The notes below the pieces were generated by a model. The model did no database searches, was not told the origin of the DNA, and saw only the letters and a program-made list of their open reading frames with translations. From Alkalidesulfovibrio alkalitolerans DSM 16529 (lineage in GTDB: Bacteria; Desulfobacterota; Desulfovibrionia; Desulfovibrionales; Desulfovibrionaceae): 64,000 nt of DNA. A program made the position numbers and the translations under genes. Numbering within the stretch: the stretch's first letter is position 1; each line of letters opens with the position of its first letter. The DNA lies in NCBI RefSeq assembly GCF_000422245.1, contig NZ_ATHI01000007.1:18973-82972 (forward strand), written 5' to 3'. Positions 1-64,000 of the stretch are shown here, in pieces.

Positions 1-186
1 AAGATAGGGGTCGTGGCCATTGGTGATGGCCACGGAGGTTACGGCCGCGCCCAGCGGAAGGCTGCCGTCCACCGTGAGGTCGGGAAATTCGAGGACACGG
101 AACGTCAGATAGACGCCCAGGGCCATCAGGCCATAGACAAAGCCCTGCTCCAGGGCGCCGAGAAACGCGTATTGGCTGAGGATCAT
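1..186 (-). CDS. ABC transporter permease, 5' part only (continues past the window start)
   Basis: Only the first 62 codons are in the window; the frame stays open to base 1. The start is the ATG whose reverse complement lies at 184-186. The N-terminus reads M-I-L-S-Q-Y-A-F-L-G and runs into a hydrophobic helix containing GFVYGLMALGVYLTFR. It is then followed by EFPDLTVDGS, a stretch typical of the permease partner of COG2984-type substrate-binding proteins (the TrpXYZ-like uncharacterised ABC systems). It sits 58 bases downstream of the binding-protein gene on the same strand, as expected for one operon; an ATPase gene would be expected next, outside the window. The substrate is not determinable here; aromatic amino acids are known for some relatives. 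Confidence 0.85.
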   Translation of the reverse strand, partial: MILSQYAFLGALEQGFVYGLMALGVYLTFRVLEFPDLTVDGSLPLGAAVTSVAITNGHDPYL

Positions 187-244
187 CGCTCGTGGGAAAA
201 GGGGGCGCGCGGTTTTCCGGCGCACCCCCGGTCCGGGTTCAAGG

Positions 245-1201
245 TTACTCGATAACGGAGTCGGCCCGGGCGACGAGGGCCTCGGGCAGGGTGACGCCGA
301 ATTTCTTGGCGGCGGAAAGGTTCACGTAGAGCATGAGGTCGGTCAGGCTCTCGACGGGCATGTCGGCGGGCTTGGCCCCCTGGGTCAGGATGCGCCAAGC
401 CATCTCGCCGGTCTGCTTGCCCATGCGGTAGTAGTCCAGGGCGATGGCCGCGACCACTCCGCGCTGCACGGAATCGGTGTCCGCGGCGAAGAGCGGGATC
501 TTGCTTTCCTCGCAGACTTTGACCACGGATTCGAGCGCCGAGATGACCGTATTGTCGGTGGGCACGGCGATGGCCTGCACGCGGCCTGCAAGGCTTTTGG
601 CGGCCGCGTAGACGTCGGCCGAGGTCGAGACGGTGCGCGGCTCGACGACGATGCCGAGTTTGGCGCACTCTTCCTTGATCTGCTCGAAGGAGACCACGGA
701 GTTGGCTTCGCCCGCGTTGTAGAGCACGCCGAGCGTTTTGATGTCCGGCACGATCTCCTTGATGAGCGCCATCTGACGGTCCACCGGACTCCTGTCGGTC
801 ATGCCGGAGATGTTCGCGCCAGGCTTGTTCATGTCCTTGACCAGGCCCGCGGCCACGGGATCGGTCACGGCGCTGAAGAGAATCGGTTTGTCGCGGATGC
901 GCTGCGCCGCGGCCTGGGCGGTGGGGGTGGCGATGGCCAGGATCAGGTCGGGGTTGTCGCCGCGCATCTGGTTGGCGATCTGCACGGCCATGTCCATGGA
1001 GCCTTGGGCTACGTAGACGCGCAGGTCCACATCCAGGCCTTTTTCGGCCAAGGTGTCGCGGAAGCCCTCGCGCACGGCGTCAAGCGCCGGATGCTCAACG
1101 ATCTGCGTGGAGCTGACGACGTATTTGGCGGCCATGAGGCCGTCGGCCTGCACGGAAATGAACATCAGACAGGCAAAGGCCAGGGCGAGAAGCTTTTTCA
1201 T
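245..1201 (-). CDS. ABC transporter substrate-binding protein (TrpX / ABC_sub_bind family)
   Basis: Periplasmic binding component of an ABC importer, 318 residues. The chosen ATG (MKKLLALAF...) is preceded by GGAGG seven bases upstream; an upstream in-frame ATG eight codons earlier lacks this and would spoil the signal peptide. The N-terminus has two lysines and a hydrophobic core ending near VQADGLMAA, a Sec signal peptide. The mature part begins with KYVVSSTQIVEHPALDAVREG, and later VAQGSMDMAVQIANQM and PILFSAVTDPVAAGLV. These are the characteristic blocks of the ABC_sub_bind (PF04392) family, in which the fold binds small ligands in a two-lobed cleft. The permease gene follows it. Ligand unknown; family members with known ligands take tryptophan or tyrosine, so this is only a hint. 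Confidence 0.9.
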   Translation of the reverse strand: MKKLLALAFACLMFISVQADGLMAAKYVVSSTQIVEHPALDAVREGFRDTLAEKGLDVDLRVYVAQGSMDMAVQIANQMRGDNPDLILAIATPTAQAAAQRIRDKPILFSAVTDPVAAGLVKDMNKPGANISGMTDRSPVDRQMALIKEIVPDIKTLGVLYNAGEANSVVSFEQIKEECAKLGIVVEPRTVSTSADVYAAAKSLAGRVQAIAVPTDNTVISALESVVKVCEESKIPLFAADTDSVQRGVVAAIALDYYRMGKQTGEMAWRILTQGAKPADMPVESLTDLMLYVNLSAAKKFGVTLPEALVARADSVIE

Positions 1202-1343
1202 GAAAATGCCTCCACGAAGGGCCAAGGTTATGGGACGCGAATGTCCACCCGCGGCGTGCGGTCCGGGAAAATGAACGCGCCGTCGGAAAAGATCAACTTT
1301 TTTCCTTTTTCCCGTGAACAGTCAAGCCCAAAGGAAGCCGTGA

Positions 1344-2636
1344 TCACGGGGTGCCCGCGCCCGTCGACGGCTTGGACGAGGCTGTTGCGCGGTCCTGGCG
1401 CAAGACCCGTCCCGCAAGCTGTGAGACAGGAACCATGGTCAGTCCTGGCGCGTGCTTAGTGGCGAAGCGTTCGAGCGCGGCGAGCGTGCCGGGATGGGGA
1501 TGCCCAATGGCCACGGCCGCGCCGTTCTTGAGCGCTATGCGTTCGGCTTTGTGAAGCTGCATGAGCACAGCCTCTTCATCGGGAACGTTGTCCAGGAAGA
1601 TGTGGCGGCCGAGGAAGACGACGTTGAATTCGGCTGCCGTCGCGTTGGCCGCGGAGATATTGCTCGTGCGGCTGTCCAGGAAGAAGAGCCCCTTTTGCGC
1701 GAGTTCAGCCATGACGGCGCGCATGGCCTTCGCATCGGCGGTGAAGGCGGAGCCCATGTGGTTGTTCATGCCCACAGCCTGGGGCAACCGAGCGATGCTG
1801 TCCCGGATGGCGACCCGGATTTCGTCCTCGCTCATGTTCGTGAGCAAGGCGCCGGGACCGGGATTGATGCGCGGATATCCCTTGGGTTCCATGGGCTGGT
1901 GGATGATCACATCGAGCCCGGCGGCCGTTGCCGTGCGGGCCACGGCTGCGGTGTGAGAGGCGTGGGGCCAGATGGCGAAGGTCACGGGGAAGGGCAGTCT
2001 GGTCAGCGCCTTGGCGAATGACCGGTTCTCGCCCAGGTCGTCGATGACGATGGCCAGCACGCCCTGGCCGGAAAGGCGGAGCGGCAGCGTCGGCGGGGGC
2101 GTCTCTGGCGGGGCGAGGCGCAGTTCGTGCGTTGGCCTGCCCATGAGGGAAAGGCGCAATATGCCGTCGTCGCCCGCCGCGACCACGGAGTTGGGGGCGT
2201 GCTCGGTGAGGTGGGTCTTGAGAAGGGCGGTGAACTCATCGACGGAAGAGCGGGTGCGCACGAGAATCGTCTGGCGCAGATAGTCCAGGTCGTCTTCGTG
2301 GATGTGCGTCACTTCTTGCAGTGAGAAACGCTCTGGATCCACGCCTGTGTCGCGCAATGTCAGGAGCAGGGAGTAGTCCACGCGCTTCAGCTCGTCCTCG
2401 AAGGCCACGCCGGAGTAGTCCTCGAAGACCAGCCCAACGTGCCCGACGACGGAGGATTCGGGCGCGGGGGCAGCGACCGGGCTCGGCTTGTTCCCGAAGG
2501 ACGCGAGCCATGCGGCCGCCATGCCAAACACGAGGATAAAGACCGCGACCGCGAGCCAGGGCCAACGACGACGCGCGAAAGCGCGCAGACGCCTCCCAAA
2601 ATCCGCTTCGCTCAAGGCCTGACGCCAGCGCTGCAT
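1344..2636 (-). CDS. Divergent polysaccharide deacetylase family protein, membrane anchored
   Basis: 430 residues. A basic N-terminus (about residues 1-27) is followed by one transmembrane segment (WLAVAVFILVFGMAAAWLA, about 28-47), so the enzyme domain should face the periplasm. The C-terminal half (from LAIVIDDLGEN, around residue 195) carries the blocks of the divergent polysaccharide deacetylase family (PF04748): IDDLGENRSFAKAL, TFAIWPHASHT, HQPMEPKGYP, NNHMGSAFT, FFLDSRTS and IGHPHPGTLAAL. The family is related to NodB-type deacetylases, but activity of this branch is poorly characterised. It is last in a four-gene run with an EnvC-like protein and a CtpA-type protease 20 bases upstream, which suggests a role in peptidoglycan remodelling. 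Confidence 0.9.
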   Translation of the reverse strand: MQRWRQALSEADFGRRLRAFARRRWPWLAVAVFILVFGMAAAWLASFGNKPSPVAAPAPESSVVGHVGLVFEDYSGVAFEDELKRVDYSLLLTLRDTGVDPERFSLQEVTHIHEDDLDYLRQTILVRTRSSVDEFTALLKTHLTEHAPNSVVAAGDDGILRLSLMGRPTHELRLAPPETPPPTLPLRLSGQGVLAIVIDDLGENRSFAKALTRLPFPVTFAIWPHASHTAAVARTATAAGLDVIIHQPMEPKGYPRINPGPGALLTNMSEDEIRVAIRDSIARLPQAVGMNNHMGSAFTADAKAMRAVMAELAQKGLFFLDSRTSNISAANATAAEFNVVFLGRHIFLDNVPDEEAVLMQLHKAERIALKNGAAVAIGHPHPGTLAALERFATKHAPGLTMVPVSQLAGRVLRQDRATASSKPSTGAGTP

Positions 2637-2656
2637 GGGGCGTTCTGAAGCTCCCG

Positions 2657-3943
2657 CTACTTGAGCGCCCGAAGGCGCGGCAGCTGCCGCACCAGTTCGA
2701 GGGCCATGCGCAACTGGTTGTCGCGGGCCAGCATGGCCTTGGCCGAGCCGTTGCGCTCAATGGCCTCGGGGCTCGTGCCTTCGCTGTTGTTGTGAAGATG
2801 TCTTGAAAGGTCCTTTTCACGCAGCATGGTCCGGTCTTCCGTCTCGCGCGGGGCCTCGAAGGGCAGGACGATGTCGGGAGCGATGCCCTCGGCCTGGATG
2901 GAGCGCCCCGAGGGCGTGTAATACAGCGCCGTGGTCAGCTTGATGCCCGAACCGTCGGCCAGGGGGATCACGGTCTGCACCGAACCCTTGCCAAAGCTGC
3001 GGTCGCCGAGGATTACGGAACGCTTGTGGTCCTGCAACGCGCCTGCGACGATCTCCGAGGCCGAGGCCGAACCAGCGTTGATCAGGGTGACCATGGGCGC
3101 GCTTACTTCAAGGGGTTGCGCTGAGGCGGCGTAATCCTTGCGCGTGGCCTCGTCCTTGCCCTGGATGTAGACGATGAGCCCCTCGTCGAGGAAAGTATCG
3201 GTCACGGAGACGGCCTGATTCAGAAGACCGCCTGGGTTGTTGCGCAGATCGAGGATCACGCCTTTGGGATCGCCCTTGGCGCGCGAGAATTCTTTGATTT
3301 TGTCGTGCAGTTCGCGGGTGGTGTTCTCGTTGAAGCGGGTCAGGCGCAGGTAGAGGATGCCCTCGTCGAGTTCTTCGCTCTTGACGCTGATGATGGGGAT
3401 GGTGTCGCGGACGATAGAGATTCGTTCGGGTTTCTGCGAATCGCTGTGCAGGATCGTCAGCACCACGGCCTCTCCCTTGAGGCCGCGGATCTTGCCCACG
3501 GCTTCGGTCAGGGTCATGTCCTGCGTGGGCTGGCCGTCGATCTCCAGTATGATGTCGCCGGGCTTGAGGCCCGCCTTGTGCGCGGGAGTGTCCTCGATGG
3601 GCGAGACGACCACGAGGCGGCCGTTGTCCAGCGTGATCTCGATGCCGATGCCACCGAATTCGCCCGAGGTGCTGACCTGCATGTCGCGGAATTCCTCGGG
3701 CGTCATGTAGGCCGAGTGGGGGTCGAGCTGCTGCAGGAGACCCTTGATGGCGTCGTCCATGAGCTCCTTGGTGCCCACGTCGCGCACGTAGTATTCCTCG
3801 ACTAGGCCGAGCACCTGGCTGAAACGCTTGAGGGCCTCGTACCTGTCTTCCCTGACCTTGGACGTGTCGGCGCACAGCGCCCCGGCAAAGGCGGTCAGCA
3901 GAACGATCAGGGAAAGGGCGAAGAGCCAACGTTTGATACGCAT
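2657..3943 (-). CDS. S41 family carboxyl-terminal processing protease (CtpA-type)
   Basis: 428 residues, secreted or periplasmic serine protease. The ATG chosen gives MRIKRWLFALSLIVLLTAF, a clear signal peptide, with GGAGG just upstream; the longer frame would bury that signal. After a short helical region comes a PDZ domain (GGIGIEITLDNGRL to VGKIRGLKGE, about residues 95-175), then the S41 core. The catalytic serine lies in GSASASEIVAGAL and the lysine in FGKGSVQT, about 25 residues later, the Ser/Lys dyad arrangement of CtpA/Prc. LDLRNNPGGLL is another family hallmark. Neighbours are an EnvC-like activator upstream and a polysaccharide deacetylase downstream, a common arrangement in Desulfovibrio relatives. 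It probably trims periplasmic proteins of the cell-wall machinery; the substrate is unknown. Confidence 0.95.
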   Translation of the reverse strand: MRIKRWLFALSLIVLLTAFAGALCADTSKVREDRYEALKRFSQVLGLVEEYYVRDVGTKELMDDAIKGLLQQLDPHSAYMTPEEFRDMQVSTSGEFGGIGIEITLDNGRLVVVSPIEDTPAHKAGLKPGDIILEIDGQPTQDMTLTEAVGKIRGLKGEAVVLTILHSDSQKPERISIVRDTIPIISVKSEELDEGILYLRLTRFNENTTRELHDKIKEFSRAKGDPKGVILDLRNNPGGLLNQAVSVTDTFLDEGLIVYIQGKDEATRKDYAASAQPLEVSAPMVTLINAGSASASEIVAGALQDHKRSVILGDRSFGKGSVQTVIPLADGSGIKLTTALYYTPSGRSIQAEGIAPDIVLPFEAPRETEDRTMLREKDLSRHLHNNSEGTSPEAIERNGSAKAMLARDNQLRMALELVRQLPRLRALK

Positions 3944-3972
3944 GTGTCCTCCAAAAACAAAAAACGGGACCG

Positions 3973-5088
3973 TTACTTTCGGGCGCTCAACCACTCGAAC
4001 GGGTTAACGGCTTTCTCCTGGCGGCGCAATTCAAAATAGAGACCATGCCCCTTGAGATCGGGGTAGGGACCGGCGACACCCAGGACTTCGTCCTTCTCGA
4101 CGTCCTGTCCCATGCGCACGTTGCTGTGGGAAAGGTAGGCGTAGAGGCTGTAGAAGTTGTCGCCGTGGAAGAGGATAATCACCTTGCCGAAACCGCGCAA
4201 GACGTCGTCGTGGACCACCTTTCCCCAGGAGACGGCCTTGACTGGAGCGCCTTCGGCAAGCCTGATCCCGACGCCTCGGACAGGTGGGTTGGCGTTCAAG
4301 TTGTAGCGGATGGCCACGGCGCCGTCGGCGGGCCAGGGCAGGCGGCCCTTGTGGTCGGCTATCTTGCGGCTGGTCAACAGGCTCAGGCGGTACTTGAGGC
4401 TTTCCACGGTGGCCAGAATGCGCTTGAGTTCTTCTTCCTGGCTCAGCTTTTCCGCACGTATCTTTTGTATCTCGCGCGCAAGGGCGAGTTTTTCGTTCAG
4501 CAACTGGTCCTTTCTCGTGTTGACCAGCGCGAGCTTTTTTTCCGCCTCGGCCTTCACGCGGTCCTGCTCGGCCAGGTTCGTGGCCAGGGCGCTGGTTCGC
4601 TCGGCCAACTCGTCCATACGCTCGCTACCCGCGGCATAGAGTGCCGCGAGCCAGGTGAAGCGACGGTCGGCGTCCTCCCAGGAATCCAGGCCCTTGAGAC
4701 GGTTGGTGGTGTTCTCCAGGTGTAGGGGCCAGATGGTCTCCATGATTCCGGCAAGCTCCCTTTGGAGTTCGGCGCGCCGTTTTTCGATGCGACCGTGCTC
4801 GGCCAGGATGTCCTGTTGCCGCTTTTCCACCGCCGTCAGTTCGCGCTCGGCCGCGGCCACTTCCGATTCCAACGAGTTGACGCGCTTCTCCGAGGCGGCC
4901 AACTGGCCATGCAGTTCGCGCTCCTGTTTCGTGAGCACGCCGATCTGGGATCGCTGGGCCTCGACCTTCTTGCTCTCCTGCTCGATGGAGCGTTTGAGGG
5001 ACTCGGCGTCGTTCTTCTGGGCCAGGGCAGGAGCGGCAGCCATGAACGCCAGGACGAGAATCGCGAGGATGAGGGGCGTTCGACTCAT
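3973..5088 (-). CDS. EnvC-like murein hydrolase activator (coiled coil plus M23/LytM domain)
   Basis: 371 residues. MSRTPLILAILVLAFMAAAPALAQ is a signal peptide with an A-L-A cleavage site. Residues of about 25-240 form a long, charged coiled coil (many E, K, Q, R; SLKRSIEQESKKVEAQRSQI and onward). The C-terminal about 120 residues form a LytM/M23 domain (GVGIRLAEGAPVKAVSWGKVV, NFYSLYAYLSHSNVRMGQDV, GHGLYFELRRQ). The zinc-binding HxxxD and HxH signatures of active M23 enzymes are incomplete: the region after GIRLAEG lacks the usual H, and the terminal motif is GLYFE rather than HLHFE. This fits a non-catalytic activator of amidases, as in E. coli EnvC. The start codon overlaps the stop of the upstream endonuclease gene as ATGA, implying translational coupling. 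Confidence 0.92.
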   Translation of the reverse strand: MSRTPLILAILVLAFMAAAPALAQKNDAESLKRSIEQESKKVEAQRSQIGVLTKQERELHGQLAASEKRVNSLESEVAAAERELTAVEKRQQDILAEHGRIEKRRAELQRELAGIMETIWPLHLENTTNRLKGLDSWEDADRRFTWLAALYAAGSERMDELAERTSALATNLAEQDRVKAEAEKKLALVNTRKDQLLNEKLALAREIQKIRAEKLSQEEELKRILATVESLKYRLSLLTSRKIADHKGRLPWPADGAVAIRYNLNANPPVRGVGIRLAEGAPVKAVSWGKVVHDDVLRGFGKVIILFHGDNFYSLYAYLSHSNVRMGQDVEKDEVLGVAGPYPDLKGHGLYFELRRQEKAVNPFEWLSARK

Positions 5089-5765
5089 GGCCGGGTCTCC
5101 AGAAACGTTCCCAGGGGACAGGTGTCGCACAGGGGCCGGGATTTCTTGCACAGGGCGTGCCCCACGCGGACGAGCAGGGCGTGGCATTCGTTGTATACGG
5201 CCGCATCTTCGGGCAGGGCGCGGCTGAATATGTCCTGCAACTCGTCGTAGCCCGCGTCCTCGGACGCCAGCCCGTGGCGGACCGCCACGCGGGCAGTGTA
5301 GGCGTCCACGACGAAGACGGGGCGATCAAGGGCGTAGAGCAGGATGCAGTCGGCGGTCTCGGGCCCCACGCCGCGCACGGCCAGAAGCTTTTCGCGCAGT
5401 TCCTGCGTATCCTGCCCGGAAAGATAGGACAGCGCCGGATCGTCCGCCAGGGACGGATCGCCCGCAGCCTCGCGGGCCAGGAAGTCGAGCAGGTTGCGCA
5501 ATCGGGCGGCCTTGAGGCGGTAGTAGCCCGAAGGACGGATGAGTTCGGCCAGGTCCTCGATGGGCAGGGCGAGCATGGCCGACACGGAGAATGCGTCGGC
5601 GGCCTTGAGCGCGGCAAGGGCTTTTTCCACGTTGCGCCAGGCGGTGTTTTGCGTGAGCACCGCGCCCACGGCGACTTCGAAAGCGCTTTGCGCGGGCCAC
5701 CAGCCGCTTGGGCCCAGGGCGTCGAGCAAGGTCTGGTAATAAAGGCGAATCGGATTGAGATTCAT
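5085..5765 (-). CDS. Endonuclease III-like DNA glycosylase (HhH-GPD; MagIII-like branch)
   Basis: 226 residues, a base-excision DNA repair enzyme. The HhH-GPD core is clear: VGAVLTQNTAWRNVEKAL near residue 40, the helix-hairpin-helix LLAVRGVGPETAD (128-139) and the catalytic aspartate D154 in VFVVDAYTAR. At the position of the endonuclease III lysine nucleophile there is E136 (GPETAD instead of G-R-K-T-A), so a monofunctional glycosylase is more likely than a lyase. Of the four iron-sulfur cysteines only C206, C213 and C216 are present (C-x6-C-x2-C); the fourth, expected five residues later, is absent before the protein ends. C194 could substitute. ATG at 5763-5765 (reverse complement) fits the family length; longer frames upstream run through the divergent gene's promoter region. 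Confidence 0.88.
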   Translation of the reverse strand: MNLNPIRLYYQTLLDALGPSGWWPAQSAFEVAVGAVLTQNTAWRNVEKALAALKAADAFSVSAMLALPIEDLAELIRPSGYYRLKAARLRNLLDFLAREAAGDPSLADDPALSYLSGQDTQELREKLLAVRGVGPETADCILLYALDRPVFVVDAYTARVAVRHGLASEDAGYDELQDIFSRALPEDAAVYNECHALLVRVGHALCKKSRPLCDTCPLGTFLETRP

Positions 5766-5906
5766 GGTTTCCTGCGGTACATGTCGCACGGCTATGCGCG
5801 GTGCCGGAATTCGACGGTCGCCGCGAAGAGGGTACGATCGATCGGCCTTCGCTGCAAGCGCAGCCAGCCTGTACCCCAATCCCCGCCAATGGAGAAGCCC
5901 TTGCCC

Positions 5907-8057
5907 ATGCGCTCCGCTTCGCGCGCCTTCGCCCAGGCCGCATGCCTTTTCGCGGCCTTTGCCGCATGCGTGGGGCTTCGCCTGCTTGAGGCGCCGCGCT
6001 GGTTCGCCCCGGAACTTCTTCTCGACGGGCAGCCGCTGATGAGCACCCACGATGCATATGCCTGGCTCGCCGGAGCCATGGGCGTCAACTTGCGCGGACA
6101 TGAGCCGCTGGCCGTCATCGTGGAACTCGTGAACGGTCTGACCGGCCTGAGTCCCGAAGCTATCGGCTTCTGGCTCCCGCCGCTGCTCGCTGCCTTGGCC
6201 GGACTCCCCTTCGTGCACCTGGCACACCGGCTGGGAATTCTCGCCTTTGGCTTTCCGGCCGCCGTGGTCGCGGGGTGCTCCCTTGGCTACGTCGTCCGCA
6301 CGCGCGTCGGGAGCCTGGACACAGATCCCTTTGCGCTGTTTTTTCCGCTTTTCCTGGCAGTGGAATTGTTCATCACACTTTCCCCTTTGCTTCGTGAAGT
6401 TTGGCGCGGTCCGGCTGAAAAGCCAGATGTACGTGGAGCGCCCGATCGTGTCTCTGTCGGTGCCTGCTTCGGTTCATTCGGCCTGGGGCTTTGGTGCATG
6501 GCGGGCGTGTGGCTGTATGCGGGCATGCGGCCCGTAATTACCATACTGCTTTGCTTCGCCGCGCTGCTCGGGGCGGCTTTGGGCCGTCCTCAGGTGCGTC
6601 CGTGGTCGGTGGTCCTGCCGCTTCTTCCGCTGGCCATGCTCGCGCTTGGTGGCGGGGCAGGGGTCGTAGTCGGCCTGGGCTTTGCGCTGGCGGTGTGGCG
6701 CAGGCCGGAACTGGGATTCTCGCGGCGGGCCGGATGGACGATAGCCGCCGCTCTCGCGCTGATGGTGGTGGTGTTCGGGTTTGAGATCGTGCGCGACATC
6801 GTCGTTCGTCTTGACTACTGGCTGTTCCCGGCGGCGGACGTTGTCGTGAGCGCAACCAACGGACCGAACCTGCCCTCGGTGCTACAGAGCATCCGCGAAG
6901 CGCAGTCCATGCCTCTTGTCGACGTCGCGCGATATCTTTCGGTCCATCCCGTCCTGACCATTGCCCTCGTGCTCGGGTACGCTTGGCTGGCGTTCAGGCG
7001 TCCGGCGGCGCTCGTGTTCGTACCGCTGCTTGCCCTTGGTCTGTGCGCCTCGATCCTTGGCGCGCGTTTCGTCATGTTTGGCGCGGCCGCGATGGGAGCG
7101 GGCGTCCTGGGGCTCGGGCTTTTGGCCCGCCGCTTCGTCCCGCGCGCCTGGGGCCGCTTTCCCCTGGCCGTCGCCCTCGCGGGGGCGATCCTTGTGCCCG
7201 CGACCCTTTTCATGGACAGGCTCAGGCCCGACCCCGTGCTCTCACCGCGCCATGCCGCCGCGCTCGCGGAAATCTCCAGCGTCACGCCGTCTTCCTCGTG
7301 GCTGTGGTTGTGGTGGGATTACGGCTATGCGGCCGAATTCTACGCCGAGCGCTTTCCCATCGCCAACGGCGCGCGCCACGATGCAAAGTGGCTCTACCCC
7401 CTGGCCGCCGTGCACGCAGGCAAGCCTTTCGAGGCCGCGAACCTGATGCGCTTCTTCGCCTTCTCCATGCAGGCCCAGGAGCGCGCCCTTTCCGAGCGGC
7501 CCGAGATATCCGGCAATCCGTCCTTCATTCACGAACGCACCCCGCCCATGACCGCTCTGGCAGGGCTGGACGGCCTCTCGGCCCAAGCCGAAGCGCAGGC
7601 CGTGGCGGACGGCAGGAGAAAGCCGGAAGGCGGCTACCCGGACCAGTATTTCGTGGTCTCCTGGGATACGCTTCGGCTCGCGGGCTGGATCATCCGTTTC
7701 GGCACGCGCAATCTGGCCGACGGCACCTTCGCTACGGGCGACGTGTCGCGGATTGAGGGCGACATGCGCGTGGACACCGAGCAGGGACTCCTGCATTCGC
7801 CCCTCGCCGGAACGTTGCCGCTGGCCAGCCTGGACGTGCTCGACGAGGCCGGGAACAGCGGCTTTTCCTGGCAGCGCGGTTCGGGCATGCACGTGGTCAT
7901 GAACAGGCAGACCCGCGAGGCTTTCATGATGGACGCAACGGCCTATGGAAGCGCTATGGTGCAACTGCTGGTCGGGGAGCCGAGCCGCTTCGCCCGGGAC
8001 TTCGAACTGGTGATCGACGCCGCGCCCTGGGCCAGGGTTTACCGCCTGCTGCCTTAG
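5907..8057 (+). CDS. STT3/PglB-type oligosaccharyltransferase
   Basis: Large polytopic membrane protein, 716 residues. The N-terminal two thirds hold about a dozen hydrophobic segments; the C-terminal third is soluble. The first loop has THDAYAW, where the catalytic Asp of STT3 sits, the second loop region has GSLDTDPF (a DxD-like pair), and SIREAQ fits the later Glu motif. WWDYG, the signature that reads the acceptor sequon, is at residues 469-473 within SWLWLWWDYGYAAEFY. The family moves a lipid-linked oligosaccharide onto Asn in N-x-S/T sequons at the periplasmic face. No glycan-assembly or flippase genes lie next to it. GGAGAAG nine bases before the ATG at 5907 favours this start; an ATG at 5889 is in frame but has no ribosome-binding site. 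Confidence 0.93.
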   Translation: MRSASRAFAQAACLFAAFAACVGLRLLEAPRWFAPELLLDGQPLMSTHDAYAWLAGAMGVNLRGHEPLAVIVELVNGLTGLSPEAIGFWLPPLLAALAGLPFVHLAHRLGILAFGFPAAVVAGCSLGYVVRTRVGSLDTDPFALFFPLFLAVELFITLSPLLREVWRGPAEKPDVRGAPDRVSVGACFGSFGLGLWCMAGVWLYAGMRPVITILLCFAALLGAALGRPQVRPWSVVLPLLPLAMLALGGGAGVVVGLGFALAVWRRPELGFSRRAGWTIAAALALMVVVFGFEIVRDIVVRLDYWLFPAADVVVSATNGPNLPSVLQSIREAQSMPLVDVARYLSVHPVLTIALVLGYAWLAFRRPAALVFVPLLALGLCASILGARFVMFGAAAMGAGVLGLGLLARRFVPRAWGRFPLAVALAGAILVPATLFMDRLRPDPVLSPRHAAALAEISSVTPSSSWLWLWWDYGYAAEFYAERFPIANGARHDAKWLYPLAAVHAGKPFEAANLMRFFAFSMQAQERALSERPEISGNPSFIHERTPPMTALAGLDGLSAQAEAQAVADGRRKPEGGYPDQYFVVSWDTLRLAGWIIRFGTRNLADGTFATGDVSRIEGDMRVDTEQGLLHSPLAGTLPLASLDVLDEAGNSGFSWQRGSGMHVVMNRQTREAFMMDATAYGSAMVQLLVGEPSRFARDFELVIDAAPWARVYRLLP

Positions 8058-8568
8058 CAGATCGCCCCCAAAACGCCGCATGTCGCGTCGCCGCGACGAA
8101 TTCGAGCCTCCGCGCAGACAACCTCCCGTCGTGCTTGATTTTTTTCGCGCGGCCTTGCATCTGGCGCTTGTAGAACGGCCTGAGAAGCGGAGTTTATCGA
8201 CTTCTTCCTGGCAGGCCAGCGACATTTGCTCCACTCCAATTTCAATCAAAGCAACAAGGCGAAACGAAAGGTGCGACGAAAGCAATTTTGTCGTAACGGC
8301 TTGCAGCATTTCTCTATTTCCATCTATCCATGCGATGGAACAATTGGTGCTGGCTCGTCGAGCATCTCTGAAGGCATATCTTGGATTCATTGTACCATTT
8401 TGTGAATTCGATGGTGAATATTCGTCATAATGTCGGTCGGATTGTCGGCAGCCTGCCGACTCTATCAATCAGTTGTCCAGTCCTTTGAATTTTTCGACTA
8501 TCAGTAGATTCTATCCGAATTAATATTTGCCTCGAATTCTATCTATGCTACATGCCGCGTAAGAACCT
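8058..8568 (+). other. AT-richer spacer upstream of the selenopeptide gene
   Basis: No credible gene is seen in these about 510 bases. From about 8200 the composition turns clearly AT-rich compared with both flanks, unlike nearly everything else in the window. A seven-base-pair hairpin (GTCGGCA / TGCCGAC, 8444-8450 and 8454-8460) stands in the middle and could end transcription from the oligosaccharyltransferase gene. Several promoter-like hexamers lie between 8480 and 8555 (for example TTGAAT at 8485 and TATGCT at 8544), but none forms a convincing pair with standard spacing. It most likely holds the promoter of the peptide gene; acquisition from elsewhere is an alternative reading of the base composition. 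Confidence 0.5.
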
Positions 8569-8592
8569 GGGCCAGCCATGGGGGGCTGGCCC
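8569..8592 (+). promoter_or_regulatory. Leader hairpin just before the selenopeptide ribosome-binding site
   Basis: A perfect nine-base-pair inverted repeat, GGGCCAGCC (8569-8577) and GGCTGGCCC (8584-8592), with a six-base loop. It ends nine bases before the Shine-Dalgarno AGGAGG at 8602-8607. Without a T tract it is not a classic terminator. It may protect the 5' end of the message or control translation. Its arms share the core GGCCAGCC/GGCTGGCC with the hairpin after the peptide gene and with the bases just before the maturase start. Confidence 0.55.
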
Positions 8593-8614
8593 GTACGCAC
8601 CAGGAGGTGTCCCG

Positions 8615-8911
8615 ATGAATCCCAAGAATCTCAAGAAGTACCTTGCCTGCCTGACCCTGGCCGGCCTGGTTGCCACCAGCACCGGTGTGGCGCTCGGGAC
8701 CAGCGGTTGAGGCGGCAGCCGTCCGGACGCCGGGAGCGCCCAACCCGCCATATCGCCCGAGGAACAGACACTCATGGAGCAGTTGAAGGCCAAGGAAAAG
8801 GCTGGCAACATCACGGAGGAAGAAAAGCAGCAGCTCGAGGAGTTGAAGAAGCGCATAAAGTCGAAAGACAAGCCGGCCCCCAGCGGCTGAGGCGGCGCAC
8901 CCAAGAACTAG
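8615..8911 (+). CDS. Selenocysteine-containing precursor peptide (two in-frame TGA), radical SAM target
   Basis: 98 codons from ATG at 8615 to TAG at 8909-8911 if the TGA codons at 8708-8710 (codon 32) and 8888-8890 (codon 92) are read as selenocysteine. AGGAGG lies seven bases before the ATG. The N-terminus (MNPKNLKKYLACLTLAGLVA) is basic then hydrophobic, like a signal or leader region. Residues about 50-87 are a charged, helix-like Lys/Glu/Gln stretch. Both TGA codons sit in the same setting, S-G-U-G-G, inside a 17-base near-repeat (8700-8716 and 8880-8896) exactly 60 codons apart. A radical SAM/SPASM gene follows. The arrangement matches what I recall of the TIGRFAMs selenobiotic radical SAM target peptide family; that memory could not be checked. 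A conventional gene caller would miss or split it. Read as two nonsense mutations it would be a pseudogene, which the duplicated context makes unlikely. Confidence 0.85.
8714..8740 (+). promoter_or_regulatory. Possible SECIS-like hairpin for the first TGA
   Basis: Downstream of TGA 8708-8710 a bulged hairpin can be drawn. GGC 8714-8716 pairs with GCC 8738-8740, and GC 8718-8719 with GC 8736-8737. An inner stem of TCCGG 8722-8726 pairs with CCGGG 8730-8734 (one wobble) around loop ACG. The loop begins 17 bases after the TGA, at the short end of the range accepted for bacterial SECIS elements. The fold was drawn by eye and is weaker than the one for the second TGA. Confidence 0.4.
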
Positions 8912-8926
8912 CGCGGTCCGCGCTAG
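8908..8926 (+). promoter_or_regulatory. SECIS-like hairpin after the second TGA, spanning the TAG stop
   Basis: A perfect inverted repeat, CTAGCGC (8908-8914) and GCGCTAG (8920-8926), encloses the loop GGTCC. One further G-C pair can close the loop to three bases. The loop starts 24 bases after TGA 8888-8890, within the spacing known for bacterial SECIS elements, and GGUCC differs by one base from the GGUCU apical loop that SelB reads in E. coli fdhF. The peptide's TAG stop (8909-8911) is inside the 5' arm. Confidence 0.6.
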
Positions 8927-8933
8927 GTCAATC

Positions 8934-8972
8934 AGGCCAGCCGTCCGGGTAGGGATACGGGACGGCTGGCCT
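8934..8972 (+). terminator. Strong hairpin between the selenopeptide and maturase genes (attenuator-like)
   Basis: Perfect 13-base-pair stem, AGGCCAGCCGTCC (8934-8946) with GGACGGCTGGCCT (8960-8972), and a 13-base loop. No T tract follows, so complete rho-independent termination is unlikely. Such a structure between a precursor gene and its enzyme gene usually lowers downstream expression or stabilises the upstream message. The sequence CGGCTGGCC of its 3' arm recurs at 9023-9031, directly before the maturase ATG, so the 5' arm could pair with either. Confidence 0.6.
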
Positions 8973-9033
8973 CGGAAGCGCATCCCGCCGCCGTTCCGCC
9001 GGCGGCAGTCATCTTTCAAACCCGGCTGGCCAT

Positions 9034-10473
9034 ATGACCGTCATCCAAGCCCTGAACGCCCTGCGTGATGCCCTGGCCCGGACTGCGGCCCAGGGTGCCG
9101 ATATGCCCGCCGATCCCGAAACGCCGCTCCTCAACCCGAGTCTGAGCCTGCACGAAGCCGCGTTCACGGGGCTGTCGGCACGGCTGGAGCACTCCCGCTC
9201 CCCGGAGCCCGAACCGGGACGCGAACTGCTGCTGGTCTGGTTCGATCCCGGCCAGGGGCGAAGCCTGGCCAAGGCTGCCACGGACGCCGACCTGCTGGCC
9301 CTGAAGATTGTGGCCGAGGGTACGGGCATGCGCCAGGCGGCCCGCGCCGCGGGCGTCAATCCGGCAGTCGTTCGTCTTGCCCTGCGGCAGGCCGCTCAGG
9401 CCGGCCTGATCCGCTTGCCTGCCTCCCGGCTGGTGCGCGAGAACGGTTTCTGCGATCATCCCGTGCCCGAGGACTTGGCCAGGGCTCAGGCCTTCACCTT
9501 GCAGTGGCACATCACCCAGGCCTGCGACCTGCATTGCCGACATTGCTACGACCGCTCCCCGCGCGCGGCCGTGAAACTCAAGCGCGGCCTGCGCGTGCTG
9601 GACCAGATGGCCGACTTCTGCGAGCAGCGCCACGTTCCGGGGCAGGTCAGTTTCAGCGGCGGAAACCCCTTCCTGCATCCCCACTTCGAGGATCTGTACG
9701 CTGCGGCCCTGGAGCGCGGACTGTCTCCGGCCATCCTGGGCAACCCGGTGTCCCGGGAGCGGCTTAGGGCCGTCTGTGACATGGCCCGGCCAGTGTTCTA
9801 TCAGGTAAGCCTGGAAGGGCTCCAGGAGCATAACGACTACATCCGCGGCCCCGGACACTTCCGCCGGACCCTGGAATTCCTGGACCTGTTGAAGGAGGAA
9901 GGGGTCTCTTCCATGGTCATGTTGACCCTGACCCGGGCCAATCAGGAGCAGGTTCTGCCCCTGGCGGAAACCTTGCGCCTCCGGACGGACCTCTTCACCT
10001 TCAACCGCCTGTCGCTCTTCGGCGAGGGCGCGGCCCTGGCCTGCGCCGACACAGCCTCCTACGGCGGCTTTCTGGACGCCTGTGTCGCGGCTGCCCAGGA
10101 CAACCCCGTCCTGGCCTTCAAGGACGGGCTGCTGAATCTGGCCCTGGAGCGCCGCGGGGAGCGGCTCTTTGCCGGTTGTGCGGGACACGGCTGCGGCGCG
10201 GCTTTCAGTTTCCTGGCCGTGTTGCCGGATGGCGAGGTGCATGCCTGCCGGAAACTGCCCTCGGCCCTGGGCAGCCTGGCTGAACACAGTCTGGCGGAGA
10301 TCTACGATTCCCCGGCTGCCAGGGAATTCCGTCGAGGCGCGAGCGCCTGCCGCTCCTGCGTCCACAAACCCCGCTGCGGCGGCTGCCTGGCCGTGACCGC
10401 AGGCCTGGGCCTGAACCCCCTACAGGATCGCGACCCCTACTGCTTTCGCCAGAACCAGGGTCTATCGTCGTAA
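9034..10473 (+). CDS. Radical SAM/SPASM peptide maturase paired with the selenopeptide
   Basis: 479 residues. Residues about 65-128 look like a winged helix-turn-helix (LLALKIVAEGTGMRQAARAA, then VVRLALRQAAQAGLI), possibly a RiPP recognition element. The radical SAM core starts with C164-x3-C168-x2-C171 (CDLHCRHC), ligands of the catalytic 4Fe-4S cluster, followed by GGNP at 209-212, equivalent to the GGEP motif. The C-terminus is a SPASM-like auxiliary-cluster domain: C382, C387, C405, then C439-x2-C442-x5-C448-x2-C451 and C470. Family logic: SAM is cleaved to a 5'-deoxyadenosyl radical that modifies a side chain of the precursor, here plausibly at or near selenocysteine (inference). There is no clear Shine-Dalgarno before the ATG and no better in-frame start nearby, so translation may be weak or controlled by RNA structure. 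Matches my memory of the selenobiotic-family maturase. Confidence 0.92.
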   Translation: MTVIQALNALRDALARTAAQGADMPADPETPLLNPSLSLHEAAFTGLSARLEHSRSPEPEPGRELLLVWFDPGQGRSLAKAATDADLLALKIVAEGTGMRQAARAAGVNPAVVRLALRQAAQAGLIRLPASRLVRENGFCDHPVPEDLARAQAFTLQWHITQACDLHCRHCYDRSPRAAVKLKRGLRVLDQMADFCEQRHVPGQVSFSGGNPFLHPHFEDLYAAALERGLSPAILGNPVSRERLRAVCDMARPVFYQVSLEGLQEHNDYIRGPGHFRRTLEFLDLLKEEGVSSMVMLTLTRANQEQVLPLAETLRLRTDLFTFNRLSLFGEGAALACADTASYGGFLDACVAAAQDNPVLAFKDGLLNLALERRGERLFAGCAGHGCGAAFSFLAVLPDGEVHACRKLPSALGSLAEHSLAEIYDSPAAREFRRGASACRSCVHKPRCGGCLAVTAGLGLNPLQDRDPYCFRQNQGLSS

Positions 10474-10577
10474 TGGCAACAGTCTGCGGATCGTTGCACT
10501 TGACGACCGCCTGGAGAACACGGCGGGCGGCCGTTTCGCCATGGTTCGTTCCTTTCCGGTGATGACGGGAGCATTAA

Positions 10578-10613
10578 AAAAGCCCCGGAAGCGGTATCGC
10601 ATCCGGGGCTTTT
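10578..10613. terminator. Bidirectional terminator between the maturase gene and prmA
   Basis: AAAAGCCCCGGA (10578-10589) pairs with TCCGGGGCTTTT (10602-10613) around a 12-base loop. The A run on the left and T run on the right make it a rho-independent terminator in both directions, which suits the two convergent genes that end on either side. Confidence 0.88.
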
Positions 10614-10646
10614 CGCAAAAAGCAAAATGGATTTGGCGGGTGCGGG

Positions 10647-11507
10647 TCAACTCTTGGCAGCGGTGTCGAAGACCAGGGCCGCCCACTCCCCCGAATGGCG
10701 GAAGACAGGGGCGGGAAGTCCTCGCCGCCCGTAGGCCGCGGCTACTCCGGGGGCCTGCTCGGTCAGCACGCCCGAGAGCACGAGCACTCCGTTCGGCGCA
10801 AGACGCGCCGCGATATCCGGGGCCAGGGCGATGAGCGGTCCGGAGAGGATGTTGGCCACCACCAGCCCGTAGCCGGGCTTTGGCCGCACGCTCTCCACGC
10901 CGCCCACGGCCAGGGCCACGCGGTCCGAAACGTTGTTCGCGGCCAAGTTTTCCGTGGCGCAGGCCACGGCCTGGGGATCGATGTCCACGCCAACGCCGGA
11001 GAGTCCGAGCAGCGCCAAGCCGATGGCCAGGATGCCCGAGCCCGTGCCGATGTCGAGAAACCGTGTGTCCGGGCCGATCCGGCCGCCTTGCGACAACTCG
11101 CCGATGGCTTCCAGGCAAAGCGCCGTGGTGGGGTGGTGGCCGGTGCCGAAGGCCATCTTGGGCTCGATGACGATGCTCTTGCGGCCAGGGCCGCCCGAGG
11201 CCGCGAGCCACGGAGGCAGCACCTCGAACGCCTCCCCGGCCATGACCGGGGTGAAGAATTCTCGCCAGGCAAGAGCCCAGTTCTGCTCGTCGATCTCGCT
11301 CACGCGCACGGCGCTGTCCGGGAACTCCCGGCTTAGCAAGGCCACAAGCTCGTCGGCCAGCGGGTGGTCGTCGATGTGGAAGGTGAACCAGGTGCGGCCG
11401 TCCACGGGCGAAAGGGACTCCTCCCAGCCCTGGGGTGCGCGGTTGGAGAGCAAGGTCACGGCGCGCTCGTAAGCGGATTCGGCCACGGAGAATTCTATGC
11501 GTTGCAC
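10647..11507 (-). CDS. prmA: Ribosomal protein L11 methyltransferase
   Basis: 286 residues, a SAM-dependent enzyme that methylates ribosomal protein L11. An N-terminal substrate-recognition part (about residues 1-115) precedes the methyltransferase core. Motif I is FLDIGTGSGILAIGLALLG, followed by VDIDPQAVACATENLAANNV; the catalytic loop region is VVANILSGPLIALAP, matching the N-[IV]-L motif of PrmA. Preceding MAFGTGHHPTTALCLEAI is the invariant PrmA block that contacts SAM. The gene lies 15 bases downstream of argD and is the last of a three-gene minus-strand run with argD and dut, ending at the shared terminator. Confidence 0.95.
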   Translation of the reverse strand: MQRIEFSVAESAYERAVTLLSNRAPQGWEESLSPVDGRTWFTFHIDDHPLADELVALLSREFPDSAVRVSEIDEQNWALAWREFFTPVMAGEAFEVLPPWLAASGGPGRKSIVIEPKMAFGTGHHPTTALCLEAIGELSQGGRIGPDTRFLDIGTGSGILAIGLALLGLSGVGVDIDPQAVACATENLAANNVSDRVALAVGGVESVRPKPGYGLVVANILSGPLIALAPDIAARLAPNGVLVLSGVLTEQAPGVAAAYGRRGLPAPVFRHSGEWAALVFDTAAKS

Positions 11508-11522
11508 TGTGGCTCCCGGCTG

Positions 11523-12725
11523 CTAGGCCGTTTCTTTCAGGGTTTCGTCCAGGGCCTGGGCGAAGAGGTCGATGTCCGCGCGTTCGATGGTCAACGGCGG
11601 CAGGAGCCTGAGCACCTTGTCCTGGGTCAGGTTGAGGACGAAGCCCTTGTCCAGGAGCTTTTCCCAGACCGCCTTGCCGGGCGCGGACAACTCGATGCCC
11701 AGGATCATGCCCCGGCCGCGCACGTCGGCGATCCTGCCGGGGTTCAGGGCAGCCAGTTCGCGGAAGCGGTCCTTGGCGTAGGTTCCCATCTCGCGGGCGC
11801 GCTCGGCCAGGTTGTCGCGCTGCATGATTTCGATGACCTTGTCGGCCACGCGCGAGAGGAGCGCGCCGCCGCCGAAGGTAGTGGCGTGCGAGCCGGGCGA
11901 GAAGGCGCGGGCTACCTCGTCCGTGGCCAGCATGGCGCCCATGGGCAGGCCGTTGGCCAGGGCCTTGGCCGAGGTGAAGATGTCGGGCGTCAGACCGAAT
12001 TCCTGGAAGGCCCAGAAGCTGCCCGTGCGGCAAAGGCCGGTCTGAATCTCGTCGATCATGAAGAGGATGCCGCGCTCGCGGCACAGCTTTTGGACGCCGC
12101 GCAGGTATTCGGGCGGCAGGGGCCTTACGCCGCCCTCGCCCTGGATGACTTCGAGCAGCACGGCGGCGGTCATTTCGCTCACGACCCCTTCCAGAGCGTG
12201 CATGTCGTTCCAAGGGACGGTGACGAAGCCCTCGGGTAGCGGGTCGAAGCCTTCTTTGACCTTGTCCTGGCCCGTGGCCGTGAGGGTTGCCAGGGTGCGG
12301 CCGTGGAACGACCCGGCGAGGGTCACGACCTCGTAGGCTTTCGAGCCGCGCGTCAGACGGTGGTAGCGGCGGGCCAGCTTGATGGCCGCTTCGTTGGCCT
12401 CCGCGCCGGAGTTGCAGAAGAAGACCTTGTCGCAGTGGCAGGTCTCCAGGATGCGCTGGGCCAGGGCCACCTGCTCGCGTTGATAGAAGAGGTTCGAGAC
12501 GTGGACGAGCTTGTCCGCCTGGTCGCGGATGACCTCGGTGATCTCGGGATGGCAGTGACCGAGGCTGGTCACGGCGATGCCCGAGAGCAGGTCCACGTAT
12601 TCGCGCCCCGCGAAGTCGTAGAGCCGCGCGCCTCTGGCACGGGCGATGCCCAGGGGGTAACGGCCGTAGGTGTGGCAGATGGCCGAAAGCTCGCAGGTCG
12701 TGATTTCTTCGAAGGATGTTTTCAT
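11523..12725 (-). CDS. argD: Acetylornithine aminotransferase (class III, PLP dependent)
   Basis: 400 residues. PLP-dependent transaminase of arginine biosynthesis (N-acetylornithine with 2-oxoglutarate); the same enzyme may also serve lysine synthesis. Family blocks are complete: GIAVTSLGHCHPEI near the N-terminus, FFCNSGAEANEAAIKLAR, GSFHGRTLATLTATGQ, LFMIDEIQTGLCRTG with the PLP-ring aspartate, and TSAKALANGLPMGAM with the Schiff-base lysine. ATG at 12723-12725 (reverse complement) gives MKTSFEEI; a GTG three codons upstream is also possible, and neither has a strong Shine-Dalgarno. dut lies immediately upstream (18 bases) and prmA downstream. Confidence 0.93.
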   Translation of the reverse strand: MKTSFEEITTCELSAICHTYGRYPLGIARARGARLYDFAGREYVDLLSGIAVTSLGHCHPEITEVIRDQADKLVHVSNLFYQREQVALAQRILETCHCDKVFFCNSGAEANEAAIKLARRYHRLTRGSKAYEVVTLAGSFHGRTLATLTATGQDKVKEGFDPLPEGFVTVPWNDMHALEGVVSEMTAAVLLEVIQGEGGVRPLPPEYLRGVQKLCRERGILFMIDEIQTGLCRTGSFWAFQEFGLTPDIFTSAKALANGLPMGAMLATDEVARAFSPGSHATTFGGGALLSRVADKVIEIMQRDNLAERAREMGTYAKDRFRELAALNPGRIADVRGRGMILGIELSAPGKAVWEKLLDKGFVLNLTQDKVLRLLPPLTIERADIDLFAQALDETLKETA

Positions 12726-12743
12726 GGCCGTCACAGGAGCCTG

Positions 12744-13214
12744 TTAGAGGTTGCCGGTGTGCCCGAAGCCGCCCGCGCCCCGCGCGGTGTCGGAAAGCTC
12801 GGCCCGGATCGATATTTCTGGAGCCCGGAAGGGCATGAACACGAGTTGCGCGATGCGTTCGCCGCGCGTGACGGTCCTCGGCTCACACGAGGTGTTGAGC
12901 AGGCAGACCGTGATCTCGCCCCGGTAGTCGGGGTCGATGACGCCCACGCCCTGGGCCACGGTCAGGCCGTCTCGCGCGCCAAGCCCGCTGCGCGAGAAGA
13001 CGAAGCCCGCGATGCCGGGTTCGCCGATCTCGATGGCCAGGCCCGCGCCGACCATGGCCCGCCGTCCGGGGTCGATGGTCAGGGAATCCTGGTCGAGGCA
13101 GGCGCGCAGGTCGATCCCGGCGCTGTGCTCAGTGGCGCGGCGCAAGGGGTGCTCCTCCCAGACAGGATGGAGGATCTTGAACTTCACGGGCAGAAGATCG
13201 TGCGTGGACGGCAT
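12744..13214 (-). CDS. dut: Deoxyuridine 5'-triphosphate nucleotidohydrolase
   Basis: 156 residues, homotrimeric dUTPase that converts dUTP to dUMP and pyrophosphate, keeping uracil out of DNA and feeding dTMP synthesis. The five family motifs are visible in order: EHSAGIDLRA (I), FSRSGLGARDGL (II), GVIDPDYRGEITVCLLN (III, with the catalytic Asp), RGERIAQLVFMP (IV) and the C-terminal GAGGFGHTG (V, the Gly-rich flap that closes over the nucleotide). Length is normal. First gene of the dut-argD-prmA run; the 185-base gap to the divergent glgP should hold both promoters. Confidence 0.96.
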   Translation of the reverse strand: MPSTHDLLPVKFKILHPVWEEHPLRRATEHSAGIDLRACLDQDSLTIDPGRRAMVGAGLAIEIGEPGIAGFVFSRSGLGARDGLTVAQGVGVIDPDYRGEITVCLLNTSCEPRTVTRGERIAQLVFMPFRAPEISIRAELSDTARGAGGFGHTGNL

Positions 13215-13399
13215 GTGGGGCTCCGGATGCGTTCGTTGCGGGCCGCGAAAGTAGTCCGAAGCCTCGCAAAAGGCAACACGCCACGGGTCTTTCCCGAAGC
13301 ATTGCTTTTTGGCCCCGCTTTGGGCACTGATGGGAATGGATCATGCCGTGCGGATCATGCGTCCGTCCGGCGAGAACGCGTCAACGTCAAGGAGAGTGC

Positions 13400-15967
13400 A
13401 TGCGCCCAATCCGCAGCTTCAGCGTCATCCCGAGGCTTCCCCCCAAGCTCGAAGTGCTTTGGGATTTGGCCTACAACTACTGGTTCTGCTGGAACGACGG
13501 CGTAAGCGATCTGTTCGCTCAGATCGATCTGGACATCTGGCGCGAGTGCCACGGCAATCCCGTGGCTTTTCTGAACCAACTGCCGCAAAAAATCCTGGAG
13601 GAACTGGCCCGCGACGAATTCTTCGTCGAGCGCGTGCGCGACGCCAAGAAGAACCTGGACGACTATCTGGCTCGCACCGTTTCGCCCGTGCCTTTTCCCG
13701 GCCACGAGGGCCGTACACCGGCCGTGGCCTATTTCAGCGCTGAGTTCGGCATCGACGCCAGCCTGCCCGTCTATTCGGGTGGTCTGGGCATCCTCGCGGG
13801 CGACCATCTGAAGTCCGCCTCCGACCTGAACGTTCCGTTGGTGGCCATCGGCTTGGCTTATAAAAAGGGCTACTTCAGACAATACCTGACGCCCGACGGC
13901 TGGCAGCAGGAACGCTATCCGGACTCGGACTTCGAACAACTGCCCATGAGTTTGGTCAAGAACGACGATGGCGACCCGCTGACCATCTCCGTGGACATGG
14001 CCGGGCGCGAATGCCGCGCCCAGGTCTGGAAAGTGGCTGTGGGCCGCATTTCGCTTCTGCTGCTCGACGCCAACATCGCCGATAACGATCCCGATCTGCG
14101 CGAAGTCACCGCCCAACTTTACGGCGGAGATTGGGAGATGCGCATCCGCCAGGAAATACTGCTCGGCATCGGCGGCATCAGGGCGCTTTGGGCCATGGGG
14201 CTTGCGCCCACGGTCATCCACATGAACGAGGGGCATTCCGCCTTCGCCGGGCTTGAGCGCATCCGCGTCTTCATGTCCGAAAGCAAGCTCGCCTTCGAGG
14301 CGGCCGTGGAGCTGACCGCGTCCACCTCGGTCTTCACCACCCACACTCCGGTTCCGGCAGGCAACGACCGCTTCGATCCGGGGTTGATGCAGAAATATTT
14401 CGAGGGCTACGCAAAGAGCCTTGGACTGGCCTTCAAGGTCTTTTTGGCCCTTGGCCGCGAAGACCCGCGCAACGACGCCGAAACCTTCTGTATGACCGTG
14501 CTCGCGCTTCGGCTCTCGCGTTTCAACAACGGCGTCTCTGAGTTGCACGGCAAGGTTTCGCGCAACATGTGGAAGCGCGTCTGGCCGCAGTATCCCGTGG
14601 ACGACGTTCCCATCAGCGCCATCACCAACGGCGTGCACCAGCCATCCTTCGTGGCCCCGGACATGGCCGCCCTCTATGATCGCTATCTGGGCATTAACTG
14701 GAAGGAAGACCCCGACTGCGCGCGGGTCTGGCGTCAGGCGCAGAACATCCCCGATTCGGAGTTGTGGCGTACCCACGAGCGGCTGCGTGAGCGGCTGGTC
14801 GATTACGCTCGCCACCGCGTGGCCGACACGCAACGCAAGCGCGGAGCGAGGCGGCGCGAAGTGGAGGAGTCACTCGAAATCCTCGACCCCCGCGCCCTGA
14901 CCATCTGCTTCGCCCGTCGCTTCGCCACTTACAAGCGGGCCAACCTGCTGTTCATGGACGTGGAGCGCCTGAAGCGGCTGGTGGGCAACCCCGACAAGCC
15001 CGTGCAGTTCATCTTCGCGGGCAAGGCGCACCCCCAGGACAACGAAGGCAAGAAGCTCATCCAGCAGATTATCCAATTGTCGCGTACGCCCGAACTCAAG
15101 AACAAGATAGTCTTCCTCGAAGACTACGACATGAGCGTGGCTCGCTTCATGGTCCAGGGCGGCGACGTGTGGCTGAACAATCCGCGCGTGCCTCTCGAAG
15201 CCTGCGGCACCTCGGGCATGAAGGCCATGTCCAACGGCGTGCTCAACGTCAGCACCCTGGACGGCTGGTGGGCCGAGGCGTATCAGCCCGACAATTCCGT
15301 AGGCTACGGCATCGGCCAGGGCGAGATATACGACGATTGGGACTACCAGGATTTCGTGGAGAGTCAGACGCTGTACAACGTCTTGGAGAACGACGTCGTT
15401 CCCGACTTCTACGACCGGGGGCACGGCAACATGCCGCGCGGTTGGGTGCGGCGCATGAAAAACGCCCTGGTCCACCTCGGCGCGGCCTTCAGCGCGCACC
15501 GCATGGTCGAGGACTACGTGCGCAACGCCTACATCCCGGCCTTCAAGAACTACCGAGAACTGGCCGCCAGGGATTTCGCCAAGGCCAAGCAGATGGCGTC
15601 CTGGCGCATGGACGTCATGACCAAGTGGGGTGATATCCACATCCGCAACGTGCGGACCGAATCCCCGACGCAAGTCTTCGTCGGCGAACCGTTCCTCATC
15701 GAGGCCGAGGTCTGGCTGGCGGGACTCCCCGTGGACGACGTGCGCGTGGAGCTTTATGCCGGGCCCATCAATCAGGACGGCGACGTGGATCGGAGGCGGA
15801 CCATCGCCATGTCTCCAGACGGCGAGACCGAGGACGGCTGGAAAATATTCAAGGGCGAGCTTTTGCCCCAGGAGGCGGGCCGTTTCGGCTTCACCATCCG
15901 CATCCTGCCGTTCCATCCGCTGCTGATCGACCCGCGTTCGCTTGGCCTGATACGCTGGGTGGGCTAG
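13400..15967 (+). CDS. glgP: Alpha-glucan (glycogen) phosphorylase, DUF3417-type
   Basis: 855 residues, GT35 enzyme releasing glucose-1-phosphate from alpha-1,4-glucan. The N-terminus (KLEVLWDLAYNYWFCWNDG) is the DUF3417 extension of the shorter bacterial/archaeal phosphorylases. It is followed by VAYFSAEFGIDASLPVYSGGLGILAGDHLK, the substrate-site block, then THTPVPAGNDRF, AITNGVHQPSFV and FARRFATYKRANLLF. The C-terminal third has the PLP pocket region: FLEDYDMSVARFMVQGGDVW and NPRVPLEACGTSGMKAMSNG. GGAGAG sits before the ATG. It ends at a strong terminator and is separate from glgA-glgB downstream. PLP use is inferred from the family. Confidence 0.95.
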   Translation: MRPIRSFSVIPRLPPKLEVLWDLAYNYWFCWNDGVSDLFAQIDLDIWRECHGNPVAFLNQLPQKILEELARDEFFVERVRDAKKNLDDYLARTVSPVPFPGHEGRTPAVAYFSAEFGIDASLPVYSGGLGILAGDHLKSASDLNVPLVAIGLAYKKGYFRQYLTPDGWQQERYPDSDFEQLPMSLVKNDDGDPLTISVDMAGRECRAQVWKVAVGRISLLLLDANIADNDPDLREVTAQLYGGDWEMRIRQEILLGIGGIRALWAMGLAPTVIHMNEGHSAFAGLERIRVFMSESKLAFEAAVELTASTSVFTTHTPVPAGNDRFDPGLMQKYFEGYAKSLGLAFKVFLALGREDPRNDAETFCMTVLALRLSRFNNGVSELHGKVSRNMWKRVWPQYPVDDVPISAITNGVHQPSFVAPDMAALYDRYLGINWKEDPDCARVWRQAQNIPDSELWRTHERLRERLVDYARHRVADTQRKRGARRREVEESLEILDPRALTICFARRFATYKRANLLFMDVERLKRLVGNPDKPVQFIFAGKAHPQDNEGKKLIQQIIQLSRTPELKNKIVFLEDYDMSVARFMVQGGDVWLNNPRVPLEACGTSGMKAMSNGVLNVSTLDGWWAEAYQPDNSVGYGIGQGEIYDDWDYQDFVESQTLYNVLENDVVPDFYDRGHGNMPRGWVRRMKNALVHLGAAFSAHRMVEDYVRNAYIPAFKNYRELAARDFAKAKQMASWRMDVMTKWGDIHIRNVRTESPTQVFVGEPFLIEAEVWLAGLPVDDVRVELYAGPINQDGDVDRRRTIAMSPDGETEDGWKIFKGELLPQEAGRFGFTIRILPFHPLLIDPRSLGLIRWVG

Positions 15968-16005
15968 GCGATCGTGGAATAAGCGTCATTCGTTGCTTTG
16001 GCGCG

Positions 16006-16054
16006 AAGAATCACGTCCCGCGCGCAGGCTAGGCCTCGCGGGGACGTGATTCTT
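16006..16054 (+). terminator. Rho-independent terminator after glgP
   Basis: A 14-base-pair stem, AAGAATCACGTCCC (16006-16019) with GGGACGTGATTCTT (16041-16054), with a 21-base loop and TTT at its 3' end, 40 bases after the glgP stop. Confidence 0.8.
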
Positions 16055-16242
16055 TTATGCCTTTGCGTTCGGCGCCGTTGTGCGGCAGCCAGGGAAAGGG
16101 CTTGTCGGCAGCCCCTGACAGTGCAGTCCTCGACCCGGTTCGCAGCGGGGTTGCGCTCGGACCGTAAGCTGGCGTACAGGACGGGCCAGGGGGAAATCGC
16201 GCCGTTTCGGCGTGTCCGCGAAGCCCGGATCATGGGTGTTCC

Positions 16243-16644
16243 ATGTCGTTCCTGAAAAAGCTCCTGAACGTCGCTTCCGGCAAGAAGGAAGGTTCTGAAC
16301 GCAGAACCGCCTTCAGGGTCGAAATCCCGCAATTGCGCGCCAAGCTTTCGGGCAAGCCCGTCAGCGTCAGCGTGCGCGACATCAGCGCCACGGGCATCTC
16401 GCTCAATTCCGTGGCCAAGGAATTCACGCCCGGCGGCGAGATGGCCGTGAACCTTTTTCTGGGGGCCCGGATGCTCGTCTCCGGTCTGGTCGTACGCATC
16501 GTGCGCGTGGGCGACGGCCACGTGGGCGGGCAGTTCGTGAAGCTTTCGCCCCAGCAATCGGACTTTCTGCACTCCCTGACCTTGGAAGAGCAGAAGCGGC
16601 TGGCCGAAAAGAAGAAAGAGGCTGAAAGCCGGGCCGCGAAGTAG
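16243..16644 (+). CDS. Single-domain PilZ protein (c-di-GMP receptor candidate)
   Basis: 133 residues. The PilZ signature is visible: an Arg-rich lead GSERRTAFRVEIP (RxxxR-type) at about residues 18-30, then VSVRDISATGISL (the D/N-x-S-x-x-G motif) near 44-56, and a beta-rich remainder up to about 110. A highly charged Lys/Glu/Arg tail ends the protein. PilZ domains bind cyclic di-GMP and usually control motility or surface polymers. The start at 16243 has only a weak ribosome-binding site. It stands alone between glgP and the convergent cobI, so the output is not evident from context. Confidence 0.85.
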   Translation: MSFLKKLLNVASGKKEGSERRTAFRVEIPQLRAKLSGKPVSVSVRDISATGISLNSVAKEFTPGGEMAVNLFLGARMLVSGLVVRIVRVGDGHVGGQFVKLSPQQSDFLHSLTLEEQKRLAEKKKEAESRAAK

Positions 16645-16668
16645 TTCGGCTCTTGGCCTGCTCCCGGC

Positions 16669-17388
16669 TTATTTCGCGCGCGACTTGGGCAGGAGCATGA
16701 GCGAGAAGTAGGGCAGGGTCTCGGGGATCTGCGCGAGCCCCTGGTAGCGGGCCTCGCCGTCCATGCCCAGGCGTGAGACGATCACGGCGCGTTCGCCCAG
16801 TCCGAGTCCCTCCACGGCCTTCCGGATGGCGGGCAGATTGCGGTAGGCCTTGAGCACGACCGCGTTGTCCGCGAGCCCGAGCACCTGTGAAAGCCGCTTT
16901 TGTTCTGCTATTCCCGAAACGATCATCAGGCTCTCCTCACCCTCCACGAGAGGCGTCAGGGCGGCGGCGGCCGCCGCCTGGTAAGAGGTCACGCCCGGCA
17001 CGGCTTCGATCTTCGCCGCTGGCGACAACTCCCGCACGATCCGCGAAAGATAGCCGAAGGTGCTGTAGGTCATGGGATCGCCCAGGGTGAGGAAGGCCGC
17101 GTCGTTCCCGGATTCGATCTCGGTCAGGACGCGCATCGCGGCCGTGCGCCAGGCATTTTGCAAAACCGCCTCGTCTCGGGTCATGGGGAATTCCAAACGC
17201 TCGATGAGAGCGTCTGGCCGGAGGTGTTCCCTGGCTATGGTCAGAGCGTGCGACTGGTCGTTCTTGGGCGATGCGGCCGTGAACACGACGCGCACGCTGC
17301 CCAGTAGGCGCGCAGCCTTGAGGGTCAAAAGCTCGGGATCGCCGGGGCCAACGCCTATGGCGAACAGGGTGCCGGAAGGCTTGGTCAT
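16669..17388 (-). CDS. cobI: Precorrin-2 / cobalt-factor II C20-methyltransferase
   Basis: 239 residues, tetrapyrrole methylase family. The SAM-binding start is GTLFAIGVGPGDPELLTLKAARLLGSV; further family blocks are FLTLGDPMTYSTFGYLSRIV and IEAVPGVTSYQAAAAA. These match CobI/CbiL, which adds the C20 methyl in the corrin ring route to cobalamin. The chosen ATG follows GGAG with a six-base gap; the longer upstream frame is not supported. A CbiK-type cobaltochelatase lies upstream on the same strand, so the anaerobic (cobalt-early) substrate cobalt-factor II is more likely than precorrin-2. CbiL would then be the better name. Confidence 0.88.
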   Translation of the reverse strand: MTKPSGTLFAIGVGPGDPELLTLKAARLLGSVRVVFTAASPKNDQSHALTIAREHLRPDALIERLEFPMTRDEAVLQNAWRTAAMRVLTEIESGNDAAFLTLGDPMTYSTFGYLSRIVRELSPAAKIEAVPGVTSYQAAAAAALTPLVEGEESLMIVSGIAEQKRLSQVLGLADNAVVLKAYRNLPAIRKAVEGLGLGERAVIVSRLGMDGEARYQGLAQIPETLPYFSLMLLPKSRAK

Positions 17389-17487
17389 GAAATCTCCTCG
17401 AAATACTGGGCGATGGAGTGGATAGCTGTCACGGAAAGGCGGCATTGAGGCGAGCCTTGGCGTATAGCCGCACACCGCCCCGCCCTG

Positions 17488-18294
17488 TCAAGGGGGCGCA
17501 AGTCGCGCTATGGCCGCTCGTAAGTGGTCGAGCCACAGGGCGCGCAGGGCCGGATGCTCCAGGGCCCCACGTGCCACGCAACGGGCGGGCAGGCCGTGGG
17601 CCGAAAGACCGCTCGTCCAAGAGCCGGGGGAATCGCCAGCGATGTCGCGGCGCACATGCATGCCCGGCGCGCTCAGAAGGGGGAGGAGCCATGCCCCGCG
17701 AGCTCCGCGCCGTCTGGCTTCGGCCGCTATTTCGGCGGGGCCTGGCCCGCCGCTCAAAAGCCCCAGGAAGACGAGCGGGTCCGCCGCGCGGGCTTGGGCG
17801 ACGAGCGTTTCGTAAAGCATTGCGCCTTTGTGTCCGCTGCCATGACCTACGAGCACCAGGGCTTCGTCGGCCGCGCGTTCGGGCGGTATGATCGAGGGCA
17901 GCGCTCGGGCCGCGGCCCATGCGGAGGCGTCGTCGGCCAGCAAGGGTTGCCCCATGGCCAGTTCGTCGATCACCCCTTCGTTGCACAGCACGTGACAAGC
18001 GGCGAATGCATCCTCGTAATCCTGGCCGATGATGACGTGCAGCGATTGCACCGCGATGCGACGCGATCCCTGGCGGGCGAGTTCCCGGATGACCTGGGGG
18101 GGCGAGGGCATGTCCCGGCCAGAGCGCGAGAGCCGTTCGCGCACCATGCTTGAGGTGAAGGCCAGGGCCACGGGCAGGCCGGGGTACGCGACCCGCACGT
18201 CGTTTGCAAAGGCGGCGAAGCCTTCGTCCGAACCGGGCAGGACCGCGCCGTGCGCGGCGATGCAGATGGCGATGTCGTTCATGCGGGTGATCAT
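17488..18294 (-). CDS. cbiK: Sirohydrochlorin cobaltochelatase, CbiK type
   Basis: 268 residues. Class II chelatase that inserts Co2+ into sirohydrochlorin at the entry of the anaerobic cobalamin route. In Desulfovibrio relatives, CbiK-like enzymes may also insert iron for siroheme or heme. H151 (LVLVGHGSGHKG) and H213 (SAPGMHVRRDIAGD) correspond to the two metal-binding histidines of Salmonella CbiK, about 62 residues apart as in that enzyme. SLHVIIGQDYED around residue 86 is another family block. There is no signal peptide, so it would be the cytoplasmic form. An alternative start four codons downstream (MNDIAICIAAHG) cannot be excluded; neither has a clear Shine-Dalgarno. cobI follows about 100 bases downstream. 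Confidence 0.87.
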   Translation of the reverse strand: MITRMNDIAICIAAHGAVLPGSDEGFAAFANDVRVAYPGLPVALAFTSSMVRERLSRSGRDMPSPPQVIRELARQGSRRIAVQSLHVIIGQDYEDAFAACHVLCNEGVIDELAMGQPLLADDASAWAAARALPSIIPPERAADEALVLVGHGSGHKGAMLYETLVAQARAADPLVFLGLLSGGPGPAEIAAEARRRGARGAWLLPLLSAPGMHVRRDIAGDSPGSWTSGLSAHGLPARCVARGALEHPALRALWLDHLRAAIARLAPP

Positions 18295-18457
18295 TCGTAC
18301 GTGGCCTTGGAGCAGAGGCCGTACGTGGGCGCGTAGCGGCTGTCAAGCTGGAGCAGACCACACGGGCCAATGGAAATAGCTGTCCGCCAAAGCGCGTCGC
18401 GTCTGACGCGCATGGGTCCCTTGCCAGCGTCCGGGTGGTCGCGTAAGAGGCCCGGCC

Positions 18458-19048
18458 ATGCGTACTTGCATCTCCGACCGCCGCAAGGAGCGGATCAGGG
18501 AAGTTCTGGCCAAACGCCAAAAGGATCTGACCCTTGTCTTCGACAATGTATGGGACCCCCATAACGTCTCGGCCGTGCTACGCTCGTGCGATGCCTTCGG
18601 GGTGCCCGAAGTGCACCTGTACTATACCACGTCCGCCTTTCCCGATATCGGGCGCAAGTCTTCGGCTTCGGCCAGGAAATGGGTGCGCCGCACCCGCCAC
18701 TCCGACGCAAGGGCCATGACGGCGCTGTTGCGCGAGAGAGGCATGCGTATTCTGGCCACGGGATTTTCGAAAACGGCCAAGCCCCTGACGGAGTGGGATC
18801 TGGCCGAACCCACGGCGATCGTCCTCTCCAACGAACACGGCGGGACCAGTTCCGAACTGCTGCCATTGTGCGACGGCATGATCTACATTCCCATGTCCGG
18901 CATGGTGCAGAGCTTCAACGTGTCCGTGGCCGGGGCGATCATCCTCTACGAGGCGTGGCGGCAACGCTTCGCCCAGGGGGCATACAATCGCCCGACCTTC
19001 TCCGACGAAGAGTTGGGGGCCCTGAACAGCGAGTGGTGCGGCAAGTGA
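18458..19048 (+). CDS. trmH: TrmH-type tRNA (guanosine-18-2'-O)-methyltransferase
   Basis: 196 residues, SPOUT-class RNA methyltransferase. The three SPOUT motifs are present: NVWDPHNVSAVLRSCDAFGV (motif 1, about residues 30-49), AIVLSNEHGGTS (motif 2) and IPMSGMVQSFNVSVAGAIIL (motif 3, the knot that binds SAM). NVWDPHN and the short length fit TrmH, which methylates G18 in the D-loop of tRNAs, rather than the longer 23S rRNA enzymes with an N-terminal substrate domain. The downstream Sua5/YrdC gene also acts on tRNA, so the pair forms a small RNA-modification unit. Confidence 0.88.
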   Translation: MRTCISDRRKERIREVLAKRQKDLTLVFDNVWDPHNVSAVLRSCDAFGVPEVHLYYTTSAFPDIGRKSSASARKWVRRTRHSDARAMTALLRERGMRILATGFSKTAKPLTEWDLAEPTAIVLSNEHGGTSSELLPLCDGMIYIPMSGMVQSFNVSVAGAIILYEAWRQRFAQGAYNRPTFSDEELGALNSEWCGK

Positions 19049-19116
19049 GCGGCGAAAATAAGCACGACGAGGCGCGGCCGCGGACAGGTTCGGCCGCTTC
19101 GGGCGGGGGAGGGGGC

Positions 19117-19734
19117 ATGCAAAGAGCCATCGAGGCAATCGCGGACGGCAAGTGCCTGATCTATCCCACGGAAACGCTCTACGCCATAGGTGGGGGGGCG
19201 TTTCACGCCGACGCCGCACAGGCTGTGGTGGACATCAAGGCCCGTCCCCAAACCAAACCTCTGCCCATCATCATCGGCAGCATGGAGCAACTCGGCATGA
19301 TCACGGGCTGGTTCTCCAAGGCGTTCGTCAGGCTTGCGGACGTATTCTGGCCTGGGCCGCTGTCCGTGCTCGTGCCCACCGGTCGCAGACTGCCACGCCT
19401 CTTGCGAGACGAAAGCGGCTTCACTTCGGTACGCCTCAGCGCGCATCCGCTGGCTCGGGAATTGTGTCTGCGCTCGGGTATGCCGCTCATCGCCACTTCG
19501 GCCAACATCAGCGGCCAAAGCGCCCCGGCCACGCCGGATCAGATCGACCCGCGCCTGGCCCAAAAGGTGGCGGCCGTGGTCGCAGACAAACCCTGGCCAG
19601 CGGGCGGCCTGCCCTCCACGGTGGTCAAATGTCTGGGAACGAGGGAAGTGGCCGTCATTCGCGAGGGCGCGGTCTCGATCGCCATGCTTCGCGACGCGGG
19701 TTTTGTGGTGGCGCCGCTTCCGGACGACGGTTAA
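19117..19734 (+). CDS. Sua5/YciO/YrdC-family protein (threonylcarbamoyl-AMP synthase-like)
   Basis: 205 residues, YrdC fold. KCLIYPTETLYAIGGGAFH at residues 9-27 and KPLPIIIGSMEQL are the ATP/threonine-binding region, FWPGPLSVLVPT and SVRLSAHPLAREL follow, and PLIATSANISGQSAP is the diagnostic S-A-N-x-S-G block. Such enzymes make threonylcarbamoyl-AMP for the t6A37 tRNA modification. The start at 19117 has GGGGAGG just before it. A GTG at 19045 overlapping the trmH stop as GTGA would add 24 low-complexity residues and cannot be ruled out. Assignment to Sua5/YrdC rather than YciO is not certain. Confidence 0.88.
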   Translation: MQRAIEAIADGKCLIYPTETLYAIGGGAFHADAAQAVVDIKARPQTKPLPIIIGSMEQLGMITGWFSKAFVRLADVFWPGPLSVLVPTGRRLPRLLRDESGFTSVRLSAHPLARELCLRSGMPLIATSANISGQSAPATPDQIDPRLAQKVAAVVADKPWPAGGLPSTVVKCLGTREVAVIREGAVSIAMLRDAGFVVAPLPDDG

Positions 19735-19873
19735 AAAAATTGAACTCGAGAACCCCGAAAATGCCGTGTGCGCGGGGGGAGGGTTAAAATTTTCGTACCG
19801 CAGGCGCGTTCCCCGAATACGAGGTTCATTGCCTAAGATCGTGAAAAAATGCGATATTTTTAATATGCGTGGG

Positions 19874-19891
19874 TTTGGCACGAAGCCTGCT
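19874..19891 (+). promoter_or_regulatory. Sigma-54 promoter candidate
   Basis: TTTGGCACGAAGCCTGCT has GG at 19877-19878 and GC at 19889-19890, the exact ten-base gap of the -24/-12 class. TGGCACG matches the -24 consensus fully and CTGCT differs from TTGCT in one base. Transcription should begin near 19902, about 600 bases before the next gene and just before the hairpin at 19919-19959. No activator site was recognised. Confidence 0.6.
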
Positions 19892-19918
19892 AGAGTCTGG
19901 TCACCTTCCTTCTTTTGC

Positions 19919-19959
19919 CGAAGCCGACTTCTCGGGGTGGTCCCGACAAGTCGGCTTCG
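19919..19959 (+). terminator. Hairpin downstream of the sigma-54 promoter candidate
   Basis: Perfect 12-base-pair stem CGAAGCCGACTT (19919-19930) with AAGTCGGCTTCG (19948-19959), loop of 17 bases, followed by TGCTTTC. The short T run makes it a moderate terminator. Together with the promoter candidate it would bound a transcript of about 60 bases. Confidence 0.5.
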
Positions 19960-19965
19960 TGCTTT

Positions 19966-20090
19966 CAGGCTGCTGAAAACGTGCCATCTGCGGCGTTGCC
20001 GCGAACAATCCAGTCCCTCGCGTATTTTTTGATACGCGTCGGGCCTGGATTGTTCTTGCGCCTTGCATCTGACGCGTTTTGAGCAGCCTG
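19966..20090. repeat. Imperfect palindromic repeat element (MITE/REP-like), about 125 bases
   Basis: The ends CAGGCTGCTGAAAACG and CGTTTTGAGCAGCCTG are near-perfect inverted repeats. The pairing continues inward with few gaps (GAACAATCCAG with CTGGATTGTTC, then CGCGTA with TACGCG at the centre), so the whole element folds back on itself. It has no coding capacity. A degenerate single arm of the same element lies at 56611-56660. No target-site duplication is evident. Resembles non-autonomous palindromic repeats common in deltaproteobacterial genomes. Confidence 0.75.
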
Positions 20091-20495
20091 GAAAAAGGGT
20101 TTGTCATCAAGCTCGTGCTTTTGCGGGTTCCTTGGTCGATCGTGGGCAAAAGCTCCGGAATCCTTATCTCCTGGGCGTTTTCGGGGCATGGGAACGAGCC
20201 GCTGTGGACGTATGGGGCTTGGCGCGGCTGCGACGCGCCGTTGATCGGGTCGCGTATGGACGGTGAAGGAATTTCTCGCGCCTGGGCGGACATGGGCTTT
20301 TTCGCCATCGGAGTGCAAAGATCGATGGAGGACCGTGAGTCCTGTCGTGCAAAATTTTGAACCCTGCTGATTTTTTCCCTTTCGGCGGCTGGCCTTCTTG
20401 TCACGCCATATGATTTATCCTACCTTGAATTGTCGGAACTCACCCTGTCGCCCAAGTCCCTTGGTCGGCCGCTCGCAACGGGAGTCTCTCCGTCC
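20091..20495. other. Spacer without recognisable gene
   Basis: About 400 bases between the palindromic element and the Nudix gene. Frames are short and show no familiar motif. The last 100 bases should carry the promoter for the Nudix-glgA genes, but no convincing -35/-10 pair was found. Confidence 0.4.
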
Positions 20496-20978
20496 ATGTT
20501 CAAGACGCTTTCCTGCCCCAGGTGCGGACACGGTATTTCCCTGTTCGCCAATCCGACGCCCACGGTGGACGTGGTCGTCTATCTGCCGTGGCGGGGCGTT
20601 CTACTCGTGGAGCGCGGCAACGAGCCGTTCGGCTACGCGCTTCCCGGAGGGTTCGTGGACGAGGGGGAGACGGCCGAGAGCGCGGCAGTGCGCGAGGCGA
20701 GCGAGGAGACGGGGCTCGAAGTGGTCCTCACGGGAATTCTGGGCGTCTACTCGAGGCCCGATCGCGACCCGCGCCGCCACACCATGAGCGTGGTCTACAC
20801 CGCGCTGCCCATGACCCAGGACGAGCCCAGGGCGGGCGACGATGCCGCGCGCGCGGCCTATCATCCCCTGGACCGGCTGCCTCGCCCCATTGTTTTCGAT
20901 CACGAGGAAATCCTGCGCGACTTTGCGGACTCGCTTGCGCGCGCCAACCGATACGTCAGCAAGGCCCTCAAAGGATAG
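20496..20978 (+). CDS. Nudix hydrolase with N-terminal zinc ribbon-like motif
   Basis: 160 residues. [14 protein letters not shown] opens with a C-x2-C pair. The Nudix box [26 protein letters not shown] (positions about 51-76; G-x5-E-x7-R-E-x2-E-E-x-G) is complete and would bind Mg2+ and hydrolyse a nucleoside diphosphate linked to X. The ATG at 20496 is chosen because the Cys motif begins right after it; a TTG 22 codons upstream is the alternative. It ends seven bases before glgA, so the two are probably co-transcribed. ADP-ribose or ADP-sugar would be a sensible substrate beside ADP-glucose metabolism, but this is inference. Confidence 0.85.
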
Positions 20979-20985
20979 GAGCGTC

Positions 20986-22458
20986 ATGGCCACAGGCGCG
21001 CAAGAGCGATACGACGTCATCTTCGTCACCTCGGAGATGTTCCCCTTCTCGAAGACGGGCGGCCTTGCGGACGTGCTCGGCGCGCTTCCTCCGGCGTTGG
21101 CCCGACAGGGGCTGAAGGTGGGGGTGGTCACGCCGCTGTACGGCCGCATGAAGGCCGAGGAGTTCGACCCGCGCCTCGTCTCCTCGGATTGCCATGTGGG
21201 CTATCCCTGGCCTCCCATCACGGCGGAAATATACCAGGCCGAGTACCACGGCGTGACCGTGTGGTTCGTGGCCCGCGACGAATACTTCGACCGTCGCCAG
21301 TACTACAACACCTACAAGGGTGATTATTTCGACAACTGCGAGCGGTTTACCTTCTTCTCCCGTGCCGTGGTCGAATGGATCAAGCGTCTGGGCAAGGCCC
21401 CGGCCGTCATCCACGTCAACGACTGGCAGTCGGCGCTCGTTCCGGTCTGGATCCACTACCTCAAGCGCAGCGATCCCTTCTGGACGGATGCCAAGACCAT
21501 CCTGACGATCCACAACCTCGCCTTCCAAGGCAGGTTTTCCTCGCGTCTATTTTTCGATTCGGGACTCCCTCACGAGGCTTGGCACATGGAGGGGTGCGAG
21601 TTCTGGGGGGACTTCAACCTCCTCAAGTCGGGCATCGCCCATGCGGACTGCATCTCCACGGTGAGCCCTTCCTACGCCGAGGAGATACTGACGCCCGAGT
21701 TCGGCTGCGGGCTCGAAGGGATTCTCGCCAAGCGCGCCCACTGTCTGCACGGGATCATCAACGGCGCGGACTACGACGTCTGGGATCCCGCCAAGGACAA
21801 GTTCCTGCCATCGTGCTATTCGCCGCAGCGCATGACCGGCAAGATGTGGTGCAAAAAGAAGCTGATTCGCGAGTACTATCTCTCGGACATGTTGGAACAG
21901 CGGCCAATCATGGGCTTCATCGGCCGGTTGCGCCGCCAGAAGGGCATCGATTTGCTCATCGACATCATGCCCCAGGTCATGGACCTTAACGTCGGCGTGA
22001 TCGTCCTGGGCGAGGGCAATCTTGATTTCGAGGCCCGTTTGCTGGAAATGATGGAAGAGTATCAGGGGCAGTTGCACGTTATCGTCGGCTACACCGAGGA
22101 ACTGGCCCATCGCATTCAGGCGGGCTGCGACATCTTTCTCATGCCTTCGCGCTACGAGCCGTGCGGACTTACCCAGATGTACGCCCTGCGCTATGGGACG
22201 CCGCCCGTGGCCACGGCAGTGGGCGGGCTCAAGGACACCATCGTGCCGTATCCCGACCCGGAGGCCACCGGCTTCACGTTCGACGAGCCCGACAGCGGCC
22301 TGTTCCTCGACGCCATCGCCACGGCCTGCGCCTTGTGGGAGGATCGGAAGGCCTGGGAGGAAATGGTCATGCGGGCCATGACCCAGGATTTCAGGTGGGA
22401 TCGTTCGGCGGAACAGTATCTCGCACTGTATCGTTCGCTCGGCCTTGAGGCACCCTGA
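20986..22458 (+). CDS. glgA: Glycogen (starch) synthase
   Basis: 490 residues, GT5 enzyme that transfers glucose from ADP-glucose (or UDP-glucose) to the alpha-1,4-glucan chain. The ADP-glucose-binding [15 protein letters not shown] is at residues about 18-32. It is followed by [30 protein letters not shown] and, in the C-terminal Rossmann domain, [35 protein letters not shown] and GLKDTIVPY, all canonical for GlgA. Length is normal. GGATAGGAG precedes the ATG. Followed by a CBM48 protein and glgB, forming a glycogen-synthesis run. No glgC (ADP-glucose pyrophosphorylase) is in the window. Confidence 0.96.
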
Positions 22459-22570
22459 TCGGGAAGAGGGAAGTTCCGGTTTTCTCTTGCCGCCGACATG
22501 GGAAAGAGATACATAGCCGCGTAGATTCGGTAACAGGTTTACGATCCGCGACTCGAACGCTCCAGGAGGA

Positions 22571-22885
22571 ATGCCCGTGGCTCTCTCCAAGAAATTTTTG
22601 AAGAACAAGCCGGTCTGCAAGGTCACGTTCACGTTGGCTCCCGATCTTGTCCAGGACGCCAAGAAGGTCTTCCTGGTGGGTGAGTTCAACGATTGGAAGG
22701 TGGACGCCACTCCCATGCGCAAACTCAAGGACGGGGCCTTCACCCGTACGTTGGACCTGGAGGCCGGCCGCGATTACCAGTTCCGCTATCTCATCGACGG
22801 CCGCGATTGGGTCAACGACTGGCAGGCAGACCGCTACGAGTTCAGCCCGTTCGGCAATTGCGAGAACTCCGTCGTCAGCCTGTAG
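22571..22885 (+). CDS. Stand-alone CBM48 (isoamylase N-terminal-like) glycogen-binding protein
   Basis: 104 residues, a single carbohydrate-binding module. KVTFTLAPDLVQDAKKVFLV, then GEFNDWKVDATPMRKLKDGAF and GRDYQFRYLIDGRDWVND are the typical CBM48 strands, with the W and K/R residues that stack on alpha-glucans (W42 in FNDWK and W79 in RDWVNDW by eye). No catalytic domain is attached. AGGAGG-like sequence CCAGGAGGA precedes the ATG. Located between glgA and glgB, it probably holds enzymes on the glycogen particle or senses glucan, similar in idea to AMPK beta modules; this is inference. Small proteins of this type occur in other deltaproteobacteria. Confidence 0.88.
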   Translation: MPVALSKKFLKNKPVCKVTFTLAPDLVQDAKKVFLVGEFNDWKVDATPMRKLKDGAFTRTLDLEAGRDYQFRYLIDGRDWVNDWQADRYEFSPFGNCENSVVSL

Positions 22886-22996
22886 GCCTCCCCGGATATC
22901 GCCGAGGAAGGGCACGGCCGTGCGGATGGGTTGCGCTTCTGTCCGCGTAGGGCCGTGTTTTTTGATTTCACCGCGCCGCCGCGCAAAGGATCGAGC

Positions 22997-24913
22997 ATGA
23001 ACCACGGCACCACGCCAGCCTATATCCCACCTTTCGACCTCTACCTTTTCGGTAAGGGGCAGCACTGGGACCTCTACCGGGTCCTGGGCTGCCATCCCGT
23101 TGAGGAGGAGGGCCGCCGGATGTGGCGCTTCGCGGTATGGGCTCCCAACGCCTCCGCCGTGAGTTTGGTCGGCGATTTCAACGGCTGGCTATCGGACTCG
23201 CACCCCCTGTACCCCGTCGGCGTCTCGGGCGTCTGGGCCGGACTGTGTGAGGACGTGGACCAGGGGACCATCTACAAGTACGCGGTCAGCGCGCAGAACG
23301 GAGCGACGACGCTCAAGACCGACCCTTTTGCCTTCTGCACCGAGCTTCGTCCCGGTAACGCGGCCGTGGTCTGGCCGCTGGACAACCACGCCTGGGGCGA
23401 CGAGGCCTGGATGCGCGAACGCCGCGCAACGGGGCTGCCCCTGGCCAAGCCCATCTCCATGTACGAGATCCACGCGGGCTCGTGGCAGTGGGCTGGGCAT
23501 GAATACGGCCAGTTTTTGGGCTACCGTGAGATGGCCGACAAACTGATCCCCTACCTGAAGGATCTGGGCTTCACCCACATCGAGTTCATGCCTCTGGCCG
23601 AGCATTCCCTGGACCAGTCATGGGGGTACCAGACGACGCATTATTTCGCGCCTACGTCGCGCCACGGACGTCCCGAAGACCTGAAATACTTCATCGACCG
23701 TTGTCATCAGGAGGGGATCGGCGTCATCCTCGACTGGGTGCCCGGCCATTTTCCCAAGGACAACTGGTGCCTGGGCCGGTTCGACGGCAGCGCCCTCTAC
23801 GAACATGCCGACCCGCGCAAGGGCGAGCACCCCGACTGGGGGACCTACATTTTCAACTACGGCCGCCATGAGGTGCGTAACTTCCTGTTGGCCAACGCGT
23901 TATACTGGCTCAAGGAATTTCATTTCGATGGCCTGCGCATCGACGCCGTGGCCTCGATGCTCTACCTGGACTACTCGCGCAAGGAGGGGGAGTGGATTCC
24001 CAATGAACACGGAGGCCGCGAAAACATCGAGGCCGTGGAGTTCCTGCGCGAGTTGAACGTGGTAGTTCACGACCAGTTCCCAGGCGCTGCCATGATCGCC
24101 GAGGAGTCCACTGCCTGGCCGGGCGTCTCGCGGCCTACCTATTCGGGCGGGCTGGGCTTCACCTTCAAGTGGAACATGGGCTGGATGCACGACCAGCTCG
24201 CCTACTTCTCCAAGGAACCGGTGCACCGCTCCTGGCATCATAACAGTCTCACGTTCTCCATGCTCTACGCGTTCACGGAGAACTTCGTGCTGCCCATCTC
24301 CCACGACGAGGTCGTGCACGGCAAGGGTTCGCTTCTCTCCAAGATGCCGGGCGATTATTGGCAGAAATTCGCCAACATGCGCCTTTTCTTGTCCTACATG
24401 TGGGCGCATCCGGGCAAGAAGCTGATCTTCATGGGCTCCGAGTTCGGCCAGTGGCGCGAATGGGACTGCATGTCGCCGCTGGACTGGAACCTCATGGACT
24501 ACCCCGCGCACCAGGGCATCATGTCCACGCTGCGCGACCTGAACCGCCTGCTGCGGGAAGAGCCCGCCATGCACGCGGTGGACTTCGAGTGGCAGGGTTT
24601 CGAGTGGGTCGACCTGCACGACTGGCAGGCCTCGGTCATCAGTTTTCTGCGCAAGGATCGTGCGGGGAATCCCTTGCTGTGGGTTTTCAACTTCACGCCA
24701 GTGGTGCGCGAGAACTATCGCGTGGGATGTCCGCATGGCGGCCATTGGCGGGAGATTTTCAACTCCGACGCGGAATTCTACGGCGGCTCCAACGTCGGCA
24801 ACGTTCACGGAGCCATGGCACGCGAAAGCGAAATTCCCGGAGGCTGGGGCCATTACGTCGAACTGACCCTTCCGCCGCTGGCCGCTATGGCCTTCAAGCC
24901 CTCTTGGTTATGA
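22997..24913 (+). CDS. glgB: 1,4-alpha-glucan branching enzyme
   Basis: 638 residues, GH13 enzyme that makes alpha-1,6 branches in glycogen. An N-terminal CBM48 (WAPNASAVSLVGDFNGW, about residues 54-70) precedes the (beta/alpha)8 barrel. Catalytic residues are D316 (GLRIDAVASMLYLDYSR), E369 (MIAEESTAWP) and D437 (PISHDEVVHGKGSL); YEIHAGSW and HYFAPTSRHG are further branching-enzyme blocks. The C-terminal all-beta domain is present. AAGGA lies before the ATG. Its stop overlaps the pdxA start as ATGA, so the two are translationally coupled although functionally unrelated. Confidence 0.96.
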   Translation: MNHGTTPAYIPPFDLYLFGKGQHWDLYRVLGCHPVEEEGRRMWRFAVWAPNASAVSLVGDFNGWLSDSHPLYPVGVSGVWAGLCEDVDQGTIYKYAVSAQNGATTLKTDPFAFCTELRPGNAAVVWPLDNHAWGDEAWMRERRATGLPLAKPISMYEIHAGSWQWAGHEYGQFLGYREMADKLIPYLKDLGFTHIEFMPLAEHSLDQSWGYQTTHYFAPTSRHGRPEDLKYFIDRCHQEGIGVILDWVPGHFPKDNWCLGRFDGSALYEHADPRKGEHPDWGTYIFNYGRHEVRNFLLANALYWLKEFHFDGLRIDAVASMLYLDYSRKEGEWIPNEHGGRENIEAVEFLRELNVVVHDQFPGAAMIAEESTAWPGVSRPTYSGGLGFTFKWNMGWMHDQLAYFSKEPVHRSWHHNSLTFSMLYAFTENFVLPISHDEVVHGKGSLLSKMPGDYWQKFANMRLFLSYMWAHPGKKLIFMGSEFGQWREWDCMSPLDWNLMDYPAHQGIMSTLRDLNRLLREEPAMHAVDFEWQGFEWVDLHDWQASVISFLRKDRAGNPLLWVFNFTPVVRENYRVGCPHGGHWREIFNSDAEFYGGSNVGNVHGAMARESEIPGGWGHYVELTLPPLAAMAFKPSWL

Positions 24914-25887
24914 AGCCGCTCCTCGTGACCCTCGGCGATCCGGACGGCCTGGGGCCGGAACTCGCTTGCCGTGTGCTTGGGAAGGGTGCGCCCGAGGCGC
25001 CGGTTCTGATCGTCGGCCCCGAGGAGCCGCTCGCGCGCCACGCGGAGCGGCTGGGCCTGCCCGCTTTTTGGCGACGCGTGGCCTCGTCCGAGGAGGCGCG
25101 AGAGGGCGTTTCGCTGCTCGTTCCCGAGGAATTGGAGGAGTTCTGCTGCGATCCGGGCCGGGCCAGGCCCGAGGGCGGCCGCGCGGCAGGGATCGCGCTC
25201 GGCCGTGCGGCCCGTCTGATGCGCGCGGGAGCGGGACGCGCTCTTGTGACGTGCCCTTTACACAAGGCCATGCTCATGGAGGCCGGATTCGAGTTCCCTG
25301 GGCACACAGAATTCCTGGCCGAGGCGGCAGGGCTCATGCCGGACGACGTCACCATGTGTCTGGCCGGACCGCGCCTGCGCGTAGGGCTTGTGACCACGCA
25401 CCCGCCTCTGCGCGGGGTGCCCGACCTGATTACCGAGCAGCGTGTGCTGCGTTCCCTGACGCACCTTTGGGAGTTCACCCGACGTTTGGGGCTCGATGCC
25501 CCGCTGGCCGTGTGTGGTCTCAATCCGCATGCGGGCGAGGGAGGCCGCATCGGCCGCGAGGAGATCGAGGTCATCGGTCCGGCCGTGCACACGGCGCGGG
25601 ACAGGGGAATCGACGCCCTCGGGCCGCTTCCGGCGGACACGCTCTTTCATCGCGCCGCGCGCGGGGATTTTTCGGCCGTCCTGGCCATGTATCACGACCA
25701 GGGGCTTGGGCCGCTCAAGCTTTTGCACTTTGGCGAGGCGGTCAACGTCACACTCGGGCTGCCGTATGTCCGCACCTCGCCGGATCATGGCACGGGCCAC
25801 GACGTGACCGGCACGGGGCGGGCCGATGCCGGGGGTTTTAGGGCCGCGATGCGGCTTGCGCTCGATCTGACCCGCGAGGCCGGGTAG
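24910..25887 (+). CDS. pdxA: 4-hydroxythreonine-4-phosphate dehydrogenase
   Basis: 325 residues. NAD-dependent, metal-requiring enzyme of the DXP-dependent pyridoxal phosphate pathway. Family blocks: VTLGDPDGLGPELACRV at the N-terminus, LVTCPLHKAMLMEAG with FPGHTEFLAEA, the metal-binding histidines in the FPGHTE and AMYHDQGLGPLKLL segments, and YVRTSPDHGTGHDVTGTGRADAGGF at the C-terminus. The ATG sits inside the glgB stop overlap. A convergent terminator hairpin lies about 50 bases downstream. PLP is also the cofactor of glgP, argD and alr in this window, but no direct link is implied. Confidence 0.95.
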   Translation: MKPLLVTLGDPDGLGPELACRVLGKGAPEAPVLIVGPEEPLARHAERLGLPAFWRRVASSEEAREGVSLLVPEELEEFCCDPGRARPEGGRAAGIALGRAARLMRAGAGRALVTCPLHKAMLMEAGFEFPGHTEFLAEAAGLMPDDVTMCLAGPRLRVGLVTTHPPLRGVPDLITEQRVLRSLTHLWEFTRRLGLDAPLAVCGLNPHAGEGGRIGREEIEVIGPAVHTARDRGIDALGPLPADTLFHRAARGDFSAVLAMYHDQGLGPLKLLHFGEAVNVTLGLPYVRTSPDHGTGHDVTGTGRADAGGFRAAMRLALDLTREAG

Positions 25888-25933
25888 GCGACCGCCTCAA
25901 GGGCATCATCTGCTGCGTTACCACGAAAAATTG

Positions 25934-25967
25934 AAGGCCGACTTGCGGGGGAACGCGTGTCGGCCTT
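25934..25967. terminator. Putative terminator between pdxA and the TPR gene
   Basis: AAGGCCGAC (25934-25942) pairs with GTCGGCCTT (25959-25967) with a 16-base loop, lying between convergent genes. It is preceded by AAAAATTG, so it suits the minus-strand transcript best; T residues on the plus side are interrupted. Confidence 0.6.
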
Positions 25968-26010
25968 GAATTCTGTGTACGGCTTGGGAAGGGGAGTTGT
26001 TTCAAGCCTC

Positions 26011-26820
26011 TCAAGCTTCCTGTTCCAGTTTCTTCTGTGCGAACTGCAACATCTTTTGAGCCTGCTGGAAAGAAGGGTTGATCTTTAGCGCCCGTTTGGC
26101 CATCTCGGCCATGGGCCGCCATTTTTGCCAGTCGTGATACAGTCTGCCGATGTTGAAGAACAGGAACTCATCGTGGTGGCAGGATTCCAGGGCCTTCCTG
26201 TAGTACTGCTCGGCCGTCTTGAAGTCCTTCATCTTGCGCAGGACGATGCCGATGCGGTTGTACAGATGCACGGCATCGGGATCGTTGCGCAGTGCGTCCT
26301 CAAGGTATCCGTAGGCTTCCTGGTATTGTTCGTGCTTGAGGAAGAGATCAGCGATGTTGGCCTTGAAATCCGTGTCCTGGCTGAACTCGCGCACCAGGGC
26401 GTCGGCCGTTTTCTTGGCTTCGGCGTGGTCTTTGGCAGTGAGCCTTGATTCGATATCCTTCAATCCCTGCTGCTTGCGTTTGGCGATCAGTGCAAGCAGG
26501 GCCTGGGCTTCCTCGGTCGTGGAGGTGTTCAGTTCCTTGAGCACCTCGTTCATCTGGGCGTAGAGGCTACGCTCCTCGCCGGGGGCATAATCGAGCTGCA
26601 GCGGATAGGCCTGGGTGAAGTTCCTGTCCGATCCCAAGGCGAAGACGGCTTGCGAGATGAGTTGGACGAACTCTTCCTTCTCCGCCTTCATGAGGGGGGT
26701 CTTGATGACGATGAGCAGCGCCTGCTGCAGACATTGCGCGGCGGGGAGAACTTTCTCCTGTTTAAGGAGCGAGCCGATCTTGTTGATCAGCTGCCTGGCT
26801 TTGATGAGTTCCGCCGACAT
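26011..26820 (-). CDS. Tetratricopeptide repeat protein
   Basis: 269 residues, no signal peptide. The ATG at 26818-26820 (reverse complement), giving MSAELIKARQLINKI, follows a GGGGG Shine-Dalgarno-like run. The C-terminal half contains at least three TPR units, for example NIADLFLKHEQYQEAYGYLEDALRNDPDA, YNRIGIVLRKMKDFKTAEQYYRKAL and FNIGRLYHDWQKWRPMAEMAKRALKINPS read as consecutive helix pairs (about residues 165-260). The N-terminal half is helical without a named domain. TPR arrays mediate protein contacts; partner unknown. Located 58 bases downstream of carA at the end of the ddl-waaA-kdsB-carA run. Confidence 0.85.
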   Translation of the reverse strand: MSAELIKARQLINKIGSLLKQEKVLPAAQCLQQALLIVIKTPLMKAEKEEFVQLISQAVFALGSDRNFTQAYPLQLDYAPGEERSLYAQMNEVLKELNTSTTEEAQALLALIAKRKQQGLKDIESRLTAKDHAEAKKTADALVREFSQDTDFKANIADLFLKHEQYQEAYGYLEDALRNDPDAVHLYNRIGIVLRKMKDFKTAEQYYRKALESCHHDEFLFFNIGRLYHDWQKWRPMAEMAKRALKINPSFQQAQKMLQFAQKKLEQEA

Positions 26821-26878
26821 CGTTTCAACCCCCTTTGGTGACAAGACTTTTCCGGGTGCAGAATAGCCCTCTTTCCGT

Positions 26879-28006
26879 TCACTTTCCAGTCGTTTCACGC
26901 ACCAGGGTGCGGAAGCGGGTGAAGAAGAACTGCGCGTCGTGCGGCCCGGGACCGGCCTCGGGATGGTATTGCAGGGTGATGATGGGCTTCTTCTTGTGAC
27001 GAAAGCCTTCCAACGTCTGGTCGTTCAGATTGACATGCGTCATCTCCACGTCGTCGAGCCGGGAAATGTCCACGCAGAAGCCGTGGTTTTGCGAGGATAT
27101 CTCGATGCGGCCGGTCAGGAGATCCTTGACCGGATGGTTGATGCCGTGATGTCCAAACTTGAGCTTGTAGGTGGAGCCGCCCAGCGCCGTGCCGAGCAGT
27201 TGGTGGCCGAGGCAGATGCCGCCCAGGGGATAGCTGCCGGTCATCCGTGCGATCTGGGCGATGGGGCCTTGCAGGGTGGCCGGGTCGCCGGGGCCGGGCG
27301 AGAAGAAGACCGCGTCGGGCGAGAGCTTGGCGACCTGTTCGGCTGTGAAGGAGGAGGGCACCATGAGCATGTCGAAGCCCTGATCGGCCAGGAGGCGCAG
27401 GATGTTCCACTTGATGCCGAAGTCGAAGACCACGAGACGCGGACCGGGGCCGGGCCAGGCGTAGGCCCCGTCGTTCAAAACGGCCTCTTTCGGGCCGTTT
27501 GCGGACCAGGTGTAGGGCTTTGCGGGCGTGACCGTCTCGGCCAGGTTCGAACCTTCCATGGTCGGCAGTTCGCGGCAGCGGGCAACGAGCCGGGCCGGAT
27601 CCTTCTCCCGCGTGGAGATCAGGCCGCGCATGGCTCCGTGCAGGCGCAGATGGCGGGTCAGGGCGCGGGTATCGATGCCCTCGATGCCCATCACGCCGTA
27701 CTCGCGCAAATAGTCGGGAAGGCTCTTCTTGGCGCGCCAGTTGGAGGGCGTCTTGCAACATTCCTTGACGATGAACGCCTCCACCCGGATGCGGCTCGAC
27801 TCCACGTCGTCGAGGTTGACGCCGTAGTTGCCGATGTGGGGATAGGTCATGCAGACCATCTGCCCCACGTAGGAGGGGTCGGTGAGGATCTCCTGATATC
27901 CGGTCATGCCGGTGTTGAAGATGACCTCGCCGCCGGTTTCGCCGTCGCCCGTGAAGGAGGCCCCGGAAAACCAAGTGCCGTCCTCAAGCGCCAAAATCGC
28001 TTCCAT
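26879..28006 (-). CDS. carA: Carbamoyl-phosphate synthase small (glutaminase) subunit
   Basis: 375 residues. Hydrolyses glutamine and passes ammonia to CarB for carbamoyl phosphate, feeding pyrimidine and arginine synthesis. N-terminal CarA domain: [44 protein letters not shown]-terminal class I glutamine amidotransferase: the nucleophile Cys is in [11 protein letters not shown] and the triad His/Glu in [13 protein letters not shown] at 28004-28006 (reverse complement) is chosen; a GTG at 28013-28015 overlapping the kdsB stop as GTGA would add three residues and is equally plausible. carB is not in the window. argD elsewhere in the window belongs to the same arginine route. Confidence 0.96.
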
Positions 28007-28011
28007 TTCGC

Positions 28012-28764
28012 TCACTCCGCAAGCATCGCGGCCACGGCCGCGACATCCTCGGGGCGGTCCACGCCCCGTGTTCCCTTGTCCACGCAAACTACGCGGATGG
28101 GAATGCCGTTTTCCAAAAGCCTCAGTTGTTCAAGGCACTCCAGCCGTTCGAGCCGCCCCGGGGGCAGGCTCGTGAAGCGCGCAAGCGCCTTCATGCGAAA
28201 TGCGTACAGGCCAATGTGCCCGAAAAAGCCTCGCGCTTCCTCCCCCCGATGGAAGGGCACGGCCGCGCGCGAAAAGTACAGGGCGTCGCCGTTGGCCGCG
28301 CAGACCACCTTGACCTGATCGGGGCTTCTGGCCCGCTCGTCGCCGATGGCGTGCGCCAAGGTGGCGACCTGCACGCCGGGATCGGCGAACGGGGCCACCA
28401 GGGCCGAGATCATGGCCGGGTCCAGGGCAGGCTCGTCACCCTGAACGTTGACCACCACGGCCTCCTCGGGAATCCCGAGCAGGCTCGCGGCCTCGTGGAC
28501 GCGGTCCGTGCCGCTGGCATGGTGCGCGCCGGTCATGACCACCGGAACATTCATCTCGCGCGCCTTGCCGGCGATGCGCTGGTCGTCCGTGGCCAGAGTC
28601 ACGCTCGCAAGCTCCGGACAGCGCGATGCCCTGGCGTGCACATGCCAGAACATGGGCTTGCCCAGAATATCGATCAGCGGCTTGCCCGGAAACCTGGTGG
28701 AGGCGAAGCGCGCCGGTATGATCCCGTGACAGGGAGGGAGTGCGTTTGCGGCCAAAGCGACCAC
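28012..28764 (-). CDS. kdsB: 3-deoxy-manno-octulosonate cytidylyltransferase
   Basis: 250 residues. Activates Kdo as CMP-Kdo for LPS inner-core assembly. Family blocks: [21 protein letters not shown] (nucleotide-binding), [40 protein letters not shown] with the metal-binding Asp, and [13 protein letters not shown]. The first codon is GTG at 28762-28764, almost on top of AAGGAG; a TTG three codons downstream (28753-28755) has better spacing from that Shine-Dalgarno and may be the real start. The upstream gene waaA uses the product CMP-Kdo and ends three bases before it, so the pair is a functional unit. Confidence 0.94.
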
Positions 28765-28767
28765 TCC

Positions 28768-30051
28768 TTACGCGAAAGCGCCGCGCTCCGCAAGGAGTGT
28801 CGCCAGACGCGCGGCGGTCGCCTGGGCACCTCCTTGGCGCGGTCTGACATATTCGGCCAGGGCCGAGCGCACGTCTTTGCGCTCCTGCGGCGCGGCGCAA
28901 ATGTCGGCAAGAGCGGGTGCGAGCTCCGAGGCATCGCGCACCTCGCGTACGAGCCCCGCGTCCACGATTTCGCGGCCGACCCAGGCGAAGTTCTTCCAGT
29001 GCGGCCCGATGACGGCGGGCGTTCCCGCGGCCAGCGGTTCGAGAAAGTTTTGTCCGCCGAGCGGGGCGAGGCTGCCGCCAAGAAAGGCCGCCCGCGCCAG
29101 GGAGTAGGCGTCGCGAAGCTCGCCGAAGGCGTCCCAGAGGATGATCGAGCCGGGCGTGGCCGGGCCGTCGAGCGCGGTCTTGGCGTAAAATCGGAGTCCG
29201 GCCGCCTGAAGCCGCTCCTGCCAGGCGCGCAGGCGCTCCATGTGGCGCGGGAAAAGGCCGATCACGGCGTCGGGACGTGCGCGAATAAGGGCGGCCATGG
29301 CCATCGTCACGGCCGTTTCCTCGGGCTCGCGCACCGAACCGAAGACCACGAACTCGGCATCCCCGGGCAGAAGCGCCGACAGGGCTTGCGGAGGATTGGG
29401 CGGCGTATCGAGGCGCAACTGATCGAACTTGATGTTGGGGGTGACGGTAACGGTCGCGTTAGGAAAGAGCGCGGCGTAGCGGTTCGCGTCGCGCTTCGAG
29501 ATGGCCAGCACCTCGTGTGGGCCGAAGGGGCGCAAAAGGCCTGCCAGGGGCAGGCTTCGGGCCAGGGTGCGCGGCGACATGCGGGCGTTGGCCACCACAA
29601 GCGTTGCGCCGTGTTCCCTGGCCGAGGCCATGAGGCCGGGCCAAAGCTCGGTCTCCAGAAGCGCCACCACGGCAGGATTCACGCCCGTCATGGCCGCACG
29701 CATGAGCGAAGGCCGGTCGAAGGGGCAGTAGGCCGCGAAAAGCGCGACCGGCGCGTTTGATCCGGCCAGCCGTTCCCCGGCGCGGCTCAGAATGTCGTGG
29801 CCCTGGCGGGTGTTGGTGGTCGTGAGGATGCGCAAGCGCGCGCCTTGTGGAACGACGGGGATGAGGGCCTGGGCGATACTCTCGGCGAGGTAGGATTCGC
29901 CCGCTGAAGCCGCGTGCAGCCACAACTCGGCGCGCGGCAGGGGCGTTTGCAGCATGCGTTGGTCAAAGCCCTCGCGCAGCCGTGGGTTGCGCTTCAAAAG
30001 CGGCGGCAGGAGCCGCCACAGGGCGTCGTATGCGCGAAGGGCGATTTTCAC
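28768..30051 (-). CDS. waaA: 3-deoxy-D-manno-octulosonic acid transferase
   Basis: 427 residues, GT30 enzyme that adds Kdo to lipid A precursor at the inner membrane. N-terminal acceptor domain contains [18 protein letters not shown] with the catalytic Glu at about residue 52, [21 protein letters not shown] and [11 protein letters not shown]-terminal CMP-Kdo domain: [21 protein letters not shown] and [27 protein letters not shown], the GT30 signature. The start is GTG, overlapping the ddl stop as GTGA; the much longer open frame upstream runs through ddl and is not real. Whether one or two Kdo residues are added cannot be seen. Confidence 0.94.
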
Positions 30052-31001
30052 GCCTCGTCCCAGGCGAGCGGTTCCGGCGCGCAGGCTCGGCGACGCGCAC
30101 AGCGCGCAAGTCCAAGGTCGATGAGCCGCGCCGCGAGGTCCTGAAAGCTTATTCCTGCGGCGGCCGCCGACCGGGGCACAAGGCTCGTGGGGGTCATGCC
30201 GGGCAGGGTGTTGACTTCGAGCAGCACTGGGCCGTCGTCCGTGACAATGAAGTCGCTGCGCGAGTAGCCTTCGCATCCCAAGGCGACGTGCGCGCGCAGC
30301 GCAAGTTCGCGCACCCGCGCGGAGAGAGCGTCGTCCACAGGCGCGGGGCAGATTTCCTCCGCGCCATCCTGCTCGTACTTGCTGCGGTAGTCGAAGAAGT
30401 CGCAGCACAGCTTGGGACGGATGAGGATCGTGGGCAGGGCTTCGTCCCCGAGCACGGCGCAGGTCATCTCGAAGCCTGGCGCGGCCTCTTCCACCAGGGG
30501 CTGCTTGCCCGAGGCGAAGATGGGTGAGAGGGCTTCGCGTAGTTCCTCGTGCGTGGCCGCGCGGCGCATGTCCAGGCTCGACCCGCCGTCGTTGGGCTTG
30601 ACGAAGAGCGGGAAACGCAGGTCGCATTCCCAGTCGGGGCCGGGCGGCACGGGCAGAAAGGTCCACTCGGGCGTGGGGATGCCGCGAAGTCGGAATATCT
30701 GCTTGGCCGCCGCCTTGTGAAGGGCCAGGAACGATGCTTCGGGACCCGAACCCTGGTAAGGAACGTCGGCCGCGTCGAGCATGGCCTGAATCAGGCCGTC
30801 CTCGCCTGGCGCGCCGTGCAGGTTCAAGAACGCGAAGTCGTGGTCGCGCGCGGCCGTGATCAGGCCGTCGAATCCGGGCAGGGGGTCGAACGGCGTGACC
30901 GTGTGGCCAAGCCCCGTCAGGGCCCGCTCGATCTGGGCCGCTCCCGAGAGGGAGACAGCGCGTTCACCCGACCAGCCGCCCGCTATCAAAAGGATACGCA
31001 T
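30048..31001 (-). CDS. ddl: D-alanine--D-alanine ligase
   Basis: 317 residues, ATP-grasp enzyme making the D-Ala-D-Ala end of the peptidoglycan stem peptide. Blocks: [15 protein letters not shown] (family signature with the Glu that binds the first D-Ala), [67 protein letters not shown] with the metal-binding Glu and Asn and the closing loop. The C-terminal tail after LGLARC is basic and has no family equivalent. It overlaps the end of the upstream HD gene by 38 bases and couples to waaA. alr at the other end of the window supplies D-alanine. Confidence 0.95.
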
Positions 31002-31608
31002 CGAGGTCCTCGCCGAGGAGAGTGGACATGCGCTCTTCGATGAGCAGCGCCTGTTCCACGGTCCAGCGGATTTTTTCTTGGATTTCGGGGGTGTGTCCGT
31101 AGCGCACGAGCAGGTCCTCGAACCGCTCGCGTAGCGAGACGAGGTTTTCGTGCTTGGCCCGCTTGTCGCCGTAGAGCACCGCCAGGGGCATGAAATATCG
31201 GCTCACGTTGATCTCGAAGGGCCAGTAGACATGATGGGTGACGCCCATGGCCAGGACCGGATTGCCGGTCAATTCCATGGCCCAGGCCCCGCCGATCAGG
31301 GAATGCGAACCGCCGTGAAGGATGCAGTAGTGCTTGGCCAAGTCGTGCAGCAGGGCCGAGGCGCGCACGCTCTGCACACAGACGTCGAGTCCGGCGGCAT
31401 GGGCGAGCTCTGCCAACTGCCCGGCCACGCGGGCCACTACGAGGCTGTGCGCCCGGATGTGTTCGGGCATGTCGTAGCGGTCCCACCAAGCCAGACATTG
31501 CTCGTCCGTGGGCACGAGCCATTCGGGCCGGAGGCTGCTTTGGAACAGGCCGGGGCGGTGGAAGAGGGGCGAGTCGTCGCTTTCGTATCGGGTCATGGTT
31601 TCACTCAT
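30964..31608 (-). CDS. HD-domain phosphohydrolase, YqeK-like
   Basis: 214 residues, soluble. The HD metal-binding set is visible: H in [13 protein letters not shown] (about residue 54), the H-D pair in [10 protein letters not shown] (near residues 88-89), and downstream His residues in [12 protein letters not shown] and MGVTHHVYW. Layout resembles YqeK-type HD hydrolases (nucleoside tetraphosphatase), but the C-terminal part differs enough that the substrate stays open. ATG at 31608; a second ATG four codons later is possible. It overlaps ddl by 38 bases and heads the minus-strand run; the promoter should lie in the 131-base gap to the divergent hypD. Confidence 0.83.
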
Positions 31609-31652
31609 CCGTCGACAGCCAACGTATAGTCATTTCGGGAAAATTTCCACGA

Positions 31653-31682
31653 TTGACAGAGGATTGATCCTGCATGTAGCAA
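31653..31682 (+). promoter_or_regulatory. Sigma-70 promoter candidate for hypD-hypE
   Basis: TTGACA at 31653-31658 is a perfect -35 hexamer; TAGCAA at 31677-31682, 18 bases later, is a fair -10. The GTG of hypD is 58 bases beyond. A short palindrome GGATTGATCC lies within the spacer. Confidence 0.4.
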
Positions 31683-31739
31683 CATCTCGTAAACGCTCGC
31701 AATCCCCCGTCACGGCGGGGCCTGAACCGGAGACACGTC

Positions 31740-32828
31740 GTGGATCTATTCGCCGGATTCCGCGACCCCGCCATCGCACGCGCACTGCTCGAAAAGATCA
31801 GGGGCGAAACGCGCGGGGTCCGTTTCATGGAGGTGTGCGGCACGCACACCGTGGCCATTTTCCAAAGCGGCCTGCATTCGCTGCTCCCGGAAAACATCGT
31901 TCACCTCACTGGCCCGGGCTGCCCTGTGTGCGTCACGCACGACGCCGAAGTGGCCGCATACCTCGAAGCGGCCGCCAAGGACAAGGTCATCATCGCCACC
32001 TTCGGCGACCTGATGAAGGTGCCCGGCCCCGGCGGAGCGAGCCTCAAGTCCGCCCAGGCCGACGGCGCGCGCGTGAAGGTCGTCTATTCGCCGTCCGACG
32101 CCCTGGCGTTGGCGCGCGACAATCCGGACGACACGGTGGTCTTCATCGGCGTGGGCTTCGAGACCACGGCCCCAGGCATGGCCGCCACGGTGAAGATGGC
32201 CAGGGCCGAGGGGCTCTCGAACTTCAAGGTGCTCTCCTTTCACAAGCTCGTGCCCCCTGCGCTGGAAGCGCTGCTCTCCGACCCCGGCATGGAAATCGAG
32301 GCCTTCATCCTGCCCGGCCACGTCTCGGCGGTCATCGGCGCGGGCGCTTACCGTCCCTTGGCCGAGAAATTCAAGGTTCCCGCCGTGGTGGCGGGCTTCG
32401 AACCCCTGGATATCCTGCAGGGGCTCATAATCCTTATCGAGATGCTGCGCGAGGGACGCCACGGCGTGGTCAACCAATACACCCGCGTAGTCACGGAAGA
32501 TGGCAACGCCAAGGCTCGCGCCCTGGTGGCCGAGGTCTTCGAGACCTCGGACGCGCTGTGGCGGGGCATAGGGACGATTCCCGGCAGCGGGCTGACCTTT
32601 GCCAAAGAATATGCCGACTTCGATGCCCTTGCCGCCCTGGGCATCGAATTGAAGGAAACCCCGCCCATCAAGGGCTGCATGTGCGGCGATGTGCTCAAGG
32701 GCAAGTTGGCCCCGAACAAGTGTCCGCTGTTTAAAAAGGCCTGCACCCCGGCCAGACCCGTGGGGCCGTGCATGGTCTCCAGCGAGGGCTCCTGCGCCGC
32801 CTACTTCAAGTACAATCTGGAGTCCTGA
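31740..32828 (+). CDS. hypD: Hydrogenase maturation factor HypD
   Basis: 362 residues. Iron-sulfur scaffold on which the Fe(CN)2CO group of [NiFe]-hydrogenase is assembled together with HypC and HypE. Conserved motifs: C33 in MEVCGTHTVAI and C61/C64 in TGPGCPVCVTHD, spaced 28 and 3 as in E. coli (C41, C69, C72); GHVSAVIGAGAYRPL; and C-terminal cluster ligands in KGCMCGDVLKGK, CPLFKKAC and GPCMVSSEGSCAAY. The start is GTG with GGAG upstream. hypE follows two bases after the stop. hypA, hypB, hypC and hypF are not in the window, so the set is split in this genome. Confidence 0.96.
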   Translation: MDLFAGFRDPAIARALLEKIRGETRGVRFMEVCGTHTVAIFQSGLHSLLPENIVHLTGPGCPVCVTHDAEVAAYLEAAAKDKVIIATFGDLMKVPGPGGASLKSAQADGARVKVVYSPSDALALARDNPDDTVVFIGVGFETTAPGMAATVKMARAEGLSNFKVLSFHKLVPPALEALLSDPGMEIEAFILPGHVSAVIGAGAYRPLAEKFKVPAVVAGFEPLDILQGLIILIEMLREGRHGVVNQYTRVVTEDGNAKARALVAEVFETSDALWRGIGTIPGSGLTFAKEYADFDALAALGIELKETPPIKGCMCGDVLKGKLAPNKCPLFKKACTPARPVGPCMVSSEGSCAAYFKYNLES

Positions 32829-32830
32829 AA

Positions 32831-33835
32831 ATGTCCGACAAGGTGCTTCTCGATTACGGCAGCGGAGGCCGGGCTTCGCAGCGTCTGGTCTCCGAGCTTT
32901 TTCTCGCGGCCTTCGACAACGAGGAGTTGTCACGTCTGAACGACGCGGCGGTGCTCGATCTCTCCGGCCCCGTGGCCGTCTCCACGGACAGCTTCACTGT
33001 AGATCCGATCTTCTTTCCCGGCGGTGACATCGGTTCACTGGCCGTGCACGGCACGGTCAACGACGTGGCCATGCTCGGGGCCACGCCGCGTTACCTGACC
33101 TGCGGCTTCATCATCGAGGAAGGGCTGCCCATGGAGGATCTGCGGCGCATCGTGGCCTCCATGGCCAAGGCCGCGCGCGAGGCCGGGGTGCTCGTGGTCA
33201 CCGGCGACACCAAGGTCGTGCCCAAGGGGGCCTGCGACAGGATCTTCATCAACACCACGGGCATCGGCGAGATCATCGTCCAGCCCACGCCCAGCGCCGA
33301 GCGCGCTGCGCCCGGAGATGCCGTGCTGGTCTCGGGCAACATGGGCGACCATGGCTTGGCCATCCTTTCCAAGCGCCAGGGGCTGTCCTTCGAGGCTCCG
33401 GTGGAGAGCGACTCCGCGGCGCTCAACCACCTCATCGTCTCGCTGGTGCAGAGCCTGCCGCAGGTGCACGTGCTGCGCGATCCAACGCGCGGGGGCCTTG
33501 CAACCACGCTGAACGAGATCGCGGCTTCCTCGGGCACGGGCATTCTGGTGCGCGAGAGTGTTTTGCCCATCACCGACGCGGTGCGCTCGGGCTGTTCCTT
33601 CTTGGGGCTCGACCCGCTTTATCTGGCCAACGAAGGCAAGTTCATCTGCATCCTGCCACAGGAGTTGGCCGAGAAGGCGCTTCGGATCATGCGCGCCGAT
33701 CCCCTTGGCCGCGACGCCTGCCAGATCGGCGTGGTCACAGAGGAGAATCCGAAAAAGGTCATCCTCGAAACACCCATCGGCGGCAAGCGCCTCTTGGGCA
33801 TGCTCGAAGGCGAGCAATTGCCGCGCATTTGCTGA
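32831..33835 (+). CDS. hypE: Carbamoyl dehydratase HypE
   Basis: 334 residues. ATP-dependent enzyme that dehydrates the thiocarbamate on its own C-terminal cysteine to thiocyanate, the cyanide donor for [NiFe]-hydrogenase. The protein ends in P-R-I-C, the invariant HypE tail, with Cys334 as the last residue. The N-terminal AIR-synthase-like part has DYGSGGRASQRLVSEL, DDAAVLDL-type NDAAVLDL, STDSFTVDPIFFPGGDIGSLAVHGTVND; later VLRDPTRGGLATTLNEIA. Immediately downstream of hypD and clearly co-transcribed. HypE is a distant relative of SelD, but the SelD catalytic N-terminal Cys/Sec loop is absent here. Confidence 0.97.
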   Translation: MSDKVLLDYGSGGRASQRLVSELFLAAFDNEELSRLNDAAVLDLSGPVAVSTDSFTVDPIFFPGGDIGSLAVHGTVNDVAMLGATPRYLTCGFIIEEGLPMEDLRRIVASMAKAAREAGVLVVTGDTKVVPKGACDRIFINTTGIGEIIVQPTPSAERAAPGDAVLVSGNMGDHGLAILSKRQGLSFEAPVESDSAALNHLIVSLVQSLPQVHVLRDPTRGGLATTLNEIAASSGTGILVRESVLPITDAVRSGCSFLGLDPLYLANEGKFICILPQELAEKALRIMRADPLGRDACQIGVVTEENPKKVILETPIGGKRLLGMLEGEQLPRIC

Positions 33836-33844
33836 AGGCGGGTG

Positions 33845-34816
33845 TTACGAAGCGGCTTTCGAGCCGAGGCGTTCCTGGATCAGGCGCTGGGCGCGCAAGG
33901 CGAGCTGGCTGATCTCGGGTTTGGATATCTGGTCGTCCGCGCCCACGGCCTCGCCCTTGTGACGCAGCTTGTCGGTGATCAAGGACGAGAAGAGGACTAC
34001 CGGCAGCCTACGCAGGACGGAGTCTTCCTTGATGCGTTTGGTGAGGTGGTGGCCGTCCATGGAAGGCATCTCGATGTCCGAGATGACAACCTGCAAATAG
34101 TCCTCGATGGGACGCGACTCGGCCTCGGCCTTGGCCTTTATGGCCTGTAGCCGATCAAAGCACTCCTGGCCGTTATCGGTGACTTCCACGTCGAAATTCG
34201 CCTTTTCCAGCAGGTCGCGCAGCATCTCGCGGACCAGCGCCGAATCGTCGGCCACGAGCGCGCGCCATCTGCGTCCGGAGCCGTAGTCCACGGTCTCGTC
34301 GAGCTTCATGCCGAGTTTTGGATTCAGTTCGGTGACGATCTTTTCGAGGTCGAGCATGAAAATGATCCGATCCTCGATCTTGACCACACCTGTGATGGAG
34401 TTGGAAGAGAAGGCAGCGACGTAACCGCTGGGCGGCTCCACTTTCTCCCAGGACATGCGGTGAATGCGGTTTACGCCCGAGACCAGGAAAGCCGTGGTCA
34501 CGCGATTGAACTCGGTGACGATGACCTTGGGCGACTCGCGCTCGACTCGCCGCTTGCCCAGCCACATGGAGAGATCGACCAGCGGGATGACGTGGGAGCG
34601 AAGATTGAAGGTGCCCAGGATCGAGGGGTGCGTGACGTTGGGCAGGACAGTGATCTTTGGCAGCCGGATGATTTCCAGCACCTTGGCCACGTTCACGCCG
34701 TAGTAGCCCTCATAGTAGCCCCTGGCGCTCTTGATCTCGTCGGGTTCGTCGATGGAGAACTCGACGATTTCGAGTTCGTTGGTGCCCGACTCGAGCAGGA
34801 TGTTGGTCTGACTCAT
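33845..34816 (-). CDS. CheV-type chemotaxis coupling protein (CheW plus receiver)
   Basis: 323 residues. Residues about 20-165 form a CheW-like domain (FGVNVAKVLEIIRLP-like VNVAKVLEIIRLPKITVLP, TFNLRSHVIPLVDLSMWLG, FLVSGVNRIHRMSWEKVEPP, FMLDLEKIV). Residues about 185-320 form a receiver domain: ALVADDSALVREML (acidic pocket), VVISDIEMPSMDGHHL (phospho-acceptor Asp) and VVLFSSLITDKLRHKG with the C-terminal KPEIS segment. Couples receptors to CheA and adapts through phosphorylation. GGGGGGAG lies before the chosen ATG. Convergent with hypE, nine bases away; no other che gene is adjacent apart from cheY in the flagellar operon. Confidence 0.9.
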   Translation of the reverse strand: MSQTNILLESGTNELEIVEFSIDEPDEIKSARGYYEGYYGVNVAKVLEIIRLPKITVLPNVTHPSILGTFNLRSHVIPLVDLSMWLGKRRVERESPKVIVTEFNRVTTAFLVSGVNRIHRMSWEKVEPPSGYVAAFSSNSITGVVKIEDRIIFMLDLEKIVTELNPKLGMKLDETVDYGSGRRWRALVADDSALVREMLRDLLEKANFDVEVTDNGQECFDRLQAIKAKAEAESRPIEDYLQVVISDIEMPSMDGHHLTKRIKEDSVLRRLPVVLFSSLITDKLRHKGEAVGADDQISKPEISQLALRAQRLIQERLGSKAAS

Positions 34817-34868
34817 CGATTCTCCCCCCAAAAGCGAGTTGTCGCCTTGTCTGGACAAGATCTCAATT

Positions 34869-35717
34869 TTATAGGTTTTCCAAAACCTTCTGGACTTCGT
34901 CGATGAGCTTTTTGGGCGTGGACGCCCCGGCCGTGAGCCCTACGCTCGAAAGGCCTCGCAGGCGTTCGAGAGGCAACTCCGAGGCCGTTTCCACATGCAC
35001 GCAGGGCACGCCCTCGTCGGCCACCACCTTGGCCAGGCGGCGTGTGTTGCCCGAATCGCGGCCACCCACGACGATCATGAATTCGACCTCCCGGGCCATG
35101 GCCAGAGCTTCTTTCTGGCGGTCGCGCGTGGCGTCGCAGATAGTTTCAAGAATGACCGCGTCGATGTCGGTCTTCGAAAGGAGTTTTTGAGCCATGTCCT
35201 GAAACATGACCTTGTCCTGCGTGGTCTGGGCCGCCAGACAGTATTTCTCGCCGGGCTTGAAGGGAAATTCCGCCAATTCCTCGGGAGAGTCGAAGACGAA
35301 TGCCCCGGCCGAGGCATAGCTCACGAGCCCCTTGACCTCGGGGTGCTCGGCCTCGCCGTAGAGGAGCACGATGCGGTCTTCCGAGGCCATGCGCTTGATG
35401 AGGATCTGGGCCTTCTTGACCCTCGGGCATGTGGCGTCGTGAATTTCGGCCTGGCGAGCGTCGAGCTCCATTTCCAGGTCGCGGGGAATGCCATGGGCGC
35501 GGATGACCACGCGCGAGCCCTGCGGGATGTCGCGGGGCAGATCGGCCACGCGCACGCCCAAGAGGTCGTACTCCGCCAGAACCTGCGGATTGTGGATGAT
35601 GGGACCAAAGGTGAGCACCGGGGCTCCCGTGTTTTCCTCGATCAAGGTGTCGAGCTTTCGCAGTGCGAGATCGACGCCCATGCAAAAGCCGGCCGTCTCG
35701 GCCCTGAGAACGTTCAT
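34869..35717 (-). CDS. ispH: 4-hydroxy-3-methylbut-2-enyl diphosphate reductase
   Basis: 282 residues. Last step of the MEP isoprenoid pathway, giving IPP and DMAPP. The three cluster-ligating cysteines are C12 (ETAGFCMGVDLA), C97 (DATCPRV) and C194 (ETICDATRDRQ); E and T residues of the active site (PQGSRVVIRAHG, EHPEVKG, TAGASTP) are present. Normal length. AGGGAGGGAGGG precedes the ATG at 35715-35717 (reverse complement). The cluster is assumed from the family. It is followed by cheV and preceded by dus, without obvious functional link. Confidence 0.96.
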   Translation of the reverse strand: MNVLRAETAGFCMGVDLALRKLDTLIEENTGAPVLTFGPIIHNPQVLAEYDLLGVRVADLPRDIPQGSRVVIRAHGIPRDLEMELDARQAEIHDATCPRVKKAQILIKRMASEDRIVLLYGEAEHPEVKGLVSYASAGAFVFDSPEELAEFPFKPGEKYCLAAQTTQDKVMFQDMAQKLLSKTDIDAVILETICDATRDRQKEALAMAREVEFMIVVGGRDSGNTRRLAKVVADEGVPCVHVETASELPLERLRGLSSVGLTAGASTPKKLIDEVQKVLENL

Positions 35718-35759
35718 GCCCTCCCTCCCTTGGATTGTCGCGCCACGTAACAAATTATT

Positions 35760-36782
35760 TTACGATGCCTCGCCCATGGGCGCAACGAGGTCGTTGTCGC
35801 CGGGCTCGACGCAGGCGTCGTCGATGGTTTCCAGCATGTCGGCGAGTTCGTGGACCATGGCCCAGTCGTGGCACAAGATCATGCGCTTGCGTATCTCCTT
35901 GGACCCCGGCAGGCCATGGACGAAACGCGGAATGACAGTGCGCAGTTTGAGCAGGTCCTTGCGCGGTTGACCGTATTCGGCGATGAGCGCGGCGTGCTCG
36001 CGCACAAACCCTGCGATGCGCCGCCCGGTGAGCGGTTCGGGGGAGCGGCCTGACAGAATCTCGCGCAGATCCTCGAAGATGCCTGGGTGGCGTAGCGCGC
36101 CGCGCGCGAACATGACCGCATCCACGCCGGTCTCGCGCAGACAACGGGCCGCATCCTGGGCCGAGAAGAGGTCGCCGCTGGCGATCACCGGCAGGCTCGT
36201 CGCGGACTTGAGCTCGGCCAGGGCCTTCCAGTGGGCCGAGCCGGAATACCCCTGGGCCGCGCTGCGCGGGTGCAGCGTAAGCCAGGCAACGCCCGTGTCG
36301 GCGAGGCGCTTGGCGGCCTCGATGAAGGTCTGTTCATCGTGCGTCCAGCCCAGGCGCAGCTTGACCCCCACCCGGCCTTCTCCGGCCCGAGAGACAAGGG
36401 CTAGGGCGAGTTCTGCCAGACGCGCGGGTTCGCGCATCAAGGCCGCGCCGCTGCCTGCTTTCACGACCTTGGGCACTGGGCAACCAGCGTTCAAGTCGAG
36501 GAATTGGAACCCTCGCGCGAGAACCATTTCCGCGGCTTTTGCCATGACCTCGGGGTCTGCCCCGAAAAGCTGGACCACGAGCGGCTGGTCGGCCGGGCAG
36601 GTGTCCAGCAGGCGGCCCGTGCCATGGGACGAAAAGAGCATGCCCTTGCCGCTGACCATTTCCGTCTCGCAGCAGGCCGCGCCGTGGGCGCGACACAGCA
36701 AACGGAAGGGCAGGTCGGAATAGCCGGCCAGCGGGGCCAGCCAGGGACGGTCCGGGGAGAGGGGGAGCGGCGCGTGGGTCAT
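35760..36782 (-). CDS. tRNA-dihydrouridine synthase
   Basis: 340 residues, FMN-dependent (beta/alpha)8 enzyme that reduces uridines in the tRNA D-loop. Blocks: LAPLAGYSDLPFRLLCRAHG (FMN-binding start), FLDLNAGCPVPKVVKAGSGAAL with the catalytic Cys that protonates the base, VGVKLRLGWTHDE, LHPRSAAQGYSGSAHW, VIASGDLFSAQDAARCL and VMFARGALRHPGIF. The C-terminal helical domain (residues about 250-340) binds tRNA. The DusA/DusB/DusC subclass was not resolved by eye. A 169-base spacer without recognisable features lies upstream. Confidence 0.93.
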   Translation of the reverse strand: MTHAPLPLSPDRPWLAPLAGYSDLPFRLLCRAHGAACCETEMVSGKGMLFSSHGTGRLLDTCPADQPLVVQLFGADPEVMAKAAEMVLARGFQFLDLNAGCPVPKVVKAGSGAALMREPARLAELALALVSRAGEGRVGVKLRLGWTHDEQTFIEAAKRLADTGVAWLTLHPRSAAQGYSGSAHWKALAELKSATSLPVIASGDLFSAQDAARCLRETGVDAVMFARGALRHPGIFEDLREILSGRSPEPLTGRRIAGFVREHAALIAEYGQPRKDLLKLRTVIPRFVHGLPGSKEIRKRMILCHDWAMVHELADMLETIDDACVEPGDNDLVAPMGEAS

Positions 36783-36951
36783 GGAGGTGAAAACGTGCGA
36801 CCTTGGGGCGGGTTTGTCAAGAGCGGGTCGCGTTGCGGATATTCATGCACGCCGGGAAGAAGGAGGGGGAGCGCCGGTGTGGCAGGCGGCGCTCCCCGTG
36901 AGGCGTGTGTGGCGTGTGAAGGCAGGGGCTGGTCGTGGATGGGCACGCGGC

Positions 36952-37260
36952 TCAGGCGGCCGCGAGGAGGGAGTCGAGGTTGTGCCGGATGCGTTGGTAG
37001 AGCGGATTGTCCGCGCCGAGGCGCATCGCGACGTTTTCAAGGGCCAATTCGTAGTTGCGCCGCGCACTGCGCACATCGCCTTGCATCCGCTGCACCAGGG
37101 CCATATTGCTGCGGATCTTGGCCTGATGGATGGGCGAGCCGACGCGCGCGGCTTCGGCCAAAGCCTCGTTCAAGCGTTCCAGGGCTTCCGTGTGGTTGCC
37201 GTCGTTGAAGGCGTCCATGCCGCTTTTCACGATTTCGCCGATGGCCTTGCAAGCGCACAT
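36952..37260 (-). CDS. Small TPR-like protein following the DUF2325 gene
   Basis: 102 residues. The sequence reads as two to three helix pairs with TPR spacing: GMDAFNDGNHTEALERLNEALAEA and MALVQRMQGDVRSARRNYELALENV. The start MCACKAIGEIV places a C-x-C at the N-terminus. It lies 27 bases downstream of the DUF2325 gene on the same strand, with a fair ribosome-binding site, so both should be under the Fur-box-bearing promoter region upstream. No function is known to me; co-transcription hints at a shared role in the iron response. Confidence 0.75.
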   Translation of the reverse strand: MCACKAIGEIVKSGMDAFNDGNHTEALERLNEALAEAARVGSPIHQAKIRSNMALVQRMQGDVRSARRNYELALENVAMRLGADNPLYQRIRHNLDSLLAAA

Positions 37261-37287
37261 ATCTTGCTCCTTTGGGAATTCAGGGTT

Positions 37288-37569
37288 TCAGGACTGGAGG
37301 CGGTTCAGGCAATCCCTGAGGGCGGCCGTTCCGCAGGCGTGCATCAGGATGCAGGGGATGTTGCGCGAGCGGGCCGTCTTTTCGGCCTGACGTTTAGCCG
37401 TGTGCGAGACCTTGTTGGTACACACGATGATCGCGCACGGGCACCCGATCTTGTCGCAGATGTCGCGCTCCGAACCCTCGAACCATTTGAGCTTCAGCCC
37501 CCTCTCCGAGGCCAGCCTCTCATAGTCCTTTCTGAGTCGAGTCATTCCGCCGATCATGGCTGCGCACAT
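37288..37569 (-). CDS. DUF2325 domain protein, putatively Fur regulated
   Basis: 93 residues. The family pattern is clear: MCAAMIGGMTRLRKDYERLA at the N-terminus, IGCPCAIIVCTNKVSHTAKR in the middle and CILMHACGTAALRDCL at the end, a small Rossmann-like fold with several conserved cysteines. Function of DUF2325 is not established. GGAGG precedes the ATG. A 19-base Fur-box-like sequence lies 46 bases upstream (37615-37633), so expression probably falls when iron is plentiful. The TPR-like gene follows it. Confidence 0.85.
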   Translation of the reverse strand: MCAAMIGGMTRLRKDYERLASERGLKLKWFEGSERDICDKIGCPCAIIVCTNKVSHTAKRQAEKTARSRNIPCILMHACGTAALRDCLNRLQS

Positions 37570-37614
37570 GGTGACCTCCGTTTGCTCCCTTGCTTACGTG
37601 AGGCCATCTTTAAT

Positions 37615-37633
37615 GAAGATGAAAATCATTGTC
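37615..37633. promoter_or_regulatory. Fur box candidate
   Basis: GAAGATGAAAATCATTGTC matches the classic 19-base Fur consensus at 15 of 19 positions by direct comparison and keeps both inverted halves. It lies 46 bases upstream of the DUF2325 start, where a repressor would cover the promoter. The flanks are AT-rich, unlike the surrounding DNA. Confidence 0.65.
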
Positions 37634-37812
37634 AATTAAAACCGGGGTCCAAATGAAAAAAGTTTTCAATCCGCCTCTCGCTTTCATCCCGAAGGTGCCT
37701 AACCATGCCACGTTGCGACGCGATGACGATCGTGCGCCAAAGGCGATGAAAGGAGGGCGGGAAAGCTCGGTTGCCGGAGTGGGGGGAAGAGAGAGGCGAG
37801 GCTCGGGGCGGT

Positions 37813-38622
37813 TCAGACGGTCAGGCCGCGAAGGCTCGGACGCGGGCCCCGGCCCAGATAGGGGGCCAGCAGCGGCGAGGGCGGCGAAGCTTCGTGGTGC
37901 ATGCCGAGGCAGGTCAGGGCAGGGCGGCCGGAGCGATCCACACGCAGGGCGTGCTCCAGGAACGGGAGCAACCCCGGCAGGGCACCTGGTTTCGTGGCCG
38001 CGACCCGGTAGCTGCCGCGCGTGTCGTCCAGCGTGGCCGCGAGGCGGATGCTGCCCGCCTCGGGATGGCGGCCGTCGAGCGTCAGCCGCGAGAGGCCCCC
38101 GCCGTCCTCCGCGAGTCTTTCAAGAGCCGGGCTGTCGGGCAGATGGAAAGGCAGATAGGCGAGCGAGGCTTTATGGGATGCGAGGAATGCGCCCAAAGGG
38201 GCAAGGGCGCATTCCACGGCGCGGTGAGCGGCGCGAATTGCCGGGGTGGCGCGAACTTCCGCGGTGAGCCGCACGATGCGGTCGGCCGGAGATTCAGCGC
38301 CTGCCGGACAGATATCCAGGCGAGCGAAAATATCTTCGAAAGCATAGCGGGCCGCGAGATAGTCGGCCGCCAGATCGGCAGGGGTAGCCGCGCCATCGGA
38401 CTGCACGAGGCGCAGCACGATTTCGGGCCACAGTGCGGCGATGCTGAAGGTGAGCAGGGTTCCGGGTCTGGGGTCGCCGCCGAGCGGGGCCAGGAGGCGG
38501 CAGCCCTGGGCATCGATCCAATAAAGGCCGGCGCTCTCCTGTTCGAGTACGCGGCCGCGAATGGTTTCGCCAGGGGAATGTCGGGCGCGAAAGGCGGTCA
38601 CTCTGTCGGGGTGCTGGCGCAT
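37813..38622 (-). CDS. Hypothetical protein at the end of the flagellar operon
   Basis: 269 residues, not recognised. The N-terminus (residues about 15-65: SPGETIRGRVLEQESAGLYW then GPLGGDPRPGTLLTFSI-like LLAPLGGDPRPGTLLTFSI) looks like a small beta-barrel, comparable to domains found in flagellar or PilZ-type proteins, but no motif is diagnostic. The middle is alpha-helical (ADLAADYLAARYAFEDIFARL) and the C-terminus is rich in Ala, Arg and Pro. No signal peptide or membrane segment. Last gene of the minus-strand run that begins with fliR, 35 bases after the preceding gene. The base usage and strand agree with a real gene. Confidence 0.65.
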   Translation of the reverse strand: MRQHPDRVTAFRARHSPGETIRGRVLEQESAGLYWIDAQGCRLLAPLGGDPRPGTLLTFSIAALWPEIVLRLVQSDGAATPADLAADYLAARYAFEDIFARLDICPAGAESPADRIVRLTAEVRATPAIRAAHRAVECALAPLGAFLASHKASLAYLPFHLPDSPALERLAEDGGGLSRLTLDGRHPEAGSIRLAATLDDTRGSYRVAATKPGALPGLLPFLEHALRVDRSGRPALTCLGMHHEASPPSPLLAPYLGRGPRPSLRGLTV

Positions 38623-38657
38623 TGGGAACCGTCTCCCGGTTCATGGGAGGTGCCGTG

Positions 38658-39074
38658 TTAGGACGCGGCCTGTTCGATGATGAATTCGACCTCGTCCACG
38701 GACATGCCCGTGGAGCGCGCGAGTTCTTGAGCGGACTTGCCGCGCTTGTGCCCTGTGAGTACGATCTCGCGCAGGAATTCCGGCGAACGCGACATTTCCT
38801 GGGCCTGTTTGAGCAGTTTGGAAAGCTCCTTGGCTCGGGCTGCGAGGGCTTGGTCCAGGGCCGCGAGCTCTGCCTGGCGCTCCTCGAAGGAGGCCACGAG
38901 TTCACGCTCCATCTGGGTGTTGAAACGCAGCTTGTTGAGCAATTCCTCCTGCTTGTCGCGTAGCTTGGAGAGGACTTCCTCGCTTTTTCGCAGGCGCAGG
39001 AAAAATACGATCACCAATCCGAGGAGCAGAACCTCGAACACGGTGAGGAGGACCAGGAGCAATTCCATCGACAT
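38658..39074 (-). CDS. Membrane-anchored coiled-coil protein with C-terminal helix-turn-helix, flagellar locus
   Basis: 138 residues. One N-terminal transmembrane segment (MELLLVLLTVFEVLLLGLVI and on, residues about 3-26) is followed by a coiled coil (about 29-95, K/E/Q/L-rich). The C-terminal piece, REIVLTGHKRGKSAQELARSTGMSVDEVEFIIEQ (about 101-135), has helix-turn-helix-like spacing. This three-part layout is that of the DUF6115-type proteins often found in flagellar operons; their job is unknown. It lies between two small genes downstream of fliL. Confidence 0.75.
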   Translation of the reverse strand: MSMELLLVLLTVFEVLLLGLVIVFFLRLRKSEEVLSKLRDKQEELLNKLRFNTQMERELVASFEERQAELAALDQALAARAKELSKLLKQAQEMSRSPEFLREIVLTGHKRGKSAQELARSTGMSVDEVEFIIEQAAS

Positions 39075-39085
39075 GAACGCCGCCG

Positions 39086-39418
39086 TCAGATCTTGATGTT
39101 GATGAGATTGCCGGTCCAGGGCGAGGCGTTGGACGCGGTATTCATTTCCTCGGAGGAATCGCCCTTGGAATGCTGGCGGGTACCTGCGTCGCCCTGCTGG
39201 CCTCCTCCCGCGCCTTCCCGGTCCACGAGCTTGGACTTTTCGGTACGCTCTATTTCCTGGACCTGTTCCTTGGACAGTTCGTGCTGCTGGACCGCCTTTT
39301 CGAAAAGCGCGGCACGTTGCTGGTCGGGATGCGTGCGCAAGGCCGTGGCCACCTTGGAGAGGTGGGGAAGCTGCTGGATGAGCAGATTCAGGTCGACCAT
39401 GTTCGGCGGCGGCATCAT
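39086..39418 (-). CDS. Small hypothetical protein coupled to fliL
   Basis: 110 residues, not recognised. The N-terminal half is helical (VDLNLLIQQLPHLSKVATAL, then AALFEKAVQQHELSKEQVQE); the C-terminal half is Gly/Ser/Gln-rich and looks disordered. No membrane segment or signal peptide. The ATG overlaps the fliL stop as ATGA, which argues for translation and for a role linked to flagella. Similar small genes follow fliL in relatives as far as I recall. Confidence 0.65.
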   Translation of the reverse strand: MMPPPNMVDLNLLIQQLPHLSKVATALRTHPDQQRAALFEKAVQQHELSKEQVQEIERTEKSKLVDREGAGGGQQGDAGTRQHSKGDSSEEMNTASNASPWTGNLINIKI

Positions 39419-40146
39419 TGCACCAGATATTTGTCTATAAGGATCGTTTCGATGTTGTCGTGCGCGACGAACTTGTTGAGTACCGAAAGAATGTCGCTCT
39501 TCAGTGTCTCCAGGTTCTCCGTGTCTGCGAGGAACGCGAACTCCTTGTTCTTCACGTAGTAGTAAACTGCATCGCGCAACTGGAACGTCTTTGCCGAGAT
39601 CTCGCCTTCGGCCAGCTTGTTGGTGGCGACGATCGTAAATTGTAAATGCAAAAAACGTACCTTGCCGTCTTTGTCGATCAGTTCGATCCAGAACGGGTCA
39701 AAGGTGACGTTGAGGTCCACCGCCTCGGGAGCTGGTTTTTCAGCTTCTTTGATGGGCTGTTCAGCCGGTTCGTCCGGCTCGGGAGTCTTTTCAGGCCAGA
39801 GTACGATGGCGAGGATTGCGGCGAGCAGCAGCGCAAGGCCGCCTGCGGCGAAAAACAGGAATTTCTTGGTCAGCCATGCCGGGACGGCGATGACGCGTTT
39901 CTTTTCGGCCGGAGCCGCCTGGGCCAGCGCCTCTTCGGCCGAGATGTCCTCTTCGGGTTCATCTTCCTCTTCTTCGAGGAAGGGGGCGTCGTCGAGGTCG
40001 AGTTCGACCTTCTGCAACGCCCTGGGAACCTCGTCGCTTTCATCGAGGTTCCGTTCGTCGAGTCTGGCCTTCTCCTCTTGGGAACCGCCTCCCAGGGGAT
40101 TGGCGGCGCCGAGCGGATCGTCGCCGTCGGGAACCATGAAAACCAT
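39415..40146 (-). CDS. fliL: Flagellar basal-body-associated protein FliL
   Basis: 243 residues. An acidic cytoplasmic N-terminus of about 85 residues (longer than in E. coli FliL) precedes one transmembrane helix (KFLFFAAGGLALLLAAILAIVLW). The periplasmic FliL domain follows (about 140-243: VDLNVTFDPFWIELIDKDGK, FLHLQFTIVATN, LRDAVYYYVKNK, ILSVLNKFVAHDNIETILIDKYLVQ). FliL surrounds the stator and supports torque. An ATG three codons downstream is an alternative start. Located in a flagellar operon between cheY and two small genes. Confidence 0.88.
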   Translation of the reverse strand: MVFMVPDGDDPLGAANPLGGGSQEEKARLDERNLDESDEVPRALQKVELDLDDAPFLEEEEDEPEEDISAEEALAQAAPAEKKRVIAVPAWLTKKFLFFAAGGLALLLAAILAIVLWPEKTPEPDEPAEQPIKEAEKPAPEAVDLNVTFDPFWIELIDKDGKVRFLHLQFTIVATNKLAEGEISAKTFQLRDAVYYYVKNKEFAFLADTENLETLKSDILSVLNKFVAHDNIETILIDKYLVQ

Positions 40147-40181
40147 CCTCGCCCCTTGAGAGAAGGCCTACCGAGGCCCGT

Positions 40182-40565
40182 CTATTTTCCGAAGATCTTT
40201 TCGATCTTCTGCCCCAGCGTGTCGGCCGTGAAAGGCTTGACGATGTAATTGGAGACTTTGGCCTGCACGGCCTCGATGATGTTCTCCTGCTGCGCCTCGG
40301 CCGTGACCATGAGGAACGGCAGGTCCGCGAACTCCTCGCTGGCCCGCACCTTGCGCAGGAGTTCGATGCCGGTCATCTGCGGCATGTTCCAGTCAGAGAC
40401 GATGAAATCGATCTTGTCCTTGTTCAGGATCTCCCACGCGGTGGAGCCGTCGTCCGCCTCGACAACGTTGTTGAAGCCGAGTTGCTTGAGAATGTTGCGC
40501 ACGATGCGGCGCATCGTCGAGAAGTCGTCCACCACGAGGATGCGCATATTCGGATTGGCGGCCAT
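40182..40565 (-). CDS. cheY: Chemotaxis response regulator CheY
   Basis: 127 residues, a single receiver domain. The acidic pair is in [19 protein letters not shown], the phospho-acceptor Asp in [16 protein letters not shown], the Thr in [11 protein letters not shown] and the Lys in [11 protein letters not shown], all as in CheY of E. coli (VDD, D57, T87, K109). Phospho-CheY binds the flagellar switch and alters rotation. The gene is inside the flagellar operon, just after fliA; the kinase CheA is not in the window. Confidence 0.94.
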
Positions 40566-40581
40566 GACTGCTCCGGTCTCG

Positions 40582-41376
40582 TTAAGTGAGGTCGCCCTCG
40601 TAGTGCTCCTTGAAGAGGATACGGAGCTTTCCGAGGGCTTGTGAGTGAAGTTGCGAAACGCGGCCTTCTGTTATGTCCATGACCTCGGCCGTCTCCCGCA
40701 TATTCAGTTCTTCGCCGTAATAAAGAGATAATACGAGTTTTTCGCGTGGCGTCAATTCATCAATAAGGGAGGCGATTTTGTCAACGATTTCCTGAAAAGC
40801 CGTCAGATGGAACGGGTCGTTTTCATGGCTGGCTTTCTTCATGGAGGCCAGGTTCTCGGACAGGGTCTCCAGGCTCACGCAGACCTGATTTTGCATCATT
40901 TCCAGACCGTAATCCACGTCCTTCTCGCTGAGACCCGTTTCGCGCACAAGATCGTCGAGACTTGCCGGGCTGCCTGTCTCGCCTTCGATGCGGCGTGAGG
41001 TCTCTTCGATGAGCCTAATTTTTTGACGCAGATTGCGCGAGAACCAGTCCAGGCGGCGCAACTCGTCGAGCATTGCCCCCTTGATGCGGTTTTCGGCGTA
41101 GGTCTCGAACTTGATGTTGTGCGAGGCGTCAAATTTCTTGAGCGCTTCGAGAAGGCCGAGCGAGCCCGCGCTGATGAGCTCGTTCAGCTCGATGTTGCGG
41201 GGCAGCTTCGCCTTCAGACGCAGCCCGATGATCTTGATCTTGGGCGCGTAGTGGCGGACGATCTCTTCCTTGTCCCGGTGCGGCAGGTCGTCGAACGTGG
41301 TTTCGCCACGTTCGAGCCTACGCCACGGACTGTTCCTGGAAGAGGATCTTTTTCCAGAAGAATTTGATGTTTCCAT
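40582..41376 (-). CDS. fliA: RNA polymerase sigma factor FliA (sigma-28)
   Basis: 264 residues. Group 3 sigma factor for late flagellar genes. Region 2: [38 protein letters not shown] and [22 protein letters not shown] (the -10 recognition block); region 3: [18 protein letters not shown]; region 4: [26 protein letters not shown] then [17 protein letters not shown]. The N-terminus overlaps the end of flhG by 59 bases; no better internal start is evident. Lies between flhG and cheY, the usual order in polar flagellates. Anti-sigma FlgM is not in the window. Confidence 0.94.
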
Positions 41377-42142
41377 CGAGTCTCGTGGCTGGCTGCCAGC
41401 AGTTGACCGCGTCCGCGATCCCGGCCACGGCGCGCGCGGCCGGGCTTTCGGGTGAGCGGATGCAGAAGGGTACCTGGGCGATCACCGCCCGGCGCACGGC
41501 CTCGTCCGGCGGCACATGACCCACCATGTCGAGCGAGACGCCGTCCAGAAAATGGTCGCAAGCTTTGTACAGCGTGGTGAACACGTTCTTCGCGGTCTTG
41601 ACGTCGGGAGCCATGTTGATCACGACCCGGAATCTGTCGATGCCGTGGGAATTCTTGAGCACTTTGATCACGGCATAGGCATCGGTCAGGGACGTGGGTT
41701 CGGGCGTGACAACGAGCAGGCGCTCCTGCACGGCCAGATTGAAGTAAAGTACATTGTCGCTCAAGCCCGCGCCCGTGTCCACGATCAGGAAATCCACCTC
41801 GTTTTCGAGGCTGTCCATGGATTCGAGGAGTTCGAGCTTTTGGCCCGTGGAGAGAGAGAGCATACCCTCCACGCCCGAGGCGGCGGGCAGGATGCTGAAG
41901 CCGTATTCCGTGGGCAGGAGGATGTCCTCGACGGAAACCCCCTCGTGGAAGAGATGAAAAAGCGTACGCTCGGGAGCCAGGCCCAGCAGGACGTCCACAT
42001 TGGCCAGCCCCAGGTCGGCGTCCATGAGCACCACCCGGCGGCCGAGAGCGGCCAGACGGCAGGCGAGGTTCACCGAAAGGTTGGTCTTGCCCACGCCTCC
42101 CTTGCCGGAGGTCACGGAGAGCACCAAGGGGTAGTTGGCCAT
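41318..42142 (-). CDS. flhG: Flagellar number regulator FlhG (FleN/MinD-like ATPase)
   Basis: 274 residues. Deviant Walker A VTSGKGGVGKTNLSVNLA (residues about 9-25) and LMDADLGLANVDVLLGL are the ParA/MinD-class signatures; DFLIVDTGAGLSDNVLYF is the Walker B region. FlhG restrains flagellar number and works with FlhF, encoded directly upstream. The C-terminal part ([17 protein letters not shown]) may form the membrane-targeting helix. The ATG giving MANYPLVLSVTSG is chosen because the P-loop begins within a few residues, as in the family. Its 3' end overlaps fliA. Confidence 0.93.
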   Translation of the reverse strand: MANYPLVLSVTSGKGGVGKTNLSVNLACRLAALGRRVVLMDADLGLANVDVLLGLAPERTLFHLFHEGVSVEDILLPTEYGFSILPAASGVEGMLSLSTGQKLELLESMDSLENEVDFLIVDTGAGLSDNVLYFNLAVQERLLVVTPEPTSLTDAYAVIKVLKNSHGIDRFRVVINMAPDVKTAKNVFTTLYKACDHFLDGVSLDMVGHVPPDEAVRRAVIAQVPFCIRSPESPAARAVAGIADAVNCWQPATRLDGNIKFFWKKILFQEQSVA

Positions 42143-42164
42143 CTGCGTCACGTTCCTTTGCGCC

Positions 42165-43283
42165 TTAGGCCGCCTGCCCTGTCGCGTGGCCCTGACGGGG
42201 GGCGTCTTGCGCGGCCTTGGGCAGTTCATGCTTGAAGAGCAGCTTCCACAGGGTCATGGCCTCGGTCAACGGGGCCGCGTCGCGGAGTCCGGGACCGCCG
42301 ACCAGGGCGCTCGTGGGCAGTCCGCAGGATTCGGCCGCGTTGACGATCGACCCGAACGTACAGGCTTCGTCGAGCTTCGTCCAGATCAGGGAAACCGTTT
42401 TGGCGGTGCGGTAGGTGTCCAGGAAGCTGTCGATCTGGGCTGGCGCGTAATGCGGCGAAAGGAGCAGGTGCACGTCCATGGAGGGAATCTCGGCCATTCC
42501 GAGTTCGCGCAGCACGTTCCCCAGGCGTTTGCCGCGCGCCACTGCGGGCAGATCGACGAAGACGCGATCGAAGCCGTGCAGGGCGGCCATGACGTCGGCC
42601 GCGTCGTCGGGACCGTGGATTTCGCGAAAGGTCATCTTCGAGAGCTGGGCGTAGTGCTTGAGCAGAAGGCGTCCCTTGCCGCGCTCGCAGTCAGCGCTGA
42701 CGAGGCAGATGCGGGCCTTGGGCGAGGCTTTCTGCACGGCAAGGGCCATGCGGATGAGCTGCGTCGTCTTGCCCACGCCGCTCGGCCCTGAAAATGCCTG
42801 CACTTTGTGGGGGAAGGCGGCGGGCGTCAGCGCCCTGACAGGCACGACCTCGGAGAGCGCCTTGAGCAGCGAGCAGTCGCGATCGCGACTCAGACGCGCG
42901 AAAAGTCGGATCACCACCTGACGATGGACTCCGTCTTCTTCGAGAAAGCGCAGGCCCTGCTGCTGCAGCGGGGTGAGGCTTTCGAGGTCGATGCGGTCTC
43001 CGGCCAGGCCGAGCAGCACCTCTTTGATCTGTCCCCATTCGCGCTTGAGGCTCATGACGTCCTCCCGTGTGTCCGAGTCGGGTGAGGCTCCGCCGCCGGG
43101 GCCGGATTGTCCTGCACCGTCGCCGGGCGTTTCATGCTCCACGGCGGCCATGACTTCGCAAAAGCAGATGCCGTTTTCCCGCTTGGACTGCGTGGAGAGG
43201 ATCACGGCGCCCGCTCCGAGCTCCCGCTTCACCTGGTCCAGCACGGCCTTCGTGTTCTTGCCGCGAAACGTCTTAACCCGCAT
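42165..43283 (-). CDS. flhF: Flagellar biosynthesis GTPase FlhF
   Basis: 372 residues. SRP-type GTPase that places the flagellum at the cell pole. N-terminal B domain (MRVKTFRGKNTKAVLDQVKR, LGAGAVILSTQSKRENG), a low-complexity linker rich in Gly/Pro/Asp (about 52-72), then the N and G domains: GPSGVGKTTQLIRMALAV (P-loop), CLVSADCERGKGRLLLKHYAQ, VFVDLPAVARG (the usual DTAG here reads DLPA), LIWTKLDEACTFGSIVNAAE (TKxD and the following signature). The Walker B/G3 change to DLPA is unusual. Overlaps the flhA stop by 11 bases. Confidence 0.93.
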   Translation of the reverse strand: MRVKTFRGKNTKAVLDQVKRELGAGAVILSTQSKRENGICFCEVMAAVEHETPGDGAGQSGPGGGASPDSDTREDVMSLKREWGQIKEVLLGLAGDRIDLESLTPLQQQGLRFLEEDGVHRQVVIRLFARLSRDRDCSLLKALSEVVPVRALTPAAFPHKVQAFSGPSGVGKTTQLIRMALAVQKASPKARICLVSADCERGKGRLLLKHYAQLSKMTFREIHGPDDAADVMAALHGFDRVFVDLPAVARGKRLGNVLRELGMAEIPSMDVHLLLSPHYAPAQIDSFLDTYRTAKTVSLIWTKLDEACTFGSIVNAAESCGLPTSALVGGPGLRDAAPLTEAMTLWKLLFKHELPKAAQDAPRQGHATGQAA

Positions 43284-45384
43284 TGTTCAGTTCCACCACG
43301 GCTAGGGTTTGCAGCCTGATCTCCGCCGGAATCTCCGCTTGCGAGACAACAGGCAATGTCGGGATGAACCTAAGCACGATCTGGGCCAAATGCGCCCTGA
43401 TGACCGGAGAAGTCAGGAGCACCGGCTGCCCGTCCGTAACCAGGGCGGCCTCGGTGACGTTGTTGATGGCCTGGATGATCTGTTGGGCTTTCATGGGGTC
43501 GAGCGCCATGTAGGCCCCCTGATCAGTCTGGCGCAGGGATTCCTGCAGATGCCGCTCGATGGAGTGGTCCAGGGTGATGATCGGCAGGGTACCGTCTTTG
43601 GCCAAGTATTGTTTGACGATGGTCCGGCCCATGCGCGAGCGCACGTATTCGGTGAGCTGATCCGGGTCCTTGATGCCCTGGCCGTAGTCCGCCAAGGCCT
43701 CGACGATGGTCAGGAGGTCGCGGATGGAGACGTTCTCGCGCACCAGGTTCTGCAGCACCTTCTGGACCGTGCCGATCTGCATCACGCCGGGTACGAGATC
43801 ATCTACGGCCTTGGGCGCGCGTTTGTGCAGATTGTCGAGCAGGGCCTGGACTTCCTGCCGTCCAAGGAACTCGTGCAGGTTGCGCTTGAAGACTTCGGTA
43901 AGGTGCGTGGCGATGACCGTCGAGGGATCGACCACGGTGTAGCCCGCGAGCATGGCCTCTTCTTTCTGGGCCTCCGGCACCCACAAGGCCGGAAGATTGA
44001 AGGCGGGCTCGCGCGTCTCCACACCCTTGATGCGGTGCTTCACGTCGCCGGGGTCCATGGCCAGCAGGTGGTCCACCAGGATTTCGGCCGAGGCCAGTTC
44101 GTTGCCCTTGACCAGCACGGAATACTGCCCCGGATTGAGTTGCAGGTTGTCGCGAAGGTGCAGCGACGGAATGATGACGCCCATGTCCAGGGCGAACTGT
44201 CGCCGGATGGAGCGGATGCGGGCCAGAAGGTTGCCGTTTTGTTCCTCGTCCACGAGCGGGATGAGCCCGTAGCCGACCTCCAGTTCCAGAGTGTCCAGGG
44301 GCAGGAGCGCCTGCACCTCCTCGGGAGTGTCCAGGGCGCGTGAGGCGTCCGGCCGCTTGTCGGACGAGGCTTCCTCCATCTCGGCAACGTTTTTGGCCGC
44401 GACGCGCGAGACCAGGAAGACGATGCCCGAAAGGGCGAGGAAGGGCAGCGTGGGCATGCCCGGCACGATGCCGAAGATCAGCAGAATGACGGAAACCAGG
44501 CGCAGGGCGCGCGGGTGCATGGTGAACTGGCCGATGAATTCCTCGCCCATCTTCGCCTCGGCCGCGGCGCGCGAGACGATGATGCCCGCCGAGGTGGCGA
44601 TGATGATGCTCGGGATGGTCGAGACCAAGCCGTCACCGATGGTCAGCAGGGTGTATACCTCGGCAGCCTCGCGCCAACTCATACCCTTCATGGCGATGCC
44701 GATGAACAGGCCGCCGATGATGTTCACGGCCGTGATCATCATGCCCGCTTTCACGTCGCCCTGCACGAACTTGGACGCACCGTCCATGGCGCCGTAGAAG
44801 TCGGCCTCCTTGCGGACCGTCTCGCGCCGCCGCGTGGCCTCTTTCTCCTCGATGAGTCCGGCATTGAGATCGGCCTCGATTGCCATCTGTTTGCCGGGCA
44901 TGGCGTCCAAGGTAAAACGGGCAGCCACTTCCGCGATGCGCGTGGTGCCTGCGGTGATGACGACCTTGTTGAGGATGAAGAGGATGAGGAAGATGACCAC
45001 GCCGATCAGGTAGTTGCCGCCGACCACGAATTCGCCAAAAGACTGAATGACCGAGCCCGCGGCGTCCGACCCTTCATTGCCGTGGAGGAGAATGGCGCGC
45101 GTCGTGGCCACGTTCAGGGCCAAGCGCAGCATGGTCGTTACGAGGAGCACGGAGGGAAAGATCGAGAACTCCATGGGCGAGTTCATGAACATGGTGGTTA
45201 CGAGCACGACCATGGCCAGCGAGATCGAAATCGTGAGCATGAAATCCAGAAGCAGTGTGGGCACGGGAACGAGCATGACGAAAAGGATCGTCACCACGCC
45301 GGCGGCAAGCAGAATGTCGCCTTGCTTGGCGAACTTCTGGTAGTCGATGCTCATTCCGGCGAATTTGTCCGAAGCTCCGGCCAT
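43273..45384 (-). CDS. flhA: Flagellar export gate protein FlhA
   Basis: 703 residues. The N-terminal part to about residue 330 has eight hydrophobic segments; the conserved FHIPEP-family loop is visible as ARFTLDAMPGKQMAIEADLNAGLI (about 150-173), with EEATRRRETVRKEADFYGAMDGASKFVQGD following. The cytoplasmic C-terminal domain (from about 350) carries the binding platform for export chaperones. FlhA is the proton-driven core of the type III flagellar export gate. ATG at 45384; a second ATG ten codons later is possible. Between flhB and flhF in the same operon. Confidence 0.96.
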   Translation of the reverse strand: MAGASDKFAGMSIDYQKFAKQGDILLAAGVVTILFVMLVPVPTLLLDFMLTISISLAMVVLVTTMFMNSPMEFSIFPSVLLVTTMLRLALNVATTRAILLHGNEGSDAAGSVIQSFGEFVVGGNYLIGVVIFLILFILNKVVITAGTTRIAEVAARFTLDAMPGKQMAIEADLNAGLIEEKEATRRRETVRKEADFYGAMDGASKFVQGDVKAGMMITAVNIIGGLFIGIAMKGMSWREAAEVYTLLTIGDGLVSTIPSIIIATSAGIIVSRAAAEAKMGEEFIGQFTMHPRALRLVSVILLIFGIVPGMPTLPFLALSGIVFLVSRVAAKNVAEMEEASSDKRPDASRALDTPEEVQALLPLDTLELEVGYGLIPLVDEEQNGNLLARIRSIRRQFALDMGVIIPSLHLRDNLQLNPGQYSVLVKGNELASAEILVDHLLAMDPGDVKHRIKGVETREPAFNLPALWVPEAQKEEAMLAGYTVVDPSTVIATHLTEVFKRNLHEFLGRQEVQALLDNLHKRAPKAVDDLVPGVMQIGTVQKVLQNLVRENVSIRDLLTIVEALADYGQGIKDPDQLTEYVRSRMGRTIVKQYLAKDGTLPIITLDHSIERHLQESLRQTDQGAYMALDPMKAQQIIQAINNVTEAALVTDGQPVLLTSPVIRAHLAQIVLRFIPTLPVVSQAEIPAEIRLQTLAVVELNNAG

Positions 45385-45414
45385 TTTTCCGACATCCTTT
45401 TCGTGACTTCAGTT

Positions 45415-46494
45415 TCAGGAGACGATCGGACCGTTGCTGGAGGTCCGCTTGATCTGGGCGAGGATTGCCGCCACCGCCTGGTACATTTCCTCGGGGATCA
45501 TGTCCCCGACCTCGACCTGCTTATACAAGGCTCGTGCCAGGGGCTTGTTCTCGCGGATGGGCACGTTGTGCTCCCTGGCGACGTCTTTGATCTTGAGGGC
45601 CAGATGGTCCAAGCCCTTGGCCACGACGATGGGAGCGGGCGCGGTCAGCGGATCGTATTGCAGGGCCACGGCGTAGTGGGTGGGGTTGGTGATGACCACG
45701 TCGGCCTTAGGAACGGCCTCCATCATCCGTTTGGCGATGGTTTCAAGCATCTTCTGGCGCTGCTTCTGCTTGACCTTTGGATCTCCCTCGGCCTGGCGGC
45801 GCTCGTCCTTGACCTCGTGCTTGGTCATCTTGAGTTGCTCGGTATAGTCCCAGCGCTGGTAGACTAGATCGAGGGCGCCGATAATGATCATGGCCACGAG
45901 GGCGTAGGAGAACATGAGAAACATCAGGTGCAGGATGTAGGTCGCGATCTCTAGCGGAGAGGCGTAGAATAGGGGCAGCAGGTTGCCTGCCTCGGCCTTG
46001 AGCACCAGATAGGGCGCCACGGCCACGGCGCAGGCCTGCAAGAGGCTCTTGCCGAGATTGATGAACGTCTTGGGGCTGAGGAATATTCGCTGCAATCCCT
46101 TGGCCACGTCGAAGATCTTGAAATTGAACTCGAAGACCTTGGGCGCCCACAGCGGCCCCACTTGAACCCGGAGCACGACGAAGCAGGTCAGGGCCAGCAC
46201 CGCGAAGACGGGCAGAAGAATGATCGCAAGCCGGGTGGCGATCATCACGAAAAGGTCGTAGATGCCTGCGGGGGTGGCCTCGAACGAGGTCAGTCCGTCC
46301 TGGAAGAACCAGATGAAGATGCTTTTGATCTGTGTAGCAATGTGTCCCGTAAGAAAATAGACGGCGATCGTGCCCAACAAGAGGACGACGCTCTTGGTGA
46401 AGTCCTGGCTTTTGGCCACCGACCCTTTTTCGCGCGCCTTTTTGATGCGGCGTTCGGTCGGGAGTTCTGTTTTGCTCGGGTCGCTCTGGGCCAT
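45415..46494 (-). CDS. flhB: Flagellar export switch protein FlhB
   Basis: 359 residues. Four transmembrane segments in the first 215 residues, then a cytoplasmic domain with the autocleavage motif N270-P-T-H (VVITNPTHYAVALQYD). Cleavage there switches export from rod/hook to filament substrates. The N-terminal TELPTERRIKKAREKGSVAKSQD is the standard FlhB opening. Directly follows fliR and precedes flhA, the conserved gate-gene order. Confidence 0.96.
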   Translation of the reverse strand: MAQSDPSKTELPTERRIKKAREKGSVAKSQDFTKSVVLLLGTIAVYFLTGHIATQIKSIFIWFFQDGLTSFEATPAGIYDLFVMIATRLAIILLPVFAVLALTCFVVLRVQVGPLWAPKVFEFNFKIFDVAKGLQRIFLSPKTFINLGKSLLQACAVAVAPYLVLKAEAGNLLPLFYASPLEIATYILHLMFLMFSYALVAMIIIGALDLVYQRWDYTEQLKMTKHEVKDERRQAEGDPKVKQKQRQKMLETIAKRMMEAVPKADVVITNPTHYAVALQYDPLTAPAPIVVAKGLDHLALKIKDVAREHNVPIRENKPLARALYKQVEVGDMIPEEMYQAVAAILAQIKRTSSNGPIVS

Positions 46495-46507
46495 GGATCG
46501 CTTCCGT

Positions 46508-47302
46508 TCACCTGACCGGCAGTCCCGCCGCGATGCGCAGGATGACGTCGAGGGTTGTGCCCAGGCCCGCGATGAATTCGCCGGTGAACCTGGCGAGAGA
46601 GGTGAAGATCAGGCCGAGGAAGATGAAGCCTACGCTGGTCTTCAGGGGGAAGCCGAAGACCAGCAGGTGCATCTGCGGCGCCACGCGGGAAATGAGCGCC
46701 AGGGCGATATCCACGAGCAGGACCGCGACCATGACCGGCGCGGCGACCTTGACGCCGAGAATGAAGATGCTACCGGCCAATTCGATCACTTTTTCGCCGA
46801 GCCGGGCCGAGAGGATGATCCCTCCGGGCGGGATGAGTTCGAAGGTGCGCGTCAGACCGCTGAGCAGGTACAGGTGTCCGTTGAGCGCAAGGAAGGTCAG
46901 CAAGGTGACCATGTACAGGAAATGGGAGGTCACGGGCTCCTGTTGTCCGGTCAGGGGGTCCACGGTGTTGACCATGCCGAAGCCCATCTGAAAGTCGATG
47001 ATAGCTCCGCCGAACTGCACGGCGGCAAACATGAAGCGGACCACGAACCCCAGGAGCATGCCGAGCACGAGTTCGCCCAGGAGCATGATCAGGATGGCCC
47101 AGATGCTCGCAGGCATGGCTTGGCCGGGAAACGAGAGCTGCGGCCAGACCGCCAGGGAAAATGCCAGGCACAAGGCGGCCTTGACCTGGGTCGGGACGTT
47201 GGAGGCGCCGAAGAACGGCAGCAGAAAGACCACCAGACTGACGCGGATGATCGTCAGCAAAAGGCTGAAGGTGGTGGCCGGATCGAAGTTGAAGATGTTC
47301 AT
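46508..47302 (-). CDS. fliR: Flagellar export gate protein FliR
   Basis: 264 residues, about six hydrophobic segments, part of the FliPQR export channel. Motifs: LLPFFGASNVPTQVKAALCLAFSLAVWP near the N-terminus, AAVQFGGAIIDFQMGFGMVNTVDP and PVMVAVLLVDIALALISRVAPQMHL, then FPLKTSVGFIFLGL. First gene of the flagellar run seen here. Its Shine-Dalgarno is weak, and asnB ends only 75 bases upstream, so the promoter is not obvious. fliP and fliQ are not adjacent. Confidence 0.93.
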   Translation of the reverse strand: MNIFNFDPATTFSLLLTIIRVSLVVFLLPFFGASNVPTQVKAALCLAFSLAVWPQLSFPGQAMPASIWAILIMLLGELVLGMLLGFVVRFMFAAVQFGGAIIDFQMGFGMVNTVDPLTGQQEPVTSHFLYMVTLLTFLALNGHLYLLSGLTRTFELIPPGGIILSARLGEKVIELAGSIFILGVKVAAPVMVAVLLVDIALALISRVAPQMHLLVFGFPLKTSVGFIFLGLIFTSLARFTGEFIAGLGTTLDVILRIAAGLPVR

Positions 47303-47377
47303 GCCGCCGTGGCATGAGCAAGAAGCGGACCATGCGCGGGCCCGTGGTCAGGGCTTGGGTCGCAGGCTCCCGGCGCG

Positions 47378-49342
47378 TCAGGAGAGATGGGCTTCGCGCC
47401 AAGCCTCGAACATGATGAGCGCCCACAGCCGGTGCTGATGGTTGCGCTCGCCGCGCAGATGTTCGTCAAGGATTTGGCTCACCACGTCCGGGGAGAAAAC
47501 CCCCGCTCCGCGCAGGCGGGCGGGGGCAAGGAGATCCGTGGCCAGTCCCTTGAGCGGTCCGCGCAGCCAGGAGTCGATGGGCACGGCGAAGCCTTGCTTG
47601 GGGCGATCCATGATCTCCTGTGGCAGGTAGCGCGCGAGCAGGCGGCGCAGGATGCGCTTGCCGCCTTCGGGGCCGATCTTTTGCTCCAGGGGAACGCGCC
47701 AGGCCAGGGCCACGAGACGGTGGTCGAGGAGCGGCACCCGGGCTTCGAGGCCCACGGCCATGCTTGCTCTGTCCACCTTGGTCAGGATGTCGCCAGGCAG
47801 GTAGGTCATGGCGTCCATGACCATCATGAAGGCGGCGAAGGGCAGGCGCGCGAGGCTTTCGGGCGGCTCGTCGACCAGGCAGGCCGGGGCCGCCGCGCCC
47901 CGCATGAGGGGCCTTGTCTCGCGCCAGATCGAGACCAGTCCGGCGTAGAAATCCTCGCGGCTTTCGGCGGCGATAGCCTCCACGATTTTCTGCATCTTGT
48001 CGCGGGCCGCGAGTTGGCGGATGCCCGGCGGCAGGAAGGGGGCGGCCAGGGAGTACAGGCGCGCGGCCATGCGCTCGCCCCGGCCACGCAGGATGTCCTG
48101 GCCTTTGCGGCGCAGGGGGCCGGGCACGCGACACAGGCCGTCCCACAGCTTTGGTCCGGTCAAGTAGCGGTTGTAGCCGCCGAAAAGCTCGTCCCCGCCG
48201 TCGCCGGACAGGGCCACGGTGACGTGTTCGCGGGCCATGGCCGAGACGAGGTGGGTGGGAATCTGCGAACTGTCGGCAAAGGGCTCGTCGAAGAACTCGG
48301 GCAGGCGCGGGACGATGTCCAGGGCGTCTTGCGAGGTCAGGACGCGCTCGGTGTGGTTCGTGCCCAGATGCGCGGCCACGGCGCGGGCGTGCGCGGCTTC
48401 GTCGTAGCCATCCTCGGCGAAGCCGATGGTGAAGGTGCGCACCGCTTCGCCTGACTGTTCCTGCATCAGGGCCGTGATCAGCGATGAATCGATGCCGCCG
48501 GAAAGGAACGCGCCTAGTGGCACGTCAGAAACGAGGCGCAGGCGCACGGACTCGCGCAAAGCGTCAAGCAGCGCATCTTCGGCTTCGGCGGCGGGCAGGG
48601 GGGCTTCGAAGCCCGCAAGGGCGACGTCCTCGACCTTCCAGTAACGGACGGGATCGGGGAGAGCGCGTCGGATTACGTCTTCGCGGGAGAGGGTCAGCAT
48701 CGAGCCCGGCGGCAGCTTGGCCAGCCCGTCCAGGATGCAGAGGGGGTCGGGAACGTAGAGGAAACGGCAGTAGAGCGAAAGCGCGCCGTGGTCCAGGCGG
48801 CGCGCAAGACGCGGATGTTTGAGGAGCGGCTTGAGTTCGGAGGCGAAGACGAAACCGGATTCCGAGAGGCCGTAGTACAGGGGCTTGATGCCCAGTCTGT
48901 CGCGCGCCAAAGTCAGCGTCTTGGCGTCGTCGTCCCACAGGGAGAAGGCGAACATGCCCACGAAACGCTCGACAGCGGCACGGACGCCCCAGGCACGACA
49001 GGCGGCCAGCAACACTTCGGTGTCCGAACCGCCCATGAAGCCACCTTCCGGGGCGATGCCTGCGTCCGAAAGTTCCTTTCTGATCTCGTGGAAATTGAAT
49101 ATCTCGCCGTTGAAGACCACGCACAGGCGCTTGTCTGCGGACCACATGGGCTGGGTGCCCAAGGGCGAAAGGTCGATGATGGCGAGTCTGGCGTGCGCCA
49201 GACCCAGGCCACGCTCGGGAAGCCAGACGGACGCCTGTGCGTCGGGGCCGCGATGGCGCATGGCTTCGCCCATGAACCGGCAAAGCTCATGGGCGTCGAA
49301 GTCGGGCGCGCGCGCCTCGATGAATCCAGCGATGCCGCACAT
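47378..49342 (-). CDS. asnB: Asparagine synthetase (glutamine-hydrolysing)
   Basis: 654 residues. N-terminal class II glutamine amidotransferase begins with the catalytic Cys2 (MCGIAGFIE) and contains RHRGPDAQ-type MRHRGPDAQASVW, NGEIFNFHEIRKEL and GSDTEVLLAACRAWG. The C-terminal synthetase has VPLGAFLSGGIDSSLITALM (PP-loop S-G-G-I-D-S), TFTIGFAEDGYDEAAHARAVA and ALSGDGGDELFGGYNRYL. Makes asparagine from aspartate, glutamine and ATP. Proteins of this length with a long C-terminal domain also occur in surface-polysaccharide loci, so an amidation role in glycan or cell-wall modification is possible. The genes around it are an M23 peptidase and fliR. Confidence 0.93.
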   Translation of the reverse strand: MCGIAGFIEARAPDFDAHELCRFMGEAMRHRGPDAQASVWLPERGLGLAHARLAIIDLSPLGTQPMWSADKRLCVVFNGEIFNFHEIRKELSDAGIAPEGGFMGGSDTEVLLAACRAWGVRAAVERFVGMFAFSLWDDDAKTLTLARDRLGIKPLYYGLSESGFVFASELKPLLKHPRLARRLDHGALSLYCRFLYVPDPLCILDGLAKLPPGSMLTLSREDVIRRALPDPVRYWKVEDVALAGFEAPLPAAEAEDALLDALRESVRLRLVSDVPLGAFLSGGIDSSLITALMQEQSGEAVRTFTIGFAEDGYDEAAHARAVAAHLGTNHTERVLTSQDALDIVPRLPEFFDEPFADSSQIPTHLVSAMAREHVTVALSGDGGDELFGGYNRYLTGPKLWDGLCRVPGPLRRKGQDILRGRGERMAARLYSLAAPFLPPGIRQLAARDKMQKIVEAIAAESREDFYAGLVSIWRETRPLMRGAAAPACLVDEPPESLARLPFAAFMMVMDAMTYLPGDILTKVDRASMAVGLEARVPLLDHRLVALAWRVPLEQKIGPEGGKRILRRLLARYLPQEIMDRPKQGFAVPIDSWLRGPLKGLATDLLAPARLRGAGVFSPDVVSQILDEHLRGERNHQHRLWALIMFEAWREAHLS

Positions 49343-49405
49343 GGGGGATGTCTTTACCGGGGAAAGGGCCGGGCGGCAACGAAAACCGTGTCGATCGGCG
49401 GCGCG

Positions 49406-49438
49406 AAAAAAGCCCCTTCCATCAACGATGGAAGGGGC
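49406..49438 (-). terminator. Rho-independent terminator after the M23 peptidase gene
   Basis: GCCCCTTCCATC (49412-49423) pairs with GATGGAAGGGGC (49427-49438), a 12-base-pair stem with an AAC loop. The A run at 49406-49411 becomes a T run on the minus strand, so it ends transcripts of the peptidase gene before asnB. Confidence 0.9.
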
Positions 49439-49464
49439 AATGGCGCGAGGTCATGCTGGCTTGA

Positions 49465-50370
49465 TCAGTTCAGGATGTAGCGCATGGGATTGACCGGCAC
49501 GCCGTTGAGCCGCACTTCGTAGTGCAGGTGCGGGCCGGTGCTTCGGCCCGTGTTCCCCACGTAGCCGATGAGTTCTCCCCGGCTCACGGTCTGGCCGGGT
49601 TTGACCGCCACGCGGTGCAGGTGGGCGTACTTGGTGCTGATGCCCGAGCCGTGGTCGAGGTTCATGGCCAGACCGTATGCGCCGTCGCGGCCAGTGAACG
49701 AAACCTTGCCTTTTGCGGGGGCGTAAATGGGGGTGCCGTGCGGCGCGGAGATGTCCAGGCCCTTATGGAATTCGCGTTTGCCGGTGAAGGGCGAGGTGCG
49801 GTAGCCGAAGGTCGAAGTGATCCAGCCTTCGGTAGGCCAGATGGACGGTGTGGAGGCCAGCGCTTCGCGGTTCTGACGGATGTTCTGGATGAGGTCCTGC
49901 TGCTTGACTTCCTCAAGCCGGGCCTCGGTGGAGAGCTGGCGCAGGTAGTTGTGCATCTTGCGCGCCAGGAGTTCCTGGCGGTAGAGCGTCAGGTAGTTCT
50001 TGGAGAACGTGTTGCCCTCGGGACCGCCCAGGGCGCTGACGTTCTGCGGCTGCCCGGGTTCGGCGTTGATCATGACCCGGAGCTTCGAGTCGAAGGTCCT
50101 GATGCGGTTCAGGTCCTTCTCGATATTCTTGATTTTGGAGGCCAAAGAGACGAGTTGTGTTTTCTGTTCGTGGACAGTCTTTTCGGATTCCACGAGACTG
50201 CGCTCAAGTGTCGAGAACTGCTGGTAATACTGCCAGAAGTACACGTTGCCCGCGCCCAGGGCGACCACAAAAAAAAGCAGCGTGGCGATGATCCAGCCGC
50301 TGCACCGCAATTTCCGGCATTGACCGATGCCATCCCGGAAAATGACGATGTGATATTTTTTGAACAGCAT
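49465..50370 (-). CDS. M23 family membrane-anchored metallopeptidase
   Basis: 301 residues. A short basic N-terminus is followed by a transmembrane helix (GWIIATLLFFVVALGAGNVYFW, about 25-47) and a coiled coil (about 50-95). The LytM domain occupies the C-terminal 130 residues with complete zinc-site motifs: REFHKGLDISAPHGTPIYAP (H-x3-D) and STGPHLHYEVRLNG (H-x-H), so it should be an active peptidoglycan endopeptidase. TFGYRTSPFTGK is another family block. It is monocistronic, with its own terminator. Several such enzymes share cell-wall opening; the specific cross-link cut is not predictable. Confidence 0.92.
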   Translation of the reverse strand: MLFKKYHIVIFRDGIGQCRKLRCSGWIIATLLFFVVALGAGNVYFWQYYQQFSTLERSLVESEKTVHEQKTQLVSLASKIKNIEKDLNRIRTFDSKLRVMINAEPGQPQNVSALGGPEGNTFSKNYLTLYRQELLARKMHNYLRQLSTEARLEEVKQQDLIQNIRQNREALASTPSIWPTEGWITSTFGYRTSPFTGKREFHKGLDISAPHGTPIYAPAKGKVSFTGRDGAYGLAMNLDHGSGISTKYAHLHRVAVKPGQTVSRGELIGYVGNTGRSTGPHLHYEVRLNGVPVNPMRYILN

Positions 50371-50455
50371 CTGGGCTCCTTAGTATGCGCACTGAAGTGC
50401 TCGTCGCCGACGCAACGGACGAATGCGTAATGTCGGGGCCTCGTCAGGGGTTCGT

Positions 50456-51202
50456 CTAGTCCACCACGCGGTCCAAGTCAAGCTGCCAGCGAGTGACCGC
50501 TCTGAATACGTTTTCGCGGCTCTTCCGGTCCGGAAACATGGTCGAAAGATGCTGCTCCACGCTCGCCCGCTCGCTCGTTCCCGATGATGGACAGGGATTC
50601 TTGACCACGGGCAGGTCGAAGGCGGTCGCAGCCTTGACGATGTCCTTCTTGCGCAAAAGGAGCATGGGACGAATGAGGGTCAGGCGCCCGCCGAAGTAGG
50701 ACGACCGGCCGGCCATGGCCTGCATGGTGGCCGTCTTGGTCATGTTCATGAAGAGCGTGGCCACCAGATCGTCTCCGGTGTGGCCGAAGGCTAGGTGCGT
50801 CAGGTTGTAGCGCGAGCACAATTCGAAAAGCTTCTTGCGCCTGAACCAGGCGCAGTAGAAACAGGCGGATTTCTTGAGATTCTTCTCTGAATGTGCGTCC
50901 GGGCCGATGGTCATGACCTCGAAGTGGCTGGCTAGGCCGTGGCGCGAGCACCAGTCCACGAGCGGGGCGTGGCATGTGGTGTCGAAGCCCGGATTGACGT
51001 GCAAGGCCATGAGCTCGAAATCGAAGGGCACGATCTGCCGCCTGAGCAGCAAAAGCTTCGTGAGGAGAAAGGAGTCCACCCCGCCCGAAAGCGCCACGCC
51101 CACGCGCGCGCCGTCGTGCAATTGGCCGGTCTCCTTCATGAACAGTCCGGTCTTGCCCAGGACTTTCTTCTGGATGTAGTTCAGTCTTCCAAGGGTACCC
51201 AT
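50456..51202 (-). CDS. TtcA-like PP-loop tRNA thiolation protein
   Basis: 248 residues. The PP-loop is RVGVALSGGVDSFLLTKLLL (S-G-G-V-D-S, about residues 36-44). ACFYCAWFRRKKLF supplies a C-x2-C pair and a further Cys lies in VVKNPCPSSGTSE, as in TtcA, where three cysteines carry a 4Fe-4S cluster for thiolation of cytidine 32 in tRNA. HLAFGHTGDDLVATLFMNM and RLTLIRPMLLLRKKDI are shared family blocks. It could act on another tRNA position; related proteins exist in several copies in anaerobes. Stands alone after the M23 gene. Confidence 0.85.
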   Translation of the reverse strand: MGTLGRLNYIQKKVLGKTGLFMKETGQLHDGARVGVALSGGVDSFLLTKLLLLRRQIVPFDFELMALHVNPGFDTTCHAPLVDWCSRHGLASHFEVMTIGPDAHSEKNLKKSACFYCAWFRRKKLFELCSRYNLTHLAFGHTGDDLVATLFMNMTKTATMQAMAGRSSYFGGRLTLIRPMLLLRKKDIVKAATAFDLPVVKNPCPSSGTSERASVEQHLSTMFPDRKSRENVFRAVTRWQLDLDRVVD

Positions 51203-51533
51203 GCGGGAATTCCAGATTTCGTCGTCGTTATTTCCAACACCGGGCGGCAGGCTTTCAAGGCGGATTTCCTACTTGTCCGGTGCGTTTGCCCGGCCTTGTA
51301 GCCGGAATGCGTCCTGGGGGCAAGGCGGCTGAAACCGCCAGGAGGCCCGGCCCGCGAAGCCCAAAAGCCCCCTTGACCTGGGAGACGTCCATCACGTATC
51401 AATAACGGCTTTCGCCCGGCGGTTCGCCGCCGGACGGGAGAGACGGGCAGCCGGGGGCACCGCTCGTGGGGCGAGGCCCCCTTGCCACGGCGCTTTGACC
51501 CGTTATCTTTTTCATTCAGCAAGGAGACGGCAT
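51203..51533 (+). other. Spacer upstream of rpoZ with promoter candidate
   Basis: About 330 bases without a credible gene. TTGACC at 51373-51378 and TATCAA at 51397-51402, 18 bases apart, form a possible sigma-70 promoter for rpoZ-dnaJ-moaC. A small hairpin (GGCGGTTCGCCGCC, starting near 51417) follows in the leader. The first 100 bases are the upstream region of the divergent TtcA-like gene. Nothing else was recognised. Confidence 0.4.
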
Positions 51534-51761
51534 ATGGCGCGCATCACAGTCGAGGATTGCCTGGAGCGGGTGGACAACCGCTTTTTGATCACCCAGATGG
51601 CCATCAAGCGTGTGCGGCAGTACCGCGAAGGCTACACTCCGCTCGTGGAGACCAAGAACAAAGAGATCGTGGCCGCGCTGCGCGAGATTGCCGCGATCAA
51701 GGTTCTCCCCGCCGAGGATATTCCAGAGGCCGGCATTTTCCTGGCCCGCGAACCCAAGTAG
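51534..51761 (+). CDS. rpoZ: RNA polymerase omega subunit
   Basis: 75 residues, normal for this subunit, which clamps the beta' chain during RNA polymerase assembly and takes part in ppGpp binding in some bacteria. MARITVEDCLERVDNRFLI and AIKRVRQYREG with NKEIVAALREI are the conserved omega blocks. AAGGAG lies seven bases before the ATG. It starts a plus-strand run with dnaJ six bases downstream and moaC beyond. Confidence 0.94.
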   Translation: MARITVEDCLERVDNRFLITQMAIKRVRQYREGYTPLVETKNKEIVAALREIAAIKVLPAEDIPEAGIFLAREPK

Positions 51762-51767
51762 CAGGCA

Positions 51768-52877
51768 ATGGCGACACAACGCGACTATTACGAGGTTCTC
51801 GGGGTTTCCCGAGACGCCTCGGATGACGAGATCAAGAAAGCCTACCGCAAGCTCGCCTTCGAGAACCATCCCGACCGCAACCCGGACGACCCGGAGGCCG
51901 AGAACAGGTTCAAGGAAGCCGCCGAGGCTTATGAAGTCCTACGCGATTCCCAGAAGCGGGCGCGTTACGACCGCTTCGGCCACGACGCGGGCGACTTCGG
52001 ACCGGGATTCTCCTCCAGCGAGGACATTTTCAGCACCTTCTCCGACATTTTCGGGGAGTTCTTCGGCTTTTCGGGACGCGGTGGTGGGCCCAGGCCCACT
52101 GCCGGGGCGGATCTTCGCTACAACCTGAAGCTGTCGTTCATGGACGCGGCCAGGGGCACCGAAGTCACCCTGAAGATCCCGCGCAAGGCCAAGTGCCCCG
52201 AGTGCGACGGCTCCGGCGCCAGGCCCGGCACACGACCCGAAACCTGTCCGCGCTGCCAGGGATCGGGACAGGTGCAGCAGGCTCAGGGATTTTTCCGCAT
52301 CGCCATGCCGTGCCCATCCTGCAAGGGCGAGGGCAGCGTGGTCCGCGACCCCTGTCCGCGCTGCTTGGGCCAGGGCTCGATTCAGGAAGTGCGCGAGCTC
52401 AAGGTCAAGGTGCCTGCGGGCGTGGACACCGGCAGCCGCCTCAGGCTTCGGGGAGAGGGCGAGCCGGGCCTGTACGGCGGGCCTCCGGGCGATCTGTACG
52501 TGGTCATGTACGTCGAGGAAGACCCCACGTTCCGGCGTCAGGGACAGGATTTGGTGGTCGATGTGGAGATCTCCGTGATCCAGGCGATCCTGGGCGACCG
52601 TGTGGAGGTGCCCACCTTGGACGGGACCGTGCCCATGGATATCCCCAAAGGAACCCAGAGCGGAGAGGTCTTCCAGCTTCGCGGCTTGGGGTTACCGCAC
52701 TTGAGCGGTGGCGGCAGCGGCGATCTCCTGGTCGAAGTCACGGTGCGCATCCCCAAGAAGATCAGCAAGAAGCAGGAAGAACTCCTGCGTGAATTCCTGC
52801 GTCTGGAAGAAGACAAGCCCATGGCCAAGGTCAAGCGATTCCTCGACAAGGCGACCAAGACCGTCACCGGAAAATAG
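51768..52877 (+). CDS. dnaJ: Molecular chaperone DnaJ
   Basis: 369 residues, full type I J-protein. J domain with the HPD motif at residues 34-36 ([10 protein letters not shown]), a Gly/Phe-rich linker (about 68-105), then four C-x2-C-x-G-x-G zinc-finger repeats ([32 protein letters not shown], about 141-205) and the two C-terminal substrate domains. It stimulates DnaK and delivers unfolded clients. dnaK and grpE are not in the window. AAGTAGCAGGCAATG places the start six bases after the rpoZ stop. Confidence 0.95.
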
Positions 52878-52889
52878 CGCGGAGGGGGC

Positions 52890-53372
52890 ATGTCCGAGCG
52901 TCTGACCCACATCGACGAGCAGGGCGAGACCCGCATGGTGGACGTGGGCGGGAAGGAACCTTCCCGCCGCGTGGCCCGGGCCGGGGCCGTGGTGCGCGTT
53001 TCGGCCGCGACCCTTGCGCTTTTGGCTGACAAGGCCCTGCCCAAGGGCGACGCCCTGGCCAGCGCCAAGATCGCGGGCATTTTGGCCGCGAAGCGCACGG
53101 CCGACCTCATCCCCCTGTGTCATCCCCTGCCGCTCGACTTCGCGGACGTGACCTTTGAGATCGATGAGGCCGCGTGCTGCATCCACATCACGGCTGAGGC
53201 GCGGACCACGAACCGCACCGGCGTGGAGATGGAAGCCATGACCGCGGCCAGTGTGGCCGCGCTCACACTCTACGACATGTGCAAGGCCGTGCAGAAGGAC
53301 ATCGTCATCGACGCTGTGCGGCTGCTCTACAAGTCCGGCGGCAAGAGCGGCGTTTTCTCTCGCGAGGAATGA
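52890..53372 (+). CDS. moaC: Cyclic pyranopterin monophosphate synthase
   Basis: 160 residues. Second enzyme of molybdopterin synthesis, converting the MoaA product 3',8-cH2GTP to cPMP. Motifs: [43 protein letters not shown] with active-site residues, and [36 protein letters not shown] lies before the ATG. moaA is not present. Molybdopterin (or tungstopterin) is needed for formate dehydrogenases, which in relatives are often selenoproteins. Confidence 0.96.
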
Positions 53373-53421
53373 ACGCAAGAGCTTTTTACCGGTCTGCGGG
53401 ACGAAATCTGTCGACAATTTG

Positions 53422-53454
53422 AAAGCCCCGCGTGTAGAAATCACGCGGGGCTTT
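53422..53454. terminator. Bidirectional terminator after moaC
   Basis: AAAGCCCCGCGTG (53422-53434) pairs with CACGCGGGGCTTT (53442-53454), 13 base pairs with a seven-base loop, followed by a T-rich run (GTTGTTTTT). It separates moaC from the convergent NYN gene. Confidence 0.9.
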
Positions 53455-53484
53455 GTTGTTTTTGGCGTTATGCCGACCGTGCCG

Positions 53485-54093
53485 TCATTCGCCCCGTTCG
53501 GGGAACAGCGATCCGGCCAGACGTTCGGCGTCGTGGTCGCGCGTCTGGGCGTTTTCGCTCCTCACGCGCGGCAGCTCGATGAAGTCCGCGATCTCGCGCA
53601 CCCGCCAGGAAAGGCGGGTCAGGTCGCCCGAGCGAAACGACTCGTAGGAGAGCAGGATGGTGCGGATGCCCTCGGCGCGCAACTCCTCCACGAGCGGGAT
53701 GTAGTCGCGATCCCCCGCCACCAGGCACAGGAAGCGTGGCCGCACGCGCAGGCAAAAGGACAGGCTCTTGACCACCAGCCGCTGGTCGTCGCTTTGCTTG
53801 TAGCCGTACTCCATCTTGCACGAGGGACTGGCGATGACCGTGGCCCCGGCCAGTTCCAGGGCGTAGCGGCGCTTCTCGAACAGGTTATGCTTTTCACCCA
53901 CCTCGCGTTCGTCCAGGGAATCGGGCGTCTCGCGGATTACCGCGGCGTAAGTCTCCACGACGTCGTAGCCTTCGCGCTCAAGGGCCGCGCGGATGTCCGC
54001 CGGGGAGATGTGGGGCAGGCCGTACTGGCGCGCCACCTTGGCCAGAAAGGCCGTGTCGATGGACAAAAGCAGGCTGTTTGCGCCGAGGGTCAT
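53485..54093 (-). CDS. NYN-domain (LabA/PIN-like) protein, putative RNase
   Basis: 202 residues. The PIN-like acidic residues sit in LLLSIDTAFLAKV (about 11), KQSDDQRLVVKSL (about 109) and CLVAGDRDYIPLVEELRAEG (about 130-134), as in NYN-domain nucleases, where they bind the metal. No second domain is seen; the C-terminus is short and charged. Possible RNA or tRNA processing role; LabA-like relatives are known but mostly uncharacterised. It ends at the terminator shared with moaC and starts 24 bases after hisF, so it may be co-transcribed with hisH-hisF. Confidence 0.83.
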   Translation of the reverse strand: MTLGANSLLLSIDTAFLAKVARQYGLPHISPADIRAALEREGYDVVETYAAVIRETPDSLDEREVGEKHNLFEKRRYALELAGATVIASPSCKMEYGYKQSDDQRLVVKSLSFCLRVRPRFLCLVAGDRDYIPLVEELRAEGIRTILLSYESFRSGDLTRLSWRVREIADFIELPRVRSENAQTRDHDAERLAGSLFPERGE

Positions 54094-54117
54094 GGGTATC
54101 CTTAGAAGTAGCGGCGG

Positions 54118-54897
54118 CTACCAGACGGAGCGCACTTTCACGCCCTTGTCCGCCATGTAGTTTTTGATATCCGGGATGGTGTACTCGCCGTAGTGCACGA
54201 TGGAGGCGATGAGAGCGGCCGTGGCCTTGCCCTCGGTCACGGCCTCGACCATGTGCTGGGGGCTTCCCGCGCCGCCCGAGGCGATGACCGGGATGGACAC
54301 GGCCTCGGCGATCATCCGGGTCAGGGTCAGCTCGTAGCCGTCCTTGGTGCCGTCCGCATCGATGGAATTGACGCACAGTTCGCCCGCGCCCAGCGCCTCA
54401 CAGGTCCTGGCCCACTCCACGGCATCGAGCCCCATGCGCTTGCGTCCGCCGTGGATGACGATCTCGTAGCCCGAGGGCGTCTGCTCCGAGACGCCCACCT
54501 TGAGCACGTCCATGCCCACGACCACACATTGCGAGCCGAACTGGGCCGCGCCCTGGCTGATGATGTCCGGGTTGCCCACGGCGGCGGAGTTCACCGAGAC
54601 CTTCTCCGCGCCCGCGAGCAGCACGGCCCGCATGTCCTCCACGGTGCGGATGCCGCCGCCCACGGAGAAGGGGATGAATATCTGCGAGGCCACGCGCTCG
54701 ACCACGTCTAGGAATATCCCCCGGCCCTCGTGCGAGGCCGTGATGTCGTAGAAGACGATCTCGTCCGCGCCCTGCTCGTAGTAGTGGCGGGCGCTCTCCA
54801 CGGGATCGCCGATGTCCACGTTGCCCACGAACTTGACGCCCTTGGTGAGCCTGCCGTCGCGTACGTCCAGGCAGGGGATGACGCGTTTACTGAGCAC
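54118..54897 (-). CDS. hisF: Imidazole glycerol phosphate synthase cyclase subunit
   Basis: 259 residues, (beta/alpha)8 barrel. With HisH it turns PRFAR and ammonia into IGP and AICAR in histidine synthesis. [21 protein letters not shown] contains the catalytic Asp11 equivalent; [16 protein letters not shown] holds the second catalytic Asp; [13 protein letters not shown] is the phosphate-binding block. Overlaps the end of hisH by 11 bases, as expected for partners made in equal amount. Confidence 0.96.
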
Positions 54898-55528
54898 GGC
54901 GGGCCTCCTTGCAGTAGTCGGCGAAGTTCATGAGGATGCGCAGTCCCGGCCGTCCGCTCTTCTCGATGTGGAACTGGAAGGCCCACAGCCCCTCGCGGCC
55001 GTGGACCGAGCAGAACTCCACGCCGTAGGTGGTGGTGGCGATGACGAATTCGTCCTTGGGCACGGGGTAGTAGGAGTGCACGAAGTAGAATTCGGCCTCG
55101 GGCTCGACGCCCGCGAGGATCGAACTGTCCATGACCTTGGCGATCCTGTTCCAGCCCATGTGCGGCACCTTGATGGGTTCGCCGTCCTCGTCCTTCCAGG
55201 CGCGGTTGAAAAGCGCGCACTGGCCCGGAACGATGCCCAGCGTCCTGGTGTCGTTCTCTTCCGAGTAGTCGAGCAGGATCTGGCAGCCTACGCAGATGCC
55301 CAGTAGCGGTTTTTCCTTCCAGACCTGCTCCTTGAGCACGTCGGAAAGGCCGGTTTCAGTCAGCTCCCGCATGGCTTGTCCGGCTGCACCCACACCGGGG
55401 AAGATGAGTCCGCGCGCCCGGTCGATGACTTTGGGGTCCGCGGTGATGACGTTTTCGATGCCCAGGTAGTTCAGGGCGCGGCTGACCGAAGTCTGGTTGC
55501 CGGCCTTGTAGTCGAGGATGGCGAGCAT
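54887..55528 (-). CDS. hisH: Imidazole glycerol phosphate synthase glutaminase subunit
   Basis: 213 residues, class I glutamine amidotransferase that supplies ammonia to His[20 protein letters not shown] opens the fold; the oxyanion region is [11 protein letters not shown], the nucleophile Cys lies in [18 protein letters not shown] and the triad His/Glu in [13 protein letters not shown]. Located directly upstream of hisF with overlap. No other his gene is in the window. Confidence 0.96.
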
Positions 55529-55555
55529 GGTCGTCCTTTTGGGTCCTTGGTGTCG

Positions 55556-56389
55556 TTATTTCGAATCCGGGCAGTCGAGGCACGTGCCCGTGGTTTCGCC
55601 TCGGGCCGCGCGGGCCGCGGCCACCTGCTTGAGCACGTCCTCGTATTTGGCCAGGGGCCAGGAGCCGCGCACAGAGACGCCGCCGACCACGAAGGAGGGC
55701 GTGCCTCGGAAGCCGAACTTCTGCGCCTCTGCGGTGTCCTTCTCGATGCGCGCGAGGACATCCGGGTTCTGGAGGTTGGCGGCCAGGCGCTCCAGATCGA
55801 TGGAGTGCGAGGCTGCGAGGCCGTCCAGGATGGCGTCCAGAGTCGGCGCGAAATTGCGCTGCAGGGCCTCCTGCTTGGTGAAGACTTCGTCATGGAAGGC
55901 CCAGGCCGCCGCATGATCCTGCATGCCGACGGCCTCGTGGACGCGGGCCAGGGTCAGGCCGTTTTCGCTGCGCGGAAAGTGCTTGAATTGCAGGCGGATC
56001 TTGCCGGGATACTTTTTCACGAGCTCGTGCATGGTCTCGGCGGCGATGCCGCAGTAGGGACACAGGAAATCGGAGTACTCGACCACGGTGAAGGGGGCGT
56101 CGAGCGGGCCGAGCACGGGGCGCGCGGGGTCGAGGCCGGGGTCCAGGGGATTGGCCAGCTCGGCCTCCATGCGGCGCTTGTCCTCGGCCGCCTGCTTGGC
56201 CGCCGCGCCCTGCTCCACGATTTCGTAAAGCGGGATGCGCTGCTCGCGCAGGACTTCGAGGATCAGTTCCGGGTGCTCCTTGAGGATGGCGCGCAATTCC
56301 TCGCGTAGCGTTTCGCGGTTGGGCTTTTGCGCGTCGGCGCAGGACACGGCGAGAAGCACGAAGAGCACAAGGGGGATCAGGGAACGCAT
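55556..56389 (-). CDS. DsbA-family disulfide oxidoreductase, exported
   Basis: 277 residues. The ATG giving MRSLIPLVLFVLLAVSCADAQ has AGGAG eight bases upstream. The segment is a signal peptide; A-V-S-C resembles a lipobox, so it may be a lipoprotein. Residues about 30-95 are a helical extension (TLREELRAILKEHPELILEV), as in Com1/DsbA-like proteins. The thioredoxin core has the redox motif C-P-Y-C in VVEYSDFLCPYCGIAAETM and the cis-Pro in FGFRGTPSFVVGG. A second cysteine pair sits at the extreme C-terminus (GTCLDCPDSK). Oxidises or shuffles disulfides in the periplasm; partner DsbB/VKOR not seen. It is upstream of hisH on the same strand, 27 bases away. Confidence 0.9.
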   Translation of the reverse strand: MRSLIPLVLFVLLAVSCADAQKPNRETLREELRAILKEHPELILEVLREQRIPLYEIVEQGAAAKQAAEDKRRMEAELANPLDPGLDPARPVLGPLDAPFTVVEYSDFLCPYCGIAAETMHELVKKYPGKIRLQFKHFPRSENGLTLARVHEAVGMQDHAAAWAFHDEVFTKQEALQRNFAPTLDAILDGLAASHSIDLERLAANLQNPDVLARIEKDTAEAQKFGFRGTPSFVVGGVSVRGSWPLAKYEDVLKQVAAARAARGETTGTCLDCPDSK

Positions 56390-56610
56390 GGATTTTCTCC
56401 TGCTGGCGTGCGAAAGCAAAGAAGGAAATTTTGCAGAATTTGTGAGCGAAGGCAAGCCCGTCGCGTCTGTTCGGCCGGTATTCCGGCTGGTTCGATCTCT
56501 GTAGGAAATTGCCCCCTCAAGGCCACCGAGGTTTTGCCGTCAAGGGTGGAAATTCGGTCCGGCCTCGCTGTGTAGTCTTTCAAAGCACATTCACCTTCCC
56601 ATCCGCCATA
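56390..56610. other. Spacer between the DsbA-like gene and the repeat remnant
   Basis: No credible gene. A five-base-pair hairpin GCCGG-TATT-CCGGC is at 56474-56487. The promoter of the DsbA-like gene is expected in the first 100 bases, but no convincing hexamer pair was found. Confidence 0.35.
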
Positions 56611-56660
56611 ATTTGGACTATTCGCGGCAACGCAGCAGATGGGGCTTTTTCAGCAGCCTG
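56611..56660. repeat. Degenerate single arm of the palindromic repeat element
   Basis: These 50 bases match, with a few substitutions and one-base gaps, the reverse complement of the left arm of the element at 19966-20090. Both share TTCGCGGCAACG, GCAGATGG and TTTTCAGCAGCCTG. The other arm is missing, so this is a truncated or decayed copy in the hldD upstream region. Confidence 0.7.
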
Positions 56661-56718
56661 ACCTGGGGTATGTTTTGCCGTCGCCTGACAGCGACGCAAA
56701 TCGCGTAAAGGAGTGGCA

Positions 56719-57702
56719 ATGTACGTCGTAACGGGAGGAGCCGGATTTATCGGCAGCGCCTTCGTCTGGAAGCTCAATCAGATGGGCGTTTCGCGCATCG
56801 TGGTCGTGGATGAGCTCGGGCATGACGAGAAATGGAAAAATCTCGTTCGGTTGCGCTACGAGGAATATGTCCACAAGGACGAATTCCTGAAGACTGTCGA
56901 GGCCGGGCGCGACCCTTGGGGCGTGCGCGCCGTGGTGCACATGGGCGCGTGCTCCTCGACTACGGAGACCGACGCCGACTACCTGATGCGCAACAACTTG
57001 CGTTACTCCCAGATCCTGGCCAAGTTCTGTGTCGAAAAGCGAGCCCGCTTCGTCAACGCATCGAGCGCGGCCACCTACGGCGACGGGACGCTCGGCTTTT
57101 CGGATGACACCGAAACCATGCTCCGCCTCAAGCCGCTGAACATGTACGGCTACTCGAAACAGCTCTTCGATCTCTGGGCGCACAGCACCGGGTTGCTCGA
57201 TCATCTCGCGAGCCTGAAGTTCTTCAACGTCTACGGCCCCAACGAGTACCACAAGGGCGACATGATGAGCGTGATCTGCAAGGCGCACAAGCAGATCGGC
57301 GAAACCGGGCGGCTTCGGCTCTTCAAGTCCTACCGGCCGGATTACGGCCCAGGTGAGCAGAAGCGCGACTTCATCTACGTCAAGGATTGTCTCGAAGTCA
57401 TGTGGTGGCTCCTGGAGAATCCGAGAGTGAACGGCGTCTTCAACGTGGGCACCGGCAAGGCGCGCAGTTGGAACGACCTGGCCCGGGCGGTGTTCGCGGC
57501 CATGGGGCGCGAGCCGGACATCGAATACATCGAGATGCCCGAGGCCATCCGCGACAAGTACCAGTATTTCACCGAGGCCCCCATGGAGAAGCTGCGGCGC
57601 GCCGGGTACGATCGCGAATTCACGAGCCTGGAGGACGGGGCGCGCGATTACGTGCAAAACTACTTGGAGAAGCCCGAGCAGCACTTCGATTCGCTGGGTT
57701 GA
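56719..57702 (+). CDS. hldD: ADP-L-glycero-D-manno-heptose 6-epimerase
   Basis: 327 residues, short-chain dehydrogenase-type epimerase making ADP-L-glycero-beta-D-manno-heptose for the LPS inner core. NADP-binding MYVVTGGAGFIGSAFVWKL at the N-terminus, VVHMGACSSTTETDADYLM, NASSAATYGDG and the catalytic YGYSKQLFD (Y-x3-K) follow; RPDYGPGEQKRDFIYVKDC and FNVGTGKARSWNDLA complete the family pattern. AAAGGAG is five bases before the ATG. Works in the same LPS core pathway as kdsB and waaA elsewhere in the window. Confidence 0.95.
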   Translation: MYVVTGGAGFIGSAFVWKLNQMGVSRIVVVDELGHDEKWKNLVRLRYEEYVHKDEFLKTVEAGRDPWGVRAVVHMGACSSTTETDADYLMRNNLRYSQILAKFCVEKRARFVNASSAATYGDGTLGFSDDTETMLRLKPLNMYGYSKQLFDLWAHSTGLLDHLASLKFFNVYGPNEYHKGDMMSVICKAHKQIGETGRLRLFKSYRPDYGPGEQKRDFIYVKDCLEVMWWLLENPRVNGVFNVGTGKARSWNDLARAVFAAMGREPDIEYIEMPEAIRDKYQYFTEAPMEKLRRAGYDREFTSLEDGARDYVQNYLEKPEQHFDSLG

Positions 57703-57764
57703 GACTTCAAACGCTTGCGGCGGGCCGGGGTTTGCTACGAACTTCGTTTCCAAGCCGTTGAGAG

Positions 57765-57803
57765 AGCCCGGCTTCTGCGTGGAATCATTCGCGGGACCGG
57801 GCT
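57765..57803 (+). terminator. Putative terminator after hldD
   Basis: AGCCCGG (57765-57771) pairs with CCGGGCT (57797-57803), followed by TTTGTCTTTCC. The stem is short and the loop long (25 bases), so the call is moderate. Confidence 0.5.
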
Positions 57804-57824
57804 TTTGTCTTTCCTTGAATGCCT

Positions 57825-58241
57825 TTATGCGCGGCTGCCGTGCAGCCTGAGCGCGGCGGAACGCTCGATGAGTTCGAGGACGAGCACGGCCAGGGCCAAG
57901 TCCTTGGCGTTTTCCGGTGTTGTCAGTTCGTAGATGCAGCTTTTGAAGTCGAAGATCGTCTCGGCCAGCGCCTTGGCCCGCTCCCTGCCCTCGGTCTGCT
58001 GGCAGATGTCGAGCACGCACAGAAGGTGGTGCTTCCACTCTTCCTGCAGCGGGAAATGGTGGTCGAGGATTTCCCGAATGCGCATGGCGCCGAAGACGAC
58101 GCCGGTTAGGCCGCTGAAGTCGTGCGCCCAGATTTCGTCCTTGCATACCCGCAACGGGCTTTTCTTTCGCGCCGCCTCGGTGGCTGGGGCGATCAGAACC
58201 GTGCGCCGCCTGAATTCCTGGATGGAAATGACTGTGGCCAT
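57825..58241 (-). CDS. Hypothetical protein upstream of hldD's terminator
   Basis: 138 residues, not recognised. Soluble and mostly helical, with a basic N-terminus (MATVISIQEFRRRTVLIAP). It contains three cysteines and a His pair in ILDHHFPLQEEWKHHLLCVL. No signal peptide, membrane segment or named domain is apparent. GGGAGG lies before the ATG, and the reading frame fills its gap neatly, so the gene is likely real. It is on the same strand as mutL, 113 bases downstream, and convergent with hldD. Confidence 0.65.
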   Translation of the reverse strand: MATVISIQEFRRRTVLIAPATEAARKKSPLRVCKDEIWAHDFSGLTGVVFGAMRIREILDHHFPLQEEWKHHLLCVLDICQQTEGRERAKALAETIFDFKSCIYELTTPENAKDLALAVLVLELIERSAALRLHGSRA

Positions 58242-58354
58242 GATGTGCCTCCCTGCATAAGCACGGACCTAAAGGCCCTTTCCGCGCGCATCCTGTGCGC
58301 GGCATGCATCCGTTTTCGGTCGGAAGGGAGAAAACTTTATGGCCGGGAGAGGAT

Positions 58355-60226
58355 TCAGCGGCGCTTGAAAAGGCGTTCGAGATCGGCGGCCGACAGGCGG
58401 ACGAGCGTCGGCCTGCCGTGCGGGCAGTTCTCGCGGCCGGGCGCGGCCAGCCAGGCCTCGATGAGCCCGAGCGCCTCGTCGCGGGCGAGCGGGGTGCCGG
58501 CCTTGAGCGCCGTCTTGCAGGAGAGCAGCACCCAAAGGTCTTCGAGCGATCCGGACTGGCCGCTCAGGGCGGCCTCGACGTACTCGCGCGCCGCGCCCGC
58601 CGTGAGCGAGGGCGGCGTGGACGTGATCCGCAAGAGGTCCGCGTCGGCGGACAGGCCGAAACCGAGCGAGCGAAGCTCCTGCCAGGCCTCTCCCAGCCGG
58701 GCGGCTTGGGACGGATGCAGCCGCATCTCGATGGGCAGGGCCAGCGGCATGGACTGGCCGCTCGTTCCCCGCTCGCGCATGGCCGCGTAGAGCACCCGTT
58801 CGTGCGCCGCGTGCTGGTCGAGGATGCCCAGGCTCCCGTCGGGCAGGGCCAGGAGCAGGTAGGTGGCCTCGATCTGGCCCAGGTAACGCATGCCGTGCAG
58901 CGAGGGGGCTGCCGTGCGTTCGGGAAATATCTCCGGGTCTCGGCGGGGCGCGGAGGCGCTTTGGGGGGGACGGTCGTTCTGAGGCGAGGTTTGGGCGTGT
59001 GTTGAGAAGTCCTGGTAGGGCGAGAACTTGGCCCGTTGGGCAAGGGGTTGGTGTGCGGGCAGGTCGAGGGAGGAAGGGCGATCCGCCGGGGCGCGGAGAA
59101 ACTCCGAGGGGCGGTCGGGTTGTGTCGCCTCGCCCCTGCGTGCGTATCCGAAGAGACCTTTTTTGTCCGCAGCGCGGCCGGCTTCGGGAATGCCTCGCGG
59201 CGCGAGGGCGTAGCCTGCGGGTGCGGAAGCGTCCAGGGCGTCGGCCAAGGCTTGGCGCACCAGCCTGAACACGGCTTGCTCGTCGCGGAAGCGTACTTCG
59301 AGCTTGGCCGGATGCACGTTCACGTCCACTTCCAGCGGATCGAGTTCGAGGAACAGCGTGAGTTGAGGGTATTCGCGGGCCAGCAGGCGGCCCTTGTAGG
59401 CCTCGCGGGCGGCGCTGGCGAGCAGTCTGTCCTGCACGGGGCGGCCGTTGACGAAGAAGAGCATGCGGTCGGGCCTGGCCTGGGCCTTGAGCGGGTTGCC
59501 CGCAAGTCCGCTAAGCCGCATTCCGTCCCGGGCGCGGTCGATCTCCATGAGCCCTTCGCAGATGGCCGGGGGCCAGAGTACGGCCAGACGGGCAAGCAAG
59601 GTCTGCCCGGCCGTGAAGCGGAAAAGCGAGCGGCCGCCCGAGGAGATGACGAAGCCCGTGTCCAGATGCGCCAAGGCCATGCGGGCCACAACCTCGTGGC
59701 AGCGTCTGGCCTCGGTGGCCTCGGTCTTGAGGAATTTCAGGCGGGCCGGGACGTTGGCGAACAGGTCGCGGATTTCAACGACCGTTCCTTTGGCCAAGGC
59801 TGCAGGCCGCACCTCGCCCAAGCGGCCGTGCTCCACGTCCAGGGCATACGCCTCGTCTCGCCCGGCACGCGAGGTGATGGTCAAGCGCGAGACCGAGGCA
59901 ATGCTCGCCAGGGCCTCGCCGCGAAAACCGAAACTGGCCACGCGCATCAGGTCGTGAAACGAGGCGATCTTGCTTGTGGCGTGCCGCGTCACGGCCAAGG
60001 GCAACTGGTCCGGCGGAATGCCCGCGCCGTCGTCGCTGATGCGGATGAGCCCCTGGCCGCCGCGCTCGATGTCGACGGTGATGCGTCTGGCGCCGGCGTC
60101 CAGGGCGTTTTCGACGAGTTCCTTGACCACGCTCGACGGGCGTTCGACCACCTCGCCAGCAGCGATCTGGTCGGCCAGTTCGGAGGGCAGGATGCGGATT
60201 TCTGCGGATTCGTCAGCGCGGGACAT
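58355..60226 (-). CDS. mutL: DNA mismatch repair protein MutL
   Basis: 623 residues. The N-terminal GHKL ATPase is canonical: LPSELADQIAAGEVVERPSS, VKELVENALDAGARRITVD, SDDGAGIPPDQL, RHATSKI and SFGFRGEALASIASVS. A Pro/Ser/Arg-rich linker (about 330-430) joins the C-terminal dimerisation domain. There, LGILDQHAAHERVLYAAM resembles the endonuclease motif D-Q-H-A-x2-E-x4-E, but the final Glu is Ala, so nicking activity is uncertain. A GRENCPHGRPTLVRLS segment matches the other metal-site block. The chosen ATG sits 13 bases after the lptD stop. mutS is not in the window. Confidence 0.93.
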   Translation of the reverse strand: MSRADESAEIRILPSELADQIAAGEVVERPSSVVKELVENALDAGARRITVDIERGGQGLIRISDDGAGIPPDQLPLAVTRHATSKIASFHDLMRVASFGFRGEALASIASVSRLTITSRAGRDEAYALDVEHGRLGEVRPAALAKGTVVEIRDLFANVPARLKFLKTEATEARRCHEVVARMALAHLDTGFVISSGGRSLFRFTAGQTLLARLAVLWPPAICEGLMEIDRARDGMRLSGLAGNPLKAQARPDRMLFFVNGRPVQDRLLASAAREAYKGRLLAREYPQLTLFLELDPLEVDVNVHPAKLEVRFRDEQAVFRLVRQALADALDASAPAGYALAPRGIPEAGRAADKKGLFGYARRGEATQPDRPSEFLRAPADRPSSLDLPAHQPLAQRAKFSPYQDFSTHAQTSPQNDRPPQSASAPRRDPEIFPERTAAPSLHGMRYLGQIEATYLLLALPDGSLGILDQHAAHERVLYAAMRERGTSGQSMPLALPIEMRLHPSQAARLGEAWQELRSLGFGLSADADLLRITSTPPSLTAGAAREYVEAALSGQSGSLEDLWVLLSCKTALKAGTPLARDEALGLIEAWLAAPGRENCPHGRPTLVRLSAADLERLFKRR

Positions 60227-60239
60227 GGCGTTGTCGGCC

Positions 60240-62588
60240 TTACGGGCTGACGCGCTCGGTAAAGCCGATACTCGGAGTGTTGAAGCCAAGGATGGACACC
60301 CACAGCGAAACCGAGCGGTCGTACTGGTCCTGTTTGTAAACGGCGCTGACGTCGTAGCACTGGGCGTGCCACGTCAGCCCCAGGGCGGCGTTGACGGTTG
60401 TGTCTTGGCGCAGGTCGCGCTGGTAGGAGGCGTCCAGGGTCAGGCTGTAGGGCAGATGCAGCCTTCCGTTGAGGGTCAGCATGTTGATGGCGTCACGGTT
60501 TTGCCGTTTGTACTCGTCGATCTTGCTGTACTGGGTCAGGCCCACTCGCATGCTGCCGTATTCAGGGTCGGAAACGCCGATCGAATTCTGGATCTGGGTG
60601 ATGCCCTCGCCGTAGGGTGAAATGAAGACCTTGTTGGTCAAGGACAGCCAGGAGAGGGGACTCAGTTCGAGTTGCGAGAGCACGTCGGAGAAGGGACGGC
60701 GGGGGTAGATGTCGAGATGCGTCCCTCGCTTGGCCTCTTCGAAATCGTATCCCTGTTCCAGGCGGTGGCGGATGAAGTCCCGGTAGTCGAAGGCCAGATA
60801 GGGATCGGGCTCTCCGTCTTCGGTAAGACCGGCGACGATCTGGCCCCGCTTGCGGTTCAGCACGTTGATGAAGGAATAGCGCAACTCGTTGTTGGGCTGG
60901 ATGCGGTCGAACTGGTCGAAATCGGGACGGGCCGTCTGATCCTTGTTCTGGACGCGGATGTAGTCCAGGCGGGGCTGAATGGAGTGTTTGAGAGCAGTCC
61001 AGGTGGAGCTTCCGGCATATTCCGCGGCAGGGTTGCGATATATCTCACCCATCCCGAGGTCGTAGACGCCGAAGACCTCGGAAAAGGCCGTGACCCGGAC
61101 GTCGTACATGCCCCGCTCCTGGGTGCGTTCGTTGGAGCGGCCTTCGGGGTTGGCCTGGAAGTTCGTGACCGAATAGAAGGTCTGACGCCAGCCCACGGAG
61201 GGGATGACGGAGCCGTAAGGGCTGGACAGAGGCAGGCTCAGCCGGGGATGGGCGTCGAAGCGGCCGCCGGACACGCCGTAGCGCCGGTCAAAGTAGGACA
61301 ATGACGAATCGGCCTCAATCTCGAAAGGCGAGCCGAAGAACTGTTGCTTATAGGCGTAGGCGCTCAACTCAGGCAGAAGCTGCACGGTGGGATCGCGACT
61401 CCCTGGGGTGTTACCGCCCTTGTAGCGTAGGTCCTCGGTATACTGGGCTTTGAGGTTTACGGCGTATTCCGCGTCCCAGGCGCGGCTCAGAAGGCCCGTG
61501 CTGGTTCGCGTGAGCGAGTCGATGGTCTCGATGTCGCGGCCGAACTGATTCACGAAGTCGTTGTAGCTGCGCGAGTAACTCGAATGCAGGATGTCGTAGG
61601 TGCGCAGGAAGGTGCTGTCCGAGGCGTAGTCGATGTCGAGTTTGGCCTTGATGGAAGGATCGAACACCCATCCGTTGTACTTGCTGCGCAGCCAGTAGCG
61701 GTTGGCGTTTGTGCGCGCGAGATTTTGGGATCTGAACTGGCTTTCCTGCTCGGCTGCGGTTTTCACCACAACCCGGTCGTTGATGTAGTCCAGCCGCCAC
61801 AGGCCGAGCGTTTCGGCGTCCGTGGCGTGCCTGTACTCCAATCCTCCCATGACACCGCGCTTACCGAAGTAGGTTGCGGTGGCGGTCATGTCGCGCTCTT
61901 TGTCGATGGCCCAGAAGAAGGACTGGCTGACGAAGCCGCCCAGACGAGACGAGGAGCCCCAGGCGGGAGCAAGCAGGCCGGACTGCCTTTTGGCCTGTAG
62001 CGGCACACGCATGAACGGCGCATAGAGCACCGGCACGTCGCGGATACGTATCTTTGGGTCGTGGACGTCGGCATAGTCGCCGAGTCTGATCTCGCCGCTG
62101 GAGACTTGGATGGACCAGTCGGGAGTCGGTCCTTCGCAGGCGGTCAGGGTCGCCTCGCCGAAGGTGTAGCTCTCCATGGGAGTGCGGTGTATCTCCTTGC
62201 CCTCAACCACCACGGCGCTTTGTTCGATGAAAATGGTGCCGTTCTTGATCGTGCCCGTTTTGTTGACCAGATCGAATTCGGCCTGATCGGCGTAGATGTC
62301 GTAGTCGTTCCAAAAGGTGTGGACGTTGCCCTTGAGGTATATCCAGCCGGTGTCGCGATGGTATTCGATGAAATCTGCCGAGAGGAAATTTTCTCCGCTG
62401 CGCAGGACCGCGTTGCCCCAGGCCTGTGAGATGCCGGCCGCGTGATTTGTGGAGACGCGATCCGCTGTGAGATTCCACTGCTGGTTGGCGAGATCGACGG
62501 CGTGGGCAGGTGGGTAAGGCAGGAAGACTGAAAGCAGGAGGAGCGCGACGAGAAACAGGGCGGCCCGCGGCTGTGCGATTCGCATCAT
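60240..62588 (-). CDS. lptD: LPS-assembly outer membrane protein LptD
   Basis: 782 residues. N-terminal signal peptide (from MMRIAQPRAALFLVALLLL to AHAVD), then an OstA-like periplasmic domain with repeats such as ISQAWGNAVLRSGENFLSAD and GWIYLKGNVHTFWNDYDIYA. The rest is a beta-barrel of alternating strands ending in aromatic-rich strands (DVSAVYKQDQYDRSVSLWVS). LptD with LptE inserts LPS into the outer leaflet. Few cysteines are seen, so the disulfide switch of E. coli LptD appears reduced or absent. The double ATG at 62588 is preferred because the signal peptide begins there; an ATG 12 codons upstream is possible. mutL follows. Confidence 0.92.
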   Translation of the reverse strand: MMRIAQPRAALFLVALLLLSVFLPYPPAHAVDLANQQWNLTADRVSTNHAAGISQAWGNAVLRSGENFLSADFIEYHRDTGWIYLKGNVHTFWNDYDIYADQAEFDLVNKTGTIKNGTIFIEQSAVVVEGKEIHRTPMESYTFGEATLTACEGPTPDWSIQVSSGEIRLGDYADVHDPKIRIRDVPVLYAPFMRVPLQAKRQSGLLAPAWGSSSRLGGFVSQSFFWAIDKERDMTATATYFGKRGVMGGLEYRHATDAETLGLWRLDYINDRVVVKTAAEQESQFRSQNLARTNANRYWLRSKYNGWVFDPSIKAKLDIDYASDSTFLRTYDILHSSYSRSYNDFVNQFGRDIETIDSLTRTSTGLLSRAWDAEYAVNLKAQYTEDLRYKGGNTPGSRDPTVQLLPELSAYAYKQQFFGSPFEIEADSSLSYFDRRYGVSGGRFDAHPRLSLPLSSPYGSVIPSVGWRQTFYSVTNFQANPEGRSNERTQERGMYDVRVTAFSEVFGVYDLGMGEIYRNPAAEYAGSSTWTALKHSIQPRLDYIRVQNKDQTARPDFDQFDRIQPNNELRYSFINVLNRKRGQIVAGLTEDGEPDPYLAFDYRDFIRHRLEQGYDFEEAKRGTHLDIYPRRPFSDVLSQLELSPLSWLSLTNKVFISPYGEGITQIQNSIGVSDPEYGSMRVGLTQYSKIDEYKRQNRDAINMLTLNGRLHLPYSLTLDASYQRDLRQDTTVNAALGLTWHAQCYDVSAVYKQDQYDRSVSLWVSILGFNTPSIGFTERVSP

Positions 62589-62832
62589 CTGTCTCGCGTT
62601 CGTGATGAAGATGCCGTTCTGCATTCCCGTATGGAGTTTTGCGGCCCCTGGCCAGTGCGTAAGGCGCGTTATGGGTAGCACAACAACTTACGGGTGCACA
62701 AGCGTTCGATGTCTGGAAAACAGCCTCGGGCGGGGCTTTTTCGACTTTTCTTGCGCCCGCGAACCGGATAGAAGCGGACCTTGCCCCGCAAGGCGCCAAG
62801 GCGTTTTTCGAATCCGGGGCTCGGAGAAATGT

Positions 62833-63957
62833 ATGGGCGTTCCCTACAACAGGCTCGTGGCGCGCATCGACCTTGATCGTATCGCGCACAATTACGCCAT
62901 GTTGCGGCGTTTTGGAGACAATCCGGCCCCGGTAGTCAAGGCCGATGCCTACGGGCACGGCCTGTTTCCCGTGGCCAAGACGCTCGCCTTGGCTGGAGCG
63001 AAGACGCTTTGCGTCGGCAGCGTGGAGGAGGCCTCGGCTCTGTGCGGTGCATACGGCGGGCGCGTCGTCGCACTGCTCGGCCCCTTGGACATGGCCGACG
63101 CCAGGGCCGTGGTCGACGACGACCTCGTTCCCATGGTCTACCGCTTCGATCAACTCGACATGCTGGCCGAGGCCGCGAGGGAAGGGGGGGCGCCCGTCAG
63201 GCTGGCGCTGAAGTTCGATACCGGCATGGGGCGGCTCGGTTTTCGCCCGGCCGATGCGCCCGCGCTCGTCGGGCGGCTTCGCGGCGATCCGCGCCTGCAA
63301 CTTGAGATCGTGGCCTCGCATCTGGCTACAGCCGACGAGCCGGACAATGCGGCCTATGTCGCCCGGCAGGCCGGAGTTTTCAAAGACATCTGCGCCGTTT
63401 TCGCGGCCGCAGGGTTCGTGTTCGAGCGGACCCTGGGCAACTCGGCGGCCATGCTGGCGCATGAGGAGTGTCGGCTGGACATGCAGCGGCCGGGCATCGC
63501 CCTGTACGGGGCCAATCCCTTCGCTGGGACGGCCCTGGCCGATGTGGGCAAGGAACTTTTGCCCGCCATGGCCGTCTCCACGATTATCGCTCACGTTCAC
63601 GATCTGGCTGCTGGCGAGAGCGTGAGCTACGGGTGCACCTTCACGGCCGACGCGCCCATGCGTGTGGCCATCGCAGTCGCTGGCTATGCGGATTGCTACT
63701 CGCGGAGCTTGAGCCGCCGCGCCGAGATGGTCGTGCGAGGCCGCCGCGCCCGCGTGCTCGGCCGGGTCTGCATGCAGCTCACGGCCATCGACGTCACGGA
63801 CATCCCCGACGTGGTCCCGGGCGATGCGGCTTGGTTGCTGGGTGGCGACGGGCCTTCGCCGGTCACGCCCGAGGAACTGGCCGCCTGGTGGGGGACGATC
63901 ACCTACGAGGTCTTCTGTCTTCTGGGGCTGAACAGGCGCGAGTACGCGGGTGGATGA
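62833..63957 (+). CDS. alr: Alanine racemase
   Basis: 374 residues, PLP-dependent fold III enzyme making D-alanine for peptidoglycan. PLP-lysine K36 in PAPVVKADAYGHGLFPVA, the second base Y266 in GESVSYGCTF, and further blocks ALKFDTGMGRLGF, NSAAMLAHE, RPGIALYGANP and GRVCMQLTAIDVTDIP with the substrate-entry residues. GGAGAAA lies before the ATG at 62833. Its D-alanine is the substrate of ddl in this window. The 244-base gap to lptD holds divergent promoters, not resolved. Confidence 0.95.
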   Translation: MGVPYNRLVARIDLDRIAHNYAMLRRFGDNPAPVVKADAYGHGLFPVAKTLALAGAKTLCVGSVEEASALCGAYGGRVVALLGPLDMADARAVVDDDLVPMVYRFDQLDMLAEAAREGGAPVRLALKFDTGMGRLGFRPADAPALVGRLRGDPRLQLEIVASHLATADEPDNAAYVARQAGVFKDICAVFAAAGFVFERTLGNSAAMLAHEECRLDMQRPGIALYGANPFAGTALADVGKELLPAMAVSTIIAHVHDLAAGESVSYGCTFTADAPMRVAIAVAGYADCYSRSLSRRAEMVVRGRRARVLGRVCMQLTAIDVTDIPDVVPGDAAWLLGGDGPSPVTPEELAAWWGTITYEVFCLLGLNRREYAGG

Positions 63958-64000
63958 GCCCGTTACGCCTTCTTCGTTCGAAACGGCAAGGGGACCGCAT

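Follow-up and report, generated by a model that had tools for sequence, protein, structure and literature searches.

A predicted two-selenocysteine SbtA precursor gene and its adjoining SbtM maturase gene in Alkalidesulfovibrio alkalitolerans DSM 16529

In this study, we show through sequence comparison that a small gene of Alkalidesulfovibrio alkalitolerans DSM 16529 and the radical SAM gene that follows it are an SbtA-SbtM RiPP system, an identity that had not been given in the first-pass annotation of this DNA. The small gene, sbtA, occupies 8615..8911 of the stretch of 64,000 nucleotides that was analysed (hereafter the window) and lies on the forward strand, as do the genes, codons and SECIS-like hairpins of the locus for which coordinates are given below and the inverted repeat at 8935..8971. 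We hold with high confidence that it encodes an SbtA precursor in which two UGA codons are likely read as selenocysteine (Sec) by means of their own SECIS-like hairpins, and that its partner SbtM is predicted to form selenooxazoles on it.

The first-pass annotation described a frame running from ATG 8615 to TAG 8909 and broken by TGA at codons 32 and 92 only, with a well-spaced AGGAGG in front and a radical SAM gene on its 3' side, and each of these statements held. There is no internal TAA or TAG, the ribosome-binding site AGGAGG as read from the sequence lies at 8602..8607 with the ATG 7 nt further on, and the 3' gene, sbtM (9034..10473), matches TIGR04082 as well as the Radical_SAM and SPASM models. 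With TGA read as U, the translation of 98 residues is MNPKNLKKYLACLTLAGLVATSTGVALGTSGUGGSRPDAGSAQPAISPEEQTLMEQLKAKEKAGNITEEEKQQLEELKKRIKSKDKPAPSGUGGAPKN, in which SGUGG stands at residues 30-34 and 90-94 and agrees with the core motif SG[U/C]G of the family. The two predicted Sec codons, assigned from the sequence and the family motif, are UGA 32 (8708..8710), within SGUGG, and UGA 92 (8888..8890), within the C-terminal SGUGGAPKN; both TGAs are contained in a 17-nt direct repeat (CCAGCGGTTGAGGCGGC / CCAGCGGCTGAGGCGGC), the copies of which are 16/17 identical and 180 nt apart. A curated model exists for SbtA-type genes, TIGR04081, named 'SbtA family thio(seleno)oxazole RiPP natural product precursor' in NCBIfam, and the leader (residues 1-26) scored 38.6 bits against its cut-off of 30.5. 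No second SbtA exceeding this cut-off was found in the whole genome, the gene at 8615-8911 being the sole match, and because the leader exceeds the cut-off as the only such match in the genome, the open frame is more than a chance event.

The sbtM gene begins 122 nt beyond the sbtA stop, and thus adjoins the precursor gene as expected for this family. It encodes a putative radical SAM/SPASM maturase of 479 aa that passes the Pfam cut-offs for Radical_SAM and SPASM and scored 617.7 bits (cut-off 350) over model positions 46-516 of 516 against TIGR04082, the NCBIfam model for 'thio(seleno)oxazole modification radical SAM maturase SbtM'. In an alignment of 20 SbtM proteins, the window's included, the cluster-binding cysteines C164, C168 and C171 (CxxxCxxC) are invariant, and so are C382, C387, C405, C439, C442, C448, C451 and C470 of the SPASM region. 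The N-terminus is short, since the match starts at model position 46; the same is seen in some relatives, including a metagenomic protein (P0003) with 90% identity.

Sec insertion at both UGAs, as claimed in the first-pass annotation, is likely and well supported by the Sec genes, the Sec- or Cys-containing relatives, the retention of the C-terminal part and the SECIS-like hairpins. Firstly, the genome contains the machinery, with scores of 613.8 bits for selA, 389.7 for selB, 346.4 for selD and 88.8 for tRNA-Sec, each above its cut-off. Secondly, relatives carry either Sec or Cys at the corresponding position of the SG[UC]G motif. Thirdly, the sequence beyond the first TGA is conserved, inasmuch as a GAGS-type tail and the C-terminal SGUGG end match the family pattern. 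These are the computational checks that the first-pass annotation had proposed, and the Sec reading withstood all three. As a separate observation, the selD gene of this genome (L018, G000:C6:15265-16185) itself has one in-frame TGA; Sec-containing SelD is a known kind of selenoprotein. The Sec insertion element of the precursor has been placed directly after the TGA, according to the part of PMC11002830 available to us, which cites Lewis et al. (2021). In the window's gene, Sec would be inserted at each UGA through its own downstream SECIS-like hairpin.

The family is in line with this arrangement. We surveyed the best simple hairpin at +9 to +48 after each of 211 counted UGAs and expressed it as z against shuffles; z averaged -3.01 over the 141 internal UGAs and -3.43 over the 70 terminal ones, whereas the corresponding means were -0.28 at Cys codons (61) and -0.42 at positions within leaders (141). 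A G occurred in the first two loop bases at 96% of internal and 99% of terminal sites, against 59% of Cys codons and 51% of leader positions. The loop started mostly 17 or 20 nt after internal UGAs and 19-22 nt after terminal ones, with CGUGA, AGGUA, CGGGA, AGGUG, GGU and GUU as common loops. Covariation was seen at 6/6 pairs in an alignment of 65 internal hairpins (A2) and at 7/8 pairs in one of 16 terminal hairpins (A3), slid controls being far lower. Apart from the window's own, there are 140 internal sites, of which A2 holds the 65 chosen by the rule that the hairpin is found in that register, and A3 holds 16 of the 69 terminal sites outside the window (17 are in that register, of which L161 was omitted), so that the pairing percentages of both alignments lean towards structure because the sites were picked by hairpin register. 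The z-scores above and a comparison of the register over all 141 internal sites are free of this selection. Of the 141 internal sites, 105 form all six pairs, 21 form five and 15 fewer, and five of six pairs were reached by 1 of 68 Cys sites.

Covariance models for internal (R1) and terminal (R2) hairpins were built from relatives only, the window being excluded, and were applied to all 64 kb with filtering disabled. The top R1 match, at 8708-8745, scored 22.6 bits (E 0.00061), ahead of a second at 15.4 bits (E 0.04), and the top R2 match, at 8888-8935, scored 29.4 bits (E 0.00015), ahead of a second at 12.7 bits (E 0.47); these E-values are rough. The second R1 match, at 59614, was set aside as chance, as its hairpin is truncated and it falls within an ORF on the opposite strand that looks MutL-like by eye. 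An Rfam scan of 7500-11000 returned no known SECIS family, its four matches up to E 5 including no SECIS.

Each of the two UGAs is thus followed by a SECIS-type hairpin, as in other members, though the first is weak by structure alone. The hairpin of UGA 92 (8908..8926; R2 top match) has 8 bp and the loop GUC, was equalled by 13 of 2000 shuffles, and overlaps the TAG stop, which is spanned in the same way by many terminal hairpins of relatives. The hairpin of UGA 32 (8725..8741; R1 top match) makes five of the six family pairs, with an A.C mismatch at the fourth, around the loop CGGGA, the third commonest internal loop of the family. When its own sequence was shuffled, five pairs were still reached in 216 of 5000 cases, a free hairpin search after UGA 32 preferred another hairpin that did not stand out from shuffles (905 of 2000 were as good), and when 53 nt were folded from each UGA against dinucleotide shuffles, z was 0.47 for UGA 32 (128 of 200 as good) and -0.92 for UGA 92 (25 of 200). 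Its R1 score ranks 68th of the 97 matches listed from 35 sources, many of the better ones being training sites of R1. In view of these shuffle, search and folding results, structure by itself argues only modestly for a SECIS at UGA 32, and the rest is carried by sequence context and family.

Given the mismatch in its hairpin, Sec insertion at codon 32 is perhaps less efficient. Taken further, UGA 32 could be mainly a true stop, which would yield mostly a leader fragment of 31 residues with occasional read-through past a weakened first SECIS. The mismatched pair, the low model score and a fold stability not beyond that of shuffles all fit such a reading, but a dead tail would be expected to lose the DAGSA motif, the charged linker, the C-terminal SGUGG end and the strong second SECIS, all of which are kept. 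Moreover, the window's site is one of the 21 internal family sites that form five of the six pairs, and others form fewer. We therefore regard a mainly terminating UGA 32 as unlikely and retain the reading in which Sec is inserted at both codons.

With regard to the chemistry, the accessible part of PMC11002830, citing Lewis et al. (2021), states that SbtM removes four hydrogens from both Cys and Sec substrates, and that the Cys product was identified as a thiooxazole by NMR. By extension, SbtM of the window is predicted to oxidise each Gly-Sec of SbtA to a selenooxazole ring. The enzyme could instead install a thioether (sactionine or ranthionine), as the maturase is of SPASM type and its C-terminus is rich in Cys. 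This we consider very improbable, in view of the thiooxazole formed by the SbtM studied (PMC11002830, in the part available) and of the model scores: among the best 25 of 63 families, the StsB, AlbA and PapB models gave 59.1, 42.3 and 42.7 bits (cut-offs 625, 850 and 340) against 617.7 bits for SbtM, and the identification as a sactipeptide or ranthipeptide maturase was accordingly rejected. The idea that the TGAs are read not as Sec but as Trp or through a suppressor, or that the frame is fortuitous, found no point in its favour and is most improbable, as the standard bacterial code gives complete neighbouring family-matched genes, sbtM included, the motif contains Cys in relatives, and both the SECIS-like hairpins and the Sec machinery are present. 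We thus continue with sbtA as the gene of a probable two-Sec precursor of a (seleno)oxazole peptide.

The relatives on which these comparisons depend were collected by scanning named-genome contigs with the alignment of 20 SbtM proteins, which left 80 loci of 249 stretches encoding an SbtM relative, and a leader profile was run on 112 sources. Of the 80 named-genome loci, 66 yielded SbtA-like ORFs with this profile, as did 30 further loci and the window; the other 14 of the 80 yielded none, three of them being on contigs shorter than 5 kb. The 110 SbtA-like ORFs were reduced to 96 distinct ones from 89 loci by removal of duplicates and of two ORFs below 20 bits (in L151 and L160); because nearly identical ORFs (L154-L156, for example) were retained, the events counted are not independent of one another. 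A UGA was counted as Sec by a hand-made rule on the two residues before it and the one after it, one ambiguous terminal UGA of L062 was dropped by hand, and the Cys set includes some lipobox-like cysteines. Counted in this way, the 96 ORFs hold no Sec in 13 cases, one in 10, two in 30, three in 33, four in nine and six in one, so at least one motif UGA is present in 83 and at least two in 73. The first-pass annotation held double-Sec small peptides to be rare, which fails within the SbtA family, where the two UGAs of the window's gene are common. The residues SG directly precede U at 136 of the 211 family sites. Cys-only SbtA members exist as well (for example L121, L095 and L085), seven ORFs mix Sec and Cys motifs, and in L153 and L161 Cys motifs are numerous and the only Sec stands in the final motif (GGSGUGK). 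The ORF with six motif UGAs is that of a Desulfofustis sp. PB-SRB1 MAG (L135:4354-4725). As for distribution, within the taxonomic family to which the window belongs, SbtM exceeds its cut-off in 3 of 149 genomes, and the SbtA leader does so in 26 of 297 genomes of the phylum sample, the window's genome being included in both.

A short tail of the type GAGST or SAVST recurs about +5 to +9 after internal Sec residues, the version in the window's SbtA being DAGSA. Using a pattern written post hoc, after inspection of the sequences, we found a GAGST/SAVS-type tail after 129 of 141 internal Sec versus 3 of the 65 Cys motifs that are followed by enough residues; within the seven mixed ORFs it followed all 7 Sec and one of the 22 Cys. 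Because it tracks internal Sec and hardly ever Cys, the tail is likely the coded footprint of the SECIS, and since its codons coincide with the position of the hairpin, it would be kept for the RNA rather than for the enzyme. In eleven ORFs (L022, L069, L088, L108, L124, L135, L141, L142, L146, L148 and L151) the distance between two Sec is 3 to 6 codons; the best hairpin is one and the same for Sec 36 and Sec 40 of L135, lying 29 and 17 nt downstream, respectively. One SECIS may therefore serve two UGAs, and close UGAs in general may share one. Such a rule is testable at the level of the family, would separate peptide-level from RNA-level constraint, and would aid the annotation of SbtA genes cut short by gene finding that stops at TGA.

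The SbtA leaders are suggestive of export signals. In the window's gene, the leader (residues 1-26, 8615..8692, by TIGR04081 and hydropathy) is basic and then hydrophobic, resembling a signal peptide, and its best 12-residue hydropathy of 2.12 is close to the family median of 2.17; it contains neither a lipobox nor AxA. Of the 96 leaders, 33 contain a strict lipobox, against a mean of 8.8 and a maximum of 20 in 1000 shuffles, and 35 contain AxA, the latter being a raw count without a control. Such a leader would export SbtA, as in bufferins, and would be removed by a general signal peptidase, as we found no third gene adjoining most sbtM genes. In the search for one, 640 ORFs of at least 90 aa from the 80 named-genome loci were clustered, and the first seven clusters were inspected in detail. 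SbtM was recovered in 78 of 80 loci; the next cluster (22 loci, 28 ORFs) was chained through shared domains, with one scanned member having a GGDEF domain over the cut-off and others appearing by eye to be response regulators. Clusters three and four (9 and 7 loci) seemed by eye to reflect shared synteny, and an ABC-ATPase-like cluster, also named by eye, occurred in 6 of 80. Thus, among the clustered ORFs of these 80 loci there was no general third gene, be it a transporter or a peptidase.

By analogy with bufferins, the thiooxazoles of which sequester copper in the periplasm (PMC12452194, in the part available), the likeliest role of the product would be the binding of soft metals or metalloids outside the cytoplasm. 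An RND-permease-like ORF is found in 7 of 80 loci (L058, L073, L082, L095, L096, L106 and L131) and an adaptor-like ORF in 7 of 80, both occurring together in six; the best model was a CusA/CzcA heavy-metal RND for L095, over the cut-off, and for L073 and L058 as fragments, and a multidrug RND for the permease ORFs of L096, L131 and L082. These are raw counts without a background rate, and they are consequently a lead for a metal role and not evidence of one. Taken together, we tentatively propose, as a possibility below even chances, that SbtAs are exported and partly lipid-anchored metal binders with several selenooxazoles, the Sec-richest of bacterial selenoproteins (six in L135), in which the GAGST/SAVS tail would be a coded SECIS, one for each Sec and shared by close UGAs, and no peptide signal.

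The position of the two genes was compared with that in congeners. In one genome of the same genus (G071; L168), an STT3/PglB-like gene leads directly to a prmA-like gene and the aligned blocks are separated by 132 nt, whereas in the window about 2.7 kb separate the same two blocks, with sbtAM in between as part of some 2.6 kb of extra DNA (8058..10646, no strand assigned). TIGR04082 was not matched over its cut-off in the two other members of the genus searched (G071 and G043), and G043 gave no match to the STT3-like protein. The GC content is 0.508 for 8058-8614 versus 0.636 for the window. The sbtAM genes may have been gained here or lost in G071, and a single congener fits both. As further observations read from the sequence, a perfect 9-bp inverted repeat (GGGCCAGCC/GGCTGGCCC, 8569-8592) lies just 5' of the sbtA ribosome-binding site, a related perfect 12-bp inverted repeat (GGCCAGCCGTCC/GGACGGCTGGCC, 8935..8971) lies between sbtA and sbtM, and GGCTGGCC recurs ahead of the sbtM start. 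The repeats round sbtA are possibly regulatory, and the hairpin at 8935-8971 could putatively serve in regulation or processing.

By its sequence, sbtA is a good but ordinary member of a described family of selenium peptides. The family and the presence of two Sec within it are already known, as PMC11002830 and PMC13188914 cover both between them in the parts available: the latter, a 2026 review, has the entry 'Selenobacteriocin, TIGR04081, SGUG, 2, WP_074187118.1' and describes 119 prokaryotic families, most with one Sec and a small subset with 2-3, multiple Sec also occurring in some archaeal FrhD/VhuD. The SbtA members with four to six Sec exceed the range of 2-3 given for this subset in the consulted part of PMC13188914. 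In the literature searched, we found no mention of TIGR04082, and in the accessible parts of PMC11002830 and PMC13188914, through which alone Lewis et al. (2021) is cited here, we did not meet the link between tail and SECIS, the shared SECIS, the four to six Sec or the signal-like leaders. The present work places a likely Sec gene in its proper family and removes the claim of rarity, and what should interest specialists lies at the level of the family, namely the footprint of the SECIS, its possible sharing, the members with four to six Sec and the signal-like leaders.

Among known systems, the closest are the thio(seleno)oxazole RiPPs of the SbtA/SbtM type (Lewis et al. 2021), for which the names selenobiotic and selenobacteriocin are in use as well and with which the window's genes share the leader, the SG-Sec-G core, the adjoining SbtM and the SECIS after the UGA, and from which they show no difference of kind; here there are two Sec, one off-consensus pair in the first SECIS and a short maturase N-terminus. 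Ranthipeptides and sactipeptides are likewise Cys peptides modified by a radical SAM/SPASM enzyme, but their products are thioethers, and the sbtM product falls far below the cut-offs of their maturases StsB, AlbA and PapB. Bufferins share the signal peptide-like leader and the formation of a chalcogeno-oxazole from Cys or Sec, which is predicted here; in bufferins, however, the ring is made on sulfur by a multinuclear iron enzyme (MNIO) and is reported to serve a copper role (PMC12452194, in the part available), whereas in A. alkalitolerans a radical SAM enzyme and selenium are predicted to take their place.
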